In this document: piece by piece, positions 1-64,000 of the stretch
Numbering within the stretch: the stretch's first letter is position 1
Layout of the letters: each line of letters begins with the position of its first letter
Assembly: GCF_022095675.1 (NCBI RefSeq)
Contig: NZ_JAHYSG010000011.1
Span: 62,001 to 126,000 of the forward strand
DNA length: 64,000 nucleotides
Direction: 5' to 3'
Source: Dactylosporangium sp. AC04546
Lineage (GTDB): Bacteria > Actinomycetota > Actinomycetes > Mycobacteriales > Micromonosporaceae
The notes under the pieces: generated by a model
What the model was told of the DNA's origin: nothing
Database searches by the model: none
Seen by the model: only the letters and a program-made list of their open reading frames with translations
Program-made: the position numbers and the translations under genes

Positions 1-579
1 GCCGCCGCCGCGGCGCCGGCCCGGCCCCACGAGCTCGCCGGCGAGGACGCCGCCGTCGCCGGCTACCGCCGGGTCTACGGCACCGCTCGGCCACCGGGGC
101 GACGGCGACGGCTGGCGGTGCTCGCGACCCTGACGGCGGTGGGTGTCTCGTTCGGCTCGGCGGCCTACGCCGCGAGCACCGGCCGGCTGCCCGACCCGAT
201 CCAGCGGACCGTGCACTCCTTCGTGGACGGCGTACCGGCGCCCGCGGTGGCCGAGCCGCCACCCACGCCGGCGTCGACCGGTCCCCGCCCGTCGCCCGCG
301 TCGGCCGACATCCTGGCGCTGTGCCACGCCTGGGAGGCATTCCGAGCCGACCCGCACTCGCCCCCGGTGACCGGCGCCGACCGGCGCCGCCTCGCGGACG
401 CCGCCGGCGGCGAGCGCTTCGTCACCGACTACTGCCGGCAACTGCTCAGCGGCCCGTCGACCGCGGCCTCGGCCTCATCGTCGGCGTCGCCGTCGGTTTC
501 GACGTCGGCGTCGACCAAGCCGGGAAACCCCAGTCCTGGCGTACCCAACGGCAAGAAGCCGAGCCACACCAGCCGCTAG
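1..579 (+). CDS. Membrane-anchored protein, C-terminal part (5' end outside window)
   Basis: The reading frame is open from the first base, so the N-terminus lies upstream of the window. The visible 192 residues hold a basic stretch, one transmembrane segment (starting near LAVLATLTAVGVSFGSAAYAA, about residues 38-58), a Pro-rich linker, a small helical region with two Cys (LCHAWEAF and DYCRQLL) and a Ser/Thr-rich tail. This layout (short cytoplasmic end, one membrane pass, outside domain ending in a low-complexity tail) is common in actinobacterial proteins encoded beside ECF sigma factors, but the partner is not visible. No enzyme motif is seen. A GTG at 118 could start a shorter product, but it falls inside the membrane segment and is unlikely. 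Confidence 0.6.
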   Translation, partial: AAAAAPARPHELAGEDAAVAGYRRVYGTARPPGRRRRLAVLATLTAVGVSFGSAAYAASTGRLPDPIQRTVHSFVDGVPAPAVAEPPPTPASTGPRPSPASADILALCHAWEAFRADPHSPPVTGADRRRLADAAGGERFVTDYCRQLLSGPSTAASASSSASPSVSTSASTKPGNPSPGVPNGKKPSHTSR

Positions 580-746
580 GGGCCCACACCACCCGGCCAG
601 CACGCCACGCACCGCCCACGGCCGCAAGGGCCCACGGCCGAATCCGTCACGCCGGCCCAGCCACCCTCAACCGAAAGCGAGCGGGCCACCGGCTCGGGGC
701 GCCGCTGCCCCTTTTCCGGCCGTCCGTGTCGGTCCGATGCCGCAGT

Positions 747-771
747 GGGCGACATTTCCGAAATGTCGCCC
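747..771. repeat. Perfect 25-bp palindrome in a 330-bp gene-free stretch
   Basis: Two 12-base arms (GGGCGACATTTC and its exact complement) flank a single central C at 759. The element lies in the 580-909 gap, 168 bp after the preceding stop and about 100 bp before the TetR-type operators. No T-run follows, so it is not a classical terminator. It could be a protein-binding site, a factor-independent hairpin terminator or a small dispersed repeat. The rest of 580-872 shows nothing recognisable. Confidence 0.7.
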
Positions 772-872
772 AAACTGCCGGCCAGCCAGACGCCGACAAT
801 CACCCCCCCACCGCCAGTGACGTTGGCCGGCATGAGGGTGGATCGACCAACGTCAAGGCCCCGAAGCCGACA

Positions 873-909
873 GTGTACAGATGTACATAGCGAGTGTACG
901 TTTGTACAC
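873..909 (+). promoter_or_regulatory. Tandem operator pair for the adjacent TetR regulator
   Basis: Two 16-bp inverted repeats are visible: GTGTAC-AGAT-GTACAT at 873-888 (one mismatch) and GTGTAC-GTTT-GTACAC at 894-909 (perfect). Their centres are 21 bp apart, two helical turns, so two dimers would sit on the same DNA face. The second site ends at the base before the ATG at 910. Bound repressor would therefore cover the translation start and almost certainly the transcription start. The likely ligand is the TetR protein encoded two genes downstream (inference from proximity). Confidence 0.8.
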
Positions 910-1470
910 ATGACCGAGAAGAGCATGCGCGAGCGGATGCTGGCCGGCGACCTCTACATCGCCGACGACCCGCAGCTCCACCAGGAGTCCGTGCGGGCAC
1001 AGCGGCTCACGCACCGGATCAACACCGCCGATCCGGGCGACCACCCGGCGCTGCTCGCGCTGTACGCCGAGCTGTTCGGGGCGTTCGGCGAAGGAAGCTG
1101 GATCCGGCCACCGATCCAGTGCGACTACGGCTACCAGACCAGGATCGGGGCCCGCAGCTTCGCCAACTGGGGCCTGATCAGCCTCGACGTCGCCACCGTG
1201 ACCATCGGCGACGACGTGCAGATCGGGCCCAACGTGCAGCTGCTCACGGCCACCCACCCGATCGAGCCCGGGCCGCGGCGGGAGAAGTGGGAGGCCGCGC
1301 AGCCCATCGTCATCGGCGACAACGTGTGGCTCGGCGGCGGGGTCATCGTCGGGCCGGGCGTCACGATCGGGGAGAACACCGTCGTCGGGGCCGGGTCGGT
1401 CGTGGTCAAGGACCTGCCGGCCAACGTGGTCGCGGTCGGCTCGCCCGCGCGCGTGATCCGCGAGCTGTGA
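910..1470 (+). CDS. Sugar O-acetyltransferase (maltose/galactoside acetyltransferase family)
   Basis: This 186-residue protein starts like the maltose O-acetyltransferase family (MTEKSMRERMLAGDLY). It continues into a left-handed beta-helix built of hexapeptide repeats, with the catalytic-His segment LLTATHPI and the C-terminal coil IGDNVWLGGGVIVGPGVTIG. The family transfers acetyl from acetyl-CoA to a sugar hydroxyl, acting as a cytosolic trimer. The ATG at 910 follows an operator directly and has no Shine-Dalgarno, so the mRNA is probably leaderless. It is the first gene of a three-gene operon with TetR and MFS genes, whose stops and starts overlap. That suggests a detoxification or export module whose substrate is unknown. 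Confidence 0.88.
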   Translation: MTEKSMRERMLAGDLYIADDPQLHQESVRAQRLTHRINTADPGDHPALLALYAELFGAFGEGSWIRPPIQCDYGYQTRIGARSFANWGLISLDVATVTIGDDVQIGPNVQLLTATHPIEPGPRREKWEAAQPIVIGDNVWLGGGVIVGPGVTIGENTVVGAGSVVVKDLPANVVAVGSPARVIREL

Positions 1471-2021
1471 TGCGGCCGCGCCGGCACGACCCGGACCGCA
1501 AGGACCGCATCGTCGACGCCGCGATCGAGGTCATCGCCGAGCACGGCGTCGCCGGGACCACGCACCGGCTGATCGCGGCGGCGGCCGACGTGCCGCTCGG
1601 GTCGCTGACGTACCACTTCACCAGCCTCGACGACCTGCGCGCCCAGGCCTTCCGCAAGCACGCCCAGCTGATGTCCGCGGTGTACGCGGCGCACTTCGAC
1701 GGGGTCGCGACGCGTGAGGAGTTCGTCGAGGCGGTCACCGACCTCATCCACGGCGACGCGGGCGCGGACACGCACGACTGGGCGATCGCCTACGAGCTGT
1801 ACCTCGCCGCCCTCCGCGAGCCGTCCCTCCGCGACGTCACCGAGCACTGGATGCGCACGAGCCGCTCCGTCCTCGAACGGTTCGTCGACCCGACCACCGC
1901 CCGTGGCGTCGACGCGCTCATCGAGGGACTCGTGATGCACAAGACCCTGTCCACCTCGCCGGTGCCGCGGGAGCAGATCCGCGCCATCGTCGCCCGCACC
2001 ATTGGGGAACCACCGCAGTGA
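1470..2021 (+). CDS. TetR family transcriptional regulator
   Basis: The 183-residue protein has an N-terminal TetR helix-turn-helix at about residues 10-57 (RIVDAAIEVIAEHGVAGTTH, then GSLTYHFTSLDDL) and a helical ligand-binding C-terminal domain. The ATG at 1470 shares its A with the TGA stop of the acetyltransferase gene. The MFS gene begins inside its own stop, so translation of all three is coupled. It probably represses its operon through the two GTGTAC palindromes at 873-909. The inducer is unknown, and the MFS substrate would be the first guess. Confidence 0.92.
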   Translation: MRPRRHDPDRKDRIVDAAIEVIAEHGVAGTTHRLIAAAADVPLGSLTYHFTSLDDLRAQAFRKHAQLMSAVYAAHFDGVATREEFVEAVTDLIHGDAGADTHDWAIAYELYLAALREPSLRDVTEHWMRTSRSVLERFVDPTTARGVDALIEGLVMHKTLSTSPVPREQIRAIVARTIGEPPQ

Positions 2022-3205
2022 CCACCACCCTCACCCGCTCGACCGGCGAGCTCCAGCGAGCGACCCGTGCCACCTACGCCGCCTTCATCTGGTCCGGCGT
2101 CGCGATGGCCAGCTGGGCCACCCGCATCCCGCAGGTCCGCGACGAGTTGGGCCTCGAGCCTTCCCAGCTCGGTCTGGTACTGCTGGCGATCGCCGGCGGC
2201 TCGATCACGTCGCTCGTGCTGTCCGGCCAGCTCGTCGCGCGGCTCGGCTCGCGCCGCACGGTGACTGCCATGGCCGCGCTGCTCACCGTCGCCCTGAGCG
2301 GGGTCGGCGCCGGCTACCACCTCGGCGTCGCGCCGGTCGTCGCCGGCCTGTTCCTCTTCGGGTTCGCCAACGGCGCCTGGGACGTGGCCATGAACGTCCA
2401 GGGCGCCGTGGTCGAGCAGGGGCTCGGACGGTCGATCATGCCGCGCTTCCATGCCGGATACAGCGTCGGTACCGTCGGAGGCGCGCTCGTCGGCGCCGCC
2501 GCCGTGGCCCTCCACGTGCCGGTGACGCTCCACCTCATCCTGATCGCCGTCGCCGCCGGGGCATCCACCGCGTTCATGGTCCGGCGGTTCATCCCCGACG
2601 GCCCGGCCGAGCAGTCCGGCACCGCGCAGGGCGGCACGCTGCGCTTCTGGACCGAGACCCGCACGCTGCTCGTCGGCGTCTTCGTGCTCGCCTTCGCGTT
2701 CGCCGAGGGCGCCGGCATCGACTGGATCTCGATCGCCGTCATCGACGACCACCAGGCCCCGGCCGCGGTCGGCTCGCTGGTGTTCGCGGTGTTCCTCTCC
2801 GCGATGACGGCCGGGCGCTGGTTCGGCCCGGCGCTGCTCGACCGGTACGGCCGGGTGGCTGTGGTACGCATCCTGGCCGCGATCAGCCTGGTCGGCCTGC
2901 TGCTGTTCGTGTTCGGCCCGTCGACGCCGGTCGCGTTCGCCGGAGCGCTGCTGTGGGGCACCGGGGCCTCGCTGGGCTTCCCGGTCGGCATGAGTGCGGC
3001 CTCCGACGACCCGAAGTTCGCGGCGCCGCGGGTGAGCGTGGTGGCGTCGATCGGCTACTGCGCGTTCCTGGGCGGGCCGCCGCTCATCGGGTTCCTGGGC
3101 GACCACGTCAGCGTGGCCCGGGCGCTCATCGCGGTGGCCGTGGTACTGGGGGTCGCGGCGCTGGTCGCGGGCGCGATCAGGCCATTGCCACAAGTCGAGT
3201 CCTGA
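2018..3205 (+). CDS. MFS transporter
   Basis: The 395-residue protein has twelve predicted hydrophobic segments and the MFS loop 2-3 motif as GQLVARLGSRRTV (about residues 72-84). The sequence resembles the YbjJ-like group of small-solute exporters, with the conserved segment FGFANGAWDVAMN. The GTG at 2018 overlaps the stop of the TetR gene by four bases (GTGA). Export of a drug or of an acetylated sugar-like compound under TetR control is the simplest reading, but no substrate can be read from sequence. The gene ends at 3205, and 73 bp separate it from the next. Confidence 0.9.
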   Translation: MTTTLTRSTGELQRATRATYAAFIWSGVAMASWATRIPQVRDELGLEPSQLGLVLLAIAGGSITSLVLSGQLVARLGSRRTVTAMAALLTVALSGVGAGYHLGVAPVVAGLFLFGFANGAWDVAMNVQGAVVEQGLGRSIMPRFHAGYSVGTVGGALVGAAAVALHVPVTLHLILIAVAAGASTAFMVRRFIPDGPAEQSGTAQGGTLRFWTETRTLLVGVFVLAFAFAEGAGIDWISIAVIDDHQAPAAVGSLVFAVFLSAMTAGRWFGPALLDRYGRVAVVRILAAISLVGLLLFVFGPSTPVAFAGALLWGTGASLGFPVGMSAASDDPKFAAPRVSVVASIGYCAFLGGPPLIGFLGDHVSVARALIAVAVVLGVAALVAGAIRPLPQVES

Positions 3206-3278
3206 CCCCGGGGATGCCATCGGTCGGGGCCGCGCGGATACTTGGTCGCGGCCCCGATCGATGGAGGAAGATCCCGAA

Positions 3279-4142
3279 ATGACCGGAGACGACGGCGACA
3301 CCAGCCGGCTTCGTACCGGGCCGTGGCTTCCCGAGCCGGCGGTACACACCGGGGAGACAGCCGAGATCCCCACGGTGGACGAGGTCACGTACAGCGCCGG
3401 CCGGGCCTCGGTCGAGCCGGTGCAGCCGGCGCCGACGATCGCCGACACGACCGAGATGGCGATCGTCACGCTCCCCGAGCCCGAGCCGCTCACCGAGAGC
3501 CGGGCCCACCGCTGGCCGATCTTCCTGGTCGCCGCTGCGGTGACCCTCGCCGTCGTCGTCTCGGTCGCGTGGCTCCTGCGGCCCACCCCGACCGACGACC
3601 GCGCCGACCGGCGCGGCCCCGAGGGCGACGTCGTGCCGGCCATCGTGCCGAGCGGGGCGCCGTCGCCGACCAGCAGCAGCCCGCGGGCGAGCCGCTCCTC
3701 CTCCCGCTCCCCGTCGCCGAGCAAGACGAGCACGGCGTCGCGGGGCCCGTTCCAGTCGATCTCCATGGAGGCCGAGTCGGGCAGCCTGAGCGGCGGCGCC
3801 GAGATCGACACCTACATGGGCGCGTCCGGCGGGAAGGTCGTGCACAGCATCGGCCGGTCGAAGAACCGCACCGGCTCCCTGTCGTTCACGGTGAACGTGC
3901 CCGACGCCGGCCAGTACGTGCTGACCATGTACGTCGCGCTCGACGGCCTCGGCGGCTCCCGAAACGCCGTGGTGACCGTCGGGGGCGGCAGCGGTACCAC
4001 CGTGGCCACCAACGCGGGACTGACCTGCTGCACCAGTGCCACCGTCCCGCTCACCCTGGCGAAGGGTGCCAACACGGTGACGATCAGCAACCCCGAGGCC
4101 CTCGCCCCCTCCGTGGACCGGGTGGTCGTCAGCGCCGCGTGA
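3279..4142 (+). CDS. Single-pass membrane protein with C-terminal carbohydrate-binding-like domain
   Basis: The start is the ATG at 3279 because GGAGGAAG lies at 3263-3270. The 287-residue product has an acidic cytoplasmic N-terminus, one transmembrane helix (HRWPIFLVAAAVTLAVVV, about residues 76-95), a Ser/Pro/Arg-rich linker, and a C-terminal beta-sandwich of about 130 residues. That domain begins ISMEAESGSLSGGAEI and ends with SNPEALAPSVDRVVVSAA, the usual outline of CBM6/CBM35 modules (N-terminal EAE, C-terminal aliphatic-D-R-hydrophobic). It lacks any attached catalytic domain, so it probably displays sugar binding at the cell surface. Family assignment is from pattern only. Confidence 0.75.
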   Translation: MTGDDGDTSRLRTGPWLPEPAVHTGETAEIPTVDEVTYSAGRASVEPVQPAPTIADTTEMAIVTLPEPEPLTESRAHRWPIFLVAAAVTLAVVVSVAWLLRPTPTDDRADRRGPEGDVVPAIVPSGAPSPTSSSPRASRSSSRSPSPSKTSTASRGPFQSISMEAESGSLSGGAEIDTYMGASGGKVVHSIGRSKNRTGSLSFTVNVPDAGQYVLTMYVALDGLGGSRNAVVTVGGGSGTTVATNAGLTCCTSATVPLTLAKGANTVTISNPEALAPSVDRVVVSAA

Positions 4143-4185
4143 GCCGCACGGCAGTCCGCCGGCAGACGCCGGGTCGTGGCCACGA

Positions 4186-4659
4186 TCAGCGACTTCCTGG
4201 TGTGAGACGGGCCGCGGCGACGGCTTCCTGCAGGCCCTGGGCCGCCAGCCGGTCGGCGCGCTCGTTCTCCGGGTGGCCGGCGTGGCCCTTCACCCAGTGC
4301 CACTCGACGTCGTGGCGGGCGCAGGCCTCCTCCAGGCGCTGCCAGAGGTCCACGTTCTTGACCGGCTGCTTGCCGGCGGTCTGCCAGCCGTTGCGCTTCC
4401 AGCGGGGCAGCCAGGATGTGATGCCGTTGCGGACGTAGGAGCTGTCGGTGTACAGCCGGACCTGCACCGGACGGGTGAGCGTCTCCAACGCCCGGATCGG
4501 CGCCATCAGCTCCATCCGGTTGTTGGTCGTCGGCGTGGCCTCGCCGCCGCACAGCTCCCGCTCGCGGTCCCCGTAGCGCAGCAGGGCACCCCAGCCGCCA
4601 GGGCCGGGGTTCCCGCTGCACGCGCCGTCCGTGTAGATCTCGACCACCGTCACCGTCAT
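4186..4659 (-). CDS. rnhA: Ribonuclease HI
   Basis: This 157-residue protein has the complete RNase HI signature: [16 protein letters not shown] with Asp11, NNRMEL with Glu50, YTDSSYV with Asp72, and [15 protein letters not shown] with Asp136. These are the four metal-binding carboxylates of the E. coli enzyme (D10, E48, D70, D134). It cleaves the RNA strand of RNA-DNA hybrids in the cytoplasm. The ATG at 4659 overlaps the stop of the upstream GH64 gene (ATGA), so it appears co-transcribed with a secreted glucanase. That is an odd pairing which may give it glucan-dependent expression. Confidence 0.95.
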
Positions 4660-6242
4660 GACGCTATAGCGTGCCACTTCTGGTTCGCGCCGCCGGTGCA
4701 GTCCCACAGGATCAGCACCGCGTCGTTGTCCGGGTTCCAGCCGGCGATGTCGACGCACTTGTTCGCCTGCGGGTTGACCAGGTCGCCGGCGGCGGTGAGC
4801 ACGAACTGCTGGGCCGGGTTGCCGCTGCAGTTCGCGATCTGGATGGCCGCGCCGCTGGCGGTCGAGCCCCAGGCGACGTCCATGCACTTGTTGTTCTCGG
4901 TGCGCAGGGTGCCGCCGGTGAAGGTCCAGCGCTGGTTGGTACCGCCGTGGCAGTTCCAGACGATGAGCCGCTGGCCGTCGGCGAAGTTCCAGTTGGGCAC
5001 GTCGATGCACTTGCCGTGCCAGTTGCTGGCCAGCGCCGCCGTGGACGGTCCCGCGGTCGTGCCGAACGGCGACAGCGTGATGCCGGCCGAGCGCGGGTCG
5101 CCGTGGTGCACCAGCGACTCCTGGTTCAGCACGTCGTCGAACGCGAAGCCGTACGCCTTGCCGTCGGCCATGTTCGCGTGGATGACCCGCGAGTAGTGGT
5201 TGGTCAGCGCGCTCTTGTAGAAGTCGGCCGGCCCGCCGCCGGGCTGGGTGTCGATTGTGCCGAGCGTGCCGCGGTGCAGCGCCGCGCAGAGCGAGCGGGC
5301 GATCGGCCCGACGACCTGGTCGTTGGGGGCGCCCAGCGCGCCGTCGCAGCCCCAGACGTTCGCGGTCGACGGCTTGGCGAAGGACGCGACCTGCTGTCCG
5401 GACGCGTTCGTGAAGACCATGGTGTTTCCGGTGGTACGGCCGAAGTAGCGCACGTCGGGCCGGTCCCCGAACGGCACCACGGTCAGGGTCTTCGTGGTGT
5501 AGGCGTTCCAGGCGCTCGTGATGTACGGGTCGAGGTACGTCGGGCTGAACAGTCCGGCATCGGCCGCCTTGCCCGGCGCGAGCACGCGCAGTACGGTCCC
5601 GTCGCTCCGCGTCACGACCGTGTTGCCCCAGCCGGCCTGGGCCTTCAGCGCGTCGATGACCTTCTGCCGGCCGCCGTTGACCAGCTCGCCGGTCTTGTGC
5701 ACGGTGCCGTCGGCGCCGGTCACCGACACCGAGTGCGGCACGGCGAACATGTCCACCTGCGAGCTGTTGAGCCACAGGCCGGCGTCGTTGTAGGTGAACT
5801 CGCTCCAGTCGAAGAGGATGTCGTGGTTGGGGTCGCCGGCGGCCCACGGCGCCGGCTGCACGAGCCCGTCGGGCGTGTTGAAGAACTTGAGCTTCTGCCC
5901 GAGCGACATGTACACCCGCCCGGACATCCCGCGGGGCAGCTGGACGGTGACGCTGCCGCCGTTGCCCGGCCCGTTGATGGCGACGTCGGGCGCCGGGGTG
6001 GGCGGGTTCCCGCCGGCCGGCCAGTTGGTGAACGTGCCGCCGGCGTTGGCGTAGCCGAGGCGGCCGGTGGTGAGGTTGACGCCGATCACGTACAGGTAGA
6101 CCGCGTCCGAGCGGCCGGTGCTGTTCGTGACCGTGAACGGCAGCCGGTCCGGGCCGATCGCCTCGGCGTTCGGCATCGCGGCGATGCCGACCGGCACGGC
6201 AACGGCGAGGGCGGCCAGCCCGCCCAGCAACTTGGTCTTCAT
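4656..6242 (-). CDS. Secreted GH64 beta-1,3-glucanase with C-terminal ricin-type (CBM13) lectin domain
   Basis: The 528-residue product has a Sec signal peptide ([19 protein letters not shown], cleavage after NAEA). The GH64 catalytic domain spans about residues 30-400. Glu148 (DWSEFTYN) and Asp164 (SSQVD) show the 16-residue spacing of the Glu154/Asp170 pair known from Streptomyces laminaripentaose-producing glucanase. The last 125 residues are a ricin B-type trefoil with GKCIDV, NKCMDV and NKCVDI repeats and QxW motifs (NQRWTF, NQKWHA). The enzyme should release oligosaccharides from beta-1,3-glucan of fungal walls or laminarin. A LacI-type palindrome lies 28 bp upstream of the start. Confidence 0.9.
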
Positions 6243-6269
6243 CCGAGTCCGCACGCGTGGTTCCCTTCG

Positions 6270-6283
6270 TGAGAGCGCTCTCA
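6270..6283 (-). promoter_or_regulatory. LacI-family operator upstream of the GH64 gene
   Basis: TGAGAGCGCTCTCA is a perfect 14-bp palindrome centred on the CG step. It is close to the TGGGAGCGCTCCCA box bound by CebR-type LacI regulators of streptomycetes. The same 12-bp core (GAGAGCGCTCTC) recurs upstream of the secreted protein gene at 49339, so one regulator probably controls both. No LacI gene is visible in this window. Confidence 0.75.
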
Positions 6284-6370
6284 GCGAGCGTGCGGTCATC
6301 GACGGAAGTGGTCAACACAATCGCGCAGAACCAAACGGATTGTTAAGTCGCCGTTGAGGTACCGCGGCCG

Positions 6371-7102
6371 TCACCGCCGCCAGATCGCGTGCTGGTCGAA
6401 GTCGAGCACCCCGTTGGCGGCGAGGAAGTAGGCGAGGTCGGCCCGGCGTGCGGTCACCTTGTCGCCGGTGTCGTAGCCGAGCCCGATCGCGTACTTGATG
6501 ACCTCGGCGAGCGCGTGGGCCGGATCCCGGCCGTGCTGCTGCTTGACCGCCGGGTCGCTGATCACCTCGGGCCGGCGCAGCGGCGGCCAGATGAGGAACT
6601 GCTGGTAGGCGAGGCAGAACCGCTCCAGGTTGGCGCCGAGGCGCTGGGCCGGGCTGTCGTGCAGCGGGGTGTCCTCGCCGGAGCCCACCCGCCGCCGGGG
6701 CGTGGCGTCGTCGATGCTGACCAGGACGCAAAATGCCCGCTCCCGGCGCAGCCCGCCGGTGAGCAGGAAGGCGTGCTCGCCGGCGCCCAGGCGGGCCTCG
6801 CCGTGCGGGGTCGCGACCCGCCAGCCCTCGGCCCACGGCCGGTGCTCGACGTGGTTGGCGTTGTTCCACTCGACGTACCAGGCACCGCCCCGGTTGGTGA
6901 AGACGATCGCCTGGCGCGAGACGTACCTGTCGTCGAGCACGATGTCGCAGTCCTGCTCGCTGCGGCCGACGACGACCCGGGCGCCGGCCGGCCGGTAGAC
7001 CCGGTCCAGGATCAGCTCCGGCTCGTCGGGCACCGTCACCACCCACTCGCGCAGGTTGCGCTCCTGCAGCGGGCTGCTGCCCGACCAGACCTGCACCCTC
7101 AT
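6371..7102 (-). CDS. FHA-like domain protein, last gene of the kinase/cell-wall operon
   Basis: The 243-residue protein starts at the ATG at 7102, preceded by GAGGAGG. Its first half resembles a forkhead-associated fold: ARVVVGRSEQDCDIVLDD, then RYVSRQAIVF and NNANHVEHRP, matching the GR, SRxH and N positions of FHA domains. The usual SRxH histidine is replaced by Ala-Ile. The second half is helical and unrecognised. It follows the SEDS-transpeptidase gene by 16 bp, so it probably reads phosphothreonine marks made by the operon's kinase. The altered histidine position leaves phosphopeptide binding uncertain. Confidence 0.65.
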   Translation of the reverse strand: MRVQVWSGSSPLQERNLREWVVTVPDEPELILDRVYRPAGARVVVGRSEQDCDIVLDDRYVSRQAIVFTNRGGAWYVEWNNANHVEHRPWAEGWRVATPHGEARLGAGEHAFLLTGGLRRERAFCVLVSIDDATPRRRVGSGEDTPLHDSPAQRLGANLERFCLAYQQFLIWPPLRRPEVISDPAVKQQHGRDPAHALAEVIKYAIGLGYDTGDKVTARRADLAYFLAANGVLDFDQHAIWRR

Positions 7103-7118
7103 CGACCGCCTCCTCGTC

Positions 7119-9695
7119 TCATCCGTTCCCACAGGGCCTGGCGGCCTCGCCGCCCGTCGCCGTCATCGCCGCCCGCAGCACGGGCGCGGCGATCGGCGCG
7201 GCGTCCTTGCCGCCCGAGAGCGCCGCGTTGTCCTTCGCGCCGATCACCCGCACCGCCACCGCCACCCGGGGCGCGTCGAGCGGCGCGTAGGCGACCACCC
7301 AGGCGTCGATCGACCCCTTGCCGGTGTCCGCCGTGCCGGTCTTCGCCGCCACCCCGAACGGCAGGGCGCCGAGCCGGGTCGCCGTGCCGTCGACGACCGC
7401 GCGCCGCATGCCGCCGGCCAGCGCGTCGGCGGTGGCCGGCCGCAACACCCTGACGGACGGCGCCGGCGCCAGCGCCGTGAACCGGCCGCCGGCGCACGAC
7501 CCGACGACGTACCGCGCGGTGCGCCGCTCGCCGCGCGCGGCGATGGTGCCGGCGACGACCGCCATCTGCAGCGGGGTGGCCCGCACGTCCTGAAGCCCGA
7601 TGCCGTCGCGGGCCAGTGCGGCCCGGTCGGCCGGCCCGCTGCCGACCGTGCTGGGCGTCACCGTCACGTCGGCGAGCGTGGGGCTGCCGAAGCCGAACCT
7701 GGCGGCCGTGTCCCGCAGCCCCTCGAAGCCGACCTGCACGGCGTAGTCGGCGAAGCTCGTGTTGCAGCTCTCGGCGAGCGCCTCGGCGAGCGACCCGCCG
7801 CAGGTCACGTTGTCGGCGTTGCGCACGCCGGCGTAGACGGCCCGGGGCGGCGTGTCGGCGGCCAGCCCACGCTCGACCGCGGCCGCCCCGGTGACCAGTT
7901 TGAACGTCGACCCGGGCGGGGTGGCGAGGGCCTGCCCGGCCGGCGGGATCGACACGTCCGCGAGCACCGAGAAGTCGCGCAGGTCGAGCACGACGACCGA
8001 GCCCGGCCGCCCGGCCAGCGCCGCGGTGGCCGCGCGCTGCACGTCGAGGCGCAGCCCGGTCACCACGTCGGGGTGCCGGCAGCCACGGCCGATGAGCACA
8101 CCGAGGCCTGGCCCGTCGCAGCGCTGGTCGGTCACCGACATCCGCTCCAGCCCGGCGGCCAGCGGTGCCAGGTCGTCGAGCGGGAAGCGGCGGTCACCGG
8201 CCTCCGTCACGGCCAGCGTCTCGCCGTCGCGGGTGAGCAGCCGGCCGCGGTCGGTGGCCCAGTTGTCGGGGCGTGGCGAGGCCGCGGGCACCGGGCTGTG
8301 CAGCGTGACGACGGCCAGGCTGACCAGCGCGACCAGCCAGGCGGCGGCGAACCCGCGGCGCAGGATGGTCAGGCCCCGCTGGAAGCGCTGATTGGCAACC
8401 GTGCTCGGCGCCTCCCCCGTGCTCGACGCGTAGAGCCCGAGCGCGGCTCCGGCGACCAGGGCGGTCGCCACCAGCGCGCTGCCGCCCTTGCTGAGCAGCG
8501 GCACAACCATGCCGGTGACCGGCACGACCCCGGCGGTGGCCAGCACGACGTACACCGACTGGAGGGTGAGCATCACCATCAGCGCGGCGACCGCGAGCCG
8601 CCGGGGCTCGTCGCGCATGCGGGTCGCCAGGCGCAGGGTGGCCACGCAGAGCACGGCGAGCAGCAGCACATGGCCGGCCAGCCCGATCAGCCCGCGCTCC
8701 TCGCCGATGGCGACGAGCACGAAGTCGTTGGTGACGTTGGCGACGGCGTGCGGGGCGCCGTGGCCGAGGCCGGTGCCGAACCAGCCGCCGCGGGCGAGGG
8801 CCTGCAGCGCGGCGCCGGTGTTCTCGACCGCGCCGTCGCCGCGCACGGGCATCCGCCACTGCTCGACGCGCTCCTGGAGGCGGGCGACGGCGAGGTACGC
8901 GGCGACGGCCGGCACCGGCAGTACGCCCAGCAGCGCCACCACGTACCGCACCGGCGGGCGCTGGAGCAGGATGAGGACGATCGCGGTCAGGCCGAGGACC
9001 AGCGCCGGGCCGAGGTCGTGGTGCACCGCGGCGAGCAGGCCGGCCGCCAGCCCCACCGGCAGCAGGGCCCGCAGGGTGTACCGCAGGGTGCCGTTGCGCA
9101 GCAGGGGCGCGGTCTCCTCCAGGGCCAGCGCCAGCCCGGCCAGCAGCAGGGGCCGGGCCAGCTCGGCCGGCTGGGCGGTGAAGCCCCCGACGGCGATCCA
9201 GGCCCGGGCGTCGTTGATCGTGCGGCCGAGCCCCGGCACCAGGGGCAGCAGCAGCAACGCCAGGCCGGCGAGCTGGAGCGGCCAGCCCGACGGCGTCCAG
9301 CCGGGCACCCGGCACAGCGCGAACGCGGCCAGGAACGCCGCGACGGCGAGCACCATCCAGCGCCCGACCTCGCTGGCGACGTCGTCGCCGACCAGCCGGA
9401 CCTGCATGACGTACCCGAGGACGAGCAGCCCACACACCGCGACCGCGACCCGCCGCGCGTCCGCGTCGCCGTACCGGTGCAGGACCAGGAAGATCGCGGT
9501 CACCCCGGCCGCGGCGACGGCGACCGGGACGACGACCTGGACGGCCGGCTCGCCGAGCGCGGCCAGGCCCACCGCGAGCAGCCCGACGAGCACGGCCCCG
9601 GCGACCACCGAGCCACGCACGCCGGCGACCGGCCGGAGCACCAACGCGACCAGCCCGACGAGCAGCAGCTGGCCGACCACGTCGAATGGGCTCAT
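7119..9695 (-). CDS. Fused SEDS glycosyltransferase (FtsW/RodA) and penicillin-binding transpeptidase
   Basis: One uninterrupted 858-residue frame carries both halves of a septal or lateral wall synthase. Residues 1-430 are a multi-pass SEDS domain with conserved segments QPAELARPLLL, VENTGAALQAL and VAIGEERGLIGL. After a further membrane helix (FAAAWLVALVSLAVV), residues 450-858 form a class B PBP-type transpeptidase with PGSTFK (Ser near 597), SCN near 642 and KTGTAD near 784. The usual PBP N-terminal pedestal is short. SEDS and PBP are normally separate proteins forming a complex. The ATG overlaps the preceding FHA gene stop by four bases. It polymerises and crosslinks peptidoglycan, presumably under kinase control. 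Confidence 0.9.
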   Translation of the reverse strand: MSPFDVVGQLLLVGLVALVLRPVAGVRGSVVAGAVLVGLLAVGLAALGEPAVQVVVPVAVAAAGVTAIFLVLHRYGDADARRVAVAVCGLLVLGYVMQVRLVGDDVASEVGRWMVLAVAAFLAAFALCRVPGWTPSGWPLQLAGLALLLLPLVPGLGRTINDARAWIAVGGFTAQPAELARPLLLAGLALALEETAPLLRNGTLRYTLRALLPVGLAAGLLAAVHHDLGPALVLGLTAIVLILLQRPPVRYVVALLGVLPVPAVAAYLAVARLQERVEQWRMPVRGDGAVENTGAALQALARGGWFGTGLGHGAPHAVANVTNDFVLVAIGEERGLIGLAGHVLLLAVLCVATLRLATRMRDEPRRLAVAALMVMLTLQSVYVVLATAGVVPVTGMVVPLLSKGGSALVATALVAGAALGLYASSTGEAPSTVANQRFQRGLTILRRGFAAAWLVALVSLAVVTLHSPVPAASPRPDNWATDRGRLLTRDGETLAVTEAGDRRFPLDDLAPLAAGLERMSVTDQRCDGPGLGVLIGRGCRHPDVVTGLRLDVQRAATAALAGRPGSVVVLDLRDFSVLADVSIPPAGQALATPPGSTFKLVTGAAAVERGLAADTPPRAVYAGVRNADNVTCGGSLAEALAESCNTSFADYAVQVGFEGLRDTAARFGFGSPTLADVTVTPSTVGSGPADRAALARDGIGLQDVRATPLQMAVVAGTIAARGERRTARYVVGSCAGGRFTALAPAPSVRVLRPATADALAGGMRRAVVDGTATRLGALPFGVAAKTGTADTGKGSIDAWVVAYAPLDAPRVAVAVRVIGAKDNAALSGGKDAAPIAAPVLRAAMTATGGEAARPCGNG

Positions 9696-10447
9696 CGCCG
9701 CACCAGCTTCAGCTTGTGGTCCTTGCCCAGCCGCAGCTCGGCGTCGTGGTCGACGGTGTGGCGGCCGACCTTGGCGTCGTCGACGAACGTGCCGTTGGTC
9801 GAGTTGAGGTCCTCGACCAGCAGCGTGCCGTCGCCGCGGACGGAGAGCCGCACGTGCTGGCGGCTGGCGTTCTTGTCGGGCACGACCAGCCCGCACCGGT
9901 CGCCGCGGCCGATGGTGAGGCCCTGGCGCGGTACCGCCACCACCCGGCGGTCGGCGAGCACGAACCAGCCGTGCGCGAACGGCGTGCGGTCGTCGGCTTC
10001 CTTGGTCGTCGGGTCACCCTGGCTGCCGCCGTCGTAGCGCAGGTGCAGGTGCGGCCGACCGGCCGGCCGGTCGTCGGCGGCGGAGATCTCGACGGTGATC
10101 CGGCCCGGGTAGTGCCAGCCCTCGCGCTCGGCGGTCGCCCGCCACTGCTCGTTGAGCTCGTCCTCGACGAGCTCGCGGTGCCGCTGGAGCAGCTCGGCGT
10201 CGGCGGGCGCGAGGGTCACCTGGACCCGCGGCGGCAGGATCGTGGTCGCGAGGGACTTGTCGGCGCCGCGCACGACGCCGTCGCGGATGAGCCGGGACAG
10301 CCGGCGCAGCCGCGACCCCGCGGGCGTCGTGGGCAGCTTCCCGCCCACCGCCGCGCGGACCTTGGTGAACGTCGAGGGTCCGAGCGCCGCCGCAAGGACG
10401 GCGACGACGGCAAGCAGCAGCAGCGGTACCACCAATGCGTTGACCAT
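9692..10447 (-). CDS. FhaA-like protein: membrane helix, DUF3662-like region, C-terminal FHA domain
   Basis: The 251-residue protein begins with a membrane helix (VVPLLLLAVVAVLAAALG). A domain of about 110 residues follows, resembling the DUF3662 part of FhaA (PPRVQVTLAPADAELL, HLHLRYDGG). It ends in a canonical FHA domain: LTIGRGDRCGLVVPD, NASRQHVRLS, and DLNSTNGTFVDD. The Gly-Arg, Ser-Arg-x-His and Asn-Gly residues that hold phosphothreonine are all present. In mycobacteria FhaA couples PknB phosphorylation to the lipid II flippase. Here it probably recruits the downstream SEDS-PBP fusion to the operon's kinase. GGAGAG precedes the ATG. Confidence 0.85.
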   Translation of the reverse strand: MVNALVVPLLLLAVVAVLAAALGPSTFTKVRAAVGGKLPTTPAGSRLRRLSRLIRDGVVRGADKSLATTILPPRVQVTLAPADAELLQRHRELVEDELNEQWRATAEREGWHYPGRITVEISAADDRPAGRPHLHLRYDGGSQGDPTTKEADDRTPFAHGWFVLADRRVVAVPRQGLTIGRGDRCGLVVPDKNASRQHVRLSVRGDGTLLVEDLNSTNGTFVDDAKVGRHTVDHDAELRLGKDHKLKLVRR

Positions 10448-10544
10448 GGCGCTCTCCTGGTTGTGGCGTTTGATCCACGATCAGTAGGGCACGGCCGGTG
10501 GCCGCGGATGTAGGACCGCTCGGTCCGCCGGGATGTTCCCGGCG

Positions 10545-11678
10545 TCACCACCGGCGGGGCGGCCCGGGCTCGCCGGCCTCGCCGCCATCGATGGCGAGGT
10601 CGGCGACCACGACGCTGACGTTGTCGCTGCCGCCCGCGCCGAGCGCGGCGCGCACGAGGCCCTGGGAGGCCTCCCGCGCCGGCATCCGGCGGGTGTCCAC
10701 GAGCTGGCGCAGCACCATCTCGGGCTGCATCTGGCCGTGGAAGCCGTCGCTGGCGATGACCAGCCGGTCGCCGACCCGCATCCGCAGCTTCCACTCGTCG
10801 CCGTAGGGCAGGATGCCGGCCGCGATCGCCCGCACCAGGACCCCGCTGCGGTCGCGGTGGCTGGCCGTGAGCAGCTGCGGCGGCCGGTCGCCCTCCAGGA
10901 GCCAGACGGCGCCGTCGCCGATGTGCGTGCCGCGCACGTGCGCGCTCGACCCGGGCTCGCCGAGGACCACCGCGTCGAGGGTGGTCGCCATGCCCTCCAG
11001 GGCCGGTTCGGCGGCGACGGCCCCGAGCAGCGCGGCGGCGCACTCGCGCAGGCTGAGTTGCAGGTCGATCTCGTCGGGTGGGGTGTGCCGCAGCCCCGAC
11101 CGGAGCATGCGCAGCACGATCATCGAGGCGGTGTCGCCGGCCGGTCCGCCGCCGACGCCGTCGGCGACCGCGATGAGCGGCGGCTGGCCCAGCACCGAGT
11201 CCTGGTTGTCCTCGCGGCGGAAGCCGGCGTGGCTCTCGGCCCAGACGTGCCAGGCCGGGCTGGGGCGGCGGGTGACCGGTGGCCGGTCGAACAGGTTCGG
11301 CGGCCGGTCGGCGGCTCTGGTCCGCGTCGCCATGGCCATCTGCACGGCCGGGCCGGGGCGGTTGTCCGGGGTGGGCTCGCGGTCCGCCAGTACCGCCGGA
11401 TCCGGCCGCCGCCGCAGCAGCTCCTGCAGATCGTCGGCCGGCTCGCGGGCCGGCTGCCGTTTGCGGGGCGCGGGCCGCTCCGTCCGGTACGACGCCGGGA
11501 TCGCCGGCGCGTCCTCGGGCAGCAGCGGGGTCGGCTCGGTCAACCGCACGGTGGGCTGGTCGGTGTCGTCGAGATTCATCGCCGTCCGCTCGATCGACAC
11601 GGTGACGTCGACGACGGGCCGGCGGCGCAGGGTCCGCCGCACGACCCTCAGCCATCGGCGCTGGTCCTTGTCGGGCAT
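10545..11678 (-). CDS. PP2C-type Ser/Thr protein phosphatase
   Basis: The 377-residue protein has a 135-residue N-terminal extension rich in Arg, Pro and Thr, followed by a full PPM/PP2C domain. Motifs in order are GFRREDNQDS, VADGVGGG (metal-binding Asp), HIGDGAVW, ASDGF and GGSDNVSVVV (metal-binding Asp). It should remove phosphate from targets of the adjacent kinase, like PstP. There is no transmembrane segment, unlike PstP of the core pknAB operon, so this is a cytosolic paralogue. It follows the kinase gene by 16 bp on the same strand. Confidence 0.92.
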   Translation of the reverse strand: MPDKDQRRWLRVVRRTLRRRPVVDVTVSIERTAMNLDDTDQPTVRLTEPTPLLPEDAPAIPASYRTERPAPRKRQPAREPADDLQELLRRRPDPAVLADREPTPDNRPGPAVQMAMATRTRAADRPPNLFDRPPVTRRPSPAWHVWAESHAGFRREDNQDSVLGQPPLIAVADGVGGGPAGDTASMIVLRMLRSGLRHTPPDEIDLQLSLRECAAALLGAVAAEPALEGMATTLDAVVLGEPGSSAHVRGTHIGDGAVWLLEGDRPPQLLTASHRDRSGVLVRAIAAGILPYGDEWKLRMRVGDRLVIASDGFHGQMQPEMVLRQLVDTRRMPAREASQGLVRAALGAGGSDNVSVVVADLAIDGGEAGEPGPPRRW

Positions 11679-11694
11679 CGCTGCTCCTCGGTGC

Positions 11695-14076
11695 TCAGAA
11701 GATCTGCTTGGGGGTGGCCGAGCCGTCGGTGCTGGTCGGTGGCGGCTGCGAGCCGAAGGCGGCCTGCGGCTGCCGGGCCGACCCGTTCGCGCCGCCGCCG
11801 TTGGCGTGCCCGTAGCCGCTGCCGTTGGCCGGCCCGGAGTGCTGCGGCTGCTTCGGGATCGTCGTGGTGACGGTCCGCCGTCCCTCGGCGTCGTGGTCGA
11901 GCTTCACCTTCGCGTAGTCGCGCCGGTTCCGGTTGAGGGCGTGCAGCTGGCGCAGGGCCCGGGCCACCGCGGTCTCGGGCGGCCCGCCGCCGGCACGGCG
12001 CACGGGGTCGGTCTGTGTCCACAGCTCGACGAGGTCGGCGACGTGCTTGGGGATCTCCGGGTTGAGCCGGTCCAGCCGGACCGGGCGGAGCCCCTGGTGG
12101 TAGGCGTCGGCGCGGCCGTCGTAGTCGCCGGGGAGCCGGCTCGCGTCGAGCTCGCGCTCGATCGGGACCTTCCCGCTGATCAGCCAGTAGGCGAGCGCGC
12201 CGATCGCGTAGAGGTCGACGAGCTCGCCGCTGACCGACCCGCCGTTGCCGGCGACCTGCTCCGGTGCGCACCACCGCCAGTGCGTGCGGTGCTGCCGGGC
12301 GTTGGCGTCGAACACCTGGTACGAGATGCCCCAGTCGGCGACGTGCGCCTCGGTCCGGCCCTTGTCCCCGCCCTTGAGCAGGATGTTGTCGGCCTTGATG
12401 TCACCGTGGACCACGCCGGCCTGGTGCGCGTTGGCGACCGCGAACGCGACGTGCTCCAGGATCTTCAGGCACCAGGCGAGGTCCCGCTGCCGGCCGGCGC
12501 CGTTCATGCAGTACTCGCGCAGCGAGCCGGGCGTGTAGTAGGGGTAGACGACGTAGGCGTGCGCGTTGTTCATCGCGCCGGCGTCGATGAGCTCCACCAT
12601 GTGCTCGCCGCCGGGCGTGCCGCGCACCTCGTTCCACCAGCCGGTGTCCTGCTGCTTCGCCGAGATCTTGACCGCGACCTCCTGCTGGTTGCGGGTGTCG
12701 ACGGCGTGCCACACCTCACCGAAGGTGCCGCTGCCGATGGTGCGGGTGAGCTGCCACCGGCCGCCGACGAGGTCGCCCGCCTTGGGCGGCAGGCTGTTGT
12801 TGGCCGGGCCGCCGCCGGAGAGGCTGGGGTCGAAGCCGCCGGAGGGCGCCATGGACCAGGGCCCGCGCCGGCGGCGCCGCTTGGGGCGCCCGGGCTTGAC
12901 CTGGTTGGCCAGCCAGTTGACGAACCAGGCGCTGCCCTCGATGAGCCGCAGCTGCCGGTCCCGGGAGGCCTGCCGCTGCGCGGAGCTGATCTCCCGGTCG
13001 ACCTGCCGGTCGAGCTCGATCTCCTCGCTGGCGTACTGGTCGACCTTGCCGTCGAAGGCCGTCTTCTTCGCCTCGGTGAGCTTGATGTTCTGCTGGAGCT
13101 CGGCGCGCAGCCGCCGGTCGTAGGCCGAGCCGGACAGCTTGAGCACGACCACCGACAGCTCGAAGAGCAGCAGGAACAGCGACAGCGTCCAGCGGATGAT
13201 CGCCGCCGTCGGCTCGGAGGCGACGTAGCGGGACAGGGCCTTGTGCCGGGCGATCAGACCGTCCGCATTGATGTAGTCGCGCACCTTCTGCTCGACATCG
13301 GTCGCTTTCTCCTTGTCGAACGCGGCGACGTCGGCCTCGTATTTGCCCTGAATCGCCGGGAGTTCGAGCTCCTTTTTCCGGGCCTCCTCGTCCTTTTCCT
13401 CGGCCTGCGCCTTGAGGCTCAGGCAAATCGGACCGCAACCGCCGGATCCGCTGCTGCGCTGCCCTTTTGCCTCCTTGTCCGCCTCGGCCCGGAGTTCGAC
13501 GGCTTTCGCGCGCAGCTCGGCAATTGCCGCTTTCGCTGTGTTCACCGGCTCCTCCGCGGCGGCCTTCTTTCCGGCCTGGGTCGCCTCGACCTCCCGCGCG
13601 AAGGCGGGGCGCTGCGCCTCGGCGTCGCGAATGAGCTGCTGCTGGATCTCCTTTTCGAAGACCTTGGATGTGATTGGCTCGCTGACCAGCACCGCGATGG
13701 TCAGCGCGATGAGAATCCGGGGAAGGTAGAGGAACAGCCCACGGGCCCGGCCGCCGGCGTTGACGGTGGTCGCCACCACCCGGTCGAGGCCGAAGATGAT
13801 GAGCGACCAGAACGCCGAGATGCCGATTCTGACGTTCAGCGGCAGGCCTTCGACGGCGTATCCGGTCAGCACGAACATCGCGCCGCCGCCGGCCAGGCTC
13901 ACCAACACAATGAGCATGCCCGTGTTGATGTATCGGTTGCGCTCGGCCCGGTTCAACAACTCCGGGCTCGCGCCAGCACACCAGATCAGGAATCTGCCCA
14001 CGGGTTGATCTTTTGTCAACCGCCCGGCGGCAACAAGGACCCAGCGGTCCGGATCACCACCGGATGGGCGAGGCAA
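11695..14076 (-). CDS. DUF4407 membrane protein fused to a Ser/Thr protein kinase
   Basis: The frame is continuous for 793 codons. Residues about 26-390 match the DUF4407 layout: FLIWCAGASPELL, two early membrane helices, a third (YLPRILIALTIAVLVSEPI), a long charged coiled coil (about 150-270) and a fourth helix (RWTLSLFLLLFELSVVVL). A basic linker then leads into a Hanks-type kinase at about 440-700: IGSGTFGEVW, VAVKIS, HGDIKADN (HGD for HRD), ADWGIS (DWG for DFG), CAPEQ. The tail is rich in Gly, Asn and Gln. The start is uncertain: TTG at 14076 is the upstream limit and GTG at 14001 (VGRFLIW) is likely. It is the first gene of the operon. Confidence 0.85.
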   Translation of the reverse strand: MPRPSGGDPDRWVLVAAGRLTKDQPVGRFLIWCAGASPELLNRAERNRYINTGMLIVLVSLAGGGAMFVLTGYAVEGLPLNVRIGISAFWSLIIFGLDRVVATTVNAGGRARGLFLYLPRILIALTIAVLVSEPITSKVFEKEIQQQLIRDAEAQRPAFAREVEATQAGKKAAAEEPVNTAKAAIAELRAKAVELRAEADKEAKGQRSSGSGGCGPICLSLKAQAEEKDEEARKKELELPAIQGKYEADVAAFDKEKATDVEQKVRDYINADGLIARHKALSRYVASEPTAAIIRWTLSLFLLLFELSVVVLKLSGSAYDRRLRAELQQNIKLTEAKKTAFDGKVDQYASEEIELDRQVDREISSAQRQASRDRQLRLIEGSAWFVNWLANQVKPGRPKRRRRRGPWSMAPSGGFDPSLSGGGPANNSLPPKAGDLVGGRWQLTRTIGSGTFGEVWHAVDTRNQQEVAVKISAKQQDTGWWNEVRGTPGGEHMVELIDAGAMNNAHAYVVYPYYTPGSLREYCMNGAGRQRDLAWCLKILEHVAFAVANAHQAGVVHGDIKADNILLKGGDKGRTEAHVADWGISYQVFDANARQHRTHWRWCAPEQVAGNGGSVSGELVDLYAIGALAYWLISGKVPIERELDASRLPGDYDGRADAYHQGLRPVRLDRLNPEIPKHVADLVELWTQTDPVRRAGGGPPETAVARALRQLHALNRNRRDYAKVKLDHDAEGRRTVTTTIPKQPQHSGPANGSGYGHANGGGANGSARQPQAAFGSQPPPTSTDGSATPKQIF

Positions 14077-14236
14077 ACCCGTCCGTGTCGCGGTCCATTC
14101 TGGGTCGGCGTGTCGCCATTGTTCGATCGTGTGCCATCAGGCCGTCTTGACCGAGACATCTTGACGGAACCTGGTGAACTTTGTTGGTATGGGTTCGCTT
14201 CGATGGTCCGCCACACCCCTTGAAGGAGGACCCCGC

Positions 14237-16762
14237 ATGTCCAGACACAGACGTCTCCGGCACGCCCTCATCGCCGCCGCCACCGCGGTGGCCGTCGGAT
14301 TCCTCACCCCAGGCACGCCGGCCACCGCCGCGCCGCCGCCGCCCGACGCGCCCGCGTGGCACGTCGGCATCCCACCGATCGCCACGAAGTGGACCGGGCA
14401 GGTCGGGCCGAACAACGCGCTGCCCGAGTACCCGCGGCCGCAGCTGACCCGCGACAAGTGGCAGAACCTCAACGGCGTGTGGGAGTTCGCCCGCGCCACC
14501 GCCGGGCAGGCCGTGCCCACCGGGCAGAGCCTGGGCGAGCGGGTGCTCGTGCCGTACCCGATCGAGTCGGCGCTGTCCGGGATCCAGCGTCATGAGGACC
14601 GGATGTGGTACCGCCGGACCTTCACCGTCCCGGCGACCTGGAACGTCGGGAGCGGCCAGCGGCTGGTCCTGCACTTCGGCGCGGTCGACTACGACGCCAA
14701 GGTGTTCGTCAACGGCACGCAGGTAGCCACCCACCGCGGCGGCTACGACGGCTTCGACGTCGACGTCACCGGCGCGCTGACCGCGAGCGGGCCGCAGGAG
14801 CTCATCGTCTGGGCCGAGGACCTCACCGACGCGACCGGACAGCCGATCGGCAAGCAGCGCCGGGTCGGCGACCGCGGCATCTTCTACCAGGGCAGCTCCG
14901 GCATCTGGCGGACGGTCTGGATGGAGCCGGTGCCGGCCGCGAGCATCACCGGGCTCAAGCTGACCCCGGACGTGGCCGCGGGCGTGCTGCGGCTGACCGC
15001 GTCGGTCGACGGCGCGGCGAGCGGGCTGCAGGTGCAGGCCGTGGCCAAAAACGGCAGCAAGGTCGTCGGGCGGGCCACCGGCGCCGCCGGCGCCGAGCTG
15101 GCGGTGCCGGTGCCGAACGCCAAGCTGTGGTCGCCGGACGACCCGTTCCTGTACGACCTCCAGGTCACCCTGGTCTCCGGCACCCAGTCGGTCGACCAGG
15201 TCGGCTCGTACTTCGGGATGCGCTCGATCGGCACCCTGCGCGGCGCCGACGGCAAGCTGCGCATCGCGCTCAACGGCAAGATCCTGTTCAACCTGGCCAA
15301 CCTCGACCAGGGCTTCTGGCCCGACGGGCTGAACACCGCGCCGACCGACGCGGCGCTCAAGTGGGACCTGCAGCAGGACAAGGCGATGGGCTTCAACGCC
15401 GTGCGCAAGCACATCAAGGTGGAGCCCGACCGCTGGTACTACTGGGCCGACAAACTGGGCCTGATGATCTGGCAGGACATGCCCTCGGCGAACACCGGGC
15501 CGATCCCGGTCGAGTGGCGCGAGCAGTTCGAGGCGGAACTGCACGAGATGGTCCGCGAGCACCAGAGCTGGACCTCGATCGTGGCCTGGGTGCCGTTCAA
15601 CGAGGGCTGGGGCGAGTGGGACCGGGCCGCGACCGGGCGCATCGCCGACGGGGTCAAGGCCCAGGACCCGACCCGGCTGGTCAACGCCCACAGCGGCGTG
15701 AACTGCTGCAACTCGCACGGCGACTCCGGCCGCGGCGACGTGATCGACTTCCACCAGTACGTCGGGCCGGCGTCGCCGGCGCCCAGCGGCGACCGGGTGG
15801 CGATCGACGGCGAGCACGGCGGCTTCGGCCTCAAGACGTCCAACCACATGTGGTTCGGCGACGGCTTCGCCTACGAGATGACGCCCGACAAGGCCGCGCT
15901 GACCGCCAAGTACGTCGAGAACACCAAGGCCGTGCTCACCTCGGCCAAGATGTGCGGGATCAGCGCGTCGATCTACACCCAGATCACCGACGTGGAGGCC
16001 GAGCTCAACGGGTTCTTCACCTACGACCGCCAGGTCACCAAGATGGACCTCAAGCAGGTCAAGGCGGTCAACGAGCAGGTCATCAAGGGCGCCGACGGTT
16101 CGGCCGGCAACGTGCCGCAGCCGCCGGCGGGCACGCCCGGGCTGACCGGCATCGCGTTCTACCCGCTCGACGAGACCGGCGGCACGACCGCGGCCGACGC
16201 GGCCGGTGACAACGACGGGTCGCTGGTGGGCGGCGCCGCGTTCGTGGCCGGCAAGAACGGCAACGGCGTGGCGCTCGACGGCGGCTCGCAGTACATCGAC
16301 ATCGGCAAGCCGCTGCTGAACACGGCGTCGGACTACACCGCCGCCGCGTGGGTGAAGCTCGACAAGGCCGACGGCGCCTTCCAGACCGTCGTCAGCCAGG
16401 ACGGGCCGACCAACAGCGACTTCTACCTGCAGTACAGCGGCGCCGACCAGCGCTTCGCGATGAGCTTCGCGGGCGTGCGCGCCCTCGCTCCCGCGAAGCC
16501 GAACGTGGGCCAGTGGTACCACCTGGTCGGCGTCCGCGACACGGTCAAGGGTGAGCTGCGGCTGTACGTCGACGGCGAGCTCGCCGGCACCGCCAGTGCC
16601 TGCCTGCCGCAGGCCGGGCCGACCGGCAACACGGTGATCGGCCGCGGCAAGTTCGGCGGCAACCCGGTCGATTACCTCGACGGCACCGTCGACCAGGTCC
16701 ACCTGTACGACCGCACGCTGTCACCGACCGAGATCCGCGAACTGTACGCGTCCGGGAGCTGA
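14237..16762 (+). CDS. Secreted GH2 glycosidase with C-terminal LamG-like domain
   Basis: The ATG at 14237 is preceded by AAGGAGGA at 14223-14230. The 841-residue product has a signal peptide ending near ATAAP. A GH2 sugar-binding domain follows (WYRRTFTVP, LHFGAVDYDAKVFVNG, HRGGYDGFDVDVT), then an immunoglobulin-like domain, then the TIM barrel. NEGWGEW supplies the acid/base Glu (near 456) and DGEHGG the probable nucleophile (near 527). From about residue 640 there is a concanavalin-type LamG domain (FYPLDETGG, YTAAAWVKL, GTVDQVHLYDRTLSPTEI) for polysaccharide binding. Beta-galactosidase, mannosidase or glucuronidase activity cannot be told apart from this view. Confidence 0.88.
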   Translation: MSRHRRLRHALIAAATAVAVGFLTPGTPATAAPPPPDAPAWHVGIPPIATKWTGQVGPNNALPEYPRPQLTRDKWQNLNGVWEFARATAGQAVPTGQSLGERVLVPYPIESALSGIQRHEDRMWYRRTFTVPATWNVGSGQRLVLHFGAVDYDAKVFVNGTQVATHRGGYDGFDVDVTGALTASGPQELIVWAEDLTDATGQPIGKQRRVGDRGIFYQGSSGIWRTVWMEPVPAASITGLKLTPDVAAGVLRLTASVDGAASGLQVQAVAKNGSKVVGRATGAAGAELAVPVPNAKLWSPDDPFLYDLQVTLVSGTQSVDQVGSYFGMRSIGTLRGADGKLRIALNGKILFNLANLDQGFWPDGLNTAPTDAALKWDLQQDKAMGFNAVRKHIKVEPDRWYYWADKLGLMIWQDMPSANTGPIPVEWREQFEAELHEMVREHQSWTSIVAWVPFNEGWGEWDRAATGRIADGVKAQDPTRLVNAHSGVNCCNSHGDSGRGDVIDFHQYVGPASPAPSGDRVAIDGEHGGFGLKTSNHMWFGDGFAYEMTPDKAALTAKYVENTKAVLTSAKMCGISASIYTQITDVEAELNGFFTYDRQVTKMDLKQVKAVNEQVIKGADGSAGNVPQPPAGTPGLTGIAFYPLDETGGTTAADAAGDNDGSLVGGAAFVAGKNGNGVALDGGSQYIDIGKPLLNTASDYTAAAWVKLDKADGAFQTVVSQDGPTNSDFYLQYSGADQRFAMSFAGVRALAPAKPNVGQWYHLVGVRDTVKGELRLYVDGELAGTASACLPQAGPTGNTVIGRGKFGGNPVDYLDGTVDQVHLYDRTLSPTEIRELYASGS

Positions 16763-16806
16763 CGGAAAGTGATCGTGGTGGCGTCGGCGGGCTCGCCGAC
16801 GCCATC

Positions 16807-17964
16807 ATGGTCTCTATGGCGGCACCGCTCGACCCCCAGGCCCTCCAAGCGGCGCTGCGGCCGTTCGGGGAGTCATTCACCCTGCCCGCGGCGGCCTACA
16901 CCGACCCTTCCGTGCTCGCCTGGGAGCGACGGCACCTCTTCGCCGGCGGATGGACCTGCGTCGGGCGGCTCGCCGAGCTGGCCGACGGCTGCAACCAGCG
17001 CGCCGTGACCGTGGGAGATGTGGGTGTACTGCTGACGTTCGGCCCGTCCGGCGCCCGCGCGTTCGCCAACGTGTGCCGGCACCGGGGCCACGAGCTGCTG
17101 CCCGACGGGGCGTCGGCCGATCGCCCCGCGGCCGTCTGCCCCTATCACGGCTGGGCGTTCAAGCTCGACGGGTCGCTGGCGACGGCGCCGCACATGGCCG
17201 GCGTGGCGAACTTCGACCCATCCGCGCTCGGGCTGGTCGAGCTGCGGGTCTCCGTGTGGCAGGGCTGGCTGCTGGTCAACTCCGGCGCTCAGGCTCCTTC
17301 GCCGCTGGAGTACGTCGGGGCGCTCGACGGGCTGATCTCGCAGTACGACATGGAGTCCTTGAAACTCGGCGACCGGCATGTCTATGACGTGGCGGCCAAC
17401 TGGAAGGTCATCGTCGAGAACTACCAGGAGTGCTACCACTGCCCGCTCATCCACCCCGAGCTGTGCAAGGTCTCGCCGCCGACCTCGGGCGACAACTGGG
17501 CACTGCCGGGCGCGTGGGTCGGCGGCACGATGGACCTGCGCGACCACGCCGAGACGATGTCCTTCGACGGGCGGGGCGTGGGCACGTTCATCGACGGCGC
17601 CCCGCGACGCACGATCCTCTACGTCGCGCTGTTCCCCAACCTGCTGATCTCGGCGCATCCCGACTACGTGATGACGCACCGCCTGATGCCGGTCGAGCCC
17701 GGGCGGACGACGATCGAGTGCAGCTGGTACTTCGAGCCCTCGATCACCTCGACGGCCTACGCGGTCGACTTCTGGGACCTGACGAACCGGCAGGACTGGG
17801 CCGCCTGCGAGTCGGTGCAGCGCGGCATATCGTCCCCGCACTTCGTCCCCGGCCCGCTCGCCTCGAACGAGGACGCCGTCTACCAGTGGATCTCCCTGGT
17901 CGCGAGCGCCTACGTCGACCCGGCGGCGGCCCTGCGCGCGGCGGTCAGCCCAGTTTCTTCGTGA
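16807..17964 (+). CDS. Rieske-type ring-hydroxylating oxygenase, alpha subunit
   Basis: The 385-residue protein shows a Rieske [2Fe-2S] site CRHRGH...CPYHGW (about residues 90-117) and the mononuclear iron site in NYQECYHCPLIHPEL (about 207-221), followed by the C-terminal alpha-subunit fold. Such enzymes use NAD(P)H-fed electrons and O2 to hydroxylate or demethylate aromatics, quaternary amines or similar substrates. No ferredoxin or reductase gene is adjacent, so partners must be elsewhere. ATG codons at 16807 and 16816 are both possible, and neither has a strong Shine-Dalgarno. Its 3' end overlaps the convergent acetyltransferase gene by 20 bp. The substrate is unknown. Confidence 0.87.
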   Translation: MVSMAAPLDPQALQAALRPFGESFTLPAAAYTDPSVLAWERRHLFAGGWTCVGRLAELADGCNQRAVTVGDVGVLLTFGPSGARAFANVCRHRGHELLPDGASADRPAAVCPYHGWAFKLDGSLATAPHMAGVANFDPSALGLVELRVSVWQGWLLVNSGAQAPSPLEYVGALDGLISQYDMESLKLGDRHVYDVAANWKVIVENYQECYHCPLIHPELCKVSPPTSGDNWALPGAWVGGTMDLRDHAETMSFDGRGVGTFIDGAPRRTILYVALFPNLLISAHPDYVMTHRLMPVEPGRTTIECSWYFEPSITSTAYAVDFWDLTNRQDWAACESVQRGISSPHFVPGPLASNEDAVYQWISLVASAYVDPAAALRAAVSPVSS

Positions 17965-18448
17965 GCGTCTCAAACGCGAGGTCGTCCCGGCGGGGCTTGC
18001 CGAAGCGCTCGTCGCCGTAGGGGAACGGCGACACCTCGCCCGTGCGGGCGTAGCCGCGCCGCACGTACCAGTCGATGAGGTCCTCGCGCTGGACGATGAC
18101 CGTCATGCGCATCTCCCCGGCACCCCACTCGTCGCGGGCGTAGCGCTCGGCCTCGGCGAGCATCGTCCTGCCCCGCTGCTGGCCCTGGCGGGTCGGATCG
18201 ACGGCGAACATCCCGAAGTACGCGTAGCCGTCGCGCCGCTCCAGCTGGCAGCACGCCGCTGCGTCACCGTCGATGAGGACGACGCCGTTCTCGATGGCCT
18301 TCCGCACCATGTCGGCGTCGACGCGCTGGCCGTCCAGCAGGTCCGCCTCGGTGGTCCAGCCGGCCCGGCTGGCGTCGCCGCGGTATGCGGACTGGACGAG
18401 GTCGACGAGCCGCTCGACGTCGCCGACCTGGGCGATCCGGATGTTCAT
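17945..18448 (-). CDS. GNAT family N-acetyltransferase
   Basis: The 167-residue protein has the GNAT core: FGMFAVDPTRQGQQRGRTML (acetyl-CoA pyrophosphate loop, R/QxxGxG-like) and a C-terminal WYVRRGYARTGE strand-loop. The N-terminus IRIAQVGDVERLVDLVQSAY is typical of the family. The acceptor is unknown. It is transcribed away from the ArsR/AHSA1 pair, and the shared 50-bp promoter region holds a palindromic operator, so the ArsR protein may also control this gene. The stop lies inside the last codons of the Rieske gene on the other strand. Confidence 0.88.
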   Translation of the reverse strand: MNIRIAQVGDVERLVDLVQSAYRGDASRAGWTTEADLLDGQRVDADMVRKAIENGVVLIDGDAAACCQLERRDGYAYFGMFAVDPTRQGQQRGRTMLAEAERYARDEWGAGEMRMTVIVQREDLIDWYVRRGYARTGEVSPFPYGDERFGKPRRDDLAFETLTKKLG

Positions 18449-18471
18449 GCGCCCAGTATGGCTTGCCCCAT

Positions 18472-18491
18472 GCGTAACCTATTGGTTACGC
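18472..18491. promoter_or_regulatory. Palindromic operator between GNAT and ArsR genes
   Basis: GCGTAACC-TATT-GGTTACGC has perfect 8-bp arms. It overlaps the likely -10 element TACGCT (18487-18492), which lies six bases before the GTG start at 18499. A dimeric ArsR-type repressor bound here would autorepress its own leaderless transcript and could also block the divergent acetyltransferase gene. Confidence 0.78.
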
Positions 18492-18498
18492 TTTCGTC

Positions 18499-18837
18499 GT
18501 GGACCTCGTCGCGGCGGCCGTCGCCGACCCCGTGCGCCGCAGCATCCTCACGCTGCTGCGGTCCGGCCCCGTGCCGGCCGGCGAGATCGCCGCCCACTTC
18601 CCGATCAGCCGGCCCGCGATCAGCCGTCACCTGCGGGTGCTGCGGGAGAGCGGCCTGGTGCGCGACACGCTGACCGGGCGGAAGCGGCTGTACGAGCTCG
18701 ACCCGGCACCGATCGCGCCGCTGGTCGAGTGGCTGACCGAGCTCGGGCGGCCCGACGGCTGGGAGCACCGCTTCGACGCGCTGGAGACCGAGGTGTACCG
18801 CACCCGCCGCTTCAAACGAGAGGAACGCTCCGCATGA
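18499..18837 (+). CDS. ArsR family winged-helix regulator
   Basis: The 112-residue protein is almost entirely a winged helix: ADPVRRSILTLLRSGPVPAG, EIAAHFPISRPAISRHLRVL and GRKRLYELDP. No Cys or His metal site is seen. That fits the non-metal subgroup of ArsR proteins paired with AHSA1/SRPBCC proteins, which the next gene encodes with a four-base overlap (ATGA). GTG at 18499 sits six bases after TACGCT, so the mRNA is probably leaderless. The palindrome at 18472-18491 is its likely operator. Confidence 0.9.
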   Translation: MDLVAAAVADPVRRSILTLLRSGPVPAGEIAAHFPISRPAISRHLRVLRESGLVRDTLTGRKRLYELDPAPIAPLVEWLTELGRPDGWEHRFDALETEVYRTRRFKREERSA

Positions 18838-19322
18838 CCAGCTCACCGACCGGCCGACTGTTCGGCAAAGACCTCGTCCTGACCCGCTCGTTCCGCGCGC
18901 CGATCGACGACGTGTGGGCCTCAGTCACGGAGCCGGAGCGGACCGCCCGCTGGTTCGGTCCGTGGAAGGGCACACCCGGCCCGGGCAAGACGATCCAGGT
19001 CCAGATGTCGTTCGAGCCCGACGCGCCCTGGATGGACATGACCATCGACGCCTGCGAGCCGCCGGCCCGCCTGGCAATGTCCAGTGTGGACGACCACGGC
19101 TCCTGGCACCTGGAGCTCCTGCTGTCCTCCACGTCGCCGGCGCAGACCGAGATGCGCTTCGTCCAGCACCTGACGACGCTCGACGGCCTGGGCGAGATCG
19201 GCCCCGGCTGGGAGTACTACCTGGACCAGCTGGTGGCGTCCCGCCTCTCGGAGCCGCTGCCGTCCTTCGACGACTACTACCCGTCGATGCAGTCGCACTA
19301 CGAGTCCCTGCGGGGCGCCTGA
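18834..19322 (+). CDS. AHSA1/SRPBCC domain protein
   Basis: The 162-residue protein is a START-like fold of the AHSA1 group: TRSFRAPIDDVWASVTEPER, ARWFGPWKG, and the C-terminal GWEYYLDQL helix. These small proteins bind hydrophobic ligands in a cavity and are very often encoded directly after an ArsR regulator, as here. The ligand and role are unknown. It may sense or sequester a small molecule for the regulator. The start overlaps the ArsR stop, so translation is coupled. Confidence 0.88.
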   Translation: MTSSPTGRLFGKDLVLTRSFRAPIDDVWASVTEPERTARWFGPWKGTPGPGKTIQVQMSFEPDAPWMDMTIDACEPPARLAMSSVDDHGSWHLELLLSSTSPAQTEMRFVQHLTTLDGLGEIGPGWEYYLDQLVASRLSEPLPSFDDYYPSMQSHYESLRGA

Positions 19323-19342
19323 CCCGCCCCTACCCTGCTGCG

Positions 19343-19864
19343 GTGGATCGATATCGAGCACTGCTGATCGGGCCGACCGACGGCACCTGGCGGATCACCG
19401 TCCCCCACGCCGGCGAGGCGGTGGTCACCACACCCCGCCTGGCCGACTTCGAGGCACGCCGCCTGCTGGGCCTGTCCGCCGATCACGACGTGGAGCTGAT
19501 CGGCCCGGCCGGCACCCCGGTGTACGTCTTCGACATCCTGTTCACCGACGTCCGCGATCCCGCCCTGGACGTGCTGGCCTCGGACCCGCCGGCGGGCTGC
19601 TGGCTGGACCCGCCGGCCCTGCACTGCGCCCGCCCCGGCCTCAGCCGCCTGGCCGCGATCGCCGACCTGGCCGCGGAGCTGCGCATCGGCTACGGCCTGG
19701 AGGCAGGCGACCTGGGCTTCGAGCGCTTGTGGGAGTGGGCGGGCCCGCGCGAGTGGGGCGAGCGGATGGTCGCCCATCTGCTCCTGATGGCGGTGCAGCG
19801 GGCGCGCTGGCTGGGCCTGCCGGAGGAAGCCCTGACGTCCTTCGTGCACACGGCCATGCCGTAG
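19343..19864 (+). CDS. Hypothetical protein, no family recognised
   Basis: The GTG at 19343 is chosen because a TACCCT hexamer at 19331-19336 lies six bases upstream, the leaderless pattern common in this window. The 173-residue product (VDRYRALLIGPTDGTWRITV...) is mixed alpha/beta and rich in Asp, Leu and Pro, with two Cys, no signal peptide and no membrane segment. It contains IADLAAELRIGYGLE and WEWAGPREWGERM. The stop lies 12 bp before the first tRNA-like gene, whose putative -10 element (TAGGCT, 19862) overlaps the stop codon. No function can be assigned. Confidence 0.7.
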   Translation: MDRYRALLIGPTDGTWRITVPHAGEAVVTTPRLADFEARRLLGLSADHDVELIGPAGTPVYVFDILFTDVRDPALDVLASDPPAGCWLDPPALHCARPGLSRLAAIADLAAELRIGYGLEAGDLGFERLWEWAGPREWGERMVAHLLLMAVQRARWLGLPEEALTSFVHTAMP

Positions 19865-19876
19865 GCTCGGCGCCGC

Positions 19877-19953
19877 GGTAGGCCGTAGTGCAGAGGTCGT
19901 CACACCAGCTTGCGTAGATGGAAGACGCCGGTTCGAATCCGGTCGGCCTACCG
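19877..19953 (+). ncRNA. tRNA-like RNA gene A (9-bp acceptor-type stem, GCG in anticodon position)
   Basis: The element folds as a cloverleaf: acceptor-type stem GGTAGGCCG (19877-19885) with CGGCCTACC (19944-19952), nine perfect pairs. TA and a short D arm (GTG/CAC with CAGAGGTCGT loop) follow, then an anticodon-like arm CCAGC-TTGCGTA-GATGG with one G-A mismatch, then a 5-bp T arm with the canonical loop TTCGAAT. Standard tRNAs have a 7-bp acceptor stem. No CCA is encoded. TAGGCT lies nine bases upstream. It shares body, T arm and D arm with three elements near 29.5-30.6 kb and precedes the same type of ankyrin protein gene. Confidence 0.72.
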
Positions 19954-20028
19954 CCTTCCCTCCCTTCGTCCATCGCCTGCTTTCCGCCGTTCCCCTTCGC
20001 CCCCTCAATCCCCGGAGGTCGACGAGCC

Positions 20029-21687
20029 GTGCTCACCACGCTGCGCCGAGACATCCCGCAGTGGCGGCGGATCCGGGCCGAGGCCCTGCCACCGCACGTG
20101 GTGGAGGCGGCGGCCGCGGCCCGTTCGGCCGGCGACTGGCGGCGGGCGGCCGAACTGGCCCGCACCGAGGTGAGCATCGACCTCGAAGCCACCCGGCAGC
20201 GCTTCGGCGGCGTGGCGGCGGACGAGCTCGAGGACGACCTGCGCCACCTGTGCCTCGACCTGCTGTGGTGGCACCTCCCCCGGCACCGCGGCGGCATGAC
20301 CACTCTCCACCCCCGCGTGAGCGCGGTGCTGGCCCCGTCGGCGAACGCCGATGCCGGCCCTCTGCTGCGGGTACGCCTGCCGAAGTCCCCCGCCGGCCCC
20401 CAACGCCTGCGCCTCGACGTGACCACGTTCGGCGAGCTGGAGAGTGAGCGCTGGTACGTCGCGCCGCGGTACACCTGGGACGTCCGCGAAACACTGCGCC
20501 TCCGGTCGGCGTGGGGCGGCTCGCCGACCCGTCTTCCGCTGCTCACCCCCGACGGTCGCCCGCTCCCCCCAGACCAGCTCGGCGTCGGCGACGACGAGGC
20601 GTCCAGGACCGAGCGCGTCTACCTCCGGCTGGCCGCCGGCGACCTCGCGGCCGCCTGGGAGGAGTGCGGCTTCGACGTGACGGAGGTCGACCCGGAGGCG
20701 CTCCAGCAGGGCGGCGTGGGCCCGGCCTGCCCGATCGGCCTCGCGTCGGACGTCCGGGCGGCATCGAGGGTGTTCAACACGAGCCAGGTCAACACCCTGT
20801 ACGGCGCCCGCCTGGACATCGACATCCCCGACACTCCGTCACCGTGGCGCGAGCCCGCCTCCGGCACCTCGGACGCCGATCCGCCCGACTCGACCGCGGC
20901 GCACCCCGGTGCTCTCTCCGCCGTCGGGGCCGACCTGGGCGACTACCTGGAGATCCCGGTCCGGCTGGCCACGGACGGCGTGCCGGCCGACCTGATCCTG
21001 ATCGCCGCCGGCCACCGCACCCCGGGCGACCTGCACCCGCTGATGCGAGCGGCCCTGTTCCCGTCGGCCCCGGCCAACCCGCCCCGCACGCCACCACGCC
21101 CAGCCGCACCCCCGACGGCCCAGGTCCGCTGCCAGGGCACCTGGCACACCGTGACGATCGCCGACCGCAGGCTGCGGATGGAGCACCACACGGACGCGGA
21201 GGTGCAGCGCGAAGAGACCCTCCGCGCCCTGGGCGGCACAAGCACGGGCTGCTTCGCGGTCCAGCTGGCCTGGACGACGGGCACGGGCCGCCTGCCGCAC
21301 ACGTTCTCGGCAACGGTCCGCGAGGTACGCCACCGCATGCAACACGGCGACACCCCCTGGCTCCTGGAGGGCCTGCGGGAGGGCGTGATCGACCCGCTGA
21401 TGCGCGACTCCAACGGCTGGTCGCTGCTCCACATGGCGATGTGGGTCGACTTCCGCCAGGTGGTCCGGGGCCTGCTCCAGGACGGCGTACCAGTGGACGC
21501 GAGAGACAAGATCGGCCGCACCCCGTTGTACCTGGCGGCGATGAACGGCGGCCACCCGGACTTCATGCGCCTGCTGCTGGACTGCGGCGCCGACCCGAGG
21601 GCAGAGACGGAGTACGGCGCGTACCCGTCCTACATCGCCAAGCACCGCAACGACTGGCAGGACCTCGCCTTCCTGTCCCAACTCTGA
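20029..21687 (+). CDS. Ankyrin-type protein linked to tRNA-like genes
   Basis: The GTG at 20029 is chosen for GGAGG at 20014-20018. An earlier ATG at 19918 lies inside the tRNA-like RNA and is rejected. The 552-residue product has an N-terminal helical domain (ARSAGDWRRAAELARTEVSI, DDLRHLCLDLLWWHLPRH), a variable middle, a segment ending EETLRALGGTSTGC, and C-terminal ankyrin repeats (DSNGWSLLHMAMWVDFR, IGRTPLYLAAMNGGHPDF, LLLDCGADP). No signal peptide or catalytic motif is visible. Both conserved ends match the broken gene at 29677-30539, which is likewise flanked by tRNA-like genes. Ankyrin repeats suggest protein binding. The role is unknown. Confidence 0.8.
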   Translation: MLTTLRRDIPQWRRIRAEALPPHVVEAAAAARSAGDWRRAAELARTEVSIDLEATRQRFGGVAADELEDDLRHLCLDLLWWHLPRHRGGMTTLHPRVSAVLAPSANADAGPLLRVRLPKSPAGPQRLRLDVTTFGELESERWYVAPRYTWDVRETLRLRSAWGGSPTRLPLLTPDGRPLPPDQLGVGDDEASRTERVYLRLAAGDLAAAWEECGFDVTEVDPEALQQGGVGPACPIGLASDVRAASRVFNTSQVNTLYGARLDIDIPDTPSPWREPASGTSDADPPDSTAAHPGALSAVGADLGDYLEIPVRLATDGVPADLILIAAGHRTPGDLHPLMRAALFPSAPANPPRTPPRPAAPPTAQVRCQGTWHTVTIADRRLRMEHHTDAEVQREETLRALGGTSTGCFAVQLAWTTGTGRLPHTFSATVREVRHRMQHGDTPWLLEGLREGVIDPLMRDSNGWSLLHMAMWVDFRQVVRGLLQDGVPVDARDKIGRTPLYLAAMNGGHPDFMRLLLDCGADPRAETEYGAYPSYIAKHRNDWQDLAFLSQL

Positions 21688-21721
21688 GCCTCGGGTTCCG
21701 CGCGCGCCGCGGCTGCCGGGC

Positions 21722-22096
21722 TCACTCGCCGGTGTAGCCGACCGCGGGCGACCCGGTGGCAAGGCGGACCTCGTAGCCCCACCGGCGCAAGGCCTGCACC
21801 ACCTTCGCCGCCCCGGGCGGGTTGGACGAGTGGACGTGGACGACCCCGATATCGAACGGCCGCTCCTCGAACGCCGCCCGCTCCAACATCTCGACCACGG
21901 GCCACACCGTATCCGCGCCGCCCCCGCCTTCCGCGCCGCCGAGATCGTGGTCCAGCCACAGCTCGTCGATCCGCTCACCCCGCAACCGCCCCAGCAACTC
22001 GACGGCGGCCGCGCTGCTACGAACCACCTCGGCCGGACGCCCGTCCACGAACGACCGCAGGTCATCCACGAGCACCACCAACCCGCGCCGGCTCAC
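21722..22096 (-). CDS. Receiver-like (cREC, cyclic-phosphate processing) domain protein
   Basis: The 124-residue protein starts at the GTG at 22096 and begins RGLVVLVDDLRSFVDGRPA. ELWLDHDLGG, PFDIGVVHVHSSNPPGA and WGYEVRLATG follow. The DD, D and SSN positions recall a phosphoacceptor receiver fold. The HDLGG and HSSNP motifs match the 'cREC' group of stand-alone receiver-like domains linked by others to cyclic phosphate ends of RNA. This is a family-level guess. It starts five bases after the M48 protease gene and is probably co-transcribed with it. It is about 1.8 kb downstream of the tRNA-like gene A, on the opposite strand. Confidence 0.6.
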   Translation of the reverse strand: MSRRGLVVLVDDLRSFVDGRPAEVVRSSAAAVELLGRLRGERIDELWLDHDLGGAEGGGGADTVWPVVEMLERAAFEERPFDIGVVHVHSSNPPGAAKVVQALRRWGYEVRLATGSPAVGYTGE

Positions 22097-22101
22097 CAGG
22101 G

Positions 22102-23958
22102 TTACGCCTGCTGGGGTTGCGCGACGAAGGGGTCCAGGGCACTGCGCAGGAGGTCGTCGTCGTTCTTGTCCAGGGTCTCGCCGCTCCACGGTTGGAGGAG
22201 CTCGACGGTCTCACCGCTGTGTAACGTCACGGCCACCCGGACCGGGACGCGCTTCAGGATCGTGGCGCTGGCGATGTCCTCGTACGCCACGAAGCGGTGG
22301 CGACGGGCCAGCTCGTCCACCGGGGCCGACTGGAGGATCTGGAGCAGGCGCTGCTTCCCGTCGTCGGTCTTCTTCGGGCCCGGCACCAGGAGCAGGCCGT
22401 TGTCCAGGATCAGGACGTCGAAGTGGTCCTTGCCCGACTTCATGTTGGCGATGCCGCCCAGGACGTCGGCGCCCACCGCAGAGGCCTGGGCGGACTGCTG
22501 GCGGGCCGCGGTGACACTCACGCCCAGGTCCATCAGTCGCTGGCGGGCCGCCGGCACCCCGGACTGGTTGGCGGCCAGCTGGGCCAGCTCGCCGATCGGC
22601 ATCGGGGTGCCGTCGGCGGCGACGAACTCGGCGCCGCTGCTCCACGAGTGCTGCCAGCGGGCGCCGGAGCCGGCCCGGGCGGCCAGGGCGATCGCGGCGC
22701 CGATGTGGCCGACCAGCGCCTCGGGCAGGTCCTCGGCGTCGGCGTGCGGGGCCACCGCCCGTGCCAGGTCGGCCGCGCGGCCCCGCTCGACCAGGTCGAG
22801 CACCAGGCCCAGGTCGCCCTGCGGCGCCTGACCCAGCCGTGCGGCGGCGCGGAAGAGCACGTCGGCCTGCCGCTGGGCGTTCGCCGCGATCGCGGCGTCG
22901 GTGAGCTCCTCCCACGGCAGCAGGGTGCGGCCATCGATGGCCAGTTGCTCGTGCTGCAGGCGTGTCGCCAGGCCGGCCGGGTCGCGCAGCAGCACCGCGG
23001 CCGGGCGGTCGTCGGGCGCCACGCCCGAGTCGGCCATCGCCTCCATGGCCCGGATGCGGTCGGCGATCGGCGGGTGCGAGTCCCACCGCGAGCTCTCGCT
23101 CGGCGGCGCCTCGGAACGCAGCTGGGCCAGCTCGCCGGCACGGCCGCGCAGCAGCTCGGGGAAGCCGCCGAAGACGTCGCGGGGCGCGAGCCTCGCGTCC
23201 CAGCCGATCGTGACGTACTTGCCCACGAAGAAGTCCCACGCCGCGTCAACGACGGGGAGGTCGCGCATCGCGCGGACCGCGGTGCTGCGCCCCGCGACGC
23301 GCACGGAGAACTCGTCGGCCTCGTACTCCATCCGGCGGCTCACGGCCTGCTCGACGAGGATGTAGACCCGCGCATACAGCATGAAGAGGCGCCCGACGAG
23401 CGTCGACGGGCCGATCTGGGCCACTGTCTGCACGATCGCCATGCGGCCACGGTGGGCGAGGGCGCCGACGCGGGTGTGGCTGCCCGAGTAATGGCCGAGC
23501 TCGTGGGCCAGCACCGACCGCAGCTGCCCGACGGTGAAGGCCTGGATGAGGGGCATCCCGATATACATGATGCGCCGCCCGCCGACGAGCCCCAGGAGCC
23601 TGGTGTGCTCCGCGACGGCCGCGTTGACCTCGGGCACCAACCGGATCTCGTCGGGCGCGCGGGTGCCCACCTGCGCGGCGAGCGTCCGCGCGGTGTCCCA
23701 CAGCTCCGGCGCCGCCTGCGGCTGCACCTCCACGCCGGACGGGTCGTCCGGCTTCGCCCGCACGATCTTCCAGAAGGCGACGGCCAGGCCGACGGCGGCG
23801 GCGATCGTGACCCAGCTGACCTTCCCGGCCGCCGCGCCCGCGTGCTCGCGCCACATCCAGACCGACAGCCAGCCCAGGCCCACGATGACGCCGATGGCCA
23901 GCAGGTAGAAGCCGGCGAGCAATGCGACCGAGATGGCCGCGCGAATGCTGGTTTTCAC
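22102..23958 (-). CDS. M48 family zinc metallopeptidase, membrane-bound
   Basis: The 618-residue protein has two N-terminal membrane helices (LLAGFYLLAIGVIVGLGWL and VSWVTIAAAVGLAVAFW). Next comes the M48 active site VLAHELGHYSG (about residues 147-157), with the third ligand in EYEADEFSVRVAG (about 212-224). A long C-terminal part follows with a cytoplasmic-looking domain (FDVLILDNGLLLVPG, RHRFVAYEDIASATI). HtpX/Ste24-like enzymes degrade membrane or secreted proteins. The C-terminal 200 residues are not part of the core peptidase and look like a sensor or adaptor. The start codon is GTG, with GGGGGAAG upstream. Confidence 0.88.
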   Translation of the reverse strand: MKTSIRAAISVALLAGFYLLAIGVIVGLGWLSVWMWREHAGAAAGKVSWVTIAAAVGLAVAFWKIVRAKPDDPSGVEVQPQAAPELWDTARTLAAQVGTRAPDEIRLVPEVNAAVAEHTRLLGLVGGRRIMYIGMPLIQAFTVGQLRSVLAHELGHYSGSHTRVGALAHRGRMAIVQTVAQIGPSTLVGRLFMLYARVYILVEQAVSRRMEYEADEFSVRVAGRSTAVRAMRDLPVVDAAWDFFVGKYVTIGWDARLAPRDVFGGFPELLRGRAGELAQLRSEAPPSESSRWDSHPPIADRIRAMEAMADSGVAPDDRPAAVLLRDPAGLATRLQHEQLAIDGRTLLPWEELTDAAIAANAQRQADVLFRAAARLGQAPQGDLGLVLDLVERGRAADLARAVAPHADAEDLPEALVGHIGAAIALAARAGSGARWQHSWSSGAEFVAADGTPMPIGELAQLAANQSGVPAARQRLMDLGVSVTAARQQSAQASAVGADVLGGIANMKSGKDHFDVLILDNGLLLVPGPKKTDDGKQRLLQILQSAPVDELARRHRFVAYEDIASATILKRVPVRVAVTLHSGETVELLQPWSGETLDKNDDDLLRSALDPFVAQPQQA

Positions 23959-24113
23959 TGGTCTGCTTCCCCCGGTGCGATGAGTGGACCGATTATGCGC
24001 GTCTCGCTCGAAGATCGTCTGCCCCGATTACGGCGAGTGTTCTGCCGACTACAGGAGACTTTCGGGGGTTTACCATGAGCCGCGTCACGTCATGGATGAC
24101 GGGGAGGTTCGCG

Positions 24114-24923
24114 GTGAGCGGCTCGGATTGGTTGCAGTCCCGGATCGACACCACCGTGGCGCACCCCGCCCGGCGCTATGACTACTGGCTGGGCGGCAAG
24201 GACAACTTCGCCGCCGACCGCGAGTCGGGCGACGCGATCGCCGCGAAGTTCCCGGCCATCCGCACGGCGGTGCTGGAAAACCGGCGGTTCCTGCGCCGCA
24301 CGGTGACCCACCTGGCCGGCGAGGCGGGCATCCGGCAGTTCCTCGACATCGGCACCGGCCTGCCGACCGCGAGCAACACCCACGAGGTGGCGCAGTCGGT
24401 CGCCCCCGAGTCGCGCATCGCCTACATCGACAACGACCCGCTCGTCCTCGTGCACGCGCGGGCGCTGCTGACCAGCGCGCCGGAGGGCGCGACCGCCTAC
24501 GTCGACGCCGACGTCCGCGAGCCCGACAAGATCCTCGACGACCCCGACCTGCGGCGCACGCTCGACCTGTCGCAGCCGGTCGCGCTGATGCTGCTGGCGA
24601 TCCTGCACTTCGTGCCCGAGGAGGACGATCCCTATGCGATCGTCCGGCGACTGCTCGACGCCCTGCCGAAGGGCAGCTACCTGGTGGTGTCCCACGCGAC
24701 GAGCGACTACCTGCCGCCGGAGCTGGTCGCCGACATCTCGTCGGGCCGCCACGGGCGGGGCCGGCTGCGCACACGGGCCGAGGTCGAGCGGTTCTTCGAC
24801 GGTCTCGAGTTAGTCGCGCCGGGCGTCGTGCCGCTGCCCGACTGGCGGGCCGAGGGCGAGCCCCAGCCCCGCCCGACGGCCGACGAGGTCGCGATGTATG
24901 CGGGCGTCGCCCGGCTCGCCTGA
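24114..24923 (+). CDS. SAM-dependent methyltransferase, PF04672-type
   Basis: The GTG at 24114 follows GGGGAGG at 24101-24107. An ATG at 24075 would add 13 residues. The 269-residue protein has the actinobacterial family pattern: IDTTVAHPARRYDYWLGGKD, AVLENRRFLRRTVTHLA, FLDIGTGLPTASNTH (SAM-binding motif I), AYIDNDPLVLVHARALL, and a C-terminal YAGVARL. The family is abundant in streptomycetes and relatives, and its substrates are largely unknown. Its upstream region is shared with the divergent M48 protease gene. Confidence 0.88.
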   Translation: MSGSDWLQSRIDTTVAHPARRYDYWLGGKDNFAADRESGDAIAAKFPAIRTAVLENRRFLRRTVTHLAGEAGIRQFLDIGTGLPTASNTHEVAQSVAPESRIAYIDNDPLVLVHARALLTSAPEGATAYVDADVREPDKILDDPDLRRTLDLSQPVALMLLAILHFVPEEDDPYAIVRRLLDALPKGSYLVVSHATSDYLPPELVADISSGRHGRGRLRTRAEVERFFDGLELVAPGVVPLPDWRAEGEPQPRPTADEVAMYAGVARLA

Positions 24924-25168
24924 CACCACGGCACCTCATCGCAGCGAGGCGAGGCGAGGCACCTCCAGCCGCGCCCAGCCGCAGCGCTCCAGGTAGCGAC
25001 TCGTGGCGGCGCGGCAGGTGCGCAGGATGCGCAGTGGATCGCCGGACACCGGCCCAGCCATGCCCAAATAGCCACGAAAGCGCACCTGAAGCGAATCGTA
25101 AGCGCACCCCGGCAAGGTTATTGGTGTCAGCCGGACAGCGAAACGCAAGACGACACCAAGGAGTCCCG

Positions 25169-25720
25169 ATGCGGAAGCTCATCAACTCGACCTACATCAC
25201 GCTCGACGGGGTCATCGAGAACCCGGCGTGGACCACCCCGTACTTCGACGAGGAGGCCATGGAGTTCGCCGGGATGCAGACCGACAACGCCGACGCGCTG
25301 CTCATGGGCCGGGTCACCTACGACGGCATGTCCGCCGCCTGGCCGCTGCGGGACGAGAGTGACCCGACCACCGGCGCCGCCTACTTCAACCACGTCAAGA
25401 AGTACGTCGCCTCGCGCACCCTCACCGACCCGCAGTGGAACAACTCCGAGGTGCTCCAGGGCGACCTGGTCGAGGAGGTGCGCAAGCTCAAGGCGCAGGA
25501 TGGCAAGGACATCCTGCAGTACGGCTACGGCTCGGTCACCACGCAGCTCATCAAGGCCGGCCTGGTCGACGAGGTCCGGTTCTGGATCTGCCCGGTCATC
25601 GAGGGCGGCGACAGCGTCAGCACGCCCCTGAAGGACGTGAAGGCGGCATTCGAGCTGATCGACACCCGCGTGCACAAGAGCGGCGTGATCATCGTGTCGT
25701 ACCGCCCGAAGGCCGCCTAA
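25169..25720 (+). CDS. RibD C-terminal/dihydrofolate reductase-like protein
   Basis: The ATG at 25169 has AAGGAG at 25158-25163. The 183-residue protein matches the YyaP/YwjB-like reductase group: KLINSTYITLDGVIENP, ADALLMGRVTYDGM, KKYVASRTL, and ILQYGYGSVTTQLIKAGLVDE. These proteins keep the NADPH-binding DHFR fold. The substrate is uncertain and it is unlikely to be the housekeeping folate enzyme. The last codons overlap the convergent SARP regulator gene by four bases. The 245 bp upstream (24924-25168) contains a GCGAG-rich direct repeat and nothing else recognisable. Confidence 0.85.
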   Translation: MRKLINSTYITLDGVIENPAWTTPYFDEEAMEFAGMQTDNADALLMGRVTYDGMSAAWPLRDESDPTTGAAYFNHVKKYVASRTLTDPQWNNSEVLQGDLVEEVRKLKAQDGKDILQYGYGSVTTQLIKAGLVDEVRFWICPVIEGGDSVSTPLKDVKAAFELIDTRVHKSGVIIVSYRPKAA

Positions 25721-28680
25721 CCGGCCGCTTGGTCAGAGGTGAGCAGGGCCCGGGCCTCGCCCGGGCTCAGCCGTCTTCCCTCATCGATCAGCGAGGCCAG
25801 TCGAGCGGCACCCAGCGCCGCCGAGAGCCGCGCCGACACCTCGGCGATCGAGTCCTGCTCGGCCGGCGACGCCGGCGCGTCGAGCGAGTCCCGGGCCGCC
25901 GCCGCGGCGCCCAGCAGCCGGGCCGCGATCGCGGGATCCGGTGCCGCCGAGGCGACGCCCTCCAGCGCCCCGGCCGCGTCCCGCGGCCAGCCGTGCAGGA
26001 CGGCCAGGTCGAACGCCTCAAGGTGCAGCCGCAGCGCGGCCGCCGGGTCGCCGAGCTCGGCCCGCGCGAACCCGAGCTCGACCAGCACCATCGGCAGGTA
26101 GAGCGCGGGCCGCGGCTCCCGCCGCCCCGCGTCGGCGAGCCCGCCGAGGTGCTTCACGGCCAGGTCCAGCTTGCCCGAGCGCCGGCACGCGAAGCCGAGC
26201 GACAGTTCCGCGAACACGACCGCCGACGGTGCCCCGTGCTCGACGACCAGCGCGTACGCCCGCTCGGCCAGCGCGACCCCTTCCGAGTAGGCGCGGGTCT
26301 GCACCGCGATCCAGGCCAGCCAGGACAGCTTGCTCCCGACGTCGGGCCACAGCGCCAGCTCCTCGGCCCAGCGCAGCCCCTCCCGGTGCAGCGCCGCGGC
26401 CCGCTCGTGGTCGCCGCGCATCTCGGCCAGGCCGCCGAGCCAGTCGTTGGCCTGCAGCCGGCCCCACCGGTCGCCCAGTTCCGCGAACAGGGCGGCGCTT
26501 CGGGTCGCGGCCTCATGCAGTACCGCCAAATCCCCCGAGGCATGGGCATGCATGGCCCGCGAGGCGAGCACCGCCGCCTCGGTCCACGGTTCGTCCGGCG
26601 CCTCGGGCAGCAGCCCAGCATCGAAGGACGTATGTGCCAGGAACCACGTCGCCCGCGGGGAGGCATCGACCAACGCCTCATCCAGGGACACCACTGGGTC
26701 GCCCTGCAGCAGCGCGAAGCCGGCCCGCCACGGCGCGGCGGCGGCGACCTCGGCCGGCGAGCCGTCCGCGGCGAGCGCGCGGCGGGCCTCGGTGAACCGG
26801 CCGCGGAGAAACCAGTACCAGGTCAGGGCGTTGGCCAGGCGCAGGCCGCCGCCATGGGCGAGCGCCGCGCGCAGGTTGCCGGTCTCGGCGTCGAGCCGGG
26901 CGAGCCACTCCTGCTGCTCGGGCCCGCGCAACCGCGGATCGGCCTGCTCGGCGAGCTCGGTGTAGTACGCGGCGTGGCGGGCCCGCACCTCGTCGAGGAG
27001 CGCGAGCCGTGGCAGGCAGAACGCGGCCACCGTCTCCAGCAGCCGATAGCGGCCACCGCCGACCACGACCAGCGAGCGGTCGACCAGCCGCGCCAGCGCG
27101 TCCGGATCGGTGCCGCAGACCCGCTCGGCGGCCCCGGGCGTGCAGCCGTCGGCGAACACCGCGAGCCCCGCGAGCACCTGCTGGTCGCCCGGGTCGAGGA
27201 GGTCCCAGCTCCAGCCGATGACGGCGGTCATCGTTCGCTGCCGCGGCGGCACGTCCCGCTGCTGCGTCGCCAATGATTCAAGCCGGTCGATCACGCCCTG
27301 CACGCCGAACGCGCGGACGCGGGTCGCGGCCAGTTCGAGCGCGAGCGGAAGCCCGTCGAGTCGGCGGCACAGCTGCGCGACGGCGGGCGCGGTGCGCGCG
27401 TCGAGGCGGAACCCGCGCTGCTGCGCGGCGGCCCGCGCGGCGAACAGGCGGGCCGCGGGCGAGCGCCGCACGGCGTCGACGTCGTGGTCGTCCTCCGGCA
27501 GATGCAGCGGAGGTACCTCCCAGAGCACCTCCCCGGCGATGCCCAGCGGCTCGCGGCTCGTGGCCAGCACGCTGAGCGCCGGCAGGTCCCGCAGCAGCCG
27601 GCCGACCAGCGCCGCGGCCGGCTCGATGACGTGCTCGCAGTTGTCGAGCAGGAGCGTCTTCGACAGCCGCAGCGCCGCGACGAGCCGCTCGGTGGCGTCG
27701 CCCTCCTCGCGGATCGCCAGGGTGGTGAGGATGTGCTCGGCGAGGTGCTCGTCGCCGGCCGGCAGCGGCGCGAGCTCGACGAGGTGCACACCGTCCTGTG
27801 ATCGAGCAGCCTCGATCGCCAGTCGCGTCTTGCCGACGCCGCCGGGGCCGATGAGCGTCACGAGCCGCTGCCGCGGCAGCAGCGCGCGCAGCTCGGCGAG
27901 CGCCTCGGCCCGCCCGACCAGTTCGTCGAGCCGGGCCGGCAGCGCGTTGCGGACGATCGCGGCCCGCGGCGGGGGGCTCAGCCCGGCGTCTTGCCGCAGG
28001 ATGCGCTGGTGCAGCGCGACGAGCTCCGGCCCGGGGTCGAGCCCCAGCTCCTCGGCGAGCCGTTCGCGCAGGTCGGCGTAGCTGTCGAGAGCCTCCGCCG
28101 GGCGGCCGGCGGCGTAGAGGGCGCGCAGGTGCAGTGCGCGCAGCCCTTCCCGCAGCGGGTGCTGGGCGACCAGCTCGGCCAGGTCGGCGGCGACGAGGTC
28201 GTGCTCGCCGCACTCCAGCCGGACCTCGGCCAGCCGCTCCAGGGCCACCAGGCGCTGCTCCTTCAGCCGGGTCGCCTCGGCGCGGCAGAACTCCTCATCG
28301 GCGAAGTCGGCGTACGGCTCGCCGCGCCACAGCGGCAACGCCGCCTCCGCCGCCTCGGCCAGGAATCGGTCCGCGTCGATCACGGCTCGCAGCAGGTACC
28401 CCGGCGGCCGCGACTCGATCAGGTCGCGGGCGCCCGGCTCGGCGTCGTTGAGGGCCTTGCGCAGCTGCGACACCCGCACCTGCAGCGCGCCGGCCGCGTT
28501 GGCGGGCGGGTCGTCGCCCCACAGGTCGTCGATGAGCCGGTCGGCCGAGACCACCTGGTTGCGGTGCACGAGCAGGTCGGCGAGCAGCATCCGGACCTTC
28601 GTGCCGGGCACCACCACCGGCTCGCCGGCGTCGGTGGTGACGGCGAGCGGCCCGAGCACCCCGAACTGCACGGCGCCCAT
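25717..28680 (-). CDS. AfsR/SARP-type regulator with BTAD, NB-ARC-like ATPase and TPR region
   Basis: The ATG at 28680 starts VQFGVLGPLAVTTDAGEPV, the usual opening of a SARP DNA-binding winged helix (residues 1-90). A bacterial transcriptional activation domain follows (YLLRAVIDADRFL to about 245), then an ATPase with Walker A LIGPGGVGKTRLA and the loop LLLDNCEHV, then helical repeats to residue 987. The length is typical of AfsR-like regulators. It is divergent from an alpha/beta hydrolase gene with only 39 bp between the starts, so it may autoregulate and activate that gene. The frame stays open far upstream, but that extension runs through the hydrolase gene and is rejected. Confidence 0.9.
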   Translation of the reverse strand: MGAVQFGVLGPLAVTTDAGEPVVVPGTKVRMLLADLLVHRNQVVSADRLIDDLWGDDPPANAAGALQVRVSQLRKALNDAEPGARDLIESRPPGYLLRAVIDADRFLAEAAEAALPLWRGEPYADFADEEFCRAEATRLKEQRLVALERLAEVRLECGEHDLVAADLAELVAQHPLREGLRALHLRALYAAGRPAEALDSYADLRERLAEELGLDPGPELVALHQRILRQDAGLSPPPRAAIVRNALPARLDELVGRAEALAELRALLPRQRLVTLIGPGGVGKTRLAIEAARSQDGVHLVELAPLPAGDEHLAEHILTTLAIREEGDATERLVAALRLSKTLLLDNCEHVIEPAAALVGRLLRDLPALSVLATSREPLGIAGEVLWEVPPLHLPEDDHDVDAVRRSPAARLFAARAAAQQRGFRLDARTAPAVAQLCRRLDGLPLALELAATRVRAFGVQGVIDRLESLATQQRDVPPRQRTMTAVIGWSWDLLDPGDQQVLAGLAVFADGCTPGAAERVCGTDPDALARLVDRSLVVVGGGRYRLLETVAAFCLPRLALLDEVRARHAAYYTELAEQADPRLRGPEQQEWLARLDAETGNLRAALAHGGGLRLANALTWYWFLRGRFTEARRALAADGSPAEVAAAAPWRAGFALLQGDPVVSLDEALVDASPRATWFLAHTSFDAGLLPEAPDEPWTEAAVLASRAMHAHASGDLAVLHEAATRSAALFAELGDRWGRLQANDWLGGLAEMRGDHERAAALHREGLRWAEELALWPDVGSKLSWLAWIAVQTRAYSEGVALAERAYALVVEHGAPSAVVFAELSLGFACRRSGKLDLAVKHLGGLADAGRREPRPALYLPMVLVELGFARAELGDPAAALRLHLEAFDLAVLHGWPRDAAGALEGVASAAPDPAIAARLLGAAAAARDSLDAPASPAEQDSIAEVSARLSAALGAARLASLIDEGRRLSPGEARALLTSDQAAG

Positions 28681-28719
28681 CGTAAGCGGACCGAAAGCGC
28701 GGCGGCGCATCGTCGCTGC

Positions 28720-29499
28720 ATGGAGCCTTACTTCGAGTCGCACGGTAGCGGCGGCGCACGGCCGCTCGTGCTGATCCACGGCGCGCTGTCCGGCATCGGC
28801 ACCTCGTTCGGCCAGATCCTGCCGGCCCTCGCCCGCACCCGGCGGGTGATCGCGGTGGAACTGCAGGCGCACGGCCGCACGCCCGACATCGACCGGCCGT
28901 TCACCATCGAGCACTTCGCGGACGACGTGGTCGAGCTGCTGGACCGGCTCGGCCTTGACCGCGCCGACGTCTTCGGCTGGAGCATGGGCGCGTCGGTCGG
29001 GCTGCGGCTCGGCACCGACCACCCGTCCCGTGTCGGCCGGCTGGTGCTGGCATCGGTGAGCTTCGACCTCGGCGGCGTGTACCCCGGGCTGCTGGAGGGC
29101 ATCCAGGACCTCCAGCCGGAGCACCTGCACGGTTCGGAGTTCCACGAGGAGTACCTCCGCACGGCCCCCGATCCCGCCGGCTGGGCGAACCTCGTCACCA
29201 AGATGAAGGTGCTCGACGCGAATCTCCCGAGCTGGACGGCCGCGCAGATCCGCGCGCTGGAGGCCCCGACGATGCTCGTGCTCGGCGACGCCGACATCGT
29301 CACGCCCGAGCACGCGGTGGAGATGTTCCGGCTCCTCGGCGGCGGCGTGCCCGGCGACCTGACCGGCCTGCCGGCCTGCCGCCTGGCCATCCTGCCCGGC
29401 ACCACCCACACGACGATCCCGCACCGCGCCGAGGTACTCGCCCCGATGATCGAGGAGTTCTTGGAGGAGCCCGTACTGTGTGCGCAGGCAGGGTCGTAG
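28720..29499 (+). CDS. Alpha/beta hydrolase
   Basis: The 259-residue protein has the oxyanion segment LVLIHGALSG, the nucleophile elbow GWSMGAS (Ser near 91), an acid in LVLGDADIVT and a catalytic His in LPGTTHTTI. It lacks a signal peptide. The family includes esterases, lactonases and C-C hydrolases, so the substrate cannot be told. The last codon and TAG stop lie inside tRNA-like gene B (29488-29566): the RNA's acceptor stem encodes the tail AGS and its TAG provides the stop. This is a rare coding/RNA overlap. Confidence 0.87.
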   Translation: MEPYFESHGSGGARPLVLIHGALSGIGTSFGQILPALARTRRVIAVELQAHGRTPDIDRPFTIEHFADDVVELLDRLGLDRADVFGWSMGASVGLRLGTDHPSRVGRLVLASVSFDLGGVYPGLLEGIQDLQPEHLHGSEFHEEYLRTAPDPAGWANLVTKMKVLDANLPSWTAAQIRALEAPTMLVLGDADIVTPEHAVEMFRLLGGGVPGDLTGLPACRLAILPGTTHTTIPHRAEVLAPMIEEFLEEPVLCAQAGS

Positions 29500-29566
29500 C
29501 GCAGAGGTCGTCGCGCCCGGACTCATATTCCGGGAGGACGCCGGTTCGACTCCGGTCGGCCCTGCC
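29488..29566 (+). ncRNA. tRNA-like RNA gene B (9-bp acceptor-type stem, CAT in anticodon position)
   Basis: Acceptor-type stem GCAGGGTCG (29488-29496) pairs with CGGCCCTGC (29557-29565) over nine positions including one G-T. TA and a D arm follow, then an anticodon arm CCGGA-CTCATAT-TCCGG (five pairs, 7-base loop with T33 and CAT), then a T arm GCCGG-TTCGACT-CCGGT. No CCA is encoded. TACTGT at 29474-29479 lies eight bases before the 5' end. Despite the Met/Ile-type anticodon, the body is nearly identical to elements C and D, which carry other anticodons. It overlaps the end of the hydrolase gene. Confidence 0.78.
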
Positions 29567-29584
29567 CCCGTACTGTGTGTGATG

Positions 29585-29660
29585 GCAGGGCCGTAGCGCA
29601 GAGGTCGACGCGCCGGACTCCAATCCGGGGGACGCCGGTTCGATTCCGGCCGGCCCTGCC
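29585..29660 (+). ncRNA. tRNA-like RNA gene C (9-bp acceptor-type stem, CCA in anticodon position)
   Basis: GCAGGGCCG (29585-29593) pairs perfectly with CGGCCCTGC (29651-29659). The D arm is as in element B. The anticodon arm is CCGGA-CTCCAA-TCCGG with only six loop bases, as if one A had been lost from a Trp-like CTCCAAA loop. The T arm GCCGG-TTCGATT-CCGGC is canonical. TACTGT at 29571-29576 lies eight bases upstream, the same spacing as B. The gap between B and C is only 18 bp. The six-base loop would impair decoding, which argues against a normal role in translation. Confidence 0.76.
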
Positions 29661-29676
29661 CCCGTATCCTCGTCGG

Positions 29677-30539
29677 GTGGTGCCCGCCTGGATGGTCGAG
29701 CACGCGACGTCGCGCCGCCTGGCGGGAGACTGGCGCGGCGCGTGCACCGCGGCGTTCGTCAACGCGCAGATCGACCTCGCCGACATCGCCCGCCGCGATG
29801 GTGTCGAAATGGCGTCGGCGGTCGAGAACGAGCTGCGCCACCTGGTCCCCGACCTGCTGCGCTGGCACCTGCCACGGCGCCCGGACGGTTTGTTCCGGGC
29901 GGCCCTGTACTTCCCGCTGGCGATGTTCGGCGACCGGCAGGCCCTGATCGCCTCCGTTCGGTCGTGCCCGTCCACTGCGACCACGCCACCCACGAGGTGG
30001 TGATGCGCGACGGCACGCTCGCCCTGCCCCACTCCGCGACCGAGATCGACCGCGAGCGCATGCTCCGTGCCCTGGGCGGCCAGGTCCAGGGCTGCGTGGC
30101 GGCGTACGACGGCTGGCGCGACCCGACGGTCCGCATGCCGAGCCCGATGCGCACCCTGCGGGGGTCGGTGCTCGCCCTGGTCCACCACGGCGACGGCCCC
30201 GCGCTGGCCGCGGCCCTGGACCAGGGCCTCGACCCGCACCTGCGCGACGAACGCGGCCGCACCCTGCTGCATCTGCTCCCGTGGCTGACCGGCGCCGACC
30301 TGCTGTCGCGCCTGCTGGCGACGGGCCTGCCGGTCGACGTACGCGACCTGGAGGGCGAAACGCCCCTCCGCTCGGCCGTGGTGCACGGCACCCCGGACCT
30401 GGTCCGCGCCCTGCTCGCCGCGGGCGCCGACCCCAACGCCCGCTCCACCGGTCGCTGGCCCAGCATCGCGCGGTCGACGGCCCGCCCGGACCTGGCGTTC
30501 CTGCGGCATTCTCTAGAATTCGAACCGGCAGGGCCGTAG
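29677..30539 (+). pseudogene. Broken homologue of the ankyrin-type protein at 20029
   Basis: A TATCCT hexamer (29665-29670) six bases before GTG 29677 suggests a leaderless start. The first frame encodes RRLAGDWRGACTAAFVNAQI and ENELRHLVPDLLRWHLPRR, matching the helical domain of the 20029 product, and ends at 30003. The homologous remainder (ERMLRALGGQVQGC, RTLLHLLPWL, EGETPLRSAVVHGTPDL, LLAAGADPNAR) continues in the -1 frame from about 29950. A one-base shift therefore separates the halves. The long middle region of the full-length relative is absent. The stop TAG lies in tRNA-like D. Mutation, sequencing error or programmed shift are all possible, and no slippery site is evident. Confidence 0.75.
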
Positions 30540-30604
30540 CGCAGAGGTAGTCGCACCGTCTTTGCAGGACAGGGGACGCCGGTTCGACTCCGGCCGGCCC
30601 TGCC
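30528..30604 (+). ncRNA. tRNA-like RNA gene D (9-bp acceptor-type stem, TGC in anticodon position)
   Basis: GCAGGGCCG (30528-30536) pairs perfectly with CGGCCCTGC (30595-30603). The D arm is GCG/CGC. The anticodon-like arm CCGTC-TTTGCAG-GACAGG has one bulged A and a 7-base loop with T33 and TGC. The T arm GCCGG-TTCGACT-CCGGC is canonical. TAGAAT at 30514-30519 lies eight bases upstream. The 5' arm doubles as the last codons and stop of the broken ankyrin gene. The body is the same as B and C although the anticodon is Ala-type, and the G3-U70 pair that marks genuine tRNA-Ala is absent (A3-T70 here). Confidence 0.76.
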
Positions 30605-30631
30605 CCTTCTGCCGTCAGGCCGCTTCTTCTG

Positions 30632-31036
30632 TCAGGCCGCCAGGTACTGGTTGGCGCGGTCGAGGATCGTGCTCAGGACGCGTCCGGTCACGTCGAGGTC
30701 GGCCGGCGGCAGGTCGCCCCACAGCCGCTCGGTGATCGGCCCGATCGCGGCGCGAACCTCGGTCCACTGGGCCCGGCCGGCCTCGGTGACGGTCGCGGCG
30801 CCTTCGGCGTCGAGCCGCACCAGGCCGGCGTCCGCCAGCTCGGCGAGCCGCTGCCGGGCCGTATCCCCGTCGACCTTGAGCGCCCCGGCGATCTTGTCGG
30901 CATCGCCGCCCATGACGGTCAGGGTCAGCGCCACCCACTGCGGCTCGGTGATGTTCCGCCCGGCGAGCAGCCGATCGAGGATCGCGTTGAGGGCCTTCTC
31001 GGTCTGCCCGATGACGGCGGTGGTGAAGGTGGTCAT
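30632..31036 (-). CDS. Small winged-helix-like protein, probably MarR-regulated
   Basis: The 134-residue protein reads like a MarR-type fold: TEPQWVALTLTVM, DTARQRLAELADAGLVRLDA, ATVTEAGRAQWTEV and a final helix. The recognition region is diverged, so DNA binding is uncertain. AAGGGG precedes the ATG. It is transcribed divergently from a clear MarR gene, and the 83-bp gap holds two identical palindromes. That suggests it is the target of that regulator, as in MarR/YusO-type pairs. No effector function is evident. Confidence 0.68.
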   Translation of the reverse strand: MTTFTTAVIGQTEKALNAILDRLLAGRNITEPQWVALTLTVMGGDADKIAGALKVDGDTARQRLAELADAGLVRLDAEGAATVTEAGRAQWTEVRAAIGPITERLWGDLPPADLDVTGRVLSTILDRANQYLAA

Positions 31037-31056
31037 GGTGTCCCCCTTGTGACTAG

Positions 31057-31099
31057 CGTTAGTGACACTAACGAATCTAGGTCGTTAGTGCCACTAACG
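31057..31099. promoter_or_regulatory. Two 17-bp MarR-type operators
   Basis: CGTTAGTG-A-CACTAACG at 31057-31073 and CGTTAGTG-C-CACTAACG at 31083-31099 have perfect identical 8-bp arms. Their centres are 26 bp apart. They occupy the core of the divergent promoter region between 31036 and 31120. The second lies just before the likely -10 (TACGAT, about 31107) of the MarR gene, consistent with joint control of both directions. Confidence 0.85.
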
Positions 31100-31119
31100 C
31101 AACGGGTACGATCGAAGGC

Positions 31120-31557
31120 GTGAACGAGCACACACCGGTCGCCCGGCTCAGCAGGCGTCCGACGCGACTGCTGTCCCTGGCGGCGATGTACGCCGACCGC
31201 CGAGTGAACGAGCGCCTGGCCACCGCGGAGGCGCGCAAGTGGCACTACGCGCTGCTGGCGACACTGGAGCAGTTCGGCCCGGCCAGCCAGTCCGACCTGA
31301 GCCAGCGGACGGGCATCTACCGCAGCGACCTGGTCTCGGTCATCAACGAGCTGGCCGAGCGCGGCCAGGTCGAGCGCGCACCGAACCCGGCGGACCGCCG
31401 CCAGAACGTCATCACGCTCACCGAGGAGGGCCACCGCCAGCTGCTGACCCTGGACGCCCTACTGGCCATGGCGGAGCAGGACGTGTTCGCCGCACTGACC
31501 CCGGCCGAACGCGACCAGCTGATCGCCCTGCTCACCAAGCTCGTGCAACACCCCTGA
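31120..31557 (+). CDS. MarR family transcriptional regulator
   Basis: The 145-residue protein has a full MarR core: WHYALLATLEQFGPASQSDL, YRSDLVSVINELAERGQV, ERAPNPADRRQNVITLTEEG with the DRR wing, and a C-terminal dimerisation helix. The GTG at 31120 lies close behind TACGAT and has no Shine-Dalgarno, so it is likely leaderless. It probably binds the paired CGTTAGTG palindromes upstream, controlling itself and the divergent small gene. The ligand is unknown. Confidence 0.92.
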   Translation: MNEHTPVARLSRRPTRLLSLAAMYADRRVNERLATAEARKWHYALLATLEQFGPASQSDLSQRTGIYRSDLVSVINELAERGQVERAPNPADRRQNVITLTEEGHRQLLTLDALLAMAEQDVFAALTPAERDQLIALLTKLVQHP

Positions 31558-31568
31558 CCCGGCCACCT

Positions 31569-31741
31569 GAGCATCACTCGAACGGCAGCAGGTTCCTGCA
31601 CCGACCGCCCGAGCACCGCTGAAACGCCAGCAGGTTCCTGCAACCGACCGCCCGAGCATCGCCGGAACGGCAGCAGCTCGTCCTGGCTCGGCGTCCCGAG
31701 CATCACCCGGACGGCAGCAGCTTGCGGAAGTACCTGGCCGA
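31569..31741. repeat. Degenerate 42-44 bp tandem repeat, about four copies
   Basis: Units begin GAGCATC/GAGCACC at 31569, 31611, 31654 and 31698 and share an ACGGCAGCAG core. The fourth copy is the 3' end of the acetyltransferase coding sequence, including its stop at 31703. The other three lie just downstream of the gene. The array therefore looks like tandem duplication of the gene's tail after the stop. Units 1 and 2 add a GGTTCCTGCA segment. Confidence 0.7.
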
Positions 31742-32131
31742 CTCCTCGTAGCCCAGCGCGGCGTAGAACCCGGCCGCCCGCCGCGTAGCGAGCGCGACGA
31801 GCGCGCACCCACGCCGCGCGGCCCACCGCTCGAACTCGCCCATCAGCAACCGCCCGACCCCGCCGGCCCGCCGGGAGGGCTGCACGAGCACCTCCTCGAC
31901 CCAGCCGACCGGCCCGTTGGCGTAGAAGGTCAGATGCCGGAATCCCAGCAGGTAACCGACCGCTTCCCCACCGTCGACGGCCAGCAACAGGCAGGCACCG
32001 TCGTCACCGAGCAACGCCGCGTAACTCTCGCGGAACCGCTCCGGCGCGAACGAGAACGACTGCGCCAACTGCTCCGCCAGCTCCGCCACGGCGGCCGCGT
32101 CACCAGCCAAACACTCCCGCACCTCAACCAC
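31703..32131 (-). CDS. GNAT family N-acetyltransferase
   Basis: The GTG at 32131 is chosen because VEVRECLAGDAAAVAELAEQ is the usual GNAT opening. The frame stays open further upstream but is unlike protein. The 142-residue product has GWVEEVLVQPSRRAGGVGRLL (acetyl-CoA loop) and AAGFYAALGYEES (C-terminal GNAT motif). The substrate is unknown. Its 3' end has been copied into the tandem repeat at 31569-31741. It lies 64 bp upstream of the MMPL gene's stop on the same strand, so co-transcription is not indicated. Confidence 0.85.
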   Translation of the reverse strand: MVEVRECLAGDAAAVAELAEQLAQSFSFAPERFRESYAALLGDDGACLLLAVDGGEAVGYLLGFRHLTFYANGPVGWVEEVLVQPSRRAGGVGRLLMGEFERWAARRGCALVALATRRAAGFYAALGYEESARYFRKLLPSG

Positions 32132-32195
32132 CGCCCGATAATCCGCGACACTCGGGGAAGTCCGCAACGCCCCACAGCCGAGCGATGGTCCGCGC

Positions 32196-34343
32196 TCAGC
32201 GCCCGGCGGACGGCTCCGACGCCGATTCCAGGGCCACACGCGGAAGTAACCGGTCAAGCCGCCGCGGCAGCCACCACGCGCGAGCGCCGAGCAGGTGCAT
32301 CACCGCGGGCACGATCAGGCATCGGATGACGACCGCGTCCAGCAGCACGGCCACTGCCAGCCCGAGACCGAACTGCTGCAGCATCCGCCCCGGGTCGAGC
32401 AGGAACGATCCGAACACCAGGACCATGATGGCCGCCGCAGCCGTGACGATCCGGCCCGTCGTCGCCAGGCCCTCACTGACGGCGCGACCGGCGTCGCGGG
32501 TCTGCTGCCACTCCTCGTGCATGCGGGCGAGGAGGAACACCTCATAGTCCATCGAGAGCCCGAACGCGATCGCGAAGATCATGACCGGCACGTACGCCTC
32601 GATCGGGCCGGGTTGGGCACCGAACCGGCCGTCCTGGAAGACCAGCGTGATGGCACCCATCGCGGCACCGACGCTGAGCAGGTTGAGCAGCGCCGCCTTG
32701 ATCGGGATCAGCACCGAGCGGAACACCACGAGCAGCAACAGCGCCGACAGGCCGACCACCAGGCCCACGAACAGCGGCAGCCGCCGGCTTACCGCGTCCG
32801 CGAAGTCGACCACCGCGGCCGTGCTCCCGCCGACCAGCAGCGTGGCACCACTAGCCGTCGCCAGTGGCGGCAGCGTCTGCGAACGCAGGCGGTCGACCAG
32901 TTCGGCGGTTCGCGCGTCCTGCGGCCCCGCGTCCGGGAAGACGATGATGGTCGACAGGCCGTCGCCGGCCGGCAGTGGCGGGGTCGTGGCCGCGACACCG
33001 TCCGTGGACAACACCGTGCGCTCCACGGACGCCGCCGCCGCTTCGTCGCCGCGGACCACCACCACGAGCGGGCCGTTGAACCCGGCGCCGAATCCCTTGG
33101 CCAGCAGGTCGTACGCGGCTCGCGAGGTGGCCGACGGCGCATCGGTGCCGGCGTCGGCGAAGCCGAGTCGGATGCCCAGGGCCGGCAGTGTCAGCGCGAC
33201 GAGCGCGCCGACCGCCAGCACCAGCGAAATCCACGGCCGACGCTGCACGAGCGCCGACCAGGCCCGCCAGCGATCGCCCTCCCGCCGGTCGGCTCGTCCC
33301 GGCCGCTGGGCGCGCTGGGCCCGCTTGCGCACGCCGCGCTCGACGCGGCCGCCGACCACAGCGAGCAGCGCCGGCAGCAGGGTCAGCGACGCGACCATCG
33401 TCACGAGCACGGTCACCGCGATCGCGACCGCCACCCCCTGCAGGGAGCCGAGCCCGAGGGCGATGAGACCGAGCAGGGCGACGATGACGGTGCACCCGGC
33501 GAAGAAGACCGTGCGGCCGGCGGTGTCCAGCGCGGTGCGCGTGGCACCCTCCCGGTCGGCGCCGGTCAGCAGCTCGCCGCGGTATCGCGAGAAGACCAGC
33601 AACGCGTAGTCGATGCCGACGCCGAGCCCGACCAGCAGCATCAACGGCACCGTGAAGTCGGCGATGGTCGCGAGATGCGAGGCCAGCGTGATGAGGCCGA
33701 TCGCACTGCCGACCGCGAACACCGCGATGATGATCGGAAGGCTCGCGGCGAGCAGCGAACCGAACAGGAACACCAGAATCACCAGCGCGGCGACGATGCC
33801 GGCGCCCTCGGCCGGGCCGCCCTCGCTCTCCTGCGCGTTGCGGACGGGGTCGCCGCCGAGCTCGACCCGCAGACCGTCACCGCCCGCGGCGCCGGCGGTG
33901 TCGATGACGCGGCGCACGTCCTCCACGGGCAGCTGCTCGGACGGCGCGTCGAACACGACCGTGGCGTAGCCGATGGTGCCGTCGCCGGACATCGCGCTCG
34001 GGTCGGCATACGGACTGCGCACCGCCGTGACGCGAGGCAGGCCGCGCACGGTGCCGAGCATCGCCTCGACCCGCTCGCGCACCGGCTGCGCCGCGAGACC
34101 GTCGGCCCGCTCGACGACGACCTGGACGGTCGCGCCCGCCTGCTCAGGTGCGCGCTCTTGCAGCGTGTCGAGCGCCCGCTGCGACTCCGCGCCGGGCAAC
34201 GAGAAGTCGTTGCGGAAGTCGCCGCCGACGGTCTGTGCGGCGACGGTGACCGCGGCGAGCACGGCGACCCAGGCGACGAGCGCGAGCCAGCGGTGCCGAT
34301 AGGAGCGGGCCGCGAGCCGTGTGAAGACGGTGCGGTTGTCCAT
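32196..34343 (-). CDS. MMPL family RND-type membrane transporter
   Basis: The 715-residue protein starts at the ATG at 34343 with AAGGAG upstream. It has the duplicated RND layout: one membrane helix, an outside domain, five or six helices with GLGVGIDYALLVFSRYR, then the second half with AFGLSMDYEVFLLARMHEEW. The paired Asp-Tyr residues of the proton relay are present in both halves. Actinobacterial MMPL proteins export lipids or hydrophobic compounds. It is divergent from a two-component system (34511), whose response regulator may control it. Confidence 0.9.
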   Translation of the reverse strand: MDNRTVFTRLAARSYRHRWLALVAWVAVLAAVTVAAQTVGGDFRNDFSLPGAESQRALDTLQERAPEQAGATVQVVVERADGLAAQPVRERVEAMLGTVRGLPRVTAVRSPYADPSAMSGDGTIGYATVVFDAPSEQLPVEDVRRVIDTAGAAGGDGLRVELGGDPVRNAQESEGGPAEGAGIVAALVILVFLFGSLLAASLPIIIAVFAVGSAIGLITLASHLATIADFTVPLMLLVGLGVGIDYALLVFSRYRGELLTGADREGATRTALDTAGRTVFFAGCTVIVALLGLIALGLGSLQGVAVAIAVTVLVTMVASLTLLPALLAVVGGRVERGVRKRAQRAQRPGRADRREGDRWRAWSALVQRRPWISLVLAVGALVALTLPALGIRLGFADAGTDAPSATSRAAYDLLAKGFGAGFNGPLVVVVRGDEAAAASVERTVLSTDGVAATTPPLPAGDGLSTIIVFPDAGPQDARTAELVDRLRSQTLPPLATASGATLLVGGSTAAVVDFADAVSRRLPLFVGLVVGLSALLLLVVFRSVLIPIKAALLNLLSVGAAMGAITLVFQDGRFGAQPGPIEAYVPVMIFAIAFGLSMDYEVFLLARMHEEWQQTRDAGRAVSEGLATTGRIVTAAAAIMVLVFGSFLLDPGRMLQQFGLGLAVAVLLDAVVIRCLIVPAVMHLLGARAWWLPRRLDRLLPRVALESASEPSAGR

Positions 34344-34510
34344 GTGGTGCGCTCCTTGCCCTCGGCCGGATTCGGTCGCTGGCAACGGTATGGGCGGCGG
34401 ACGCCGGTCCGCATCGCTCACGCCAGGGATCTTCGGATACCACCGTAGGGGGACCCGAGATCCCTCCACAGAGCGTCGCACCCGACGGCCCGGCTCTCTA
34501 GGCTTGCGGC

Positions 34511-35683
34511 ATGGACAGGCGGACGCTGCTGGTGGACGGCGGGATCGCGGGGATCACCCTGGCGATCGCGCTGGGCACGCTGGGCGCGGGCGGCCTGGGG
34601 ACGCCGAGCCCGCTGGCGACGCCGCTCGACCTCGTCGGGGTCATCCTCGCGATCGTCGCGTCGGCGCCGCTGGCCGCGCGCGAGCGGGCCCCGATGACCG
34701 TCTACGCGACCATCACCGCGGGCACGCTCACGTTGCTCGTGCTCAACTATCCGCTCGACTTCCCGCTCGGCGCGGCGATCGCCGGTTACACCGTCGCCGT
34801 CCGCTACAGCGGCGTCCCCGATCCGGTCCGGCGGCGTGGCGCGCTGGCCGCGGTCGTCGGGTTCGGCCCGGCCCTCGTCGTCATCTACTCGGTCGCCGGC
34901 GACAACCTCTTCGACATCACCGTCGAGCTCACCGCGCTGGGGGTCATGTTCGGTGCCGTCTGGATCGCCGGCGACCGGAGCAGACTGCGTCGCGAGCGCA
35001 TCGTCGCGCTCGAGGAGCGGGCCGCGCGCACCGAGCGGGAGGTCGAGCGGGAGCACCGGCTCGCCGCCGCCCAGGAGCGCACCCGCATCGCGCGCGAGCT
35101 GCACGACTCGGCCGGCCATGCGATCAGCGTCATCCTGGTCCAGGCGGGCGCGGCGCGGCTGCTGCACGAGCGCGACCCGGAGCGTTCCCGGCGGGCGCTG
35201 CACACCATCGAGGACGTGGCGCGCGGCACGATGGACGAGATCAGCCGGCTGGTCCGTGCGCTGCGAGAAGACGGGCAGAGCGACCTGACCCCGGCCGACC
35301 CGGCGGCGATCGACGATCTGCTGGCCGGTTTCCGAGCGGGCGGACTGTCCCTGACGTCACATGTCGAGGGTTCTTTCGCAGCAGTGCCGCGGAGCGTGGC
35401 CTCAGCGGCGTACCGAATCCTGCAGGAAGCGCTCACCAACGCGACCCGGCACGGCGAGGGCAGTGCCGACGTGGCGGTGCGCTTCACGGCCGACGCCGTC
35501 GAGATCACTGTCACCAACCCCGCGCGGAGCAGCGCGCCGGTGACGGGCGGCGGCCACGGCATCGTCGGCATGCGGGAGCGGGCGGTGCTGCTGGGCGGCA
35601 CATTACGCACCGAGCGGGCGGACGGCCGATATCGGCTGTCGGCCCGGCTGCCGCAGCTGGCCGCCGGCAGCGTCGCGGCATGA
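34511..35683 (+). CDS. Sensor histidine kinase, NarL/DesK-type
   Basis: The 390-residue protein has four to five N-terminal membrane helices (to about residue 150). The dimerisation/phosphoacceptor helix RTRIARELHDSAGHAISVI carries His198, and the HATPase domain contains LQEALTNATRHG and GGGHGIVGMRERAVLLGG. The layout is HisKA_3 type. TAGGCT at 34499-34504 lies six bases before the ATG, so the mRNA is likely leaderless. The ATG of the response regulator overlaps the stop. With little extracellular sequence it probably senses membrane state or a hydrophobic signal, consistent with the divergent MMPL exporter. Confidence 0.92.
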   Translation: MDRRTLLVDGGIAGITLAIALGTLGAGGLGTPSPLATPLDLVGVILAIVASAPLAARERAPMTVYATITAGTLTLLVLNYPLDFPLGAAIAGYTVAVRYSGVPDPVRRRGALAAVVGFGPALVVIYSVAGDNLFDITVELTALGVMFGAVWIAGDRSRLRRERIVALEERAARTEREVEREHRLAAAQERTRIARELHDSAGHAISVILVQAGAARLLHERDPERSRRALHTIEDVARGTMDEISRLVRALREDGQSDLTPADPAAIDDLLAGFRAGGLSLTSHVEGSFAAVPRSVASAAYRILQEALTNATRHGEGSADVAVRFTADAVEITVTNPARSSAPVTGGGHGIVGMRERAVLLGGTLRTERADGRYRLSARLPQLAAGSVAA

Positions 35684-36351
35684 CGAAGCGCGTGCTGGTG
35701 GTTGACGACGACGATCTCATGCGGGCCGGGTTGCGGGCCGTGCTGTCCGTCGACGAGCGCATCGTCGTCGTCGGCGAGGCCTCGGACGGGCGGCAGGCGG
35801 TCGAGCTGACCCGCCGCGAGGAGCCGGACGTGGTGCTCATGGACGTGCGGATGCCGCATCTCGACGGGATCGGAGCCACCGCCGAGATCGTGGCGGGCGG
35901 GTCGGCGGCCCGGATCCTGATCCTGACGACGTTCGAGGACGACGACTACGTGTTCGGGGCGTTGTGCGCGGGGGCGTCCGGGTTCCTGCTCAAGCGCACA
36001 CGGCCGGAGCAGCTCATCGCGGCCATCCACACCGTCGCGGCGGGCGAGTCGCTGCTGTCGCCGGCCGTGACGCGCACGGTCATCGACCGCATGACCCGCC
36101 AGCCGCAGCCGGATCCGACAGCCGGGCGGCGGCTGATGGAGCTGACGCCGCGCGAGCGGGAGGTGCTGGAGGCGGTGGCGCGAGGCCGGACCAACGGTGA
36201 GATCGCCGAGCTGCTCAGCGTCGAGGAGTCGACCGTCAAGACGCACGTGAAGCGCATCCTGGCCAAGCTGCACCTGCGCGATCGGGTGCAGGCAGTGATC
36301 TTGGCGTACGAGACGGGCCTGGTCCGGCCAGGCGATGCCCAGCACCCCTGA
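35680..36351 (+). CDS. Response regulator, NarL/FixJ family
   Basis: The 223-residue protein has a receiver domain with the acidic pair DDDD (10-13), phosphoacceptor Asp55 (VLMDVRMP), Thr in LTTFED and Lys in FLLKR, then a LuxR-type helix-turn-helix ELTPREREVLEAVARGRTNG and STVKTHVKRILAKL. It is the partner of the preceding kinase (four-base ATGA overlap). Likely targets are the divergent MMPL gene and its own operon. No operator was identified in the 167-bp gap between 34344 and 34510. Confidence 0.94.
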   Translation: MTKRVLVVDDDDLMRAGLRAVLSVDERIVVVGEASDGRQAVELTRREEPDVVLMDVRMPHLDGIGATAEIVAGGSAARILILTTFEDDDYVFGALCAGASGFLLKRTRPEQLIAAIHTVAAGESLLSPAVTRTVIDRMTRQPQPDPTAGRRLMELTPREREVLEAVARGRTNGEIAELLSVEESTVKTHVKRILAKLHLRDRVQAVILAYETGLVRPGDAQHP

Positions 36352-36391
36352 GCCGGCGGCCCGACGACCGGCGGGCGGGCCGGAGCTGCGA

Positions 36392-36802
36392 TCAGCGTTG
36401 GCACCACCGCACGACCGAGTCCAGGCAGAGCTGGAGGCAGAGGCCGATGTACAGGGCCAGGCCGAACAGGCCCATGAGCGGGCGGCCGTTGGTGAGGAAC
36501 AGGAAGCAGGCGATGAGGTTGGCACCGCAGCCGACCAGGGCGAGCCAGCGGCCCCAGCGGCGGCCCTGCCAGACGCCGATGCCGCCGATCGCCTCGGCGG
36601 CCGGCACGACGATGGCGGCGACCACGAGCGCGAACAGCCCGGAGCCCTCGGCCTCGCTGCCGTCGAGAATCCTCATCCCCAGCACGACGCCGATCGATCC
36701 CAGGATCACAAGCACGATGGCCACGCCCGTCGCCGACCCGGGGCGGTAGTCCACGGGCTCGCGGTTGAACCGGTTGCGGTACTGATCCAGGCGCGATGTC
36801 AT
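36392..36802 (-). CDS. Small four-helix membrane protein, unknown function
   Basis: The ATG at 36802 gives a 136-residue protein, MTSRLDQYRNRFN followed by four hydrophobic segments (GVAIVLVILGSIGVVLGM, LFALVVAAIVVPAAEAI, WLALVGCGANLIACFLFL, LFGLALYIGLCLQLCL). It ends VVRWCQR. Polar loops include WQGRRWGRW. No family is recognised. It is divergent from the arabinofuranosidase gene. An open frame upstream would run through that gene's promoter and is not used. Confidence 0.7.
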   Translation of the reverse strand: MTSRLDQYRNRFNREPVDYRPGSATGVAIVLVILGSIGVVLGMRILDGSEAEGSGLFALVVAAIVVPAAEAIGGIGVWQGRRWGRWLALVGCGANLIACFLFLTNGRPLMGLFGLALYIGLCLQLCLDSVVRWCQR

Positions 36803-36858
36803 GACGCCCACGATGCCGACCGGGCATTGCAGTACACATGCAGTCGGCTGACAGGTGG

Positions 36859-36951
36859 TTGACATCGTCGATGTGAGCGATAACACTCATGACACCAAAT
36901 ATCTGCGCTCACTTCATCCCGGAGTCTTGCCCAGAATGTGAGCGCTAACAT
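36859..36951 (+). promoter_or_regulatory. Promoter with two LacI-type operators for the arabinofuranosidase gene
   Basis: A -35 TTGACA is at 36859-36864 and a -10-like TAACAC at 36881-36886 (16-bp spacer). TGTGAGCGATAACA (36872-36885) overlaps the -10. A second, nearly palindromic copy, ATGTGAGCGCTAACAT, is at 36936-36951, about 17 bp before the ATG. The sites differ from each other by one base in 14 and are 64 bp apart, so looping or road-block repression is possible. The motif differs from the GAGAGCGCTCTC box at other glycosidase genes, suggesting a separate pentose-responsive regulator. Confidence 0.82.
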
Positions 36952-36967
36952 CAGAGAGGCCCCCGCC

Positions 36968-38461
36968 ATGGGTTTCTGGTCCGCGCGCCGGCTGCGGCGC
37001 ACCTTCCTTCCGGGTGCCGCCGCCGCGGCGCTCGTCGCGGCGGCGCTGGTCGCCCTGCCCGGCGCCGCCCAGGCCGCCGGCACGCTGCCCTGTGACATCT
37101 ACACCAGCGGCGGCACCCCCTGCGTCGCCGCGCACAGCACCACCCGCGCGCTGTTCGGCGCGTACAACGGCTCGCTCTACCAGGTGCGCCGCTGGTCGGA
37201 CGGCGCCACGTCCAACATCGGCGTGCTGAGCGCCGGCGGCTACGCCAACGCCGCGGCGCAGGACTCGTTCTGCTCCGGCACGTACTGCACGATCGTGCGC
37301 ATCTACGACCAGACCTCCCGCCACAACGACCTGACGATCGCCCCCGGCGGCGGCGCGAACCCGACCGCGGACCAGGGCGCGAACGCCGCGGCCCTGCCGG
37401 TCACGGCCGGCGGCCACAAGGTCTACGGCGTGTACATTTCAGCCGGCAACGGCTACCGCAACAACGCCACCAACGGCGTCGCGACCGGCAGCCAGCCCGA
37501 GGGCATGTACATGGTCACCGAGGGCACGCACTTCAACGACCGCTGCTGCTTCGACTACGGCAACGCCGAGACGAACAACATGGACACCGGCAACGGCGAC
37601 ATGGACGCGATCTACTTCGGCACGCTGTGCTGGTTCTCGCCGTGCGCGGGCGGCCCGCGGGTCGCCGCCGACCTCGAGAACGGCCTGTTCGCCGGCGGCG
37701 ACGGCTCCTGGACCGCGAACACCGGGCGCAGCACCCCGTTCGTCACGGCGATGCTGAAGAACAACGGCACCACGACGTACGCCATCAAGGACGGCAACGC
37801 GCAGTCCGGCAGCCTGGCCACCCGGTACAACGGCGCGCTGCCCAGCCAGTCGGGCTACCGCCCGATGACCAAGCAGGGCGCGATCATCCTCGGCATCGGC
37901 GGCGACAACAGCAACGGCTCCGTCGGCTCGTTCTTCGAGGGCGTCATGACCAGCGGCTACCCGACCGACGCGACCGAGAACTCGGTCCAGGCGAACATCG
38001 TCTCGGTCGGCTACAGCAAGAGCGTCACGTTCCCGGTGAACGGCGCCACCTACCGGCTGACGAACCTCGCAAGCGGCAAGGTGCTCGACGCGGTGAACTG
38101 CGGTACCGCGAACGGCACCCAGATCGACATCTGGCAGGCCCTGGGCAACACGTGCCAGCAGTGGCGCTTCAACAGCGTCGGCGCCAACAAGTGGACCGTC
38201 ACGAACGTCAACGCCAACAAGGTCCTCGACGCCGTGAACTGCGGCCTGGCACTGGGCACGGCCACCAACCTGTGGCAGTCGCTCGGCAACCTGTGCCAGC
38301 AGTGGGCGGTCATCCCCGCCGGCAACGGCCGCTACGAGCTCGTGGTCGAGAACAGCGGCATGGTCCTCGACGATCAGAACTGCGGCACCGCGAACGGCAC
38401 GAAGGTGCAGCTCTGGATGTGGCTGAACAACACCTGCCAGCTCTGGGCGATCGCACCGTAA
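36968..38461 (+). CDS. Secreted alpha-L-arabinofuranosidase B (GH54-type) with ricin-type lectin domain
   Basis: The ATG at 36968 starts a 497-residue protein with a signal peptide (LRRTFLPGAAAAALVAAALV, cleavage after AQAA). The catalytic region (about 40-360) opens with LPCDIYTSGGTPCVAAHSTTRALF and carries the AbfB-family features DQTSRHNDL and GSFFEGVMTSGYPTD. The C-terminal 130 residues are a ricin B-type (CBM13) trefoil with GKVLDAVNCG, NKVLDAVNCG and CQQW repeats, in place of the CBM42 usual in fungal enzymes. It should release arabinose from arabinan or arabinoxylan outside the cell. Two LacI-type operators precede it. Confidence 0.88.
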   Translation: MGFWSARRLRRTFLPGAAAAALVAAALVALPGAAQAAGTLPCDIYTSGGTPCVAAHSTTRALFGAYNGSLYQVRRWSDGATSNIGVLSAGGYANAAAQDSFCSGTYCTIVRIYDQTSRHNDLTIAPGGGANPTADQGANAAALPVTAGGHKVYGVYISAGNGYRNNATNGVATGSQPEGMYMVTEGTHFNDRCCFDYGNAETNNMDTGNGDMDAIYFGTLCWFSPCAGGPRVAADLENGLFAGGDGSWTANTGRSTPFVTAMLKNNGTTTYAIKDGNAQSGSLATRYNGALPSQSGYRPMTKQGAIILGIGGDNSNGSVGSFFEGVMTSGYPTDATENSVQANIVSVGYSKSVTFPVNGATYRLTNLASGKVLDAVNCGTANGTQIDIWQALGNTCQQWRFNSVGANKWTVTNVNANKVLDAVNCGLALGTATNLWQSLGNLCQQWAVIPAGNGRYELVVENSGMVLDDQNCGTANGTKVQLWMWLNNTCQLWAIAP

Positions 38462-38513
38462 GCCGTAGCACAGGCCTGGGGCGCGGTCACATGGCCGCGC
38501 CCCAGCTCCATCG

Positions 38514-39437
38514 TCAGTCCAGGTCGGCGGCGGCCGGTGGGGCGCTGTCCGACCAGCGGGCCTTGAGGATCGCCCGGTACGAGTTCCGGACGCCGTCCGT
38601 CCACGACTCCTGCGCGAGGGCCTCACCCGTCGCCGGGTCGATGACGAGCCGCTGCTGGCCGACCGCGCCGAAGTCGCCGCGCCGGTTGTACCCGACCGCG
38701 ACCCCGCCGCGGCCCAGCGCGTCGGTCACCGGGCCGAGCACCTCGATGCCCGGCAGCTGGGCGAGCATCCGGTAGGCGGCCGCGCGCACCGGCGCCGGGA
38801 CCGGCAGGTCCAGCACGAGGCCGGCGCCGGAGTAGAAGAGGAACTCGTCGCGGTTCTCCCCCGAGCCCTTCTCCGCATACCAGTCGAGCAGCCGCGCCTT
38901 CAGCGCACCCGGCTCGGCCGGCAACGCCGCGAGCTGCGCCGCGGACCGGGGCAGCCCGGCCACGAGGAAGTTGTTGTCCGCGGTGTGTCCCTGCATCGGT
39001 CGTACCGTCCAGCCGCCGGACGATCCGCGAACATACGCGACGGTGGGGTCGCCGGCGCGCGTCGCGAGCCACTGCTCGTCGGTCACCTTGGGCGAGCCGT
39101 GCTCGGCGCGCACGACCCAGTAGCGCCCGCTCTCGACGGCCTTCGCGTCGTTGTGCTGCGCGGCGACCAGCAGCAGATCGGTCGGAGCGGCCGCCGCAGA
39201 CGACGCAGGCGGCGAAACGCTGACCACGCCGGGAGCCGAGGGCCGCAGGGCGACCGCCGCCGTCACCGCGGCAACCGCGGCCAGCCCGGCCCCCGCCAGC
39301 ACGAGCCGCCGCGCCGGGGTGCGCCGGCGCGCGGCCGGCCTGGGGTACGACATGATCATCGAGACGTCGTCGGGCGTCGACTCGGCAGTGAGCCGGCTCG
39401 GACGCGCCTCGGCTAAGGAACGCATGATCTTGCTCAT
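38514..39437 (-). CDS. CU044_5270-family membrane-anchored protein
   Basis: The 307-residue protein has a cytoplasmic N-terminus (MSKIMRSLAEARPSRL), one membrane helix (RLVLAGAGLAAVAAVTAAVA, about 43-62) and an outside domain with GRYWVVRAEHG, LPGIEVLGPVTDALGRGG and LVIDPATGEALAQE. Such proteins are regularly encoded after an ECF sigma gene in actinobacteria and probably act as its regulator or sensor. The start overlaps the sigma gene's stop by four bases. A zinc-binding anti-sigma motif is not seen in the N-terminus. Confidence 0.85.
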   Translation of the reverse strand: MSKIMRSLAEARPSRLTAESTPDDVSMIMSYPRPAARRRTPARRLVLAGAGLAAVAAVTAAVALRPSAPGVVSVSPPASSAAAAPTDLLLVAAQHNDAKAVESGRYWVVRAEHGSPKVTDEQWLATRAGDPTVAYVRGSSGGWTVRPMQGHTADNNFLVAGLPRSAAQLAALPAEPGALKARLLDWYAEKGSGENRDEFLFYSGAGLVLDLPVPAPVRAAAYRMLAQLPGIEVLGPVTDALGRGGVAVGYNRRGDFGAVGQQRLVIDPATGEALAQESWTDGVRNSYRAILKARWSDSAPPAAADLD

Positions 39438-39970
39438 CGGCTGTACTCCTGCGTCGGTTGGGCGAGCGGTGTGTGACGAGCCGACCCGGCGAGCGCCTGC
39501 TCGAGCCGCTTCCGGGCGCGGTGCAGCCGGACGAAGTAGGTGGCCGTGGAGCAGCCGACGACCTTCGCGGCCTCACGGGCCCCGAGCCCGTGCCAGGCCA
39601 CGAGGGTCAGCAGCTCCCGGTCGTCGTCGCCGAGCCGCGCGAGGGCGGCCAGCATCGCGGCCTTCTCGGTGACTCCGTCGGCGACGTCGGCCTGCGCCTC
39701 CTCCACCCAGGCGCGCATCTCGGTCGCCAGGCTCACCTGCCGCACCTCGTCGCGATACCGCTCCCGGATGACGTTGCGCGCCACGCCGAGCAGCCACGGC
39801 AACGGCACCCCCGGCACGGCGTCGAGCCGCCGCCACACCACGAGAAACGTGTCCGCGACAACGTCATCGGCAAGGTCCCGCCCGACGCGGCTGACCGCAT
39901 AGGCATACACCCGCGGCCGATACTCCGCGTAGAGCGCGGTGAACCAACGACCTTCATCGGGATGCTTCAC
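39434..39970 (-). CDS. ECF-type RNA polymerase sigma factor
   Basis: The GTG at 39970 is favoured because GGAGGAG lies eight bases upstream. A GTG three codons earlier is too close to that site. The 178-residue protein has sigma region 2 (LYAEYRPRVYAYAVSRVG, DDVVADTFLVVWRRL, LPWLLGVARNVIRERYR) and region 4 (LLTLVAWHGLGAREAAKVVG, TATYFVRLHRARKRL). It is paired with the CU044_5270-family gene downstream, as in many actinobacterial loci. The regulon and signal are unknown. Confidence 0.92.
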   Translation of the reverse strand: MKHPDEGRWFTALYAEYRPRVYAYAVSRVGRDLADDVVADTFLVVWRRLDAVPGVPLPWLLGVARNVIRERYRDEVRQVSLATEMRAWVEEAQADVADGVTEKAAMLAALARLGDDDRELLTLVAWHGLGAREAAKVVGCSTATYFVRLHRARKRLEQALAGSARHTPLAQPTQEYSR

Positions 39971-40064
39971 AAGCTGCACTCCTCCAGCGCCGAGAATCTC
40001 TCGTCACGAGGTAATGCGCGAAGCCCCGCGGTTCTTACAGGGCCGGTCCGCCCGGTCGCCTGAC

Positions 40065-40388
40065 TCATTCCGGGTGCGGGATGTGCGGGGCCAGGCTCAC
40101 CCGCGAAGTGATGGACAGCTTCCGGTACACATGGCGCAGGTGGTAGTTCACCGTGTGCTGGGAGATGCCCATCCGGCGGGCGATCTGCCGGTTGGTCAGC
40201 GCCGAACCCGCCAGGCGGGCCACATCCCGCTCGCGGTCGCTCAGCGCGGCCCAGCCCGACAACGGCCGGTCGGGGGAGACCACCGCCACGACCACCGTCT
40301 CCCCCGCCGACTCCAGGTCGTACACCAGCACGGGGCGCAGGCCCGTCGCTTGCAGGCCGCGCAGCAGCGTCTCCGCCAGTCGCTCCAT
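40065..40388 (-). CDS. Short LuxR-type DNA-binding protein
   Basis: The ATG at 40388 has GGAGGCGGAG directly upstream. A frame extending to 40445 would run through the direct repeats and is less likely. The 107-residue product has about 45 N-terminal residues (VLVYDLESAGETVVVAVVS) and a LuxR helix-turn-helix (LSDRERDVARLAGSALTNRQ, HTVNYHLRHVYRKLSI). There is no receiver or ATPase domain. It is divergent from the nine-gene operon at 40538. The 149-bp gap carries two sets of CTGGAA direct repeats, so it is the best candidate for that operon's regulator. Confidence 0.85.
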   Translation of the reverse strand: MERLAETLLRGLQATGLRPVLVYDLESAGETVVVAVVSPDRPLSGWAALSDRERDVARLAGSALTNRQIARRMGISQHTVNYHLRHVYRKLSITSRVSLAPHIPHPE

Positions 40389-40412
40389 CTCCGCCTCCAG
40401 ACTGCCGAGTGA

Positions 40413-40520
40413 TTGCTGGAACTTACTGGAATATACTGGAACCATGCAAGGGTGAGGACATCAGCCGAACGACCCACCCGTTCCGGGTAAATATCGGGGA
40501 TTGCTGGAAAATGCTGGAGC
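40413..40520. promoter_or_regulatory. 10-bp-periodic CTGGAA direct repeats in the divergent promoter region
   Basis: Three repeats in exact 10-bp register, TTGCTGGAAC, TTACTGGAAT and ATACTGGAAC, cover 40413-40442. A second set of two, TTGCTGGAAA and ATGCTGGAGC, is at 40501-40520. Direct repeats at one helical turn suggest cooperative binding along one DNA face. The second set ends five bases before TAGGGT (40525-40530), which sits seven bases from the GTG at 40538. The pattern is unlike the palindromes of TetR, MarR or LacI proteins in this window. Confidence 0.8.
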
Positions 40521-40537
40521 GCGGTAGGGTCGCGAAC

Positions 40538-41314
40538 GTGGCCGATGACGCTGAGGAGCTGGAGCGGCAGATCGAGCCGCTGCGGGTCCGCATGCGCGAG
40601 GCGGCCGCCGCCGGCGACCGCCCCCAGGTTGCCATGCTCAAGGCCGAGCTGCGCGCGCTCGAAGAGGCGTGGTACGACGCGCTCGAGGCGATGACCCCCG
40701 ACGACGGCCAGCCCGCCGGGTCGCGCCTGGTGCCCCTGCGCGAGCAGGTCCACAGCGCCCTCACGCTGCTCGCCGTCCCGGCCGCGCCGAAGCTGGTCGC
40801 CCAGGTGTACAACGCCTGCTACGGCGGCGACATGCGCGGCGAGAAGCTCACCAGCCTGCGGCGCGACGAGGAGCGCTCGTTCCGCACCGCGCCCTTCGCA
40901 AGGCCGTACTACCTCTGCGCCGCGCTCACCGCCGACCGCCTCGCACCCGTCCGCGGGCTGCTGGCGGTGTCGACGTGGGAGCTGGAGCAGCGCATCGTCG
41001 GCGCGCTCAGCCCGCGCGTCGACTTCCTCACCGCCGCGGTCAACATCGCCCGGCACGCGGAGCGGGTCGAGGTCGACCGCGCGACCGCCCGGCTGCTGTG
41101 GCTGTTCGCCGAGAACATCCCCGGGGCGGCCGACGGGATCGGCTCGACCAAGCCCGCCGCGGTGATCCGCGCCGCGGAGTCCGAACTCACCACCCACGCC
41201 GCAACCGACCGGTCGCACCGCGAAGCGGCCGCCGCCCGAGCCCGGACCCAGCTCGACGACGCGGGCCGCCTCTTCGGCAGCACCCTGAAGCCGGTGGAGG
41301 AAACACAGCGATGA
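40538..41314 (+). CDS. Hypothetical protein, first gene of the nine-gene operon
   Basis: The GTG at 40538 lies seven bases after TAGGGT, so the operon mRNA is probably leaderless. The 258-residue protein is largely helical: an N-terminal coiled-coil-like stretch (ADDAEELERQIEPLRVRMRE, AMLKAELRALEEAWYDAL), then VYNACYGGDMRGEKLTSLRR, YYLCAALTADRLAPVRGLL and a charged C-terminus. No signal peptide, membrane segment or known domain was recognised. It is followed by 82 bp containing a duplicated stretch (CCGGAGCGAAGCGGAGGA at 41323 and 41378) whose second copy supplies the next gene's ribosome site. Confidence 0.7.
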   Translation: MADDAEELERQIEPLRVRMREAAAAGDRPQVAMLKAELRALEEAWYDALEAMTPDDGQPAGSRLVPLREQVHSALTLLAVPAAPKLVAQVYNACYGGDMRGEKLTSLRRDEERSFRTAPFARPYYLCAALTADRLAPVRGLLAVSTWELEQRIVGALSPRVDFLTAAVNIARHAERVEVDRATARLLWLFAENIPGAADGIGSTKPAAVIRAAESELTTHAATDRSHREAAAARARTQLDDAGRLFGSTLKPVEETQR

Positions 41315-41396
41315 CCGGTTCCGGAGCGAAGCGGAGGAGGCCGGTCATCAGGGGCTCAGCGCGGAGGGCAGGCGGCCGGAGCGAAGCGGAGGACGC

Positions 41397-42512
41397 ATGA
41401 CCAGTGCCGACCAACGGCTCGACCACCTGCGCGGCCCGGTGCCGCCGGTGCCGCACAACGCCCGCACGATCGCCGCGCTCACCACCAACCCCGCCTGCTC
41501 CCGGCGCGCCGTCATGGACGCGGCCGGCATCGACAAGCGCCGGGTGGCCGCCCGGGTCGGGTTCCCCCCGCCGTACGGGCAGTCGCCGTTCGCGATCACC
41601 CGCACCCGCGCGTTCGAGGCGCAGGTCAAGGCCAACGGCTGCGCCGAGCTGCTGCGGATGCTGCGCGAGGTGCTCGGCCTGTCGATCCCCGAGGTGGCGT
41701 ACATCGACCTGGAGGAGGCCGGCGGGAACGCCTCCCCCGAGATCCGCCACGCGCTCGCGCGCCAGAAGCTCAATGCGGCGGACGCGGAAGGCACCCTGTT
41801 CGACCATCCGCTGCTGCGCCTCCCGGTCGGCGGGCGGCAGGTGTACCTGGAGCCGGACCTCATCGCGTTCCGCTACGAGGGCACCTTCTACATCATCGAG
41901 ATCAAGTCGTTCGCCGTCATCGACGGCCAGGCCGACGGCGGCAAGGTCGCCGCGGCCGCGGTGCAGTCGGCGGTCTACGTGGTCGCGCTGCGCCGCCTGC
42001 TCGCCGACCTCGGCCAGGACCCGGAGCGCGTCTCGCACGAGGTCGTCCTGGTCAACCCCGAGAACTTCGCGAACCACGCCGTCGCCACCAAGGTCGACGT
42101 GCGCCGCCAGCTCACCGTGCTCGACCGGCAGCTGGCCCGCATGAAGCGCATCGACACGCTGCTGGCGCCGCTCGACGACGACCTCACGTTCGACCTGGTG
42201 CCGGACCGCGACGGCAGCCCGACCCGCCCGGAGAGCGAGCTGCGGGACGCGCTGCAGCACATCACGGCCCGCTACTCCCCCGACTGCCTGGCGATGTGCG
42301 AGCTCTCGTACTTCTGCCGCGACGAGGCCCACGGCACCACGCACGCGCTGGGGCGGTCGGTGAGCGAGGAGCTCGGTAGCGTCGAGCGGATCGACACCGC
42401 GCTGGCCCTGGCCAGCGGACGGCTGGCTCCCTCCGTGGAGCAGCATGAGGCGGCAGGTGTACTGCGGGCAGCCCTGCGCCTGCGCAACGAGTGCTTCGGC
42501 CTGCCGGCATGA
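41397..42512 (+). CDS. RecB-like PD-(D/E)XK nuclease with four conserved-type cysteines
   Basis: The 371-residue protein has all core motifs of the RecB/Cas4 nuclease family: Glu74 (RAFEAQV), Asp154 (YLEPDLIAF), Glu168-x-Lys170 (YIIEIKSF) and Gln190-x3-Tyr194 (VQSAVYV). Cys34 lies at the N-terminus, and Cys297, Cys301 and Cys307 form C-x3-C-x5-C at the C-terminus. This is the one-plus-three arrangement that holds a 4Fe-4S cluster in AddB and Cas4. It should cut or resect DNA, and family members act as exonucleases. GGAGGA precedes the ATG. The next gene begins inside its stop. Confidence 0.82.
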   Translation: MTSADQRLDHLRGPVPPVPHNARTIAALTTNPACSRRAVMDAAGIDKRRVAARVGFPPPYGQSPFAITRTRAFEAQVKANGCAELLRMLREVLGLSIPEVAYIDLEEAGGNASPEIRHALARQKLNAADAEGTLFDHPLLRLPVGGRQVYLEPDLIAFRYEGTFYIIEIKSFAVIDGQADGGKVAAAAVQSAVYVVALRRLLADLGQDPERVSHEVVLVNPENFANHAVATKVDVRRQLTVLDRQLARMKRIDTLLAPLDDDLTFDLVPDRDGSPTRPESELRDALQHITARYSPDCLAMCELSYFCRDEAHGTTHALGRSVSEELGSVERIDTALALASGRLAPSVEQHEAAGVLRAALRLRNECFGLPA

Positions 42513-43981
42513 CGTCGCTCACCTCCCTCGCGCGCGCACTGGCGGCCCGGGACGAGACGGCCCAGCGGCTCACCACCGTGCGCCACACGCACGTCGCCGG
42601 CCGCCCGCTGGTACTGATCCCGCTCGCACTGGCTGGCGAGGCCAACGCCCCGCTGGCGGCACTGGTCGGCGACGATCCGGCCGCGCCGCGGCTGCTGATC
42701 GTGCCGCAGCCACGCAACCGCGACCAGCGGTTCGCGTTCGCGGCGGCGCTCGGCCGGCTGGTGGTGTCCTATGTGGACAGCTTCGCCCGCCACCAGGAGG
42801 AGCAGCGCGGGCGCCGCCGGTTCACCGACGCGCCACAGCTCGTCGTGCCCAACCCGGGCGGCGTCGAGTTCGTGCGGCTCTTCGGGCGCTCGACCCGGCT
42901 GCGCCGCATCTACGGCGAGTACGCGGTCGACCGGATCGTGCCGACGTTCGGCCGGTGGCTGACGTTCTTCGCGGAGCGGGCCGAGCACCCCGGCTCGGCG
43001 CTCATGCTCGCGCTGACCAGCGAGCTCGGCGCGCACTGGGCGACCGGGCAGAGCGCGGTCGAGGACGCCAACCTGGCGGCGCTGATGGCCTGGCTCGACC
43101 CGCCGGCCGGGGTCTCGCCGTTCGAGGCGGCGCTGGAGGCCGAGGACACCGAGCGCTGGCCGCCGGCCGGCCCGGCGACCGACCCGGTGTTCGACAAGGC
43201 GCAGCTCGAGCCGGCCATCAACCGGTACGCCCGCAGCGACGGCGCCCCCGCCGCCCGGGCGCAGCTGGAGGCTGCGCTGGAGAGCCAGCTCGCGCCGACC
43301 TGGCGGCTCATGTGGCGGGGCCTGGAGCTGCTGCGCGCGCTGCCGCCCGGCTCGCGGGTCGAGTCGCGCTGGGCCGAGGACCGCGACGCCTACACCGACT
43401 ACGCCGGCTACCTCGCCGGCGAGAACCCGCTGCCCCAGCCGCGCCGCGACGGGGCCGTCGCCGCGGCCCGCCGGCTGGCCCGGCTGGAGCGGGCCCAGGC
43501 CCAGTACGACGCGCAGCGGGCGCTCGACGACCCCCTGGTCATGGCCGAGTACCGGCTGGCCGGCGAGGCGTTCGCCGGCGAGGTGGTGGCGGCCGAGCCG
43601 GACCGGATCGACGCCTCCGGCACCCGCCGCAAGCTGCGGCCGCGCATCACCGTGCGCACCCGGGACGGGCTGCGGCTCGGCGTCGGCGCCTCGGTGCTCT
43701 CGCCGGCCCGGCCGGCGCAGAAGGCGGAGCTGCGCGAGCTGACGCCGACCGCCGCCGGCCTGGAGGTACTGCTGGAGCTCACCGGAGGCATGGGCCGCTC
43801 ACACCAGGCCCCGGCCGGCAGCGTCCCCGCCGTCGGCGAGTGGGTCACCTACAGCACGCTGACCGACGCGTACCAGCCCGGCGGGCAGTTCCCGTCGGCC
43901 GCCGACACGCCGTGGACGCACGGCGGCCCGCCCCCGCCGCCGGAGCCCACCGAGGAGGACGCCGTGGAGGCCTGGTCATGA
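42509..43981 (+). CDS. Hypothetical protein of the nuclease/helicase operon
   Basis: The ATG at 42509 overlaps the nuclease stop (ATGA). The 490-residue protein is rich in Ala, Arg and Glu with few distinctive motifs: VEFVRLFGRSTRLRRIYGEY, RWLTFFAERAEHPGSAL, WRLMWRGLELLRALPPGSRV, ARRLARLERAQAQYDAQRAL. The last 130 residues are beta-rich (LRPRITVRTRDGLRLGVGA, VLLELTGGMG, VGEWVTYSTL) and resemble an OB- or SH3-like barrel, which could bind nucleic acid. It overlaps the helicase gene by four bases and therefore probably works with it. Confidence 0.7.
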   Translation: MTSLTSLARALAARDETAQRLTTVRHTHVAGRPLVLIPLALAGEANAPLAALVGDDPAAPRLLIVPQPRNRDQRFAFAAALGRLVVSYVDSFARHQEEQRGRRRFTDAPQLVVPNPGGVEFVRLFGRSTRLRRIYGEYAVDRIVPTFGRWLTFFAERAEHPGSALMLALTSELGAHWATGQSAVEDANLAALMAWLDPPAGVSPFEAALEAEDTERWPPAGPATDPVFDKAQLEPAINRYARSDGAPAARAQLEAALESQLAPTWRLMWRGLELLRALPPGSRVESRWAEDRDAYTDYAGYLAGENPLPQPRRDGAVAAARRLARLERAQAQYDAQRALDDPLVMAEYRLAGEAFAGEVVAAEPDRIDASGTRRKLRPRITVRTRDGLRLGVGASVLSPARPAQKAELRELTPTAAGLEVLLELTGGMGRSHQAPAGSVPAVGEWVTYSTLTDAYQPGGQFPSAADTPWTHGGPPPPPEPTEEDAVEAWS

Positions 43982-45276
43982 CTCAGGACATATTTCCCGC
44001 GGTGATGGCGGACCTGTTCGACGGGCCCGCGCGCGGGGTCGTCGTCGACTCGCCGCCCGGCGCCGGCAAGTCGACGCTGGTCGTGCGGGCCGCGCGGCAC
44101 ATCGCCGCGACCGGGGATCCGCTCGCCGTCGTGGCCCAGACCAACGAGCAGGTCGACGACCTGGTCGCCAACCTGGCCGCGCAGGCGCCGGAGCTGCCGA
44201 TCGGGCGGCTGTCGGCGCAGGGCTACGTCCCGGTGGCACGCATCTCCGGCCGCCCCAACGTCCAGGTCGACTCGGTCGTGGCCGGCCTCGGCGGATGTGC
44301 GGTCATCATCGGTACGGCGGCCAAGTGGGCCACCCTGACCGAGGGCTCGTGGCCGTGGGCGATCGTCGACGAGGCCTACCAGATGCGCTCCGACGCGCTG
44401 CTGCGGGTCGCCGGCCGGTTCGAGCGCACGCTGTTCGTCGGCGACCCGGGGCAGCTGGATCCGTTCTCGACGGTGGAGACCGAGCGCTGGGCCGGGCTGT
44501 CCTGGGATCCCCAGCTGAGCGCGGTGGCGGTGCTGCTGCGCCACAACCCGCACCTGCCCGTGCACCGCCTGCCGGTGTCCTGGCGGCTGCCGGCGACCGC
44601 CGCGCCGGTCGTCTCCGAGGCGTTCTACCCGTTCACGGGCTTCACCTCCGGTACCACTGCTGAAGAACGATCGATGGCGTTCGCCACCCGGGCGTTCGGC
44701 GCGTCGCCGCTCGACGCGACCCTGGCCACCGCCGCCGCGAGCGGGTGGGCGCTGCACGAGCTGCCGGCCAGGCACAGCATGCGCACCGACGCCGAGGTCG
44801 CCACCGCCTGCGCGCTGCTGGCCATGCGGCTGGTCGAGCGCGGCGCGGTCGCCGTGTCCGAGAAGGCGCCCGGTGGCGCGCCGGTCGGGCCGCAGCGGAT
44901 CGCGATCGGCACCGCCCACCGCGACCAGGCCGCCGCCGTGCGGCACTACCTGCCGGAGCACTCCGGGATCACCGTCGACACCGCCAACCGGCTCCAGGGC
45001 CGCGAGTACGACGTGACCATCGTCTGGCACCCCCTGTCCGGCCGCCGCGACGCGACCGCGTTCCACCTGGAGGCGGGCCGGCTGTGCGTGCTCGCCTCCC
45101 GGCATCGGCACGCGTGCATCGCCGTCGCGCGGGCGGGCATCTCGGAGCTGCTCGACGCGCACCCGTCGACCGGGCGGATGTACCTCAACGAGGTGGTCAA
45201 GTTCCCTGACGGCTGGGAGGCCAACCAGGCCGTGATGAGTCACTTGGAGCGCCATCGGGTGGTCGCCGGCGGCTAG
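43978..45276 (+). CDS. SF1 helicase/ATPase (UPF1/DNA2-like)
   Basis: The 432-residue protein has the superfamily 1 motifs in order: Walker A SPPGAGKST (25-33), AQTNEQVDDL (Ia), VDEAYQM (Walker B), GDPGQLDP (III), SWRLP (IV), TANRLQGREYDVTIV (V) and SRHRHACIAVA (VI). It lacks large 1B/2B insertions and so is compact, closest in pattern to UPF1/DNA2 type helicases that travel 5'-3' on single strands. It overlaps the previous gene (ATGA) and precedes the AAA+ gene by 10 bp. With the RecB-like nuclease it could form an unwinding and resection pair. Confidence 0.86.
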   Translation: MTQDIFPAVMADLFDGPARGVVVDSPPGAGKSTLVVRAARHIAATGDPLAVVAQTNEQVDDLVANLAAQAPELPIGRLSAQGYVPVARISGRPNVQVDSVVAGLGGCAVIIGTAAKWATLTEGSWPWAIVDEAYQMRSDALLRVAGRFERTLFVGDPGQLDPFSTVETERWAGLSWDPQLSAVAVLLRHNPHLPVHRLPVSWRLPATAAPVVSEAFYPFTGFTSGTTAEERSMAFATRAFGASPLDATLATAAASGWALHELPARHSMRTDAEVATACALLAMRLVERGAVAVSEKAPGGAPVGPQRIAIGTAHRDQAAAVRHYLPEHSGITVDTANRLQGREYDVTIVWHPLSGRRDATAFHLEAGRLCVLASRHRHACIAVARAGISELLDAHPSTGRMYLNEVVKFPDGWEANQAVMSHLERHRVVAGG

Positions 45277-45286
45277 AGTCGGCGGG

Positions 45287-46858
45287 GTGGCCGGCGACTT
45301 CCGCGACAATCTCGCGCAGCTGCTCAAGGCGCGGTTCCCCGTCCTGTACGTCGAGTCGTACGAGGAGCAGCGGGTCCTCACCGAGGTCGGGCGGGTGGCC
45401 GGCGACACGACCCAGCTGCGCACGCCGCGGCCGGTGTGGACCTGGTCGGCGAGCGACGGGCTGGTCCAGCCCGACGGCACGCCGCGGCGCGGCACCACCG
45501 AGCCCGAGGCCGCGCTGGAGGCGATGCTGCGGATCAACCAGCCCGCCGTGTTCGTCTTCATGGACCTGCACACGGCGCTGGGCAGCACCGACCGGCCGGG
45601 CAGCCCGGTCGTCGTGCGGCGGGTCCGCGACGCGGCGGCGGCGTTCAAGGCCGGCGACGCTCCCCGCACGCTGCTGCTCGTCTCGCCGGTCCTGCGGCTG
45701 CCGGTCGAGCTGGAGAAGGACGTCACGATCGTCGACTTCCCGCACCCGACCGAGGCCGAGATCCGCGCCCTGCTCGAGTCCATGATCGCCGACAACGCCG
45801 CGTCCGGGCGGATCCGCATCGACCTCGACGACGCCGGCCGGGAGCGGTTCGCGAAGGCGGCGGTCGGCCTGACGCTCCAGGAGGCGGAGAACGCCTTCGC
45901 CCGGGCCATGGTCAACGACAACACGCTCGACATCAGCGACGTCTCGGTCGTGCTGGAGGAGAAGCGGCAGACGGTCCGCAAGTCCGGGCTGCTGGAGCTG
46001 GTCAACACCGGCGTCGACCTGGGCGACGTCGGCGGCCTGGAGAACCTCAAGCGCTGGCTGGCCAAGCGGGACAACACCTGGCTGGCCGCGGCCACGCGGT
46101 TCGGGCTGCCGGCGCCCCGCGGCGTGCTCATCACCGGCGTGCCGGGCTGCGGAAAGTCGCTGACCGCGAAGGCCGTCGCCGCCGCCTGGGGCCTGCCGCT
46201 GCTGCGCCTGGACGTCGGCCGGGTGTTCTCCGGCATCGTCGGGTCGAGCGAGGAGAACATGCGCAGCGCGATCCGCATCGCGGAGGCCACCGCGCCGTGC
46301 GTGCTGTGGGTCGACGAGATCGAGAAGGGCTTTTCGTCCTCGACGGGCGACTCGGGCACCACCTCGCGGGTCTTCGCCACGTTCCTCACGTGGATGCAGG
46401 AGAAGTCGAAGGCGGTCTTCGTCATGGCGACCGCGAACGACATCGAGCGGCTGCCGCCGGAGCTGCTGCGCAAGGGCCGCTTCGACGAGATCTTCTTCGT
46501 CGACCTGCCCACGCACGCCGAGCGCGCCGCGATCTGGCGGCTGCACGTGGCCAAGCGCCGGTCGCTCACGCTCGACGACGCGGCGCTACGCGAGCTGTGC
46601 GACCTCAGCGCCGGGTGCTCCGGGGCGGAGATCGAGCAGGCGGTGATCGCCGGGCTGTTCGACGCCTTCGCCGAGCGCCGCGAGCTGCGCCACGACGACC
46701 TGATCCAGGCCACGGCCAACACGGTGCCGCTGAGCGTGACCCAGGCCGAGCGCCTGACCACGATCCGCACCTGGGCCGAGACCCGAGCGGTGGCGGCCAC
46801 GGCGGCCGAGGACTGGGACCTGGGCGGACCGGAGCGCGGACGTGCGGTGGAGTTCTAA
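45287..46858 (+). CDS. Ycf46-like AAA+ ATPase
   Basis: The 523-residue protein has an N-terminal degenerate P-loop-like half (PVLYVESYEEQRVL, AVFVFMDLHTALG) and a C-terminal AAA+ module. That module has Walker A GVPGCGKS (284-291), Walker B LWVDEIEKG, sensor 1 MATANDIERLP, the arginine-finger region LLRKGRFDEIFF and sensor 2 SGAEIEQAV. This is the layout of Ycf46 of algal plastids and cyanobacteria, whose role is poorly known. The GTG at 45287 lies 10 bp after the helicase gene. The downstream DUF1257-like and DUF2997-like genes are typical companions of Ycf46 proteins in bacteria. Confidence 0.86.
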   Translation: MAGDFRDNLAQLLKARFPVLYVESYEEQRVLTEVGRVAGDTTQLRTPRPVWTWSASDGLVQPDGTPRRGTTEPEAALEAMLRINQPAVFVFMDLHTALGSTDRPGSPVVVRRVRDAAAAFKAGDAPRTLLLVSPVLRLPVELEKDVTIVDFPHPTEAEIRALLESMIADNAASGRIRIDLDDAGRERFAKAAVGLTLQEAENAFARAMVNDNTLDISDVSVVLEEKRQTVRKSGLLELVNTGVDLGDVGGLENLKRWLAKRDNTWLAAATRFGLPAPRGVLITGVPGCGKSLTAKAVAAAWGLPLLRLDVGRVFSGIVGSSEENMRSAIRIAEATAPCVLWVDEIEKGFSSSTGDSGTTSRVFATFLTWMQEKSKAVFVMATANDIERLPPELLRKGRFDEIFFVDLPTHAERAAIWRLHVAKRRSLTLDDAALRELCDLSAGCSGAEIEQAVIAGLFDAFAERRELRHDDLIQATANTVPLSVTQAERLTTIRTWAETRAVAATAAEDWDLGGPERGRAVEF

Positions 46859-46867
46859 GGTTCTCCT

Positions 46868-47329
46868 ATGAGTGTGTCGTTGATTCTCGTGCCGCTCGCC
46901 GTGGCCGCCGTGAGCGCGGCGCACGGGCTGCGGGCGGGCCGGGACGAGCAGAACCGGGTCGTCTGCCAGGTCCAGACCCGGATGCGTGACGCCCAGCTGC
47001 TGACCGCGGCCCTGCACGACGCGGGCGCCGTGGTCACCGGCGCCGACCCCTCCGCCCAGGAGCTCAGGGCCGAGTGGAGCGGCGTGCAGGCCCGCTTCAC
47101 GCGCGGCACCGACGGCATCTGGGCGGCCCACTTCACCGGCGCGGTCGACGAGGAGCGCGCGGTCGACATCGTCCGGGCGATCGACGCCGCGTACGGCCGC
47201 CAGGTCCAGCAGGCCGTGCTCCGCCGGCTGCGCGAGCGCGCCCCGGCGGCCGGCCTGCGGCTGGAGTCGGAGACGGTGACGCGTGCCAACGAGGTGCGGA
47301 TGGTGTTCGCGGTCGAGGGAGGGGCATGA
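46868..47329 (+). CDS. DUF1257/Ycf35-like protein
   Basis: The 153-residue protein begins with a hydrophobic stretch (SVSLILVPLAVAAVSAAHGL). QVQTRMRDAQLLTAALHDAG, ARFTRGTDGIWAAHFTG and AIDAAYGRQVQQAVLRRLRE follow, and it ends ETVTRANEVRMVFAVEGG. The alternation of short strands and helices and its place between a Ycf46-like AAA+ and a DUF2997-like gene support a DUF1257 (Ycf35) assignment, but the match is weak by eye. It overlaps the next gene by four bases. Function is unknown in all organisms that I know of. Confidence 0.6.
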   Translation: MSVSLILVPLAVAAVSAAHGLRAGRDEQNRVVCQVQTRMRDAQLLTAALHDAGAVVTGADPSAQELRAEWSGVQARFTRGTDGIWAAHFTGAVDEERAVDIVRAIDAAYGRQVQQAVLRRLRERAPAAGLRLESETVTRANEVRMVFAVEGGA

Positions 47330-47550
47330 TGGCGGACCGCCCGCGCATCATCGTGACGGTGTCCGGCGACGGTACCGTGAGCGCCACGACCGAGGGCGTC
47401 TACGGCGGCGCCTGCCTCGACTACATCGCGCTGCTGGAGGACCTGCTGGAGGCCCGGACGGTCACCAGCGAGTACACCGCCGACTACACGCGCACCGCCG
47501 CCACCCGGGTCCAGACCGTGCAGCAGGACCAGGACATTGACCGCGCCTGA
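47326..47550 (+). CDS. DUF2997-like small protein
   Basis: The 74-residue protein starts at the ATG at 47326, inside the stop of the previous gene (a second ATG follows directly). RIIVTVSGDGTVSATTEGVY, GACLDYIALLEDLL and the C-terminal YTADYTRTAA match the DUF2997 pattern of a beta-hairpin with G-x-G followed by a Cys-bearing helix. It is a small partner protein in Ycf46/Ycf35 operons. The next gene's TTG start lies 14 bases before its stop. Confidence 0.65.
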   Translation: MMADRPRIIVTVSGDGTVSATTEGVYGGACLDYIALLEDLLEARTVTSEYTADYTRTAATRVQTVQQDQDIDRA

Positions 47551-48451
47551 GCCACCCGCCTGGGGTGCCTCCGACACGAGCTGGGGCGGCCCCGCGCCGC
47601 AGTGGGGCCCGGTGGACTCCGGCCCGGCCGTTCCTGGCGCGGCTGATCGGGGGCAGACGGGTCTCGGCCCGGCGAGCCCCGGCCCAGCGGCCTGGAGCGG
47701 CGTTGGTTCCGGCCCGGCGGCCTGGGGCGGCGTTGGTTCCGGCCCAGCCGCCTGGAGCGGCGCGCCGCATGCCGGTTGGGTCGTTCCTCCTCAGCCGCAG
47801 CCCACCCAGGCGGCCCGGCTGGGCTGGCGCATCAAGCACAGCTGGTGGCTGCTCTTCGCGCTCCTCGGCGTCGGCTGCCTGTCCGGGGTCGGCTTCCTCT
47901 ACATCGGCTTCCGCGCCCGCCGCCCGTCGTGGTGGGTGCCCGGCCTGGTGTACATGGCCCTCGCCTGGGCCGGCTTCGTCACCGTCGGCGCGCTTCCGAT
48001 CGAACATGTGCTGACCGACATCGGCTTGGCCGTGTACCTGCTGTCCTGGCTCGCCAGCATCGTCCACGCCGGACTGATCAACTCGGCCTGGCTGCGCTGG
48101 CGGGCGAACTACGTCCCGTGGTACGCCGCGCCCGTGGGCCTGGTCCCGCCGCCGACGTGGACGTCGCCGACGGCCCCGCTGGATGTCAACACCGCCACGT
48201 ATGAGCAGTTGGCCACGCTCCCCGGCGTCGGCCCCGAACTGGCTCACCGCATCCTGGTCGAGCGTCAGACGCGGGCAGGCTTCGGCAGCGTGGAGGAGGT
48301 CGCGCTGGCCCTGAGTATCCCGCCGCACCAGTTCGCCGGCCTGCGCCACCAGTTGACCTGCGTCCCGCTCGACCACGAGGCCTGGAAGGCACCATCCACG
48401 ACCGAGCACGAGCCGCCGCCGACAACCCCCGGACGCGTCATGGATGTCTGA
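47537..48451 (+). CDS. Membrane protein with C-terminal ComEA-like helix-hairpin-helix
   Basis: The TTG at 47537 is used because the frame overlaps the preceding stop and no better start exists. The 304-residue protein has a low-complexity Gly/Pro/Trp-rich N-terminus with a 10-residue repeat (SGPAAW). Four hydrophobic segments follow at about 100-185 (WWLLFALLGVGCLSGVGFL, VYMALAWAGFVTVG). A double HhH then reads LDVNTATYEQLATLPGVGPE and FGSVEEVALALSIPPHQFAG, which in ComEA binds DNA. It could tether the operon's DNA-acting enzymes to the membrane. The tail overlaps the radical-SAM gene by eight bases. Confidence 0.75.
   Translation: MTAPEPPAWGASDTSWGGPAPQWGPVDSGPAVPGAADRGQTGLGPASPGPAAWSGVGSGPAAWGGVGSGPAAWSGAPHAGWVVPPQPQPTQAARLGWRIKHSWWLLFALLGVGCLSGVGFLYIGFRARRPSWWVPGLVYMALAWAGFVTVGALPIEHVLTDIGLAVYLLSWLASIVHAGLINSAWLRWRANYVPWYAAPVGLVPPPTWTSPTAPLDVNTATYEQLATLPGVGPELAHRILVERQTRAGFGSVEEVALALSIPPHQFAGLRHQLTCVPLDHEAWKAPSTTEHEPPPTTPGRVMDV
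47678..47767 (+). repeat. 30-bp tandem repeat, three copies, inside the HhH protein gene
   Basis: Units beginning CCGGCCC at 47678, 47708 and 47738 share a GGCCTGGAGCGGCG-type core with few changes. They encode the repeated SGPAAW-(S/G)GVG segment of the low-complexity N-terminus. The copy number could vary between strains because the unit keeps the reading frame. Confidence 0.75.
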
Positions 48452-49118
48452 CCCCGACCAGATCCCGCGACCAGCGGCTGACCCGGACCGGGTGCCGCTC
48501 GCCCGCTTTCTCGCGTCGACCGTGGCCGAGGGGCCGGGCGTGCGCACCGCGGTCTGGGTGCAGGGCTGCTCGATCCGCTGCCCGGGCTGCTTCAACCCGC
48601 ACATGTGGGGCTTCCAGCCGGCCGAGCCGGTGACCACGGGCGACCTCGCCGCCCGCATCCTCGCGGCGGGCACGGAGGGGCTGACCCTGCTCGGCGGCGA
48701 GCCCTTCGACCACGCGGCCCCGCTGGCCCGGGTCGCCGCCGAGGTGGGCGCGGCTGGCCGCTCGGTCATGACGTTCAGCGGGTACACGACCGCGCAGCTC
48801 CGAAGGGCCGCCGCCGGCGGGCGCACCGACGTCCAGGCCCTCCTCGACGCGACCGACCTCCTGGTCGCGGGGCCGTTCCTGGCGGATCGCATCGACGCGG
48901 TACGGCCGTGGGTCGGCTCGACGAACCAGGAGTTCCTGCTGCTGACCGACCGCTTCCCGGCGATGCTAGACGCCGTCCGGGCCACGCCGGACCGCCTGGA
49001 GGTCACGGTGGCGGTGGACGGCAGCGTCGCCGTGAACGGCTGGGCCGACCCGGAGACGCTCGACGCCCTGCTCGCCGATCTCGATGCCCGCCGCCGGGGT
49101 GGCATCCAGCGGCCTTGA
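48444..49118 (+). CDS. Radical-SAM activase-like protein (4Fe-4S, NrdG-type)
   Basis: The 224-residue protein carries C-x3-C-x2-C at Cys42, Cys46 and Cys49 (QGCSIRCPGCFNPHMWG). A GG-E motif follows in LTLLGGEPFDHAAPL, then FSGYTTAQL and DLLVAGPFLADRIDAVRPW. This is the pattern of the short NrdG/PflA-type activating enzymes, which make a 5'-deoxyadenosyl radical from SAM. No glycyl-radical enzyme is nearby, so the target may be a protein or nucleic acid within the operon. It is the last gene, overlapping the HhH gene by eight bases. Confidence 0.83.
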   Translation: MSDPDQIPRPAADPDRVPLARFLASTVAEGPGVRTAVWVQGCSIRCPGCFNPHMWGFQPAEPVTTGDLAARILAAGTEGLTLLGGEPFDHAAPLARVAAEVGAAGRSVMTFSGYTTAQLRRAAAGGRTDVQALLDATDLLVAGPFLADRIDAVRPWVGSTNQEFLLLTDRFPAMLDAVRATPDRLEVTVAVDGSVAVNGWADPETLDALLADLDARRRGGIQRP

Positions 49119-49124
49119 TGGGCG

Positions 49125-49269
49125 TGGAAGCGCTCCATAACGACGCCGAAAAATGCCCCAATGCGCCGCCATCCGGGCGGCTCGCAGGCCCGGCGCGAGA
49201 TCGATCCCTCCAGGCCATAGCGCTGAGCGGATTCACACGGTAGAAACATCCAACGGAGAGAGCGCTCTC
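49125..49269 (+). promoter_or_regulatory. Two LacI-type operators upstream of the beta-helix protein gene
   Basis: TGGAAGCGCTCCAT at 49125-49138 is a near-palindrome with one mismatch. GAGAGCGCTCTC at 49258-49269 is perfect. The second matches the core of the operator of the GH64 gene at 6270-6283, 43 kb away. Spacing between the centres is about 132 bp. Together they suggest sugar-responsive repression of a secreted protein by a CebR-like LacI regulator. The remainder of the 220-bp gap shows nothing else clear. Confidence 0.75.
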
Positions 49270-49338
49270 ACACCGCTCGACTTCAGATTCAACACCCTGT
49301 CCAAAGAACGCTGCCGCCCAGCGGAGAGGACGAACCGC

Positions 49339-51240
49339 ATGTCGACCCCTACCCAGGGCCGCCACGGTCCAGCTAGGTTGCGCCCCGGGCGCCGGCTCAT
49401 CGGCCGGGCCCTCGCGCTCAGCCTCGTGCTGACGACCGTCGCCGCCGGCACCGCGACGGCTGCCGCGGCATCCCCGCCACCCTCCGGCGGCTCGACCTTC
49501 GGTCCGAACGTGACCGTGTTCGACCCGAGCATGCCGGTCAGTGAGATCCAGGCGAAGCTCGACGCCACCCACGCGGCGCAGGTCGACGCCGAGATGGCGC
49601 CGAACCGCTACGCCTTCATGTTCAAGCCCGGCACGTACGGCACGGCTGAGCAGCCGCTGCAGATCAAGGTCGGGTACTACACCGAGATCGTCGGCCTCGG
49701 CGCCTCGCCGACGGACGTGCTGATCAACGGCAAGGTCGAGGTGTACAACCGCTGCCTCGCCGACGGCGGCACCAGCAACTGCCTCGCGCTGGTGAACTTC
49801 TGGCGCGGCCTGTCCAACCTGTCGATCAACATCAACTCGGCGGGGCAGGACGGCTGCCGCGGCTCGGCCAACTTCTGGGCCGTGTCGCAGGCCGTGTCGA
49901 TGCGCCGCCTCAACATCAGCGGCGCGAACCTGTCGCTGATGGACTACTGCACGGCCGGCCCGCAGTACGCCAGCGGTGGCTTCATCGCCGACTCGAAGCT
50001 GCCGTTCGTGGTCAGCGGCTCGCAGCAGCAGTGGCTCACCCGCAACTCCGAGGTCGCCGGCTGGTCCAACGCCGTGTGGAACCAGGTCTTCTCCGGCGTG
50101 GTCGGTGCTCCGGACGAGTCCGGCTTCCCCGCCACGCCGTACACGACCCTGGCCACCACGCCGGTCAGCCGTGAGAAGCCGTACGTCTACGTCGACGCCA
50201 AGGGCAAGTACTTCGTCCGCGTGCCGTCGGCGCAGAAGAACACCAGCGGCGTCTCCTGGGCCAACGGCATGACGCCCGGCCGCAGCATCCCGCTGTCGGA
50301 CTTCTACGTCGCGAAGCCGGGCGACTCGGTCACCAAGATCAACGTCGCCCTGGCGCTGGGCAAGCACCTCCTGCTCACCCCGGGCGTCTACGACATCCCG
50401 CGCAGCATCGAGGTCCGCTGGCCCAACCAGGTCGTCCTCGGCCTGGGCCTGGCCACGCTGACCGCGGTGAACGGCTCGATCCCGCTCGACGTCGCCGGCG
50501 TCCCGGGTGTCGTCATCGCCGGCGTCGCGATCGACGCCGGGACCAAGGAGTCGCCCGTCCTGCTGCGCGTCGGCAAGGAGCACGGGCTCAACTTCAGCGA
50601 CCCGAGCAACCCGACCACGCTGTCCGACGTGTACTTCCGCGTCGGCGGCCCGCACATCGGCAAGGCCGACACGGCCCTGCAGGTGAACAGCGACAACGTG
50701 CTGATCGACCACACCTGGGTGTGGCGCGGTGACCACGGTGTCGAGGGCTTCACCGAGGGCGTGAACGGCGACACCCAGCGCTGGCGGACCAACATCGGTC
50801 GCTACGGCGCGGTCATCAACGGCGACAACGTCACCGCGACCGGCCTCTTCGTCGAGCACTTCCAGAAGTACAACACCGTCTGGAACGGCGACAAGGGCAC
50901 CACGATCCTCTACCAGAACGAGCTGCCCTACGACCCGCCGACGCAGGCCGACTGGATGAACGGCAGCGTCGAGGGCTACGCGGGTTACAAGGTCGGCGAC
51001 AAGGTGAAGACGCACAACCTCTACGGGGCGGGCGTCTACGTCTTCAACCAGAACAACCCGTCGATCCACACCGAGAACGGCTTCGAGGTCCCCAACAAGC
51101 CGGGCATCAAGCTGCACCACATCATGACCGTCAACCTCAGCGCCGGCATCATCGACCACGTCGTCAACGGCGTGGGTGACGCGGCGGACACCACCAAGAT
51201 CGGCCAGCCGGTGTTCATCACCGACTACCCGGCCCCGTAA
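49339..51240 (+). CDS. Secreted parallel beta-helix protein, probable polysaccharide-acting enzyme
   Basis: The ATG at 49339 follows GGAGAGGA. The 633-residue product has a signal peptide (GRALALSLVLTTVAAGTATA). The rest alternates short strands and turns typical of a right-handed beta-helix: VGYYTEIVGLGASPTDVLIN, FWRGLSNLSININSAGQDG, GVVIAGVAIDAGTKES, NVLIDHTWVWRGDHG. Similar streptomycete proteins are often labelled 'adenylyl cyclase', which this sequence does not support. A GH55- or GH87-like glycan-cleaving role is more plausible, but catalytic residues could not be fixed. Two LacI-type operators and a strong terminator bracket it as a single-gene unit. Confidence 0.7.
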   Translation: MSTPTQGRHGPARLRPGRRLIGRALALSLVLTTVAAGTATAAAASPPPSGGSTFGPNVTVFDPSMPVSEIQAKLDATHAAQVDAEMAPNRYAFMFKPGTYGTAEQPLQIKVGYYTEIVGLGASPTDVLINGKVEVYNRCLADGGTSNCLALVNFWRGLSNLSININSAGQDGCRGSANFWAVSQAVSMRRLNISGANLSLMDYCTAGPQYASGGFIADSKLPFVVSGSQQQWLTRNSEVAGWSNAVWNQVFSGVVGAPDESGFPATPYTTLATTPVSREKPYVYVDAKGKYFVRVPSAQKNTSGVSWANGMTPGRSIPLSDFYVAKPGDSVTKINVALALGKHLLLTPGVYDIPRSIEVRWPNQVVLGLGLATLTAVNGSIPLDVAGVPGVVIAGVAIDAGTKESPVLLRVGKEHGLNFSDPSNPTTLSDVYFRVGGPHIGKADTALQVNSDNVLIDHTWVWRGDHGVEGFTEGVNGDTQRWRTNIGRYGAVINGDNVTATGLFVEHFQKYNTVWNGDKGTTILYQNELPYDPPTQADWMNGSVEGYAGYKVGDKVKTHNLYGAGVYVFNQNNPSIHTENGFEVPNKPGIKLHHIMTVNLSAGIIDHVVNGVGDAADTTKIGQPVFITDYPAP

Positions 51241-51256
51241 GACCCCTGAAAGAACG

Positions 51257-51298
51257 GCGCGGGCCGGGGCGTACTGCCCCGGCCCGCGCTGCTTTTTT
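51257..51298 (+). terminator. Rho-independent terminator after the beta-helix protein gene
   Basis: A perfect 14-bp stem (GCGCGGGCCGGGGC at 51257-51270 with its complement at 51276-51289) closes a 5-base loop. TGC and six T follow. It lies 17 bp after the stop at 51240 and just before the convergent PspC gene, so it may also limit transcription from that side. Confidence 0.93.
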
Positions 51299-51302
51299 GT
51301 CG

Positions 51303-51545
51303 TCAGGCGCTGACGATCGTGGGCGCCGCGGCCCGCTGCTCGGCGGGCATCAGGATCCACAGGATCGGGTAGATCAGGATCTGGCTGCCCGGGATGGCCA
51401 GCAGGATCAGCAGGAAGAGCAGCCGCGCCGGCCACGGGTCGATGCCGAACCGGCGGCCGAGCCCGGCGATGACGCCGCCCAGCAGCCGGCCCTCGGTGGG
51501 GCGGACCAAGCCGTGCTGACGCATCGTGCCGTACACGGTTTCCAT
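51303..51545 (-). CDS. PspC domain membrane protein
   Basis: The 80-residue protein has the PspC signature: LVRPTEGRLLGGVIAGLGRR, FGIDPWPARLLFLLILLA and a second helix IPGSQILIYPILWILMPAE. Stand-alone PspC proteins of this size are membrane proteins linked to envelope stress signalling. AAGGAG lies upstream of the ATG. It is convergent with the beta-helix gene and separated from it by the terminator at 51257-51298. Confidence 0.88.
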   Translation of the reverse strand: METVYGTMRQHGLVRPTEGRLLGGVIAGLGRRFGIDPWPARLLFLLILLAIPGSQILIYPILWILMPAEQRAAAPTIVSA

Positions 51546-51647
51546 CTCGATTCTCCTTGTCGTCTTGCTCCTCTTGGGATGTATCGAGCATGGCTCCGGG
51601 GACGTCCTAGACGCATCGGGGACCGACCCCGCTCTTGACCTCAGGGT

Positions 51648-52769
51648 TCAGCTGTAGTCGAGCGAGTAGCTGTTCGTGGTGAAGTTGGCCCGGCCGGCGG
51701 TGCCGGTGAGCTCGAAGCCGAACTGCGCGTCGCCGACGGTCACGTCGCCCCACCAGCCCTGCGTGCGCAGCCAGTTGAGCACCGCCAGGACGTCGATGGT
51801 GCCGGCGTTGGTCTTGCTGGTGCGAACGAACGAGAAGACCGCGTTGCTGCCGTTGGAGCCGCGGTAGACGTTCCAGGTATGGCCGCCGACGCTGACGTTG
51901 CGGGCGTTGGGCACCGCGCCGTTCGAGTCGTAGGACTCGGCGATCGGCCCGACGGCGCCGTTCTGGTTGCACCAGATCATGACCTCGTAGGCGTAGTTGT
52001 TGGCCCAGATGTCGTACGCGGTCGCGTAGTCGCCGTCGCTCGCCACAGTCACGTTGAACGAGCTGCGCAGCGAGCTCAGGGAGCTCAGGGTCCGGTTGAG
52101 GATCTTCGACGTGTGCGGATACGCCTTCACGCCGCTCGTGCGCGGGTGCTGGGCGACGACGCCCCAGTTGGTGCCGGTGCGGGCCCAGATCGTCTGCGGC
52201 CCGGCGCCCGAGCCCCAGATGTTGTTCCGGACGGTGTACCCGCCGTTCGTCCAGGTGTCCCACTGCCCGCTGGCGACCCAGACGGCATCGGAGGGCACGC
52301 CGGTACCGCTCGGCGGCGGGGAGCTGGACGCGCTGCGCGACGGCGTCGGGCTCGTGGTGCTGACGCTGCCGGTGCAGGCGGTGCCGTTGAGGCTGAACGC
52401 CGTGGGCACCGGGTTGCTGCCGGTCCACGAGCCGTTGAAGCCGAACGAGGCCGTCCCGTTCGTCGCGATCGAGCCGTTGTACGACGCGTTGCGGGCCGTG
52501 ACCTGGGCCCCGCTCTGGGTCACGGTGGCGCTCCAGGCCTGGGTGACCTGCTGGCCGGCCGAGTAGGACCAGGTGAGCGTCCAGGCGCTGACCGGGTCGC
52601 CGAGGTTGGTGATGGTGACGTTGGCCCCGAACCCGCCCGGCCACTGGCTGGCCACCGAGTACCCGACCCGGCACCCGGCCGCGGCCGACGCGGGCATCGC
52701 CACCACGACCCCGGCGGTGATGACGGCGACCGCCGCCGCGATGGACAGCGCTAGATGACGTCTGAGCAT
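51648..52769 (-). CDS. Secreted CBM2-GH12 endoglucanase
   Basis: The ATG at 52769 follows AAAGGA. The 373-residue protein has a signal peptide ([19 protein letters not shown]), then a CBM2 ([20 protein letters not shown] to GTACTG, with Trp residues for cellulose binding), then a Pro/Ser/Thr linker. The GH12 domain follows: [37 protein letters not shown] (nucleophile Glu) and FGFELTG (acid/base Glu). It should cleave internal beta-1,4 bonds in cellulose or mixed-linkage glucan. A palindrome at 52793-52808 may be its operator. Confidence 0.93.
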
Positions 52770-52792
52770 GGCCGCATCCTTTCGGCACGAGA

Positions 52793-52808
52793 GTCGAACC
52801 GCTTCGAC
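52793..52808. promoter_or_regulatory. Possible LacI-type operator for the GH12 gene
   Basis: GTCGAA-CCGC-TTCGAC has 6-bp perfect arms around a central CG step, 24 bp upstream of the endoglucanase ATG. It differs from the AGCGCT boxes seen before other glycosidase genes. A LacI-family repressor is plausible but not certain. Confidence 0.5.
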
Positions 52809-52900
52809 GCCGGAAGCTAGCGCCATGCATCGATGGTCGTCAACTTCGAGGAAAGGGGCGCGCGGAGCGGGCGTGAAAGTTACCGGGTTAAGGTTCGGCA

Positions 52901-53617
52901 GTGGGCACGACCGCGTACGTCGACGGCATCGCTTTCTGGGAACCCGGCGAAGCGGTGGCCGACATGTTCTGCGTGCAGGTACGCGTGCTGGAGCGCTGGA
53001 TCCGCCGCTCCAGCGGCATCGTGGGCCCCGAGTCCGACGAGATCGTTGTCGACCCGCTCAAGCTGCGCGAGTTCCTGGTCTTCCAGCTCAACGCCTGGGC
53101 CCGCACCAGCTCACCGTCCCTGAAGGCGATGCTGCAGGGCACCGTGCAGGTCCTCGCCGCGCTGGACGAGCATCTCAACGGCCCGCTGCGTGAGCTGGGC
53201 GCCGTCCCGGAGATCCAACGCGGCCGGCTCGCGGCCGTCTCGCCCAGCACCCTGCGCCCGGCGCCGTGGGGCCCACCGACCGCGGCCGATCTCCCGCAAT
53301 CGGTGCGCTTCGAACTCGCCACGATCGTCCAGGACCTGGTCCGCGGCTGGTACAAGACCCTGGAAGAGCGCCTCGGCAGCGCCGGCTGGCCGGCGGACCG
53401 CCTGCGCGAGGTCGTCGAGTCGTACGCGATCCCCCTGCTCATGCCGCCCCAGCGCATCCCGCCGGACCTGATCAGCACGGTCGAGGACGGGCGGCGGACC
53501 AGCCTGATGTCGCTGTGGGACACGGTGTACGGCGTGTCGCGCCTGCGCCTGCAGGTCGTCCACGACGAGCAGGGCCACCGGGTGACGTGGCTGGGCTTCG
53601 GCGACCCGCCTGGCTGA
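52901..53617 (+). CDS. Hypothetical protein, no family recognised
   Basis: The GTG at 52901 lies six bases after TAAGGT, a leaderless pattern. The 238-residue protein starts [20 protein letters not shown] and contains [55 protein letters not shown] and [12 protein letters not shown]. It looks soluble and mixed alpha/beta, without Cys clusters, membrane segments or known catalytic motifs. It stands alone between the divergent GH12 gene and the convergent LAL regulator gene. No function can be given. Confidence 0.7.
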
Positions 53618-53645
53618 GGGTTTTCGCACCCGTTTTCGCGACCGC

Positions 53646-56357
53646 CTAGCTGAGGTCCAGCCGGGCCAGTTGGGTCCGGCTGGATACGTTGAGCTTGGGG
53701 AATGCCCGGTACAGGTGGTAGCTGACGGTCTTCGGGCTGATGAACAGCTGCGCCCCGATCTCGCGGTTGGTCAGCCCGGCCGCGACCAGCCGGACGATCT
53801 GGAGCTCCTGCGGCGAGAGCGCGGCCGCCGCGTCGCCGACCGACACCGCGGGCTGCTCGCCCGCCGCGCGCAGCTCGGCCCGGGCCCGCCGCGACCAGGG
53901 CTCGGCCCCCAGCCGCTCGAACAGCTCGGCCGCCGTCCGCAGGTGGGTGCGCGCCTCGGTCTTGCGGCGGTCGCGGCGCAGGCGTTCGCCGTAGGCGAGG
54001 TGCGTACGGGCCGCCTCCCAGGGACGACCACCGCCGCCCACCGCGGCGGCGAAGAGCGCTTCCCCGCCGCCGGGCGCGAGCAGGGCGCGGCAGCGTTGCA
54101 GTACCGAATCGGCCCATGGAACGCGGGCAGCGTCGGCCCACTCGGCGAACCGCTCGCAGGCGGCCTCCGCCGTGGCCCGGTCGCCCGCGCGGACGGCGGC
54201 CTCGACCTGGTCCGGAGCGAAGTACACCGCCTGGATCTGGTGACGGACCGGGCCGGCCAGCGCGGCGGTCAGCCGCTCCGACGCCTCGGCCGCGCGCCCC
54301 TGCCCGAGGTCCAGCAGCGCGAGCGCCCATTCCGCCCACGCCAGACCGTTGGCGATGTGGTTCGTCTGGTACCGCACGTGGCACCGCTCCGCCAGCCGCA
54401 CGCACTCGCCGGCGTCGCCCCGGGCGGCGGCGATCCAGGCCAGGACACCCTCCAGGTATCCGGCCCGGTTGGGCTGGCCGGTGTCGGCGGCGAGCTGCAG
54501 CCCTTCGGCGGCGGTGGCGACGGCGTCGCGGAACCGGCCCAGGTACAGCTCGGCGGCGGCGAGCGTCACGTGTGCGAGCGGCAGCCAGCCGACCGCCCCT
54601 TCGGCGCGGCTGCGGGCGGCGACGGCGGCGGCGATCTCGCGGCTCGCCTCGAAGTCGCCGACCAGCCCGGCGACGAACGCCGCGTTGAGCCGCAGGTTGG
54701 GCGGCCCGATGTGGGCGTCGGCGACCATGCGGCGCATCTCGGCCAGTCCAGCCGCGGGCCCATCGACCAGCAGCCGCGCGGCGCCGGTAACGGCGGCGAC
54801 GGCCGGATCGAGCCCGTCCTCCTGCCGCAGCCCGAGCTTGTGGAGCAGCTCGGCGGCCTCGGCGACCCGCGGCGGATCGCTGAGCTGCCAGGCGTTGCGG
54901 GCGGCGTCGACGAGCATCAACCCGGCGGCGACCCGATCGGTACCCGCCACGGCCGCGGCCCCGGCAACGAGATGCTCATGGGCGGAGGCGGCGGCCCCTT
55001 CGTCGAAGGCGAGCTTGGCCCGCAGCTCGTACACACGAGGCGTGGCGAACCCTTTCGGCAACCGCTCAAGCACGGCATGCGTCTGCTCCGGCCGCCCGGC
55101 CTCGTTGGCGGCCACGGCAGCGGCCACGAGCCGGCCGGCCCGGCTGGCTTCGGTAACGCTGAGCTCGGCGGCCCGTTCGAGGGCAGCGGCCGTGGCCGCG
55201 TACCCTTTCCGCCCCCGGGCCCGCTCCGCCGCCCCGTCGAGCGCACGCGCCACAGCCTCATCGGGCCTGGTGGCGGCAGCCGCGAGATGCCAGGCCCGCC
55301 GGTCGGCGGCATCGGGATCCCCAGCGCCGTCGGTCGCCGGAGCGCCACCCTCGAACCCTGCGGTCTCCCCCAGCGCGGCGGCCAGTGCCCGGTGGGCGGC
55401 CAGGCGGCGGTCGAAGGTCGTGTGGCGGTAGGCGGCCGCCCTCAGCAGCGGGTGCGTGAACGCGATCCTCCCGTCCGCGACCTGCACCAGCCCGGCCTCC
55501 TCCGCCGCGGCGAGCGCCGCCGCGCCGAGACCGGCGATCTCCAGTGCCCGCAGCACGGTGCCGAGATCAGCGGCCGCGTCGGCCGCAGCGATGAGCAGCG
55601 CGGTGCGGGCCGCCGGCGGCAGCCGGTCCAGGCGGGCCGCGAACGCCGACTGGATCCGGTCCGGCAGCGGCAGCGGGCGGCCGTCGGCCGAAGAGCCCGT
55701 GCGGGGTAGCTCCCGCAGCGCCAGCGGGTTGCCGGCACTCTCCGCGACCACGCGGCGGCGGACCGCCTCGGGCAGGCCCGGCGTACTGGCCTCCACGAGG
55801 CGCTCAGCGGCGGACGGGTCGAGGCCGCCGAGGCGATGGGAAGCCAGGCCGGCCGGGTCGAACTCGTCGCGGGCGCCGAACAGCACCGCCACCGCCTCGG
55901 CCTGCAGGCGGCGGGCGACGAACCGGAGCGCCTGGGCGGAGGCGCGGTCCAGCCAGTGCGCGTCGTCGACGACGCACAGCACCGGGCGGTCCTCGGCCAG
56001 CTCGGCGAGCAGCGACAACACGGCGACGCCGACGAGCAGTTGGTCGCCGCCGGCCGCCGGGCCGGTGCCGAGCGCGGCGCGCAGCGCGGCGGCCTGCACA
56101 ACAGGCAGCGCCGCGACGCGGTCGAGGGCGGGGCGCAGCAGCTGGTGCAGGGCCGCGAACGGTACCTCCGCCTCGGTCTCCACACCGGCGCACCGCAGGA
56201 CCGTCATCCCGGGCGCGGTGACCGCCGCCTGCTCGAGCAGCGCGGTCTTGCCGATCCCGGGGTCGCCCAGGAGTACCAGCACGGCACTGTGTCCGGCGCG
56301 GGCCCGGCCGAGCACCTCGCCCACCAGCGCCTCATCGGCGTCGCGCCCAACCAGCAT
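53646..56357 (-). CDS. LAL-type LuxR regulator with AAA ATPase
   Basis: The 903-residue protein opens MLVGRDADEALVGEVLGRA. It has Walker A LLGDPGIGKTALL (about 29-41), Walker B LCVVDDAHWLD, a long helical region, and a C-terminal LuxR helix-turn-helix (LSPQELQIVRLVAAGLTNRE, SPKTVSYHLYRAFPKL). This is the large ATP-binding LuxR (LAL/MalT-like) layout, normal in length. It is divergent from an ABC transporter pair (56439-59446) with 81 bp between, so it may control that pair. It needs ATP and an inducer to bind DNA in known relatives. Confidence 0.93.
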   Translation of the reverse strand: MLVGRDADEALVGEVLGRARAGHSAVLVLLGDPGIGKTALLEQAAVTAPGMTVLRCAGVETEAEVPFAALHQLLRPALDRVAALPVVQAAALRAALGTGPAAGGDQLLVGVAVLSLLAELAEDRPVLCVVDDAHWLDRASAQALRFVARRLQAEAVAVLFGARDEFDPAGLASHRLGGLDPSAAERLVEASTPGLPEAVRRRVVAESAGNPLALRELPRTGSSADGRPLPLPDRIQSAFAARLDRLPPAARTALLIAAADAAADLGTVLRALEIAGLGAAALAAAEEAGLVQVADGRIAFTHPLLRAAAYRHTTFDRRLAAHRALAAALGETAGFEGGAPATDGAGDPDAADRRAWHLAAAATRPDEAVARALDGAAERARGRKGYAATAAALERAAELSVTEASRAGRLVAAAVAANEAGRPEQTHAVLERLPKGFATPRVYELRAKLAFDEGAAASAHEHLVAGAAAVAGTDRVAAGLMLVDAARNAWQLSDPPRVAEAAELLHKLGLRQEDGLDPAVAAVTGAARLLVDGPAAGLAEMRRMVADAHIGPPNLRLNAAFVAGLVGDFEASREIAAAVAARSRAEGAVGWLPLAHVTLAAAELYLGRFRDAVATAAEGLQLAADTGQPNRAGYLEGVLAWIAAARGDAGECVRLAERCHVRYQTNHIANGLAWAEWALALLDLGQGRAAEASERLTAALAGPVRHQIQAVYFAPDQVEAAVRAGDRATAEAACERFAEWADAARVPWADSVLQRCRALLAPGGGEALFAAAVGGGGRPWEAARTHLAYGERLRRDRRKTEARTHLRTAAELFERLGAEPWSRRARAELRAAGEQPAVSVGDAAAALSPQELQIVRLVAAGLTNREIGAQLFISPKTVSYHLYRAFPKLNVSSRTQLARLDLS

Positions 56358-56438
56358 GTCGCGCCGAGCGTACCCCTACGGGCCGCACCGGTCATGTGTC
56401 CGGTACCGGCGGCAGGCGCGGATCCATACGTTCGCGAC

Positions 56439-57158
56439 ATGCCAGTCGTTCAGCTGCACGCCGTCACCCGGCGGTACCCCAACGGCGTCACCGCGCTCGA
56501 TGCGGTATCCGTCGGGTTCGATGCCGGTACATTCACCGCGGTCATGGGCCCGTCCGGCTCCGGCAAGTCGACGCTGCTGCAGTGCGCCGCCGGCCTGGAC
56601 CGGCCGACCGCCGGGCGGGTGAGCATCGCCGGCCAGGACCTGTCGGGCCTCGGCGAGCGGCGGCTGACCCGGCTGCGCCGCGACCGGATCGGGTTCGTGT
56701 TCCAGGCGTTCAACCTGCTCCCGGCGCTGACCGCGCGGCAGAACGTCGGCCTGCCGCTGCGGCTGGCCGGGCGCCGGCCGGACCGGGACGCGGTCGAGCA
56801 GGCGCTCGCCGCCGTCGGGCTGGCCGACCGGGGCGGGCACCGGCCGCACGAGCTGTCCGGCGGGCAGCAGCAGCGGGTGGCGATCGCGCGGGCGCTGGTC
56901 ACGGCGCCGGCGGTGGTGTTCGCGGACGAGCCGACGGGGGCGCTCGACCGCGGCACTTCCCAGCAGGTACTGCACCTGTTGCGGGCCCTCGTCGACGAGC
57001 GCGGGCAGACGATCGTGATGGTCACGCATGATCCGGTCGCCGCGTCGTACGCCGACCGGGTGCTGTTCCTGACCGACGGCAAGCTGGCCGGCGAACTCAC
57101 CGGCGCCACCCCGGAGGCGGTCGCGGCGCACATGACCCGGCTGGAGGTGCCGGCATGA
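56439..57158 (+). CDS. ABC transporter ATP-binding protein (MacB/LolD type)
   Basis: The 239-residue ATPase has Walker A GPSGSGKST, Q-loop FVFQAFNLLPALT, signature LSGGQQQR, Walker B VVFADEPTGALD and H-loop MVTHD. The LolD/MacB-like sequence pairs with the FtsX-type permease encoded next, whose ATG overlaps its stop. Such pairs drive extrusion of lipids or peptides from the membrane, or act as resistance sensors, rather than ordinary solute import. The ATG at 56439 has no clear Shine-Dalgarno. Confidence 0.94.
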   Translation: MPVVQLHAVTRRYPNGVTALDAVSVGFDAGTFTAVMGPSGSGKSTLLQCAAGLDRPTAGRVSIAGQDLSGLGERRLTRLRRDRIGFVFQAFNLLPALTARQNVGLPLRLAGRRPDRDAVEQALAAVGLADRGGHRPHELSGGQQQRVAIARALVTAPAVVFADEPTGALDRGTSQQVLHLLRALVDERGQTIVMVTHDPVAASYADRVLFLTDGKLAGELTGATPEAVAAHMTRLEVPA

Positions 57159-59446
57159 TCGTCATCGCGCTCGCGACGCTGCGGCTGCGCTGGCTGTCGT
57201 TCGTCGGCACGTTCGTCGCGCTCGCGCTCGGCTCAGCGCTCATGGCGGCGCTCGGGCTGGTGCTGGCCACGACGGTGACGGCGCCGGACCGGCCGCCGGC
57301 GCGGTACTCCGCGGTGCCGGTCGTGGTGGCCGCCGACCAGACGCTGACGGTGCCGACCTGGCGGGGTGGGTCGAGCGCGCCGCTGGCCGAGCCGCGCGGG
57401 GTGCCCGCTTCCGTCGTCGCGGCGCTGCCCGACGCCGTCGTGGACCGGGTGTTTCCGGCCTTTCTGGATGAGGACGGCGTCGGCCGGCCCTGGTCGGCGC
57501 TCGGGCTGGCCGGGCAGCGCCTGCTGAGCGGCCGGGCGCCCGCCGCGGATGATGAGATCGCGGTCGATGCCGGGGACATCGGGGCATCGGTACCGGTGGT
57601 GACCGCCGGCGGGCTCACGAGGTACACCATCGTCGGGATCGTCTCCCGCGGACCGGAAGCGGCGGTCTTCTTCACCGACGCCCGCGCCGCGGCCCTCTCC
57701 CCGCGCGTCGACGCGCTGGCCGTCACGCGGCCGGTCGACGAGGTGCGGGCGCTCGTCGGCGACCGCGCGCTCGTGCTGACCGGCCAGGACCGGGCGCGGC
57801 TCGACGCCAGTCGCGCGGCCGACGCCCGCGCCCGCAACAACGCGAACACCGTCGTCGGCATCGCGCTCGGCTTCGCGGCATTCGTGGCCATCTTCGTCGT
57901 GGCATCGACATTCGCCTTCGCCGTGACGCAGCGGCGGGCCGAGTTCGCGCTCCTCCGTGCCACGGGAGCGTCCCCGGGTCAACTGCGGAGGATGGTGTAC
58001 TGCGAGGCGCTGCTGGTCGCCGTCGTCGCCTCCGCGCTCGGCGCGCTGGGCGGCCCGCCGCTCGGCCGGGTGCTGCTCGGCTACGCGGCGCCGTCCTGGA
58101 TCACCGACCTGCGCTCCTACGACTGGCCACTGTGGACGGCGTTCGGCACCGGCACGCTCGTGGCACTGCTGGGCTCGCTGGCCGCGGCCTGGCGGGCGAG
58201 CCGGGTGCGCCCCGGCGAGGCACTGCGCTCGGCGGTCGTCGAGTCGCGCACGATGCCGCTGACCCGCTGGGTGCTGGGCGGCGGGACGCTGCTGTTCGCG
58301 CTGGTCACGATGGCGGTGACGGCGATCGGTGACCCGGCGTCGGCGACGAACCGCAAGACGTACATGCCGGTGGTGATGCTGCTCGTCGCCGCGGCCGGCC
58401 TGCTCGCGCCCGCGCTGGTCCGCCCGGTGACATCGACACTGGTCGCGCCCCTGTCACGCCTGCGCGGCGCCGCCGCGCTGGTGGCATCGACGGCGGCCAC
58501 CGCCTCGGCGCGCCGCACGGCGGCGATCGCCGCGCCGGTGCTGGTGACGGTCGGCCTGGCCGCATCGCTGCTGACGGCATCGGCGCTCACCGACACCGCC
58601 CGCGTCGAGCTGCGCAAGCCGGCCCGCGACACCGCGTTTCTGGTGGTGCCGAAGGGCGCCGGCCTGGACCGCGGCCTGACGGCGGCGCTGCCGGGCGCCG
58701 AGCTGTCGACCCCGACGGCCGTGTACACATTGGAGGGCGAGACGGTCCTGATCCGCCGCCCGGCCGCGGCGGTGACATGGGTCGCCGACGACGAGATCAT
58801 GGTCGCCGCCGACTGGGAGCTGCGCCCCGGCGACACCGCGCACGTCTGGCTGGCCGACGGCAGCCGCGCCGACCTGCGCGTGACCGGCGTGCTGCCGACC
58901 GGCTCGGACGCGGACGCCTACGTCGGCGCGGGCCGCGCGTTCACGGCCCGCCCATCGGTGGCGTACGTCCCGACCGGCGACCGCGCTCACCTGTCCGGCC
59001 TGGCGGCCGAGCACAACGCCCGCGTGGTGACGTCCGCCGAGTTCGCGTCACTCGGCGGCGCCGGCAACTCGGCCAGCCGCACGGGCCTGCTGGTGGTGCT
59101 GGCGATCGTGCTCGGCTACACGGTGCTGAACCTGGTGAACACGCTGCTGATGGCGGCGCCGGACCGGCTGCCCGAGCGGCGGACGCTGGTACTGCTGGGC
59201 GCGAGCCGGCCCCAGGTGCTGCGCACGACGATCCTGGAGGTCCTCATCGCCGTGGCGGTGGGAGTTGTACTGGCGGCGCTGTGCACGGTGGTCTCGGTCG
59301 CGGGCCTGTGGCTGGCACTGCTGCGGGTCACGGGGCCGCTGCCACTGACGGTGCCGTGGCCGATCGTGGGCGCGATCACGCTGGCCAGCGTGGTGCTGGC
59401 GGCGGTGACGTCAGCGCTGGGGACAGCGGGATCGAGGCGGGCATGA
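57155..59446 (+). CDS. FtsX-like ABC transporter permease
   Basis: The 763-residue protein has the duplicated FtsX layout. It starts with a membrane helix (LRWLSFVGTFVALALGSAL) and an outside domain, then three helices (VGIALGFAAFVAIFVVASTF, EALLVAVVASALGALGGPPL). A second unit ends in LLVVLAIVLGYTVLNLVNTLL, VLIAVAVGVVLAALCTV and GAITLASVVLAAVTSA. LLRATGASPGQLRRMV is the coupling region. It works with the preceding ATPase. The substrate is unknown. The gene ends 53 bp before an inverted repeat. Confidence 0.92.
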   Translation: MIVIALATLRLRWLSFVGTFVALALGSALMAALGLVLATTVTAPDRPPARYSAVPVVVAADQTLTVPTWRGGSSAPLAEPRGVPASVVAALPDAVVDRVFPAFLDEDGVGRPWSALGLAGQRLLSGRAPAADDEIAVDAGDIGASVPVVTAGGLTRYTIVGIVSRGPEAAVFFTDARAAALSPRVDALAVTRPVDEVRALVGDRALVLTGQDRARLDASRAADARARNNANTVVGIALGFAAFVAIFVVASTFAFAVTQRRAEFALLRATGASPGQLRRMVYCEALLVAVVASALGALGGPPLGRVLLGYAAPSWITDLRSYDWPLWTAFGTGTLVALLGSLAAAWRASRVRPGEALRSAVVESRTMPLTRWVLGGGTLLFALVTMAVTAIGDPASATNRKTYMPVVMLLVAAAGLLAPALVRPVTSTLVAPLSRLRGAAALVASTAATASARRTAAIAAPVLVTVGLAASLLTASALTDTARVELRKPARDTAFLVVPKGAGLDRGLTAALPGAELSTPTAVYTLEGETVLIRRPAAAVTWVADDEIMVAADWELRPGDTAHVWLADGSRADLRVTGVLPTGSDADAYVGAGRAFTARPSVAYVPTGDRAHLSGLAAEHNARVVTSAEFASLGGAGNSASRTGLLVVLAIVLGYTVLNLVNTLLMAAPDRLPERRTLVLLGASRPQVLRTTILEVLIAVAVGVVLAALCTVVSVAGLWLALLRVTGPLPLTVPWPIVGAITLASVVLAAVTSALGTAGSRRA

Positions 59447-59499
59447 CAGCCCGATCGTTCGCCTTCTATGTGATTGGGGTTCGAACGCCGGGGCCGCCC

Positions 59500-59555
59500 C
59501 ATGATCGAGGGAAACATCTGGTCGTTATGGCAGCCAGAAGTTTCCCTCGATCATG
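59500..59555. repeat. 22-bp inverted repeat forming a long hairpin (REP/MITE-like)
   Basis: The arm at 59500-59521 (CATGATCGAGGGAAACATCTGG in two halves, CATGATCGAGG and GAAACATCTGG) is complementary to 59534-59555 with one mismatch, around a 12-base loop. No T-run follows. Flanking GGGGT...ACCCCC bases add weak outer pairing. It sits in the 59447-59766 gap between a permease gene and a gene remnant, where small dispersed actinobacterial repeats are usual. Confidence 0.8.
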
Positions 59556-59606
59556 AAACCCCCACTCGCCGTGATCGCGGTTTGAACGCGCGGCCGCGCT
59601 GCCACC

Positions 59607-59708
59607 GGGGACGGCAACCTGCGCAACCCGCAGTCCGGCAAATGCCTCGACGCCGACGCGTCGGCAACGCGCAGTCCAACCAGACGTGGAGATTCCAGGA
59701 GTACAGCA
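59607..59708 (+). pseudogene. Remnant of a ricin-type (CBM13) lectin domain
   Basis: Reading from 59607 gives DGNLRNPQSGKCLDADA, the start of a ricin B trefoil repeat. The ending GNAQSNQTWRFQEYS with its QTW motif is in another frame from about 59661. The middle of the repeat is missing and the frame is broken, and no upstream catalytic domain remains. It resembles the lectin tails of the GH64 and arabinofuranosidase genes in this window. An 8-bp inverted repeat (CCTCGTTG/CAACGAGG, about 59709-59757) follows, just before the next gene. Confidence 0.7.
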
Positions 59709-59766
59709 TCCTCGTTGTCTTGTTTGTCCGACTTATCCGATATGACAGCAACGAGGTTCCACGCTC

Positions 59767-61170
59767 ATGCGCAGACGAAACATCCTGGCGATCGCCGGTG
59801 CGGCCGTTACACTGGCGGCCGCACCGGCGGCGTTCGCCCAACCGATGCCCCAGGCGCCGCAGGCACCGCCGGGGCCGTCGACGCTCTCCGCGATCGGTTC
59901 CGAGCAGCAGTTCACCGTGCCGCCCGGCATCACCTCGCTGCACGTGAAGCTGGTCGGCGCCCCCGGCGGCAGCCCGGCCGACGGCACGTTCACCAGTGGC
60001 AACGGCGGCAACGGTGGCGCCGTCGAGGCGGATCTCGCGGTGACGCCGGGCCAGGTCCTCTACGTCCTGGTGGGCGGGGACGGCGGCGTCGAGGCCGGTG
60101 GGTTCAACGGCGGCGGCGACGGCGGTGTCCGGACCGTCAACACGGGCACGCAGTACGGCAAGGGCGGTGGCGGCGGGGGTGCCACCGACATCCGGACCGT
60201 GTCGTGCGCGAGCTCCTGCGCCAACGGCGGCGACGCCATCTCGCGGGCCAGCCGGCTGATCGTGGCCGGGGGCGGCGGCGGGGGCGGCGCGTTCGCCCAG
60301 GGCAGCTACGCGTCGACCTCGGGCGCGGCCGGCGGCAACGGCGGGGCGGCCGGCGCGGTCGTCAGCGGCTCGGGCGGCAACGGCGCCGCCGGATCGGACG
60401 CCGGCAGCGGCGCCACCGGCGGCAGCGGGGCGGGCGGCGCCACAACCAGCGCGGCGGGTACCGAGGGCACGAGCATCGCCTCCAGCGTCGCGTGGATCGC
60501 GGCCACCGCCGGGAACGCCGCGGCCGGCGGCACCGGCGGCGCCAACGGCGCGTCCGCCGGAGGCGGCGGCGGGGGCGGTTACTTCGGCGGCGGTGGAGGC
60601 GCCGCGGGCAAGTACACCAGCATGGACAACGAGGGCGGCGCGGGCGGTGGAGGCGGCGGCTCGTCGTGGGCCAAGCCGGGCGACACGTCGAACGTGTCCA
60701 TCACCGCGGACGCCTCAGGCAGCCCCCACGTGGAGTTCAGCTTCGTCCCGCCACCGGACATCGACCTGGTGATCGGCGGGGTCGACCGCACGAACGGCAG
60801 CGGCCGCACGACGGTGAGCCCCGGCGAGGAGTTCACCGTGGCGGGCCAGGGCATGCTGCCGGGCTCGACGGTGACGGTCGAGATCCGCTCGACGCCGAAG
60901 GTGCTCGCCACGGCGACGGTCACCGGCGGCGGTACGTTCAGCGCCACGGTCAAGGTGCCGTCGAGCATCGCGGCGGGCGCGCACACGCTGGCCGTGCGGG
61001 GAACGGCCGCCGACGGTACCCCGGTCGAGACCACGGTGCCGGTCCTCGTGAGCGGGCTGGCGGTGACCGGCTCGCCCGTCACGTCGATGGTGAAGACCGG
61101 CGTCGCGGCGCTCGTCGTCGGCCTGATCCTGCTGCTCGGACTCCGCCGGCTGCGACGTCCAGCGGCCTGA
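59767..61170 (+). CDS. Secreted glycine-rich protein with C-terminal LAxTG sorting signal
   Basis: The 467-residue protein has a signal peptide (ILAIAGAAVTLAAAPAAFAQ). A glycine-rich domain follows at about 45-330, starting GSEQQFTVPPGITSLHVKLV with poly-Gly blocks such as AGGGGGGGAF. An Ig-like domain lies at about 340-430 (VSPGEEFTVAGQGMLPGSTV). The C-terminus is LAVTG, a membrane helix (TGVAALVVGLILLLGL) and RRLRRPAA. LAxTG is the motif of class E sortases of high-GC actinobacteria, so the protein is probably wall-anchored. It may serve adhesion or surface coating. No catalytic motif is seen. Confidence 0.82.
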   Translation: MRRRNILAIAGAAVTLAAAPAAFAQPMPQAPQAPPGPSTLSAIGSEQQFTVPPGITSLHVKLVGAPGGSPADGTFTSGNGGNGGAVEADLAVTPGQVLYVLVGGDGGVEAGGFNGGGDGGVRTVNTGTQYGKGGGGGGATDIRTVSCASSCANGGDAISRASRLIVAGGGGGGGAFAQGSYASTSGAAGGNGGAAGAVVSGSGGNGAAGSDAGSGATGGSGAGGATTSAAGTEGTSIASSVAWIAATAGNAAAGGTGGANGASAGGGGGGGYFGGGGGAAGKYTSMDNEGGAGGGGGGSSWAKPGDTSNVSITADASGSPHVEFSFVPPPDIDLVIGGVDRTNGSGRTTVSPGEEFTVAGQGMLPGSTVTVEIRSTPKVLATATVTGGGTFSATVKVPSSIAAGAHTLAVRGTAADGTPVETTVPVLVSGLAVTGSPVTSMVKTGVAALVVGLILLLGLRRLRRPAA

Positions 61171-61188
61171 TCCTTCGGACTGACCTGT

Positions 61189-61224
61189 GGAGGGGCTCCC
61201 GCGACAAGCATCGGGAGCCCCTCC
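61189..61224. terminator. Bidirectional hairpin terminator
   Basis: GGAGGGGCTCCCG (61189-61201) pairs perfectly with 61212-61224 around a 10-base loop. It lies between the stop of the LAxTG protein gene (61170) and the stop of the convergent TRAP gene remnant (61226). A T-run is weak on both sides. Confidence 0.8.
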
Positions 61225-61225
61225 G

Positions 61226-61739
61226 CTATTTGGCGAACTGCGCCGGTATCCACTCCGAGAACGCCGGCACGTAGGCCAGCAGCACGATCGTGGCGAACAT
61301 GACCGCCATGAACGGCAGCATCGGCCGTAGCATGTCCACGATCTTGATGCGGGCGATGCCGCAGCCGATGAAGCAGGCCGATCCCAGCGGCGGCGTGACC
61401 AGCGAGATGCCGAACACGGCGAGGCTGAAGCCGGCCTTCGTCATCGGCGGGATCATGGTGGAGCCGATCGCGGCCGCGTCCGCGTTCACCGAGCCCGACG
61501 AAGCGGACGAGCCGCTCGGCCGCGCCGGAGCGGTGCAGGATCTCGCCGGTGAGCACGAACTGCGGGATCGCCAGCAGGGTGAACGAGTTCAGCCCGTGGA
61601 ACACCGCCTGGGACGCGATCGACAGCGGTACGTCGTCGGCGGACGTCTGGATGAGGCCGACCGCGCCGAGGGCGGCCACGATCGGGGCGCCCACCAGGAT
61701 GAGCGCGCAGATGCCGAGGAAGGCGAAGCCGAAGCTCAC
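61226..61739 (-). pseudogene. TRAP transporter large permease (DctM), internally deleted
   Basis: The GTG at 61739 starts a normal DctM N-terminus: SFGFAFLGICALILVGAPIV, NSFTLLAIPQFVLTGEILHR, AAERLVRF. The homologous continuation SGSVNADAAAIGSTMIPPMT is in another frame, with about 25-30 residues of the family pattern missing between them. It then passes from KAGFSLAVFGI directly into C-terminal sequence LVTPPLGSACFIGCGIARIK and ends VPAFSEWIPAQFAK. About 170 of the usual 425 or so residues remain. Two deletions and a frameshift make a working 12-helix permease impossible. Confidence 0.83.
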
Positions 61740-62285
61740 ACCGCCACCTCCTCCAGCTCGGCGGCCTGGCCCGGCACCTCGGCGCCCCCGCAGCAGGGCC
61801 GCGATCTCCACGACGATGTGGGTCAGGCCGAGCGCGCCGCCGAGGGGCAGCGGGAGGAACGCCGACCACAGCGGGATGCCGACCGGCGAGACGACGTCGC
61901 GCTGTTCGTAGAGGTAGACGGCGCCGCCGACGCCGATGCAGGCGAGCACCACGCCGAGCACGACGAGCTCGCCGATGCGCAGCCAGCGCCGCGACTTGAC
62001 GCCGATGCGCCGCTCGAAGAGGTGCAGGGCCACGTACGCGTTGTCGCGGACGCCGATGGCGAAGCCCACGAACGCGACGTACACCAGCAGGTCGGTGGCG
62101 GCCTCGTTCGACCAGGACAGTGGCTGCTCCAGCGCGTACCGGAAGGACACCTGCGCGAGGATCACCCCGACCGTGCCGGCCAGCAGGGCGAACATGAGCA
62201 CGTTCTCGGCCAGGGCCAGCGCGCGCAGCGGGCGGTTCGCGCGCTGGAAGGGCGGCGTGGGGTCGGGTGCGTCGGGGGCCTGCAC
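61736..62285 (-). pseudogene. TRAP transporter small permease (DctQ), frameshifted near the 3' end
   Basis: From GTG 62285 the frame encodes a normal DctQ with four membrane segments (LAENVLMFALLAGTVGVILA, ATDLLVYVAFVGFAIGVRDN, IGELVVLGVVLACIGVGGAV, PLPLGGALGLTHIVVEIAAL). At a run of five C (plus strand 61785-61789) one extra base throws the frame. Removing it gives a natural end (LEEVAV) with a TGA at 61736-61738 overlapping the DctM start. As written, the frame reads through into DctM. The interval is 550 bases, 183 codons plus one, as expected for a single insertion. A sequencing error is possible. Confidence 0.75.
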
Positions 62286-62286
62286 G

Positions 62287-62512
62287 TCACGCCCCCGGGA
62301 GGAACTTCACCAGGTCGCCGAAGGTGGCGCGGTTCTTGTCCAGCACCGGCTTGACGGCCTGCTGGAACGCGGCGACGTCCACGTCGTCGTTGATCTTCGC
62401 GCCCTTGTCTGTGGCCTGCTTCACGTAGTTGTCGGTCTCGGTTTTCCACAGCTCGCGCTCGCGCTGCTCGGCCTCCATGCCGGCCTGGACGAACGCGTCC
62501 TGGATGTTTCTT
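62287..62512 (-). pseudogene. C-terminal fragment of a TRAP substrate-binding protein (DctP)
   Basis: About 75 residues remain (QDAFVQAGMEAEQRERELWK, KINDDVDVAAFQQAVKPVLD, ATFGDLVKFLPGA), matching the C-terminal helices of DctP proteins, which are usually about 330 residues. The signal peptide and both binding lobes are gone. The sequence upstream is the kduI promoter region. The stop is one base before the DctQ start, the ordinary dctP-dctQ-dctM order. The fragment cannot bind substrate. Confidence 0.78.
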
Positions 62513-62564
62513 CGGGACGAGGGGTGTCTTGGGGTGTTCCACATCACTGCGCCAGACTGTACTG

Positions 62565-62583
62565 TGTTCCGTGGTACGGAACA
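62565..62583 (+). promoter_or_regulatory. Palindromic operator upstream of kduI, probably for the IclR regulator
   Basis: TGTTCCGT-GGT-ACGGAACA has perfect 8-bp arms, 28 bp before the kduI ATG. TTCCGnnnnCGGAA-like palindromes are typical of IclR/KdgR-type regulators, and an IclR gene lies 1 kb downstream. A related stretch, GGACGGAACGC, precedes that regulator gene at about 63590-63600, hinting at autoregulation. It lies in the 99-bp region between the dctP remnant and kduI. Confidence 0.78.
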
Positions 62584-62611
62584 TGCTTCTGTCAGATGGA
62601 ATAGAGGCCAG

Positions 62612-63433
62612 ATGGAGATCCGCCATGCGACGTCACCGGACGAGGTCGAGCGGATGGGCACCGAGGAGCTGCGGGCCCGGTTCCTCGCGACCGACCTGGT
62701 CGCCGGCTCGACGGTCCGCCTCGTGTACAGCCACCACGACCGGCTGGTCGTCGGCGGCGTGACGCCCGGCGGGGAGACCGTCGCGCTGCCCAATCCGGAC
62801 GCGCTGCGCTCGGCGTTCTTCCTGGAGCGGCGGGAGTTGGGCGTGGTGAACGTCGGCGACGGGGAGGGGCGGGTGCTCGTCGACGGCGAGACGTTCCCGC
62901 TCGGGCCGAAGGAGGTGTTGTACGTCGGGCGCGGCGCGCGGGAGGTGACCTTCAGCGGCAGCGAGGCCGGCTTCTACCTGGTCTCGACGCCCGCCCACAC
63001 CACGCACCCGACCCGCGGCGCGACCATGGCCGAGGCCGAGCCGGTGTCGCTGGGCTCGATCGAGGGCTCCAACGAGCGGACGATCTACAAGTACATCCAC
63101 GCCGCCGGCATCCGCAGCTGCCAGCTCGTGCTCGGCGTGACGGTGCTGGCCCGGGGCAGCATGTGGAACACCATGCCCTGCCACGTCCACGACCGCCGCA
63201 CCGAGGCCTACTTCTACTTCGACCTGCCGGCGGACCAGCGCGTGGTACACCTCATGGGAAAGCCCGATGCCACCCGCAACCTGATCGTCGCGGGGGGCCA
63301 GGCCGTCATCTCCCCGCCGTGGTCGGTCCATTGCGGCTTCGGTACCGCGAGCTATGCGTTCGTCTGGGCGATGGGCGGCGAGAACCAGGCGTACGACGAC
63401 GTCGAGGTCGTGGCCGTTCAGGATCTGCGGTGA
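62612..63433 (+). CDS. kduI: 5-dehydro-4-deoxy-D-glucuronate isomerase
   Basis: The 273-residue protein spans the whole KduI family (about 278): [49 protein letters not shown], and the metal site [18 protein letters not shown] with SVHCGFG further on. The two His, Glu and later His match the zinc ligands of the double-cupin fold. It converts 5-keto-4-deoxyuronate, from pectin or glycosaminoglycan lyase products, to 3-deoxy-glycero-hexosulonate in the cytoplasm. It is intact, while its partner kduD and the TRAP importer are broken. It overlaps the kduD start by four bases. Confidence 0.93.
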
Positions 63434-63564
63434 CGTCGTTCGACCTCTCGGGCCGGGGCCGCCCGGAGGACCTGGTCGGGGCGGCCGTCTTCCTCGCCTC
63501 TCCCGCCGCGGACTACGTCGCGGGGCACGTTCTGGTGGTCGACGGTGGCTGGATGGCCCGGTGA
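63430..63564 (+). pseudogene. kduD: 2-dehydro-3-deoxy-D-gluconate dehydrogenase remnant with large internal deletion
   Basis: The 44-codon frame joins the extreme N-terminus of a KduD-type short-chain dehydrogenase (SFDLSGR) to its C-terminus ([29 protein letters not shown]). About 200 residues are missing, including the TGxxxGxG cofactor site, the NNAG stretch and the YxxxK catalytic pair. The reading frame is kept across the junction. The start overlaps the kduI stop (GTGA), so this is the original second gene of the operon. The product cannot be an enzyme. Confidence 0.88.
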
Positions 63565-63619
63565 GACTTTTGGCTGGTCGGCCCGGTGGACGGAACGCTG
63601 TACCGGATAGGCTGGGCTG

Positions 63620-64000
63620 GTGACGACCGGGATGCCGAGCGGGTCCATCGACAAGGCCCTGACCGTGCTCGAGGCGCTGGCCGAGCACAGCCGGCTCACG
63701 GACATCGCGGCCGCGTCGGGCCTGCCGAAGTCGACAGTCCACCGCATCCTGCAGAGCCTGCTCGGCTGGGGCTTCGCCGTCGCCGACGGCAACGGCGGCT
63801 ACCTGCCCGGCCCGCGCATCCTCACCTTGGCCGGCCGGGTGATGAGCCGCTTCGACCCGGCCCAGCACGCCCGCGCCGCCCTGCGCGACCTGCGCGACCG
63901 CACCGGCATGACCGTGCACTTCGCGATCCGCAGCGGCGACGAGATTGTCTACGTCGACAAGATCGAGGGCCGCCGGCCGTATCAGATGAAGTCCCGCATC
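63620..64000 (+). CDS. IclR family regulator (3' end outside window)
   Basis: The GTG at 63620 lies six bases after TAGGCT (63608-63613), so the mRNA is probably leaderless. The visible 127 residues contain the IclR winged helix (DKALTVLEALAEHSRLTDIA, LPKSTVHRILQSLLGWGF) and the start of the effector domain (DRTGMTVHFAIRSGDEIVYV). Its place after kduI-kduD suggests a KdgR-like role, responding to ketodeoxygluconate-type intermediates and binding the palindrome at 62565-62583. The frame runs off the window. Confidence 0.9.
   Translation, partial: MTTGMPSGSIDKALTVLEALAEHSRLTDIAAASGLPKSTVHRILQSLLGWGFAVADGNGGYLPGPRILTLAGRVMSRFDPAQHARAALRDLRDRTGMTVHFAIRSGDEIVYVDKIEGRRPYQMKSRI

Follow-up and report, generated by a model that had tools for sequence, protein, structure and literature searches.

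A large family of tRNA-shaped RNAs whose acceptor stem is over-long is widespread in actinobacteria; it is represented here by 282 distinct copies from 186 loci and the source genome. At the level of sequence, comparison of these copies establishes a fold with compensatory changes, a promoter position, leader geometry and coupling to a recurrent set of genes. Most gene-linked copies are, at roughly even odds (about 0.5), non-decoding tRNA mimics that form the 5' ends of ankyrin, SDR-like or LRR mRNAs and gate the message.

Elements of the window

The window is the whole 64,000-nucleotide stretch of DNA that was analyzed. It contains four members of the family, named A to D. Each is found by ARAGORN at the position given in the initial annotation and scores 42-54 bits with the Rfam model RF00005, for which the cut-off is 29 bits. 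The features are as follows.

19862..19867, + strand: TAGGCT, -10-like box of element A, separated from the stem base by 7 nt, called from sequence and from the family-wide box and spacing
19875..19954, + strand: tRNA-like element A with core 19879-19950, a terminal helix of 11 bp and GCG at the anticodon position
20029..21687, + strand: ankyrin-family gene with a GTG start codon preceded by GGAGGT, 78 nt past the core of A
29474..29479, + strand: TACTGT, -10-like box of element B, separated from the stem by 7 nt, called from sequence and family-wide spacing
29487..29566, + strand: tRNA-like element B with core 29490-29563, a terminal helix of 10 bp and loop CTCATAT on a 6-bp anticodon stem
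29571..29576, + strand: TACTGT, -10-like box of element C, separated from the stem by 7 nt, called in the same way
29584..29660, + strand: tRNA-like element C with core 29587-29657, a terminal helix of 10 bp and the 6-base anticodon loop CTCCAA
29671..30509, + strand: broken ankyrin-family gene in two reading frames with the middle part missing, directly 3' of element C
30514..30519, + strand: TAGAAT, -10-like box of element D, separated from the stem by 7 nt, called in the same way
30527..30604, + strand: tRNA-like element D with core 30530-30601, a terminal helix of 10 bp and TGC at the anticodon position

The D and T arms are common to all four elements, as had been claimed. The anticodon positions reported earlier were confirmed by eye on the sequence: GCG in A, CAT in B, CCA within the 6-base loop of C, and TGC in D. 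ARAGORN assigns no anticodon to C. The nine-pair terminal stem of the initial annotation proved too short. Counted outward from the standard seven pairs, there are three more in B, C and D and four more in A. Odd anticodon arms had also been described; the 6-base loop of C stands, but B can be read with a 6-bp stem and a normal 7-base loop. Minimum-energy folds of the four single sequences contain the long helix and lack the full cloverleaf.

Element A is presumed to be the leader of the ankyrin-family gene at 20029..21687. The next feature 3' of B is element C, and D has no partner gene 3' of it on its own strand. The -10 boxes and the adjoining ankyrin genes of the window are absent from the initial annotation.

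Size and distribution of the family

The count of 282 excludes matches below 64 bits, cores containing N, copies identical in both flank and core, and copies with less than 60 nt upstream. After these exclusions, the two locus sets comprise 99 of 100 loci and 87 of 118. The first set is made up of the clusters of the best 150 model matches, minus those from the source genome, and thus samples the best-scoring copies. The pattern scan gave at least 118 stretches, with organism names for 80 of the 118. Three of the 118 were not matched by the model and were taken as chance: L234 (Rhodococcus hoagii), L260 (a Chloroflexota MAG) and L288 (a Bacteroidetes MAG). Two exact pattern matches on viral contigs were likewise not matched by the model.

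A model search places the family in about 84 of 300 genomes of the host bacterial family, an approximate figure because the best ordinary tRNAs come near the E-value threshold. Tandem copies number up to six (L320). Beyond the window, the source genome has four more strong copies and one degraded copy on contig C12 (38.9 bits). The initial annotation recognized no described family, and a literature search, with subscription papers mostly outside its scope, found neither this RNA nor its gene coupling.

Extended acceptor helix

The earlier proposal was staked on compensatory changes in the stem, and two-sided changes are found in 11 of 11 pairs. The covariation set consists of 56 copies hand-picked from the 282. 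In this set, 94.2% of long-helix cells pair, versus 28-49% in slid controls. Two-sided changes occur at every pair in both the long helix and the anticodon stem, and all 500 shuffles and all slid controls gave lower values.

Across 250 distinct cores, standard pairs are present at -1:73 in 233, at -2:74 in 224 and at -3:75 in 198; the search model has no columns for these outer pairs. At least two pairs beyond the 7-bp acceptor are seen in 214 of the 250 cores and in none of the 72 ordinary tRNAs of the source genome. Seven of the eight family members in that genome have at least three extra pairs, and the eighth has one. This flank-aware comparison covered 80 of the 82 RF00005 matches of the source genome, leaving out two on contig C126.

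A fixed 9/5 build does not hold. The helix is mostly 9-12 bp, and its outer end tracks the predicted transcription start. What stands is that these tRNA-like RNAs form a family of their own, whose extended acceptor helix matches none of the types 8/5, 9/4, 8/4 and 9/3. The cloverleaf positions T8, A14, G15 and C48 are kept, as are the elbow and the T arm. At the elbow, G18 occurs with T55 in 219 cores and A18 with G55 in 20, while A18 with T55 is never seen; this switch may be a single event because related sequences are not independent.

Predicted promoter

A TANNNT box lies within 20 nt upstream of 233 of the 241 copies that have no other copy just upstream. The same box is found in 4 of 241 control windows and in 13 of 241 after shuffling. 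Of the 41 second tandem copies, 26 have no -10 box over the same 20 nt. A spacing of exactly 7 nt between box and stem base is seen in 109 of 233 copies (permutation mean 49, maximum 79), and another spacing in 124. No clear -35 box appears in base counts upstream of the -10 box. Pairing is 85-95% at the first five positions inside the predicted stem base and 31-56% at the first ten outside it. This sharp loss of pairing at the predicted transcription start suggests that the first bases of the transcript are also the start of the helix.

Coupling to ankyrin, SDR-like and LRR genes

Three types of partner lie 3' of many copies: ankyrin genes, Zn-ribbon SDR-like genes and RI-type LRR genes. A partner domain is encoded on the same strand within 1500 nt downstream at 78 of 99 and 48 of 87 loci of the two sets. 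No partner domain lies on the opposite strand within 1500 nt at any of the 99 and 87 loci. The loci lacking a same-strand partner number 21 of 99 and 39 of 87, and 10 of these 39 have less than 600 nt of sequence there. Gene order at the copies is conserved across several genera. The initial annotation missed both the promoter position and this coupling.

The predicted start codon lies a median of 30 nt past the core and within 45 nt in 99 of 141 linked copies, and 109 of the 141 have a Shine-Dalgarno-like motif of at least four letters; both counts are favored because starts were picked in frame by the best such motif. With a start codon about 30 nt past the core, there is little room for a second promoter. 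The order of promoter, element and start codon on one strand is found for the 141 linked copies and not for orphans such as D.

The reverse search found the element at 12 of 13 LRR loci, L353 being the one without. It left out L345, a 109-residue LRR fragment at a second place of genome G683, which also lacks the element. Exceptions to the usual order occur at L141 (putative D. sucinum) and on contig C21 of the source genome, where the element is 3' of an ankyrin gene. Four further ankyrin-family places of the source genome (C41, C33, C123 and C57), some of them fragmentary, have no element.

When the partner proteins were searched with Pfam, NCBIfam and PADLOC, the matches were to repeats and SDR, along with weak ones driven by the repeats. 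For the six proteins run through PADLOC, only weak matches in the ankyrin part were returned (best 29 bits). The model of the window ankyrin protein has a mean pLDDT of 89.2, and the 50 fold matches listed for each program are ankyrin-repeat ones, a search that bears mainly on the part beyond the N-terminal 350 residues. The SDR protein model has a mean pLDDT of 78.4. The SDR fold of this gene set is without the usual catalytic Tyr. Near LRR-ANK genes, AAA (MoxR-like) genes are found at 8 loci and VWA-like DUF2201 genes at 9, counts made on stretches many of which end too early to show such genes; these calls come from Pfam run on one protein per group.

Anticodon arm

The arms had been called interchangeable. 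They do vary against constant D and T arms, but arm types partly follow the downstream gene. T is present at position 33 in 105 of 182 standard-length arms, versus 43 of 45 ordinary tRNAs. At least one mismatch occurs in 67 of the 182. The arm has another length in 73 of 255 parsed cores (3 of 258 were left unparsed). As a whole, the family does not keep the U33 within a 7-base loop, or the 7-bp acceptor with unpaired discriminator and 3' tail, of a decoding tRNA.

Comparison with known RNAs and systems

The family shares with canonical tRNA (RF00005) the D and T arms, the elbow contacts, a mostly 5-bp anticodon stem, a 5-nt variable loop and scores above the cut-off. It differs in its longer acceptor helix that ends with the predicted transcription start, in a position 33 that is not kept, in a hypervariable anticodon arm and in its site just before protein genes.

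The tRNA shape is reused outside decoding in YrlA (a bacterial Y RNA), tmRNA and viral tRNA-like structures. In these RNAs, the tRNA-like module lies inside longer RNAs or at 3' ends, whereas the mimic described here would be the 5' end of an mRNA.

tRNA-Sec has acceptor/T types of 8/5 in bacteria and 9/4 in archaea and eukaryotes, and allo-tRNAs are described as 8/4 (all three in PMC7609411) or 9/3 (PMC7590224). As described there, these RNAs also have a lengthened acceptor helix. In contrast, the family keeps a 5-bp T stem, grows its helix outward, mostly by 2-5 pairs, and has a short variable loop. Identity with either was rejected, as it needs a 12-13-bp acceptor plus T stack and a long variable arm; window copies have stacks of 15-16 bp (10 or 11 plus 5) and a 5-nt variable loop.

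The Bacillus cereus pseudo-tRNA tRNA-Other is a tRNA-like RNA outside translation that affects expression, according to PMC3399842. In the family described here, a tRNA-like fold and promoter boxes are observed, transcription being predicted. tRNA-Other is, in that source, a single RNA from another phylum, and the likeness is one of description, not of sequence or neighbors. MoxR-vWA-centred conflict systems are a possible parallel to the 8 and 9 loci with MoxR-like and VWA-like DUF2201 genes; the main text of PMC7159879 contains neither "ankyrin" nor "leucine-rich", and has "LRR" and "tRNA" once each.

Alternative explanations

A stand-alone, trans-acting tRNA-like small RNA, released by cutting or by termination, could act as partner to the ankyrin, SDR-like and LRR proteins or as their target, kept close by co-inheritance; this is less probable than a leader. 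It would account for the 83 of 282 elements with no partner in the 1500 nt downstream (in some cases for want of sequence), 20 of which have in common a CTCCAAA loop on a 6-bp stem. It also fits the tandem arrays of up to six copies, and putative D. sucinum (L130/L285), where a single B-like copy sits by the same neighboring gene with no partner gene. The leader is preferred because it better explains the strict same-strand order and the spacing of about 30 nt to the start codon.

Decoding tRNAs of unusual build, as new isoacceptors or suppressors, would explain the conserved cloverleaf with T8, A14, G15, C48, elbow and T arm, and some loops, such as CTCCAAA, are ordinary. The helix of mostly 9-12 bp, the loss of T33 and the mismatched or irregular arms make this very unlikely, in agreement with the initial annotation. 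Moreover, the family is patchy among host-family genomes, and ordinary tRNAs of the source genome serve the same anticodons (e.g., Trp CCA, Ala TGC and Met CAT). The missing CCA, earlier counted against decoding, is uninformative and was dropped, since most ordinary tRNAs lack it as well: 10 of 72 encode CCA in the source genome, and 53 of 65 in S. coelicolor do not, by the count in PMC4681348. Decay into tRNA pseudogenes, or att-site remnants of mobile islands, is slightly less probable still. The window does hold an ankyrin gene remnant flanked by copies, the stretch from C to D resembles an insertion relative to putative D. sucinum (L130), and the C12 copy is degraded. The copies are nevertheless full-length rather than 3' fragments, and compensatory change throughout, conserved promoters and gene order kept over several genera point to maintenance. 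Least probable is that shared ancestry alone, the recent spread of one repeat, mimics function. The sequences are related and their D and T arms nearly identical, but the two-sided changes in all long-helix and anticodon-stem pairs exceed every control, and the pairing edge at the predicted start is sharp.

Proposed leader model and implications

In the leader model, sigma-70-type promoters of their own would drive non-decoding tRNA mimics. Transcription would start at the bottom of the over-long acceptor helix, so that the RNA begins with a folded tRNA shape. For most gene-linked copies, the transcript would continue about 30 nt to the start codon of the ankyrin, SDR-like or LRR gene. A factor that recognizes tRNA may bind the elbow and the variable anticodon arm; candidates are RNase P, tRNase Z, an enzyme that modifies tRNAs or cleaves anticodons, and the products of the linked genes. 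Such binding could gate the message at the level of its stability, processing or translation. The extended helix would probably hinder ordinary 5' and 3' tRNA maturation. Orphan copies may be trans-acting versions.

A more speculative and rather doubtful extension is that the 5'-end mimic is bait for tRNA-cutting or tRNA-modifying enzymes, e.g., anticodon nucleases of phages or rivals, and switches on an SDR-LRR-ankyrin(-MoxR-VWA) defense or repair operon. The variable anticodon arms would determine what is sensed, the operon would be switched on when the bait is damaged or bound, and orphan copies would be spare baits. If true, this would be a new kind of RNA-sensing gene control.

The family is easy to overlook because tRNA finders class these RNAs as odd tRNAs, and actinobacterial tRNA counts may include non-decoding copies. 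If the elements are leaders, bacterial mRNAs would carry a tRNA mimic as their 5' end, one linked to a conserved, uncharacterized gene set. Whether this set of SDR-like, RI-type LRR and ankyrin genes, with MoxR and VWA genes at some loci, is a defense or quality-control system would then become an addressable question.

Elements of the Window

The four tRNA-like elements that the initial annotation had placed in the window (A-D) are each detected at those positions by ARAGORN and Rfam. The 9-bp terminal stem that it had described is indeed over-long, but the helix measures 11 bp in A and 10 bp in B, C, and D. This corresponds to four (A) or three (B, C, and D, each) further pairs outward of the standard 7-bp acceptor stem. 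A -10-like box, read from the sequence, ends 7 nt upstream of every stem.

Elements A-D, their -10-like boxes, and adjacent ankyrin genes
19875..19954, + strand: element A; box TAGGCT
20029-21687, downstream of A: ankyrin gene
29487..29566, + strand: element B; box TACTGT
29584..29660, + strand: element C; box TACTGT
29671-30509, downstream of tandem B and C: broken ankyrin gene in two frames
30527..30604, + strand: element D; box TAGAAT

Element A is presumed to be the leader of the ankyrin gene at 20029-21687. B and C form a tandem pair, each with its own box, upstream of the broken ankyrin gene. D lies 3' of that gene and is followed by no partner gene. D. sucinum (L130) retains the pair of A and its ankyrin gene and has a single B-like element, which adjoins a relative of window gene 30632-31036. 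By this comparison, C, the broken gene, and D would seem to have been added locally at a later time. Minus-strand ORFs cross the elements at 29300-30556, with would-be GRAGRNRTGV- or PTGVEPAS-type peptides, and are likely spurious annotation arising from tRNA-like DNA.

The window genome (13.0 Mb, 348 contigs, estimated contamination of 11.5%) carries four further strong copies outside the window, on contigs C21 (one), C4 (one), and C98 (two). A degraded copy (G000:C12:94689-94764:-, L359; 38.9 bits) lies immediately 5' of an ankyrin-family gene. In the 80 of 82 tRNA matches examined in this genome, at least three extra pairs are present in 7 of the 8 family members, and the 72 other tRNAs have none (52) or one (20), never two or more. 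In addition to the normal tRNA set, divergent tRNA genes form two clusters of 11 (G000:C71:4265-5282 and G000:C53:35839-36896; L009, L010), possibly tRNA arrays of mobile elements or else contamination.

Distribution of the Family

Seven cores of the window genome, a core being the standard tRNA-shaped part, went into a covariance model. The model has no outer-stem columns, so outer pairing in its matches is not forced. In the window genome, the eight family members score 80-95 bits and the remaining tRNAs at most 65 bits. Run over actinobacterial genomes, as the initial annotation had proposed, the search returned a widespread family. Among the matches listed, scores of at least 73 bits occur in 5 of 150 genomes sampled from the order. 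Within the host's family, ~84 of 300 genomes have a match at E <=1e-13, covering 18 of 44 genera. Scanning genome records for an exact pattern yielded at least 118 stretches, and 115 of the 118 listed have a model match of at least 64 bits. Names among the 80 named stretches include Micromonospora, Catellatospora, Actinoplanes, Dactylosporangium, Hamadaea, Virgisporangium, Catenuloplanes, Streptomyces, Actinomadura, Actinoallomurus, Nocardiopsis, Kibdelosporangium, Rhodococcus rhodnii, Fodinicola, Herbidospora, and Acrocarpospora.

Conserved Fold

Pairs were counted in 250 distinct cores, all from outside the window genome; these and all other counts are inflated by relatedness, and shuffles, slid partners, and permutations served as controls. 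Standard outer pairs of several types are found at -1:73 in 233 cores, -2:74 in 224, -3:75 in 198, and -4:76 in 137. At least two consecutive extra pairs are present in 214 cores and at least three in 179. In an alignment of 56 copies hand-picked for diversity from 282, 94.2% of the cells pair. The initial annotation would have abandoned the family had compensatory change been lacking in the stem; two-sided changes occur at all 11 long-helix pairs, and at all 5 anticodon-stem pairs, of these 56 copies. Neither 500 shuffles nor any slid control matched the observed values. Folded as single sequences, A-D recover the long helix and not the whole cloverleaf.

The tRNA elbow is conserved. Positions 18 and 55 are G18 and T55 in 219 of the 250 cores, A18 and G55 in 20, other kinds in 11, and A18 and T55 in none; the scan pattern permitted A or G at position 18 and did not include the T loop. 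The 18-55 switch could go back to one event on the tree. The part that varies is the anticodon arm, which is 17 nt long in 182 copies and of other lengths in 73. The 182 arms of 17 nt carry 23 different triplets, and T33 is present in 105 of them versus 43 of 45 ordinary tRNAs.

Predicted Promoter and Start Site

For 241 copies without another copy directly upstream, a TANNNT box lies within 20 nt upstream in 233, compared with 4 in a control window shifted 40 nt upstream and 13 with shuffled letters. The number of extra pairs correlates with box position (Spearman 0.42, n=233), and the distance from box to stem base is exactly 7 nt in 109 of 233 (permutation mean 49, maximum 79). Across the predicted stem edge, pairing falls from 85-95% in the adjacent five positions within the stem to 31-56% in the adjacent ten beyond it. 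A close box precedes 14 of 72 ordinary tRNAs of the window genome, whose short leaders are mostly unpaired (16 of 59 positions paired). The helix is therefore predicted to begin, most likely, with the first nucleotide of the transcript or close to it.

Partner Genes

Three kinds of protein are encoded beside the elements. The first is an ankyrin protein (ANK; alignment A5) whose N-terminal part, >350 residues long, is conserved and non-repeat. The second is an SDR-fold protein (SDR; alignment A6, e.g., L297:5112-6359) with an N-terminal CxxC...CxxC ribbon of four Cys and an invariant Thr and Lys. The SDR motif at these positions is YxxxK, with a catalytic Tyr, so this partner has Thr in its place. 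The third is a leucine-rich-repeat protein (LRR; alignment A7), matched by Pfam LRR_6, which we take to be RI-type. Loci of Micromonosporaceae commonly show element(s)-ANK-element-SDR-LRR-ANK in full or in part, and those of Streptomyces element-LRR-ANK. At many loci the LRR reading frame abuts or overlaps that of ANK.

Of the 99 loci from the model search of the host's family (family sample), 78 have a partner that starts on the same strand no more than 1500 nt downstream, as do 48 of the 87 from the pattern scan (pattern sample); none of these 99 and 87 loci has an opposite-strand partner within 1500 nt. From the core to the predicted start codon, the median distance is 30 nt (<=45 nt in 99 of 141). 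A Shine-Dalgarno-like motif precedes this codon in 109 of 141, and both figures are favored by picking in-frame start codons by the best such motif. A reverse search for the LRR protein in 296 genomes of the class found it in 13 apart from the window genome, and 12 of their 13 LRR loci have an element. Each of the six element places of the window genome (two on C11, whose positions 62001-126000 are the window, and one each on C21, C98, C4, and C12) adjoins an ankyrin-family gene, which on C98 is preceded by SDR and LRR.

Other genes are found nearby. An AAA (AAA_5/MoxR-like) gene lies near LRR-ANK at 8 loci (L222, L235, L253, L266, L271, L278, L324, L328) and a DUF2201 VWA-like gene at 9 (L164, L192, L199, L206, L213, L222, L232, L253, L322), both assigned by Pfam on one protein per group. 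The operon may extend into this MoxR-VWA chaperone pair. Also recurring near elements, at 16 loci (e.g., L113:7036-8100, L163, L165, and L195), is a group of proteins in which Pfam, run on one, finds FHA and ABC-transporter domains.

Possible Function

The geometry of a promoter, a stem at the start site, and a start codon soon after favors the element as a 5'-terminal tRNA-mimic leader of the downstream mRNA, a reading given a probability of about one half. During tRNA maturation, RNase P recognizes the 3' end, tRNase Z cleaves, and CCA is added. An outer helix pairing positions 73-76 should hinder all three steps, and for this reason the mimic would remain attached to the message. That the elbow is conserved while the anticodon arm varies suggests that its reader would be an enzyme that binds tRNA, or the products of the genes themselves.

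Several arrangements argue against a pure leader. The element is 3' of the ankyrin gene on C21 and in L141, 26 of 41 second tandem copies have no box, and the LRR locus L353 and four ankyrin-family places of the window genome have no element. No same-strand partner lies in the 1500 nt downstream at 21 of 99 family-sample and 39 of 87 pattern-sample loci, 10 of the 39 having <600 nt of sequence downstream. Orphans make up 83 of the 282 copies, mostly in the pattern sample, and 20 of the 83 share a CTCCAAA (Trp-like) loop on a 6-bp anticodon stem, possibly a separate subfamily. These orphans make a role in trans possible and hold confidence in the leader at one half.

Published reports describe natural long acceptor stems of types 8/5, 9/4, and 8/4 (PMC7609411) and 9/3 (PMC7590224), a non-translating tRNA-like RNA of Bacillus cereus that affects expression (PMC3399842), and an SDR protein that aids human mitochondrial tRNA 3' processing (PMC11996679), with no kinship to the SDR partner implied. 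Literature searches found no published description of the element family or its gene coupling. The shape is of a known kind. What is new, as far as tested, is the link of the over-long helix to the start site, together with a leader position before the ANK, SDR, and LRR set.
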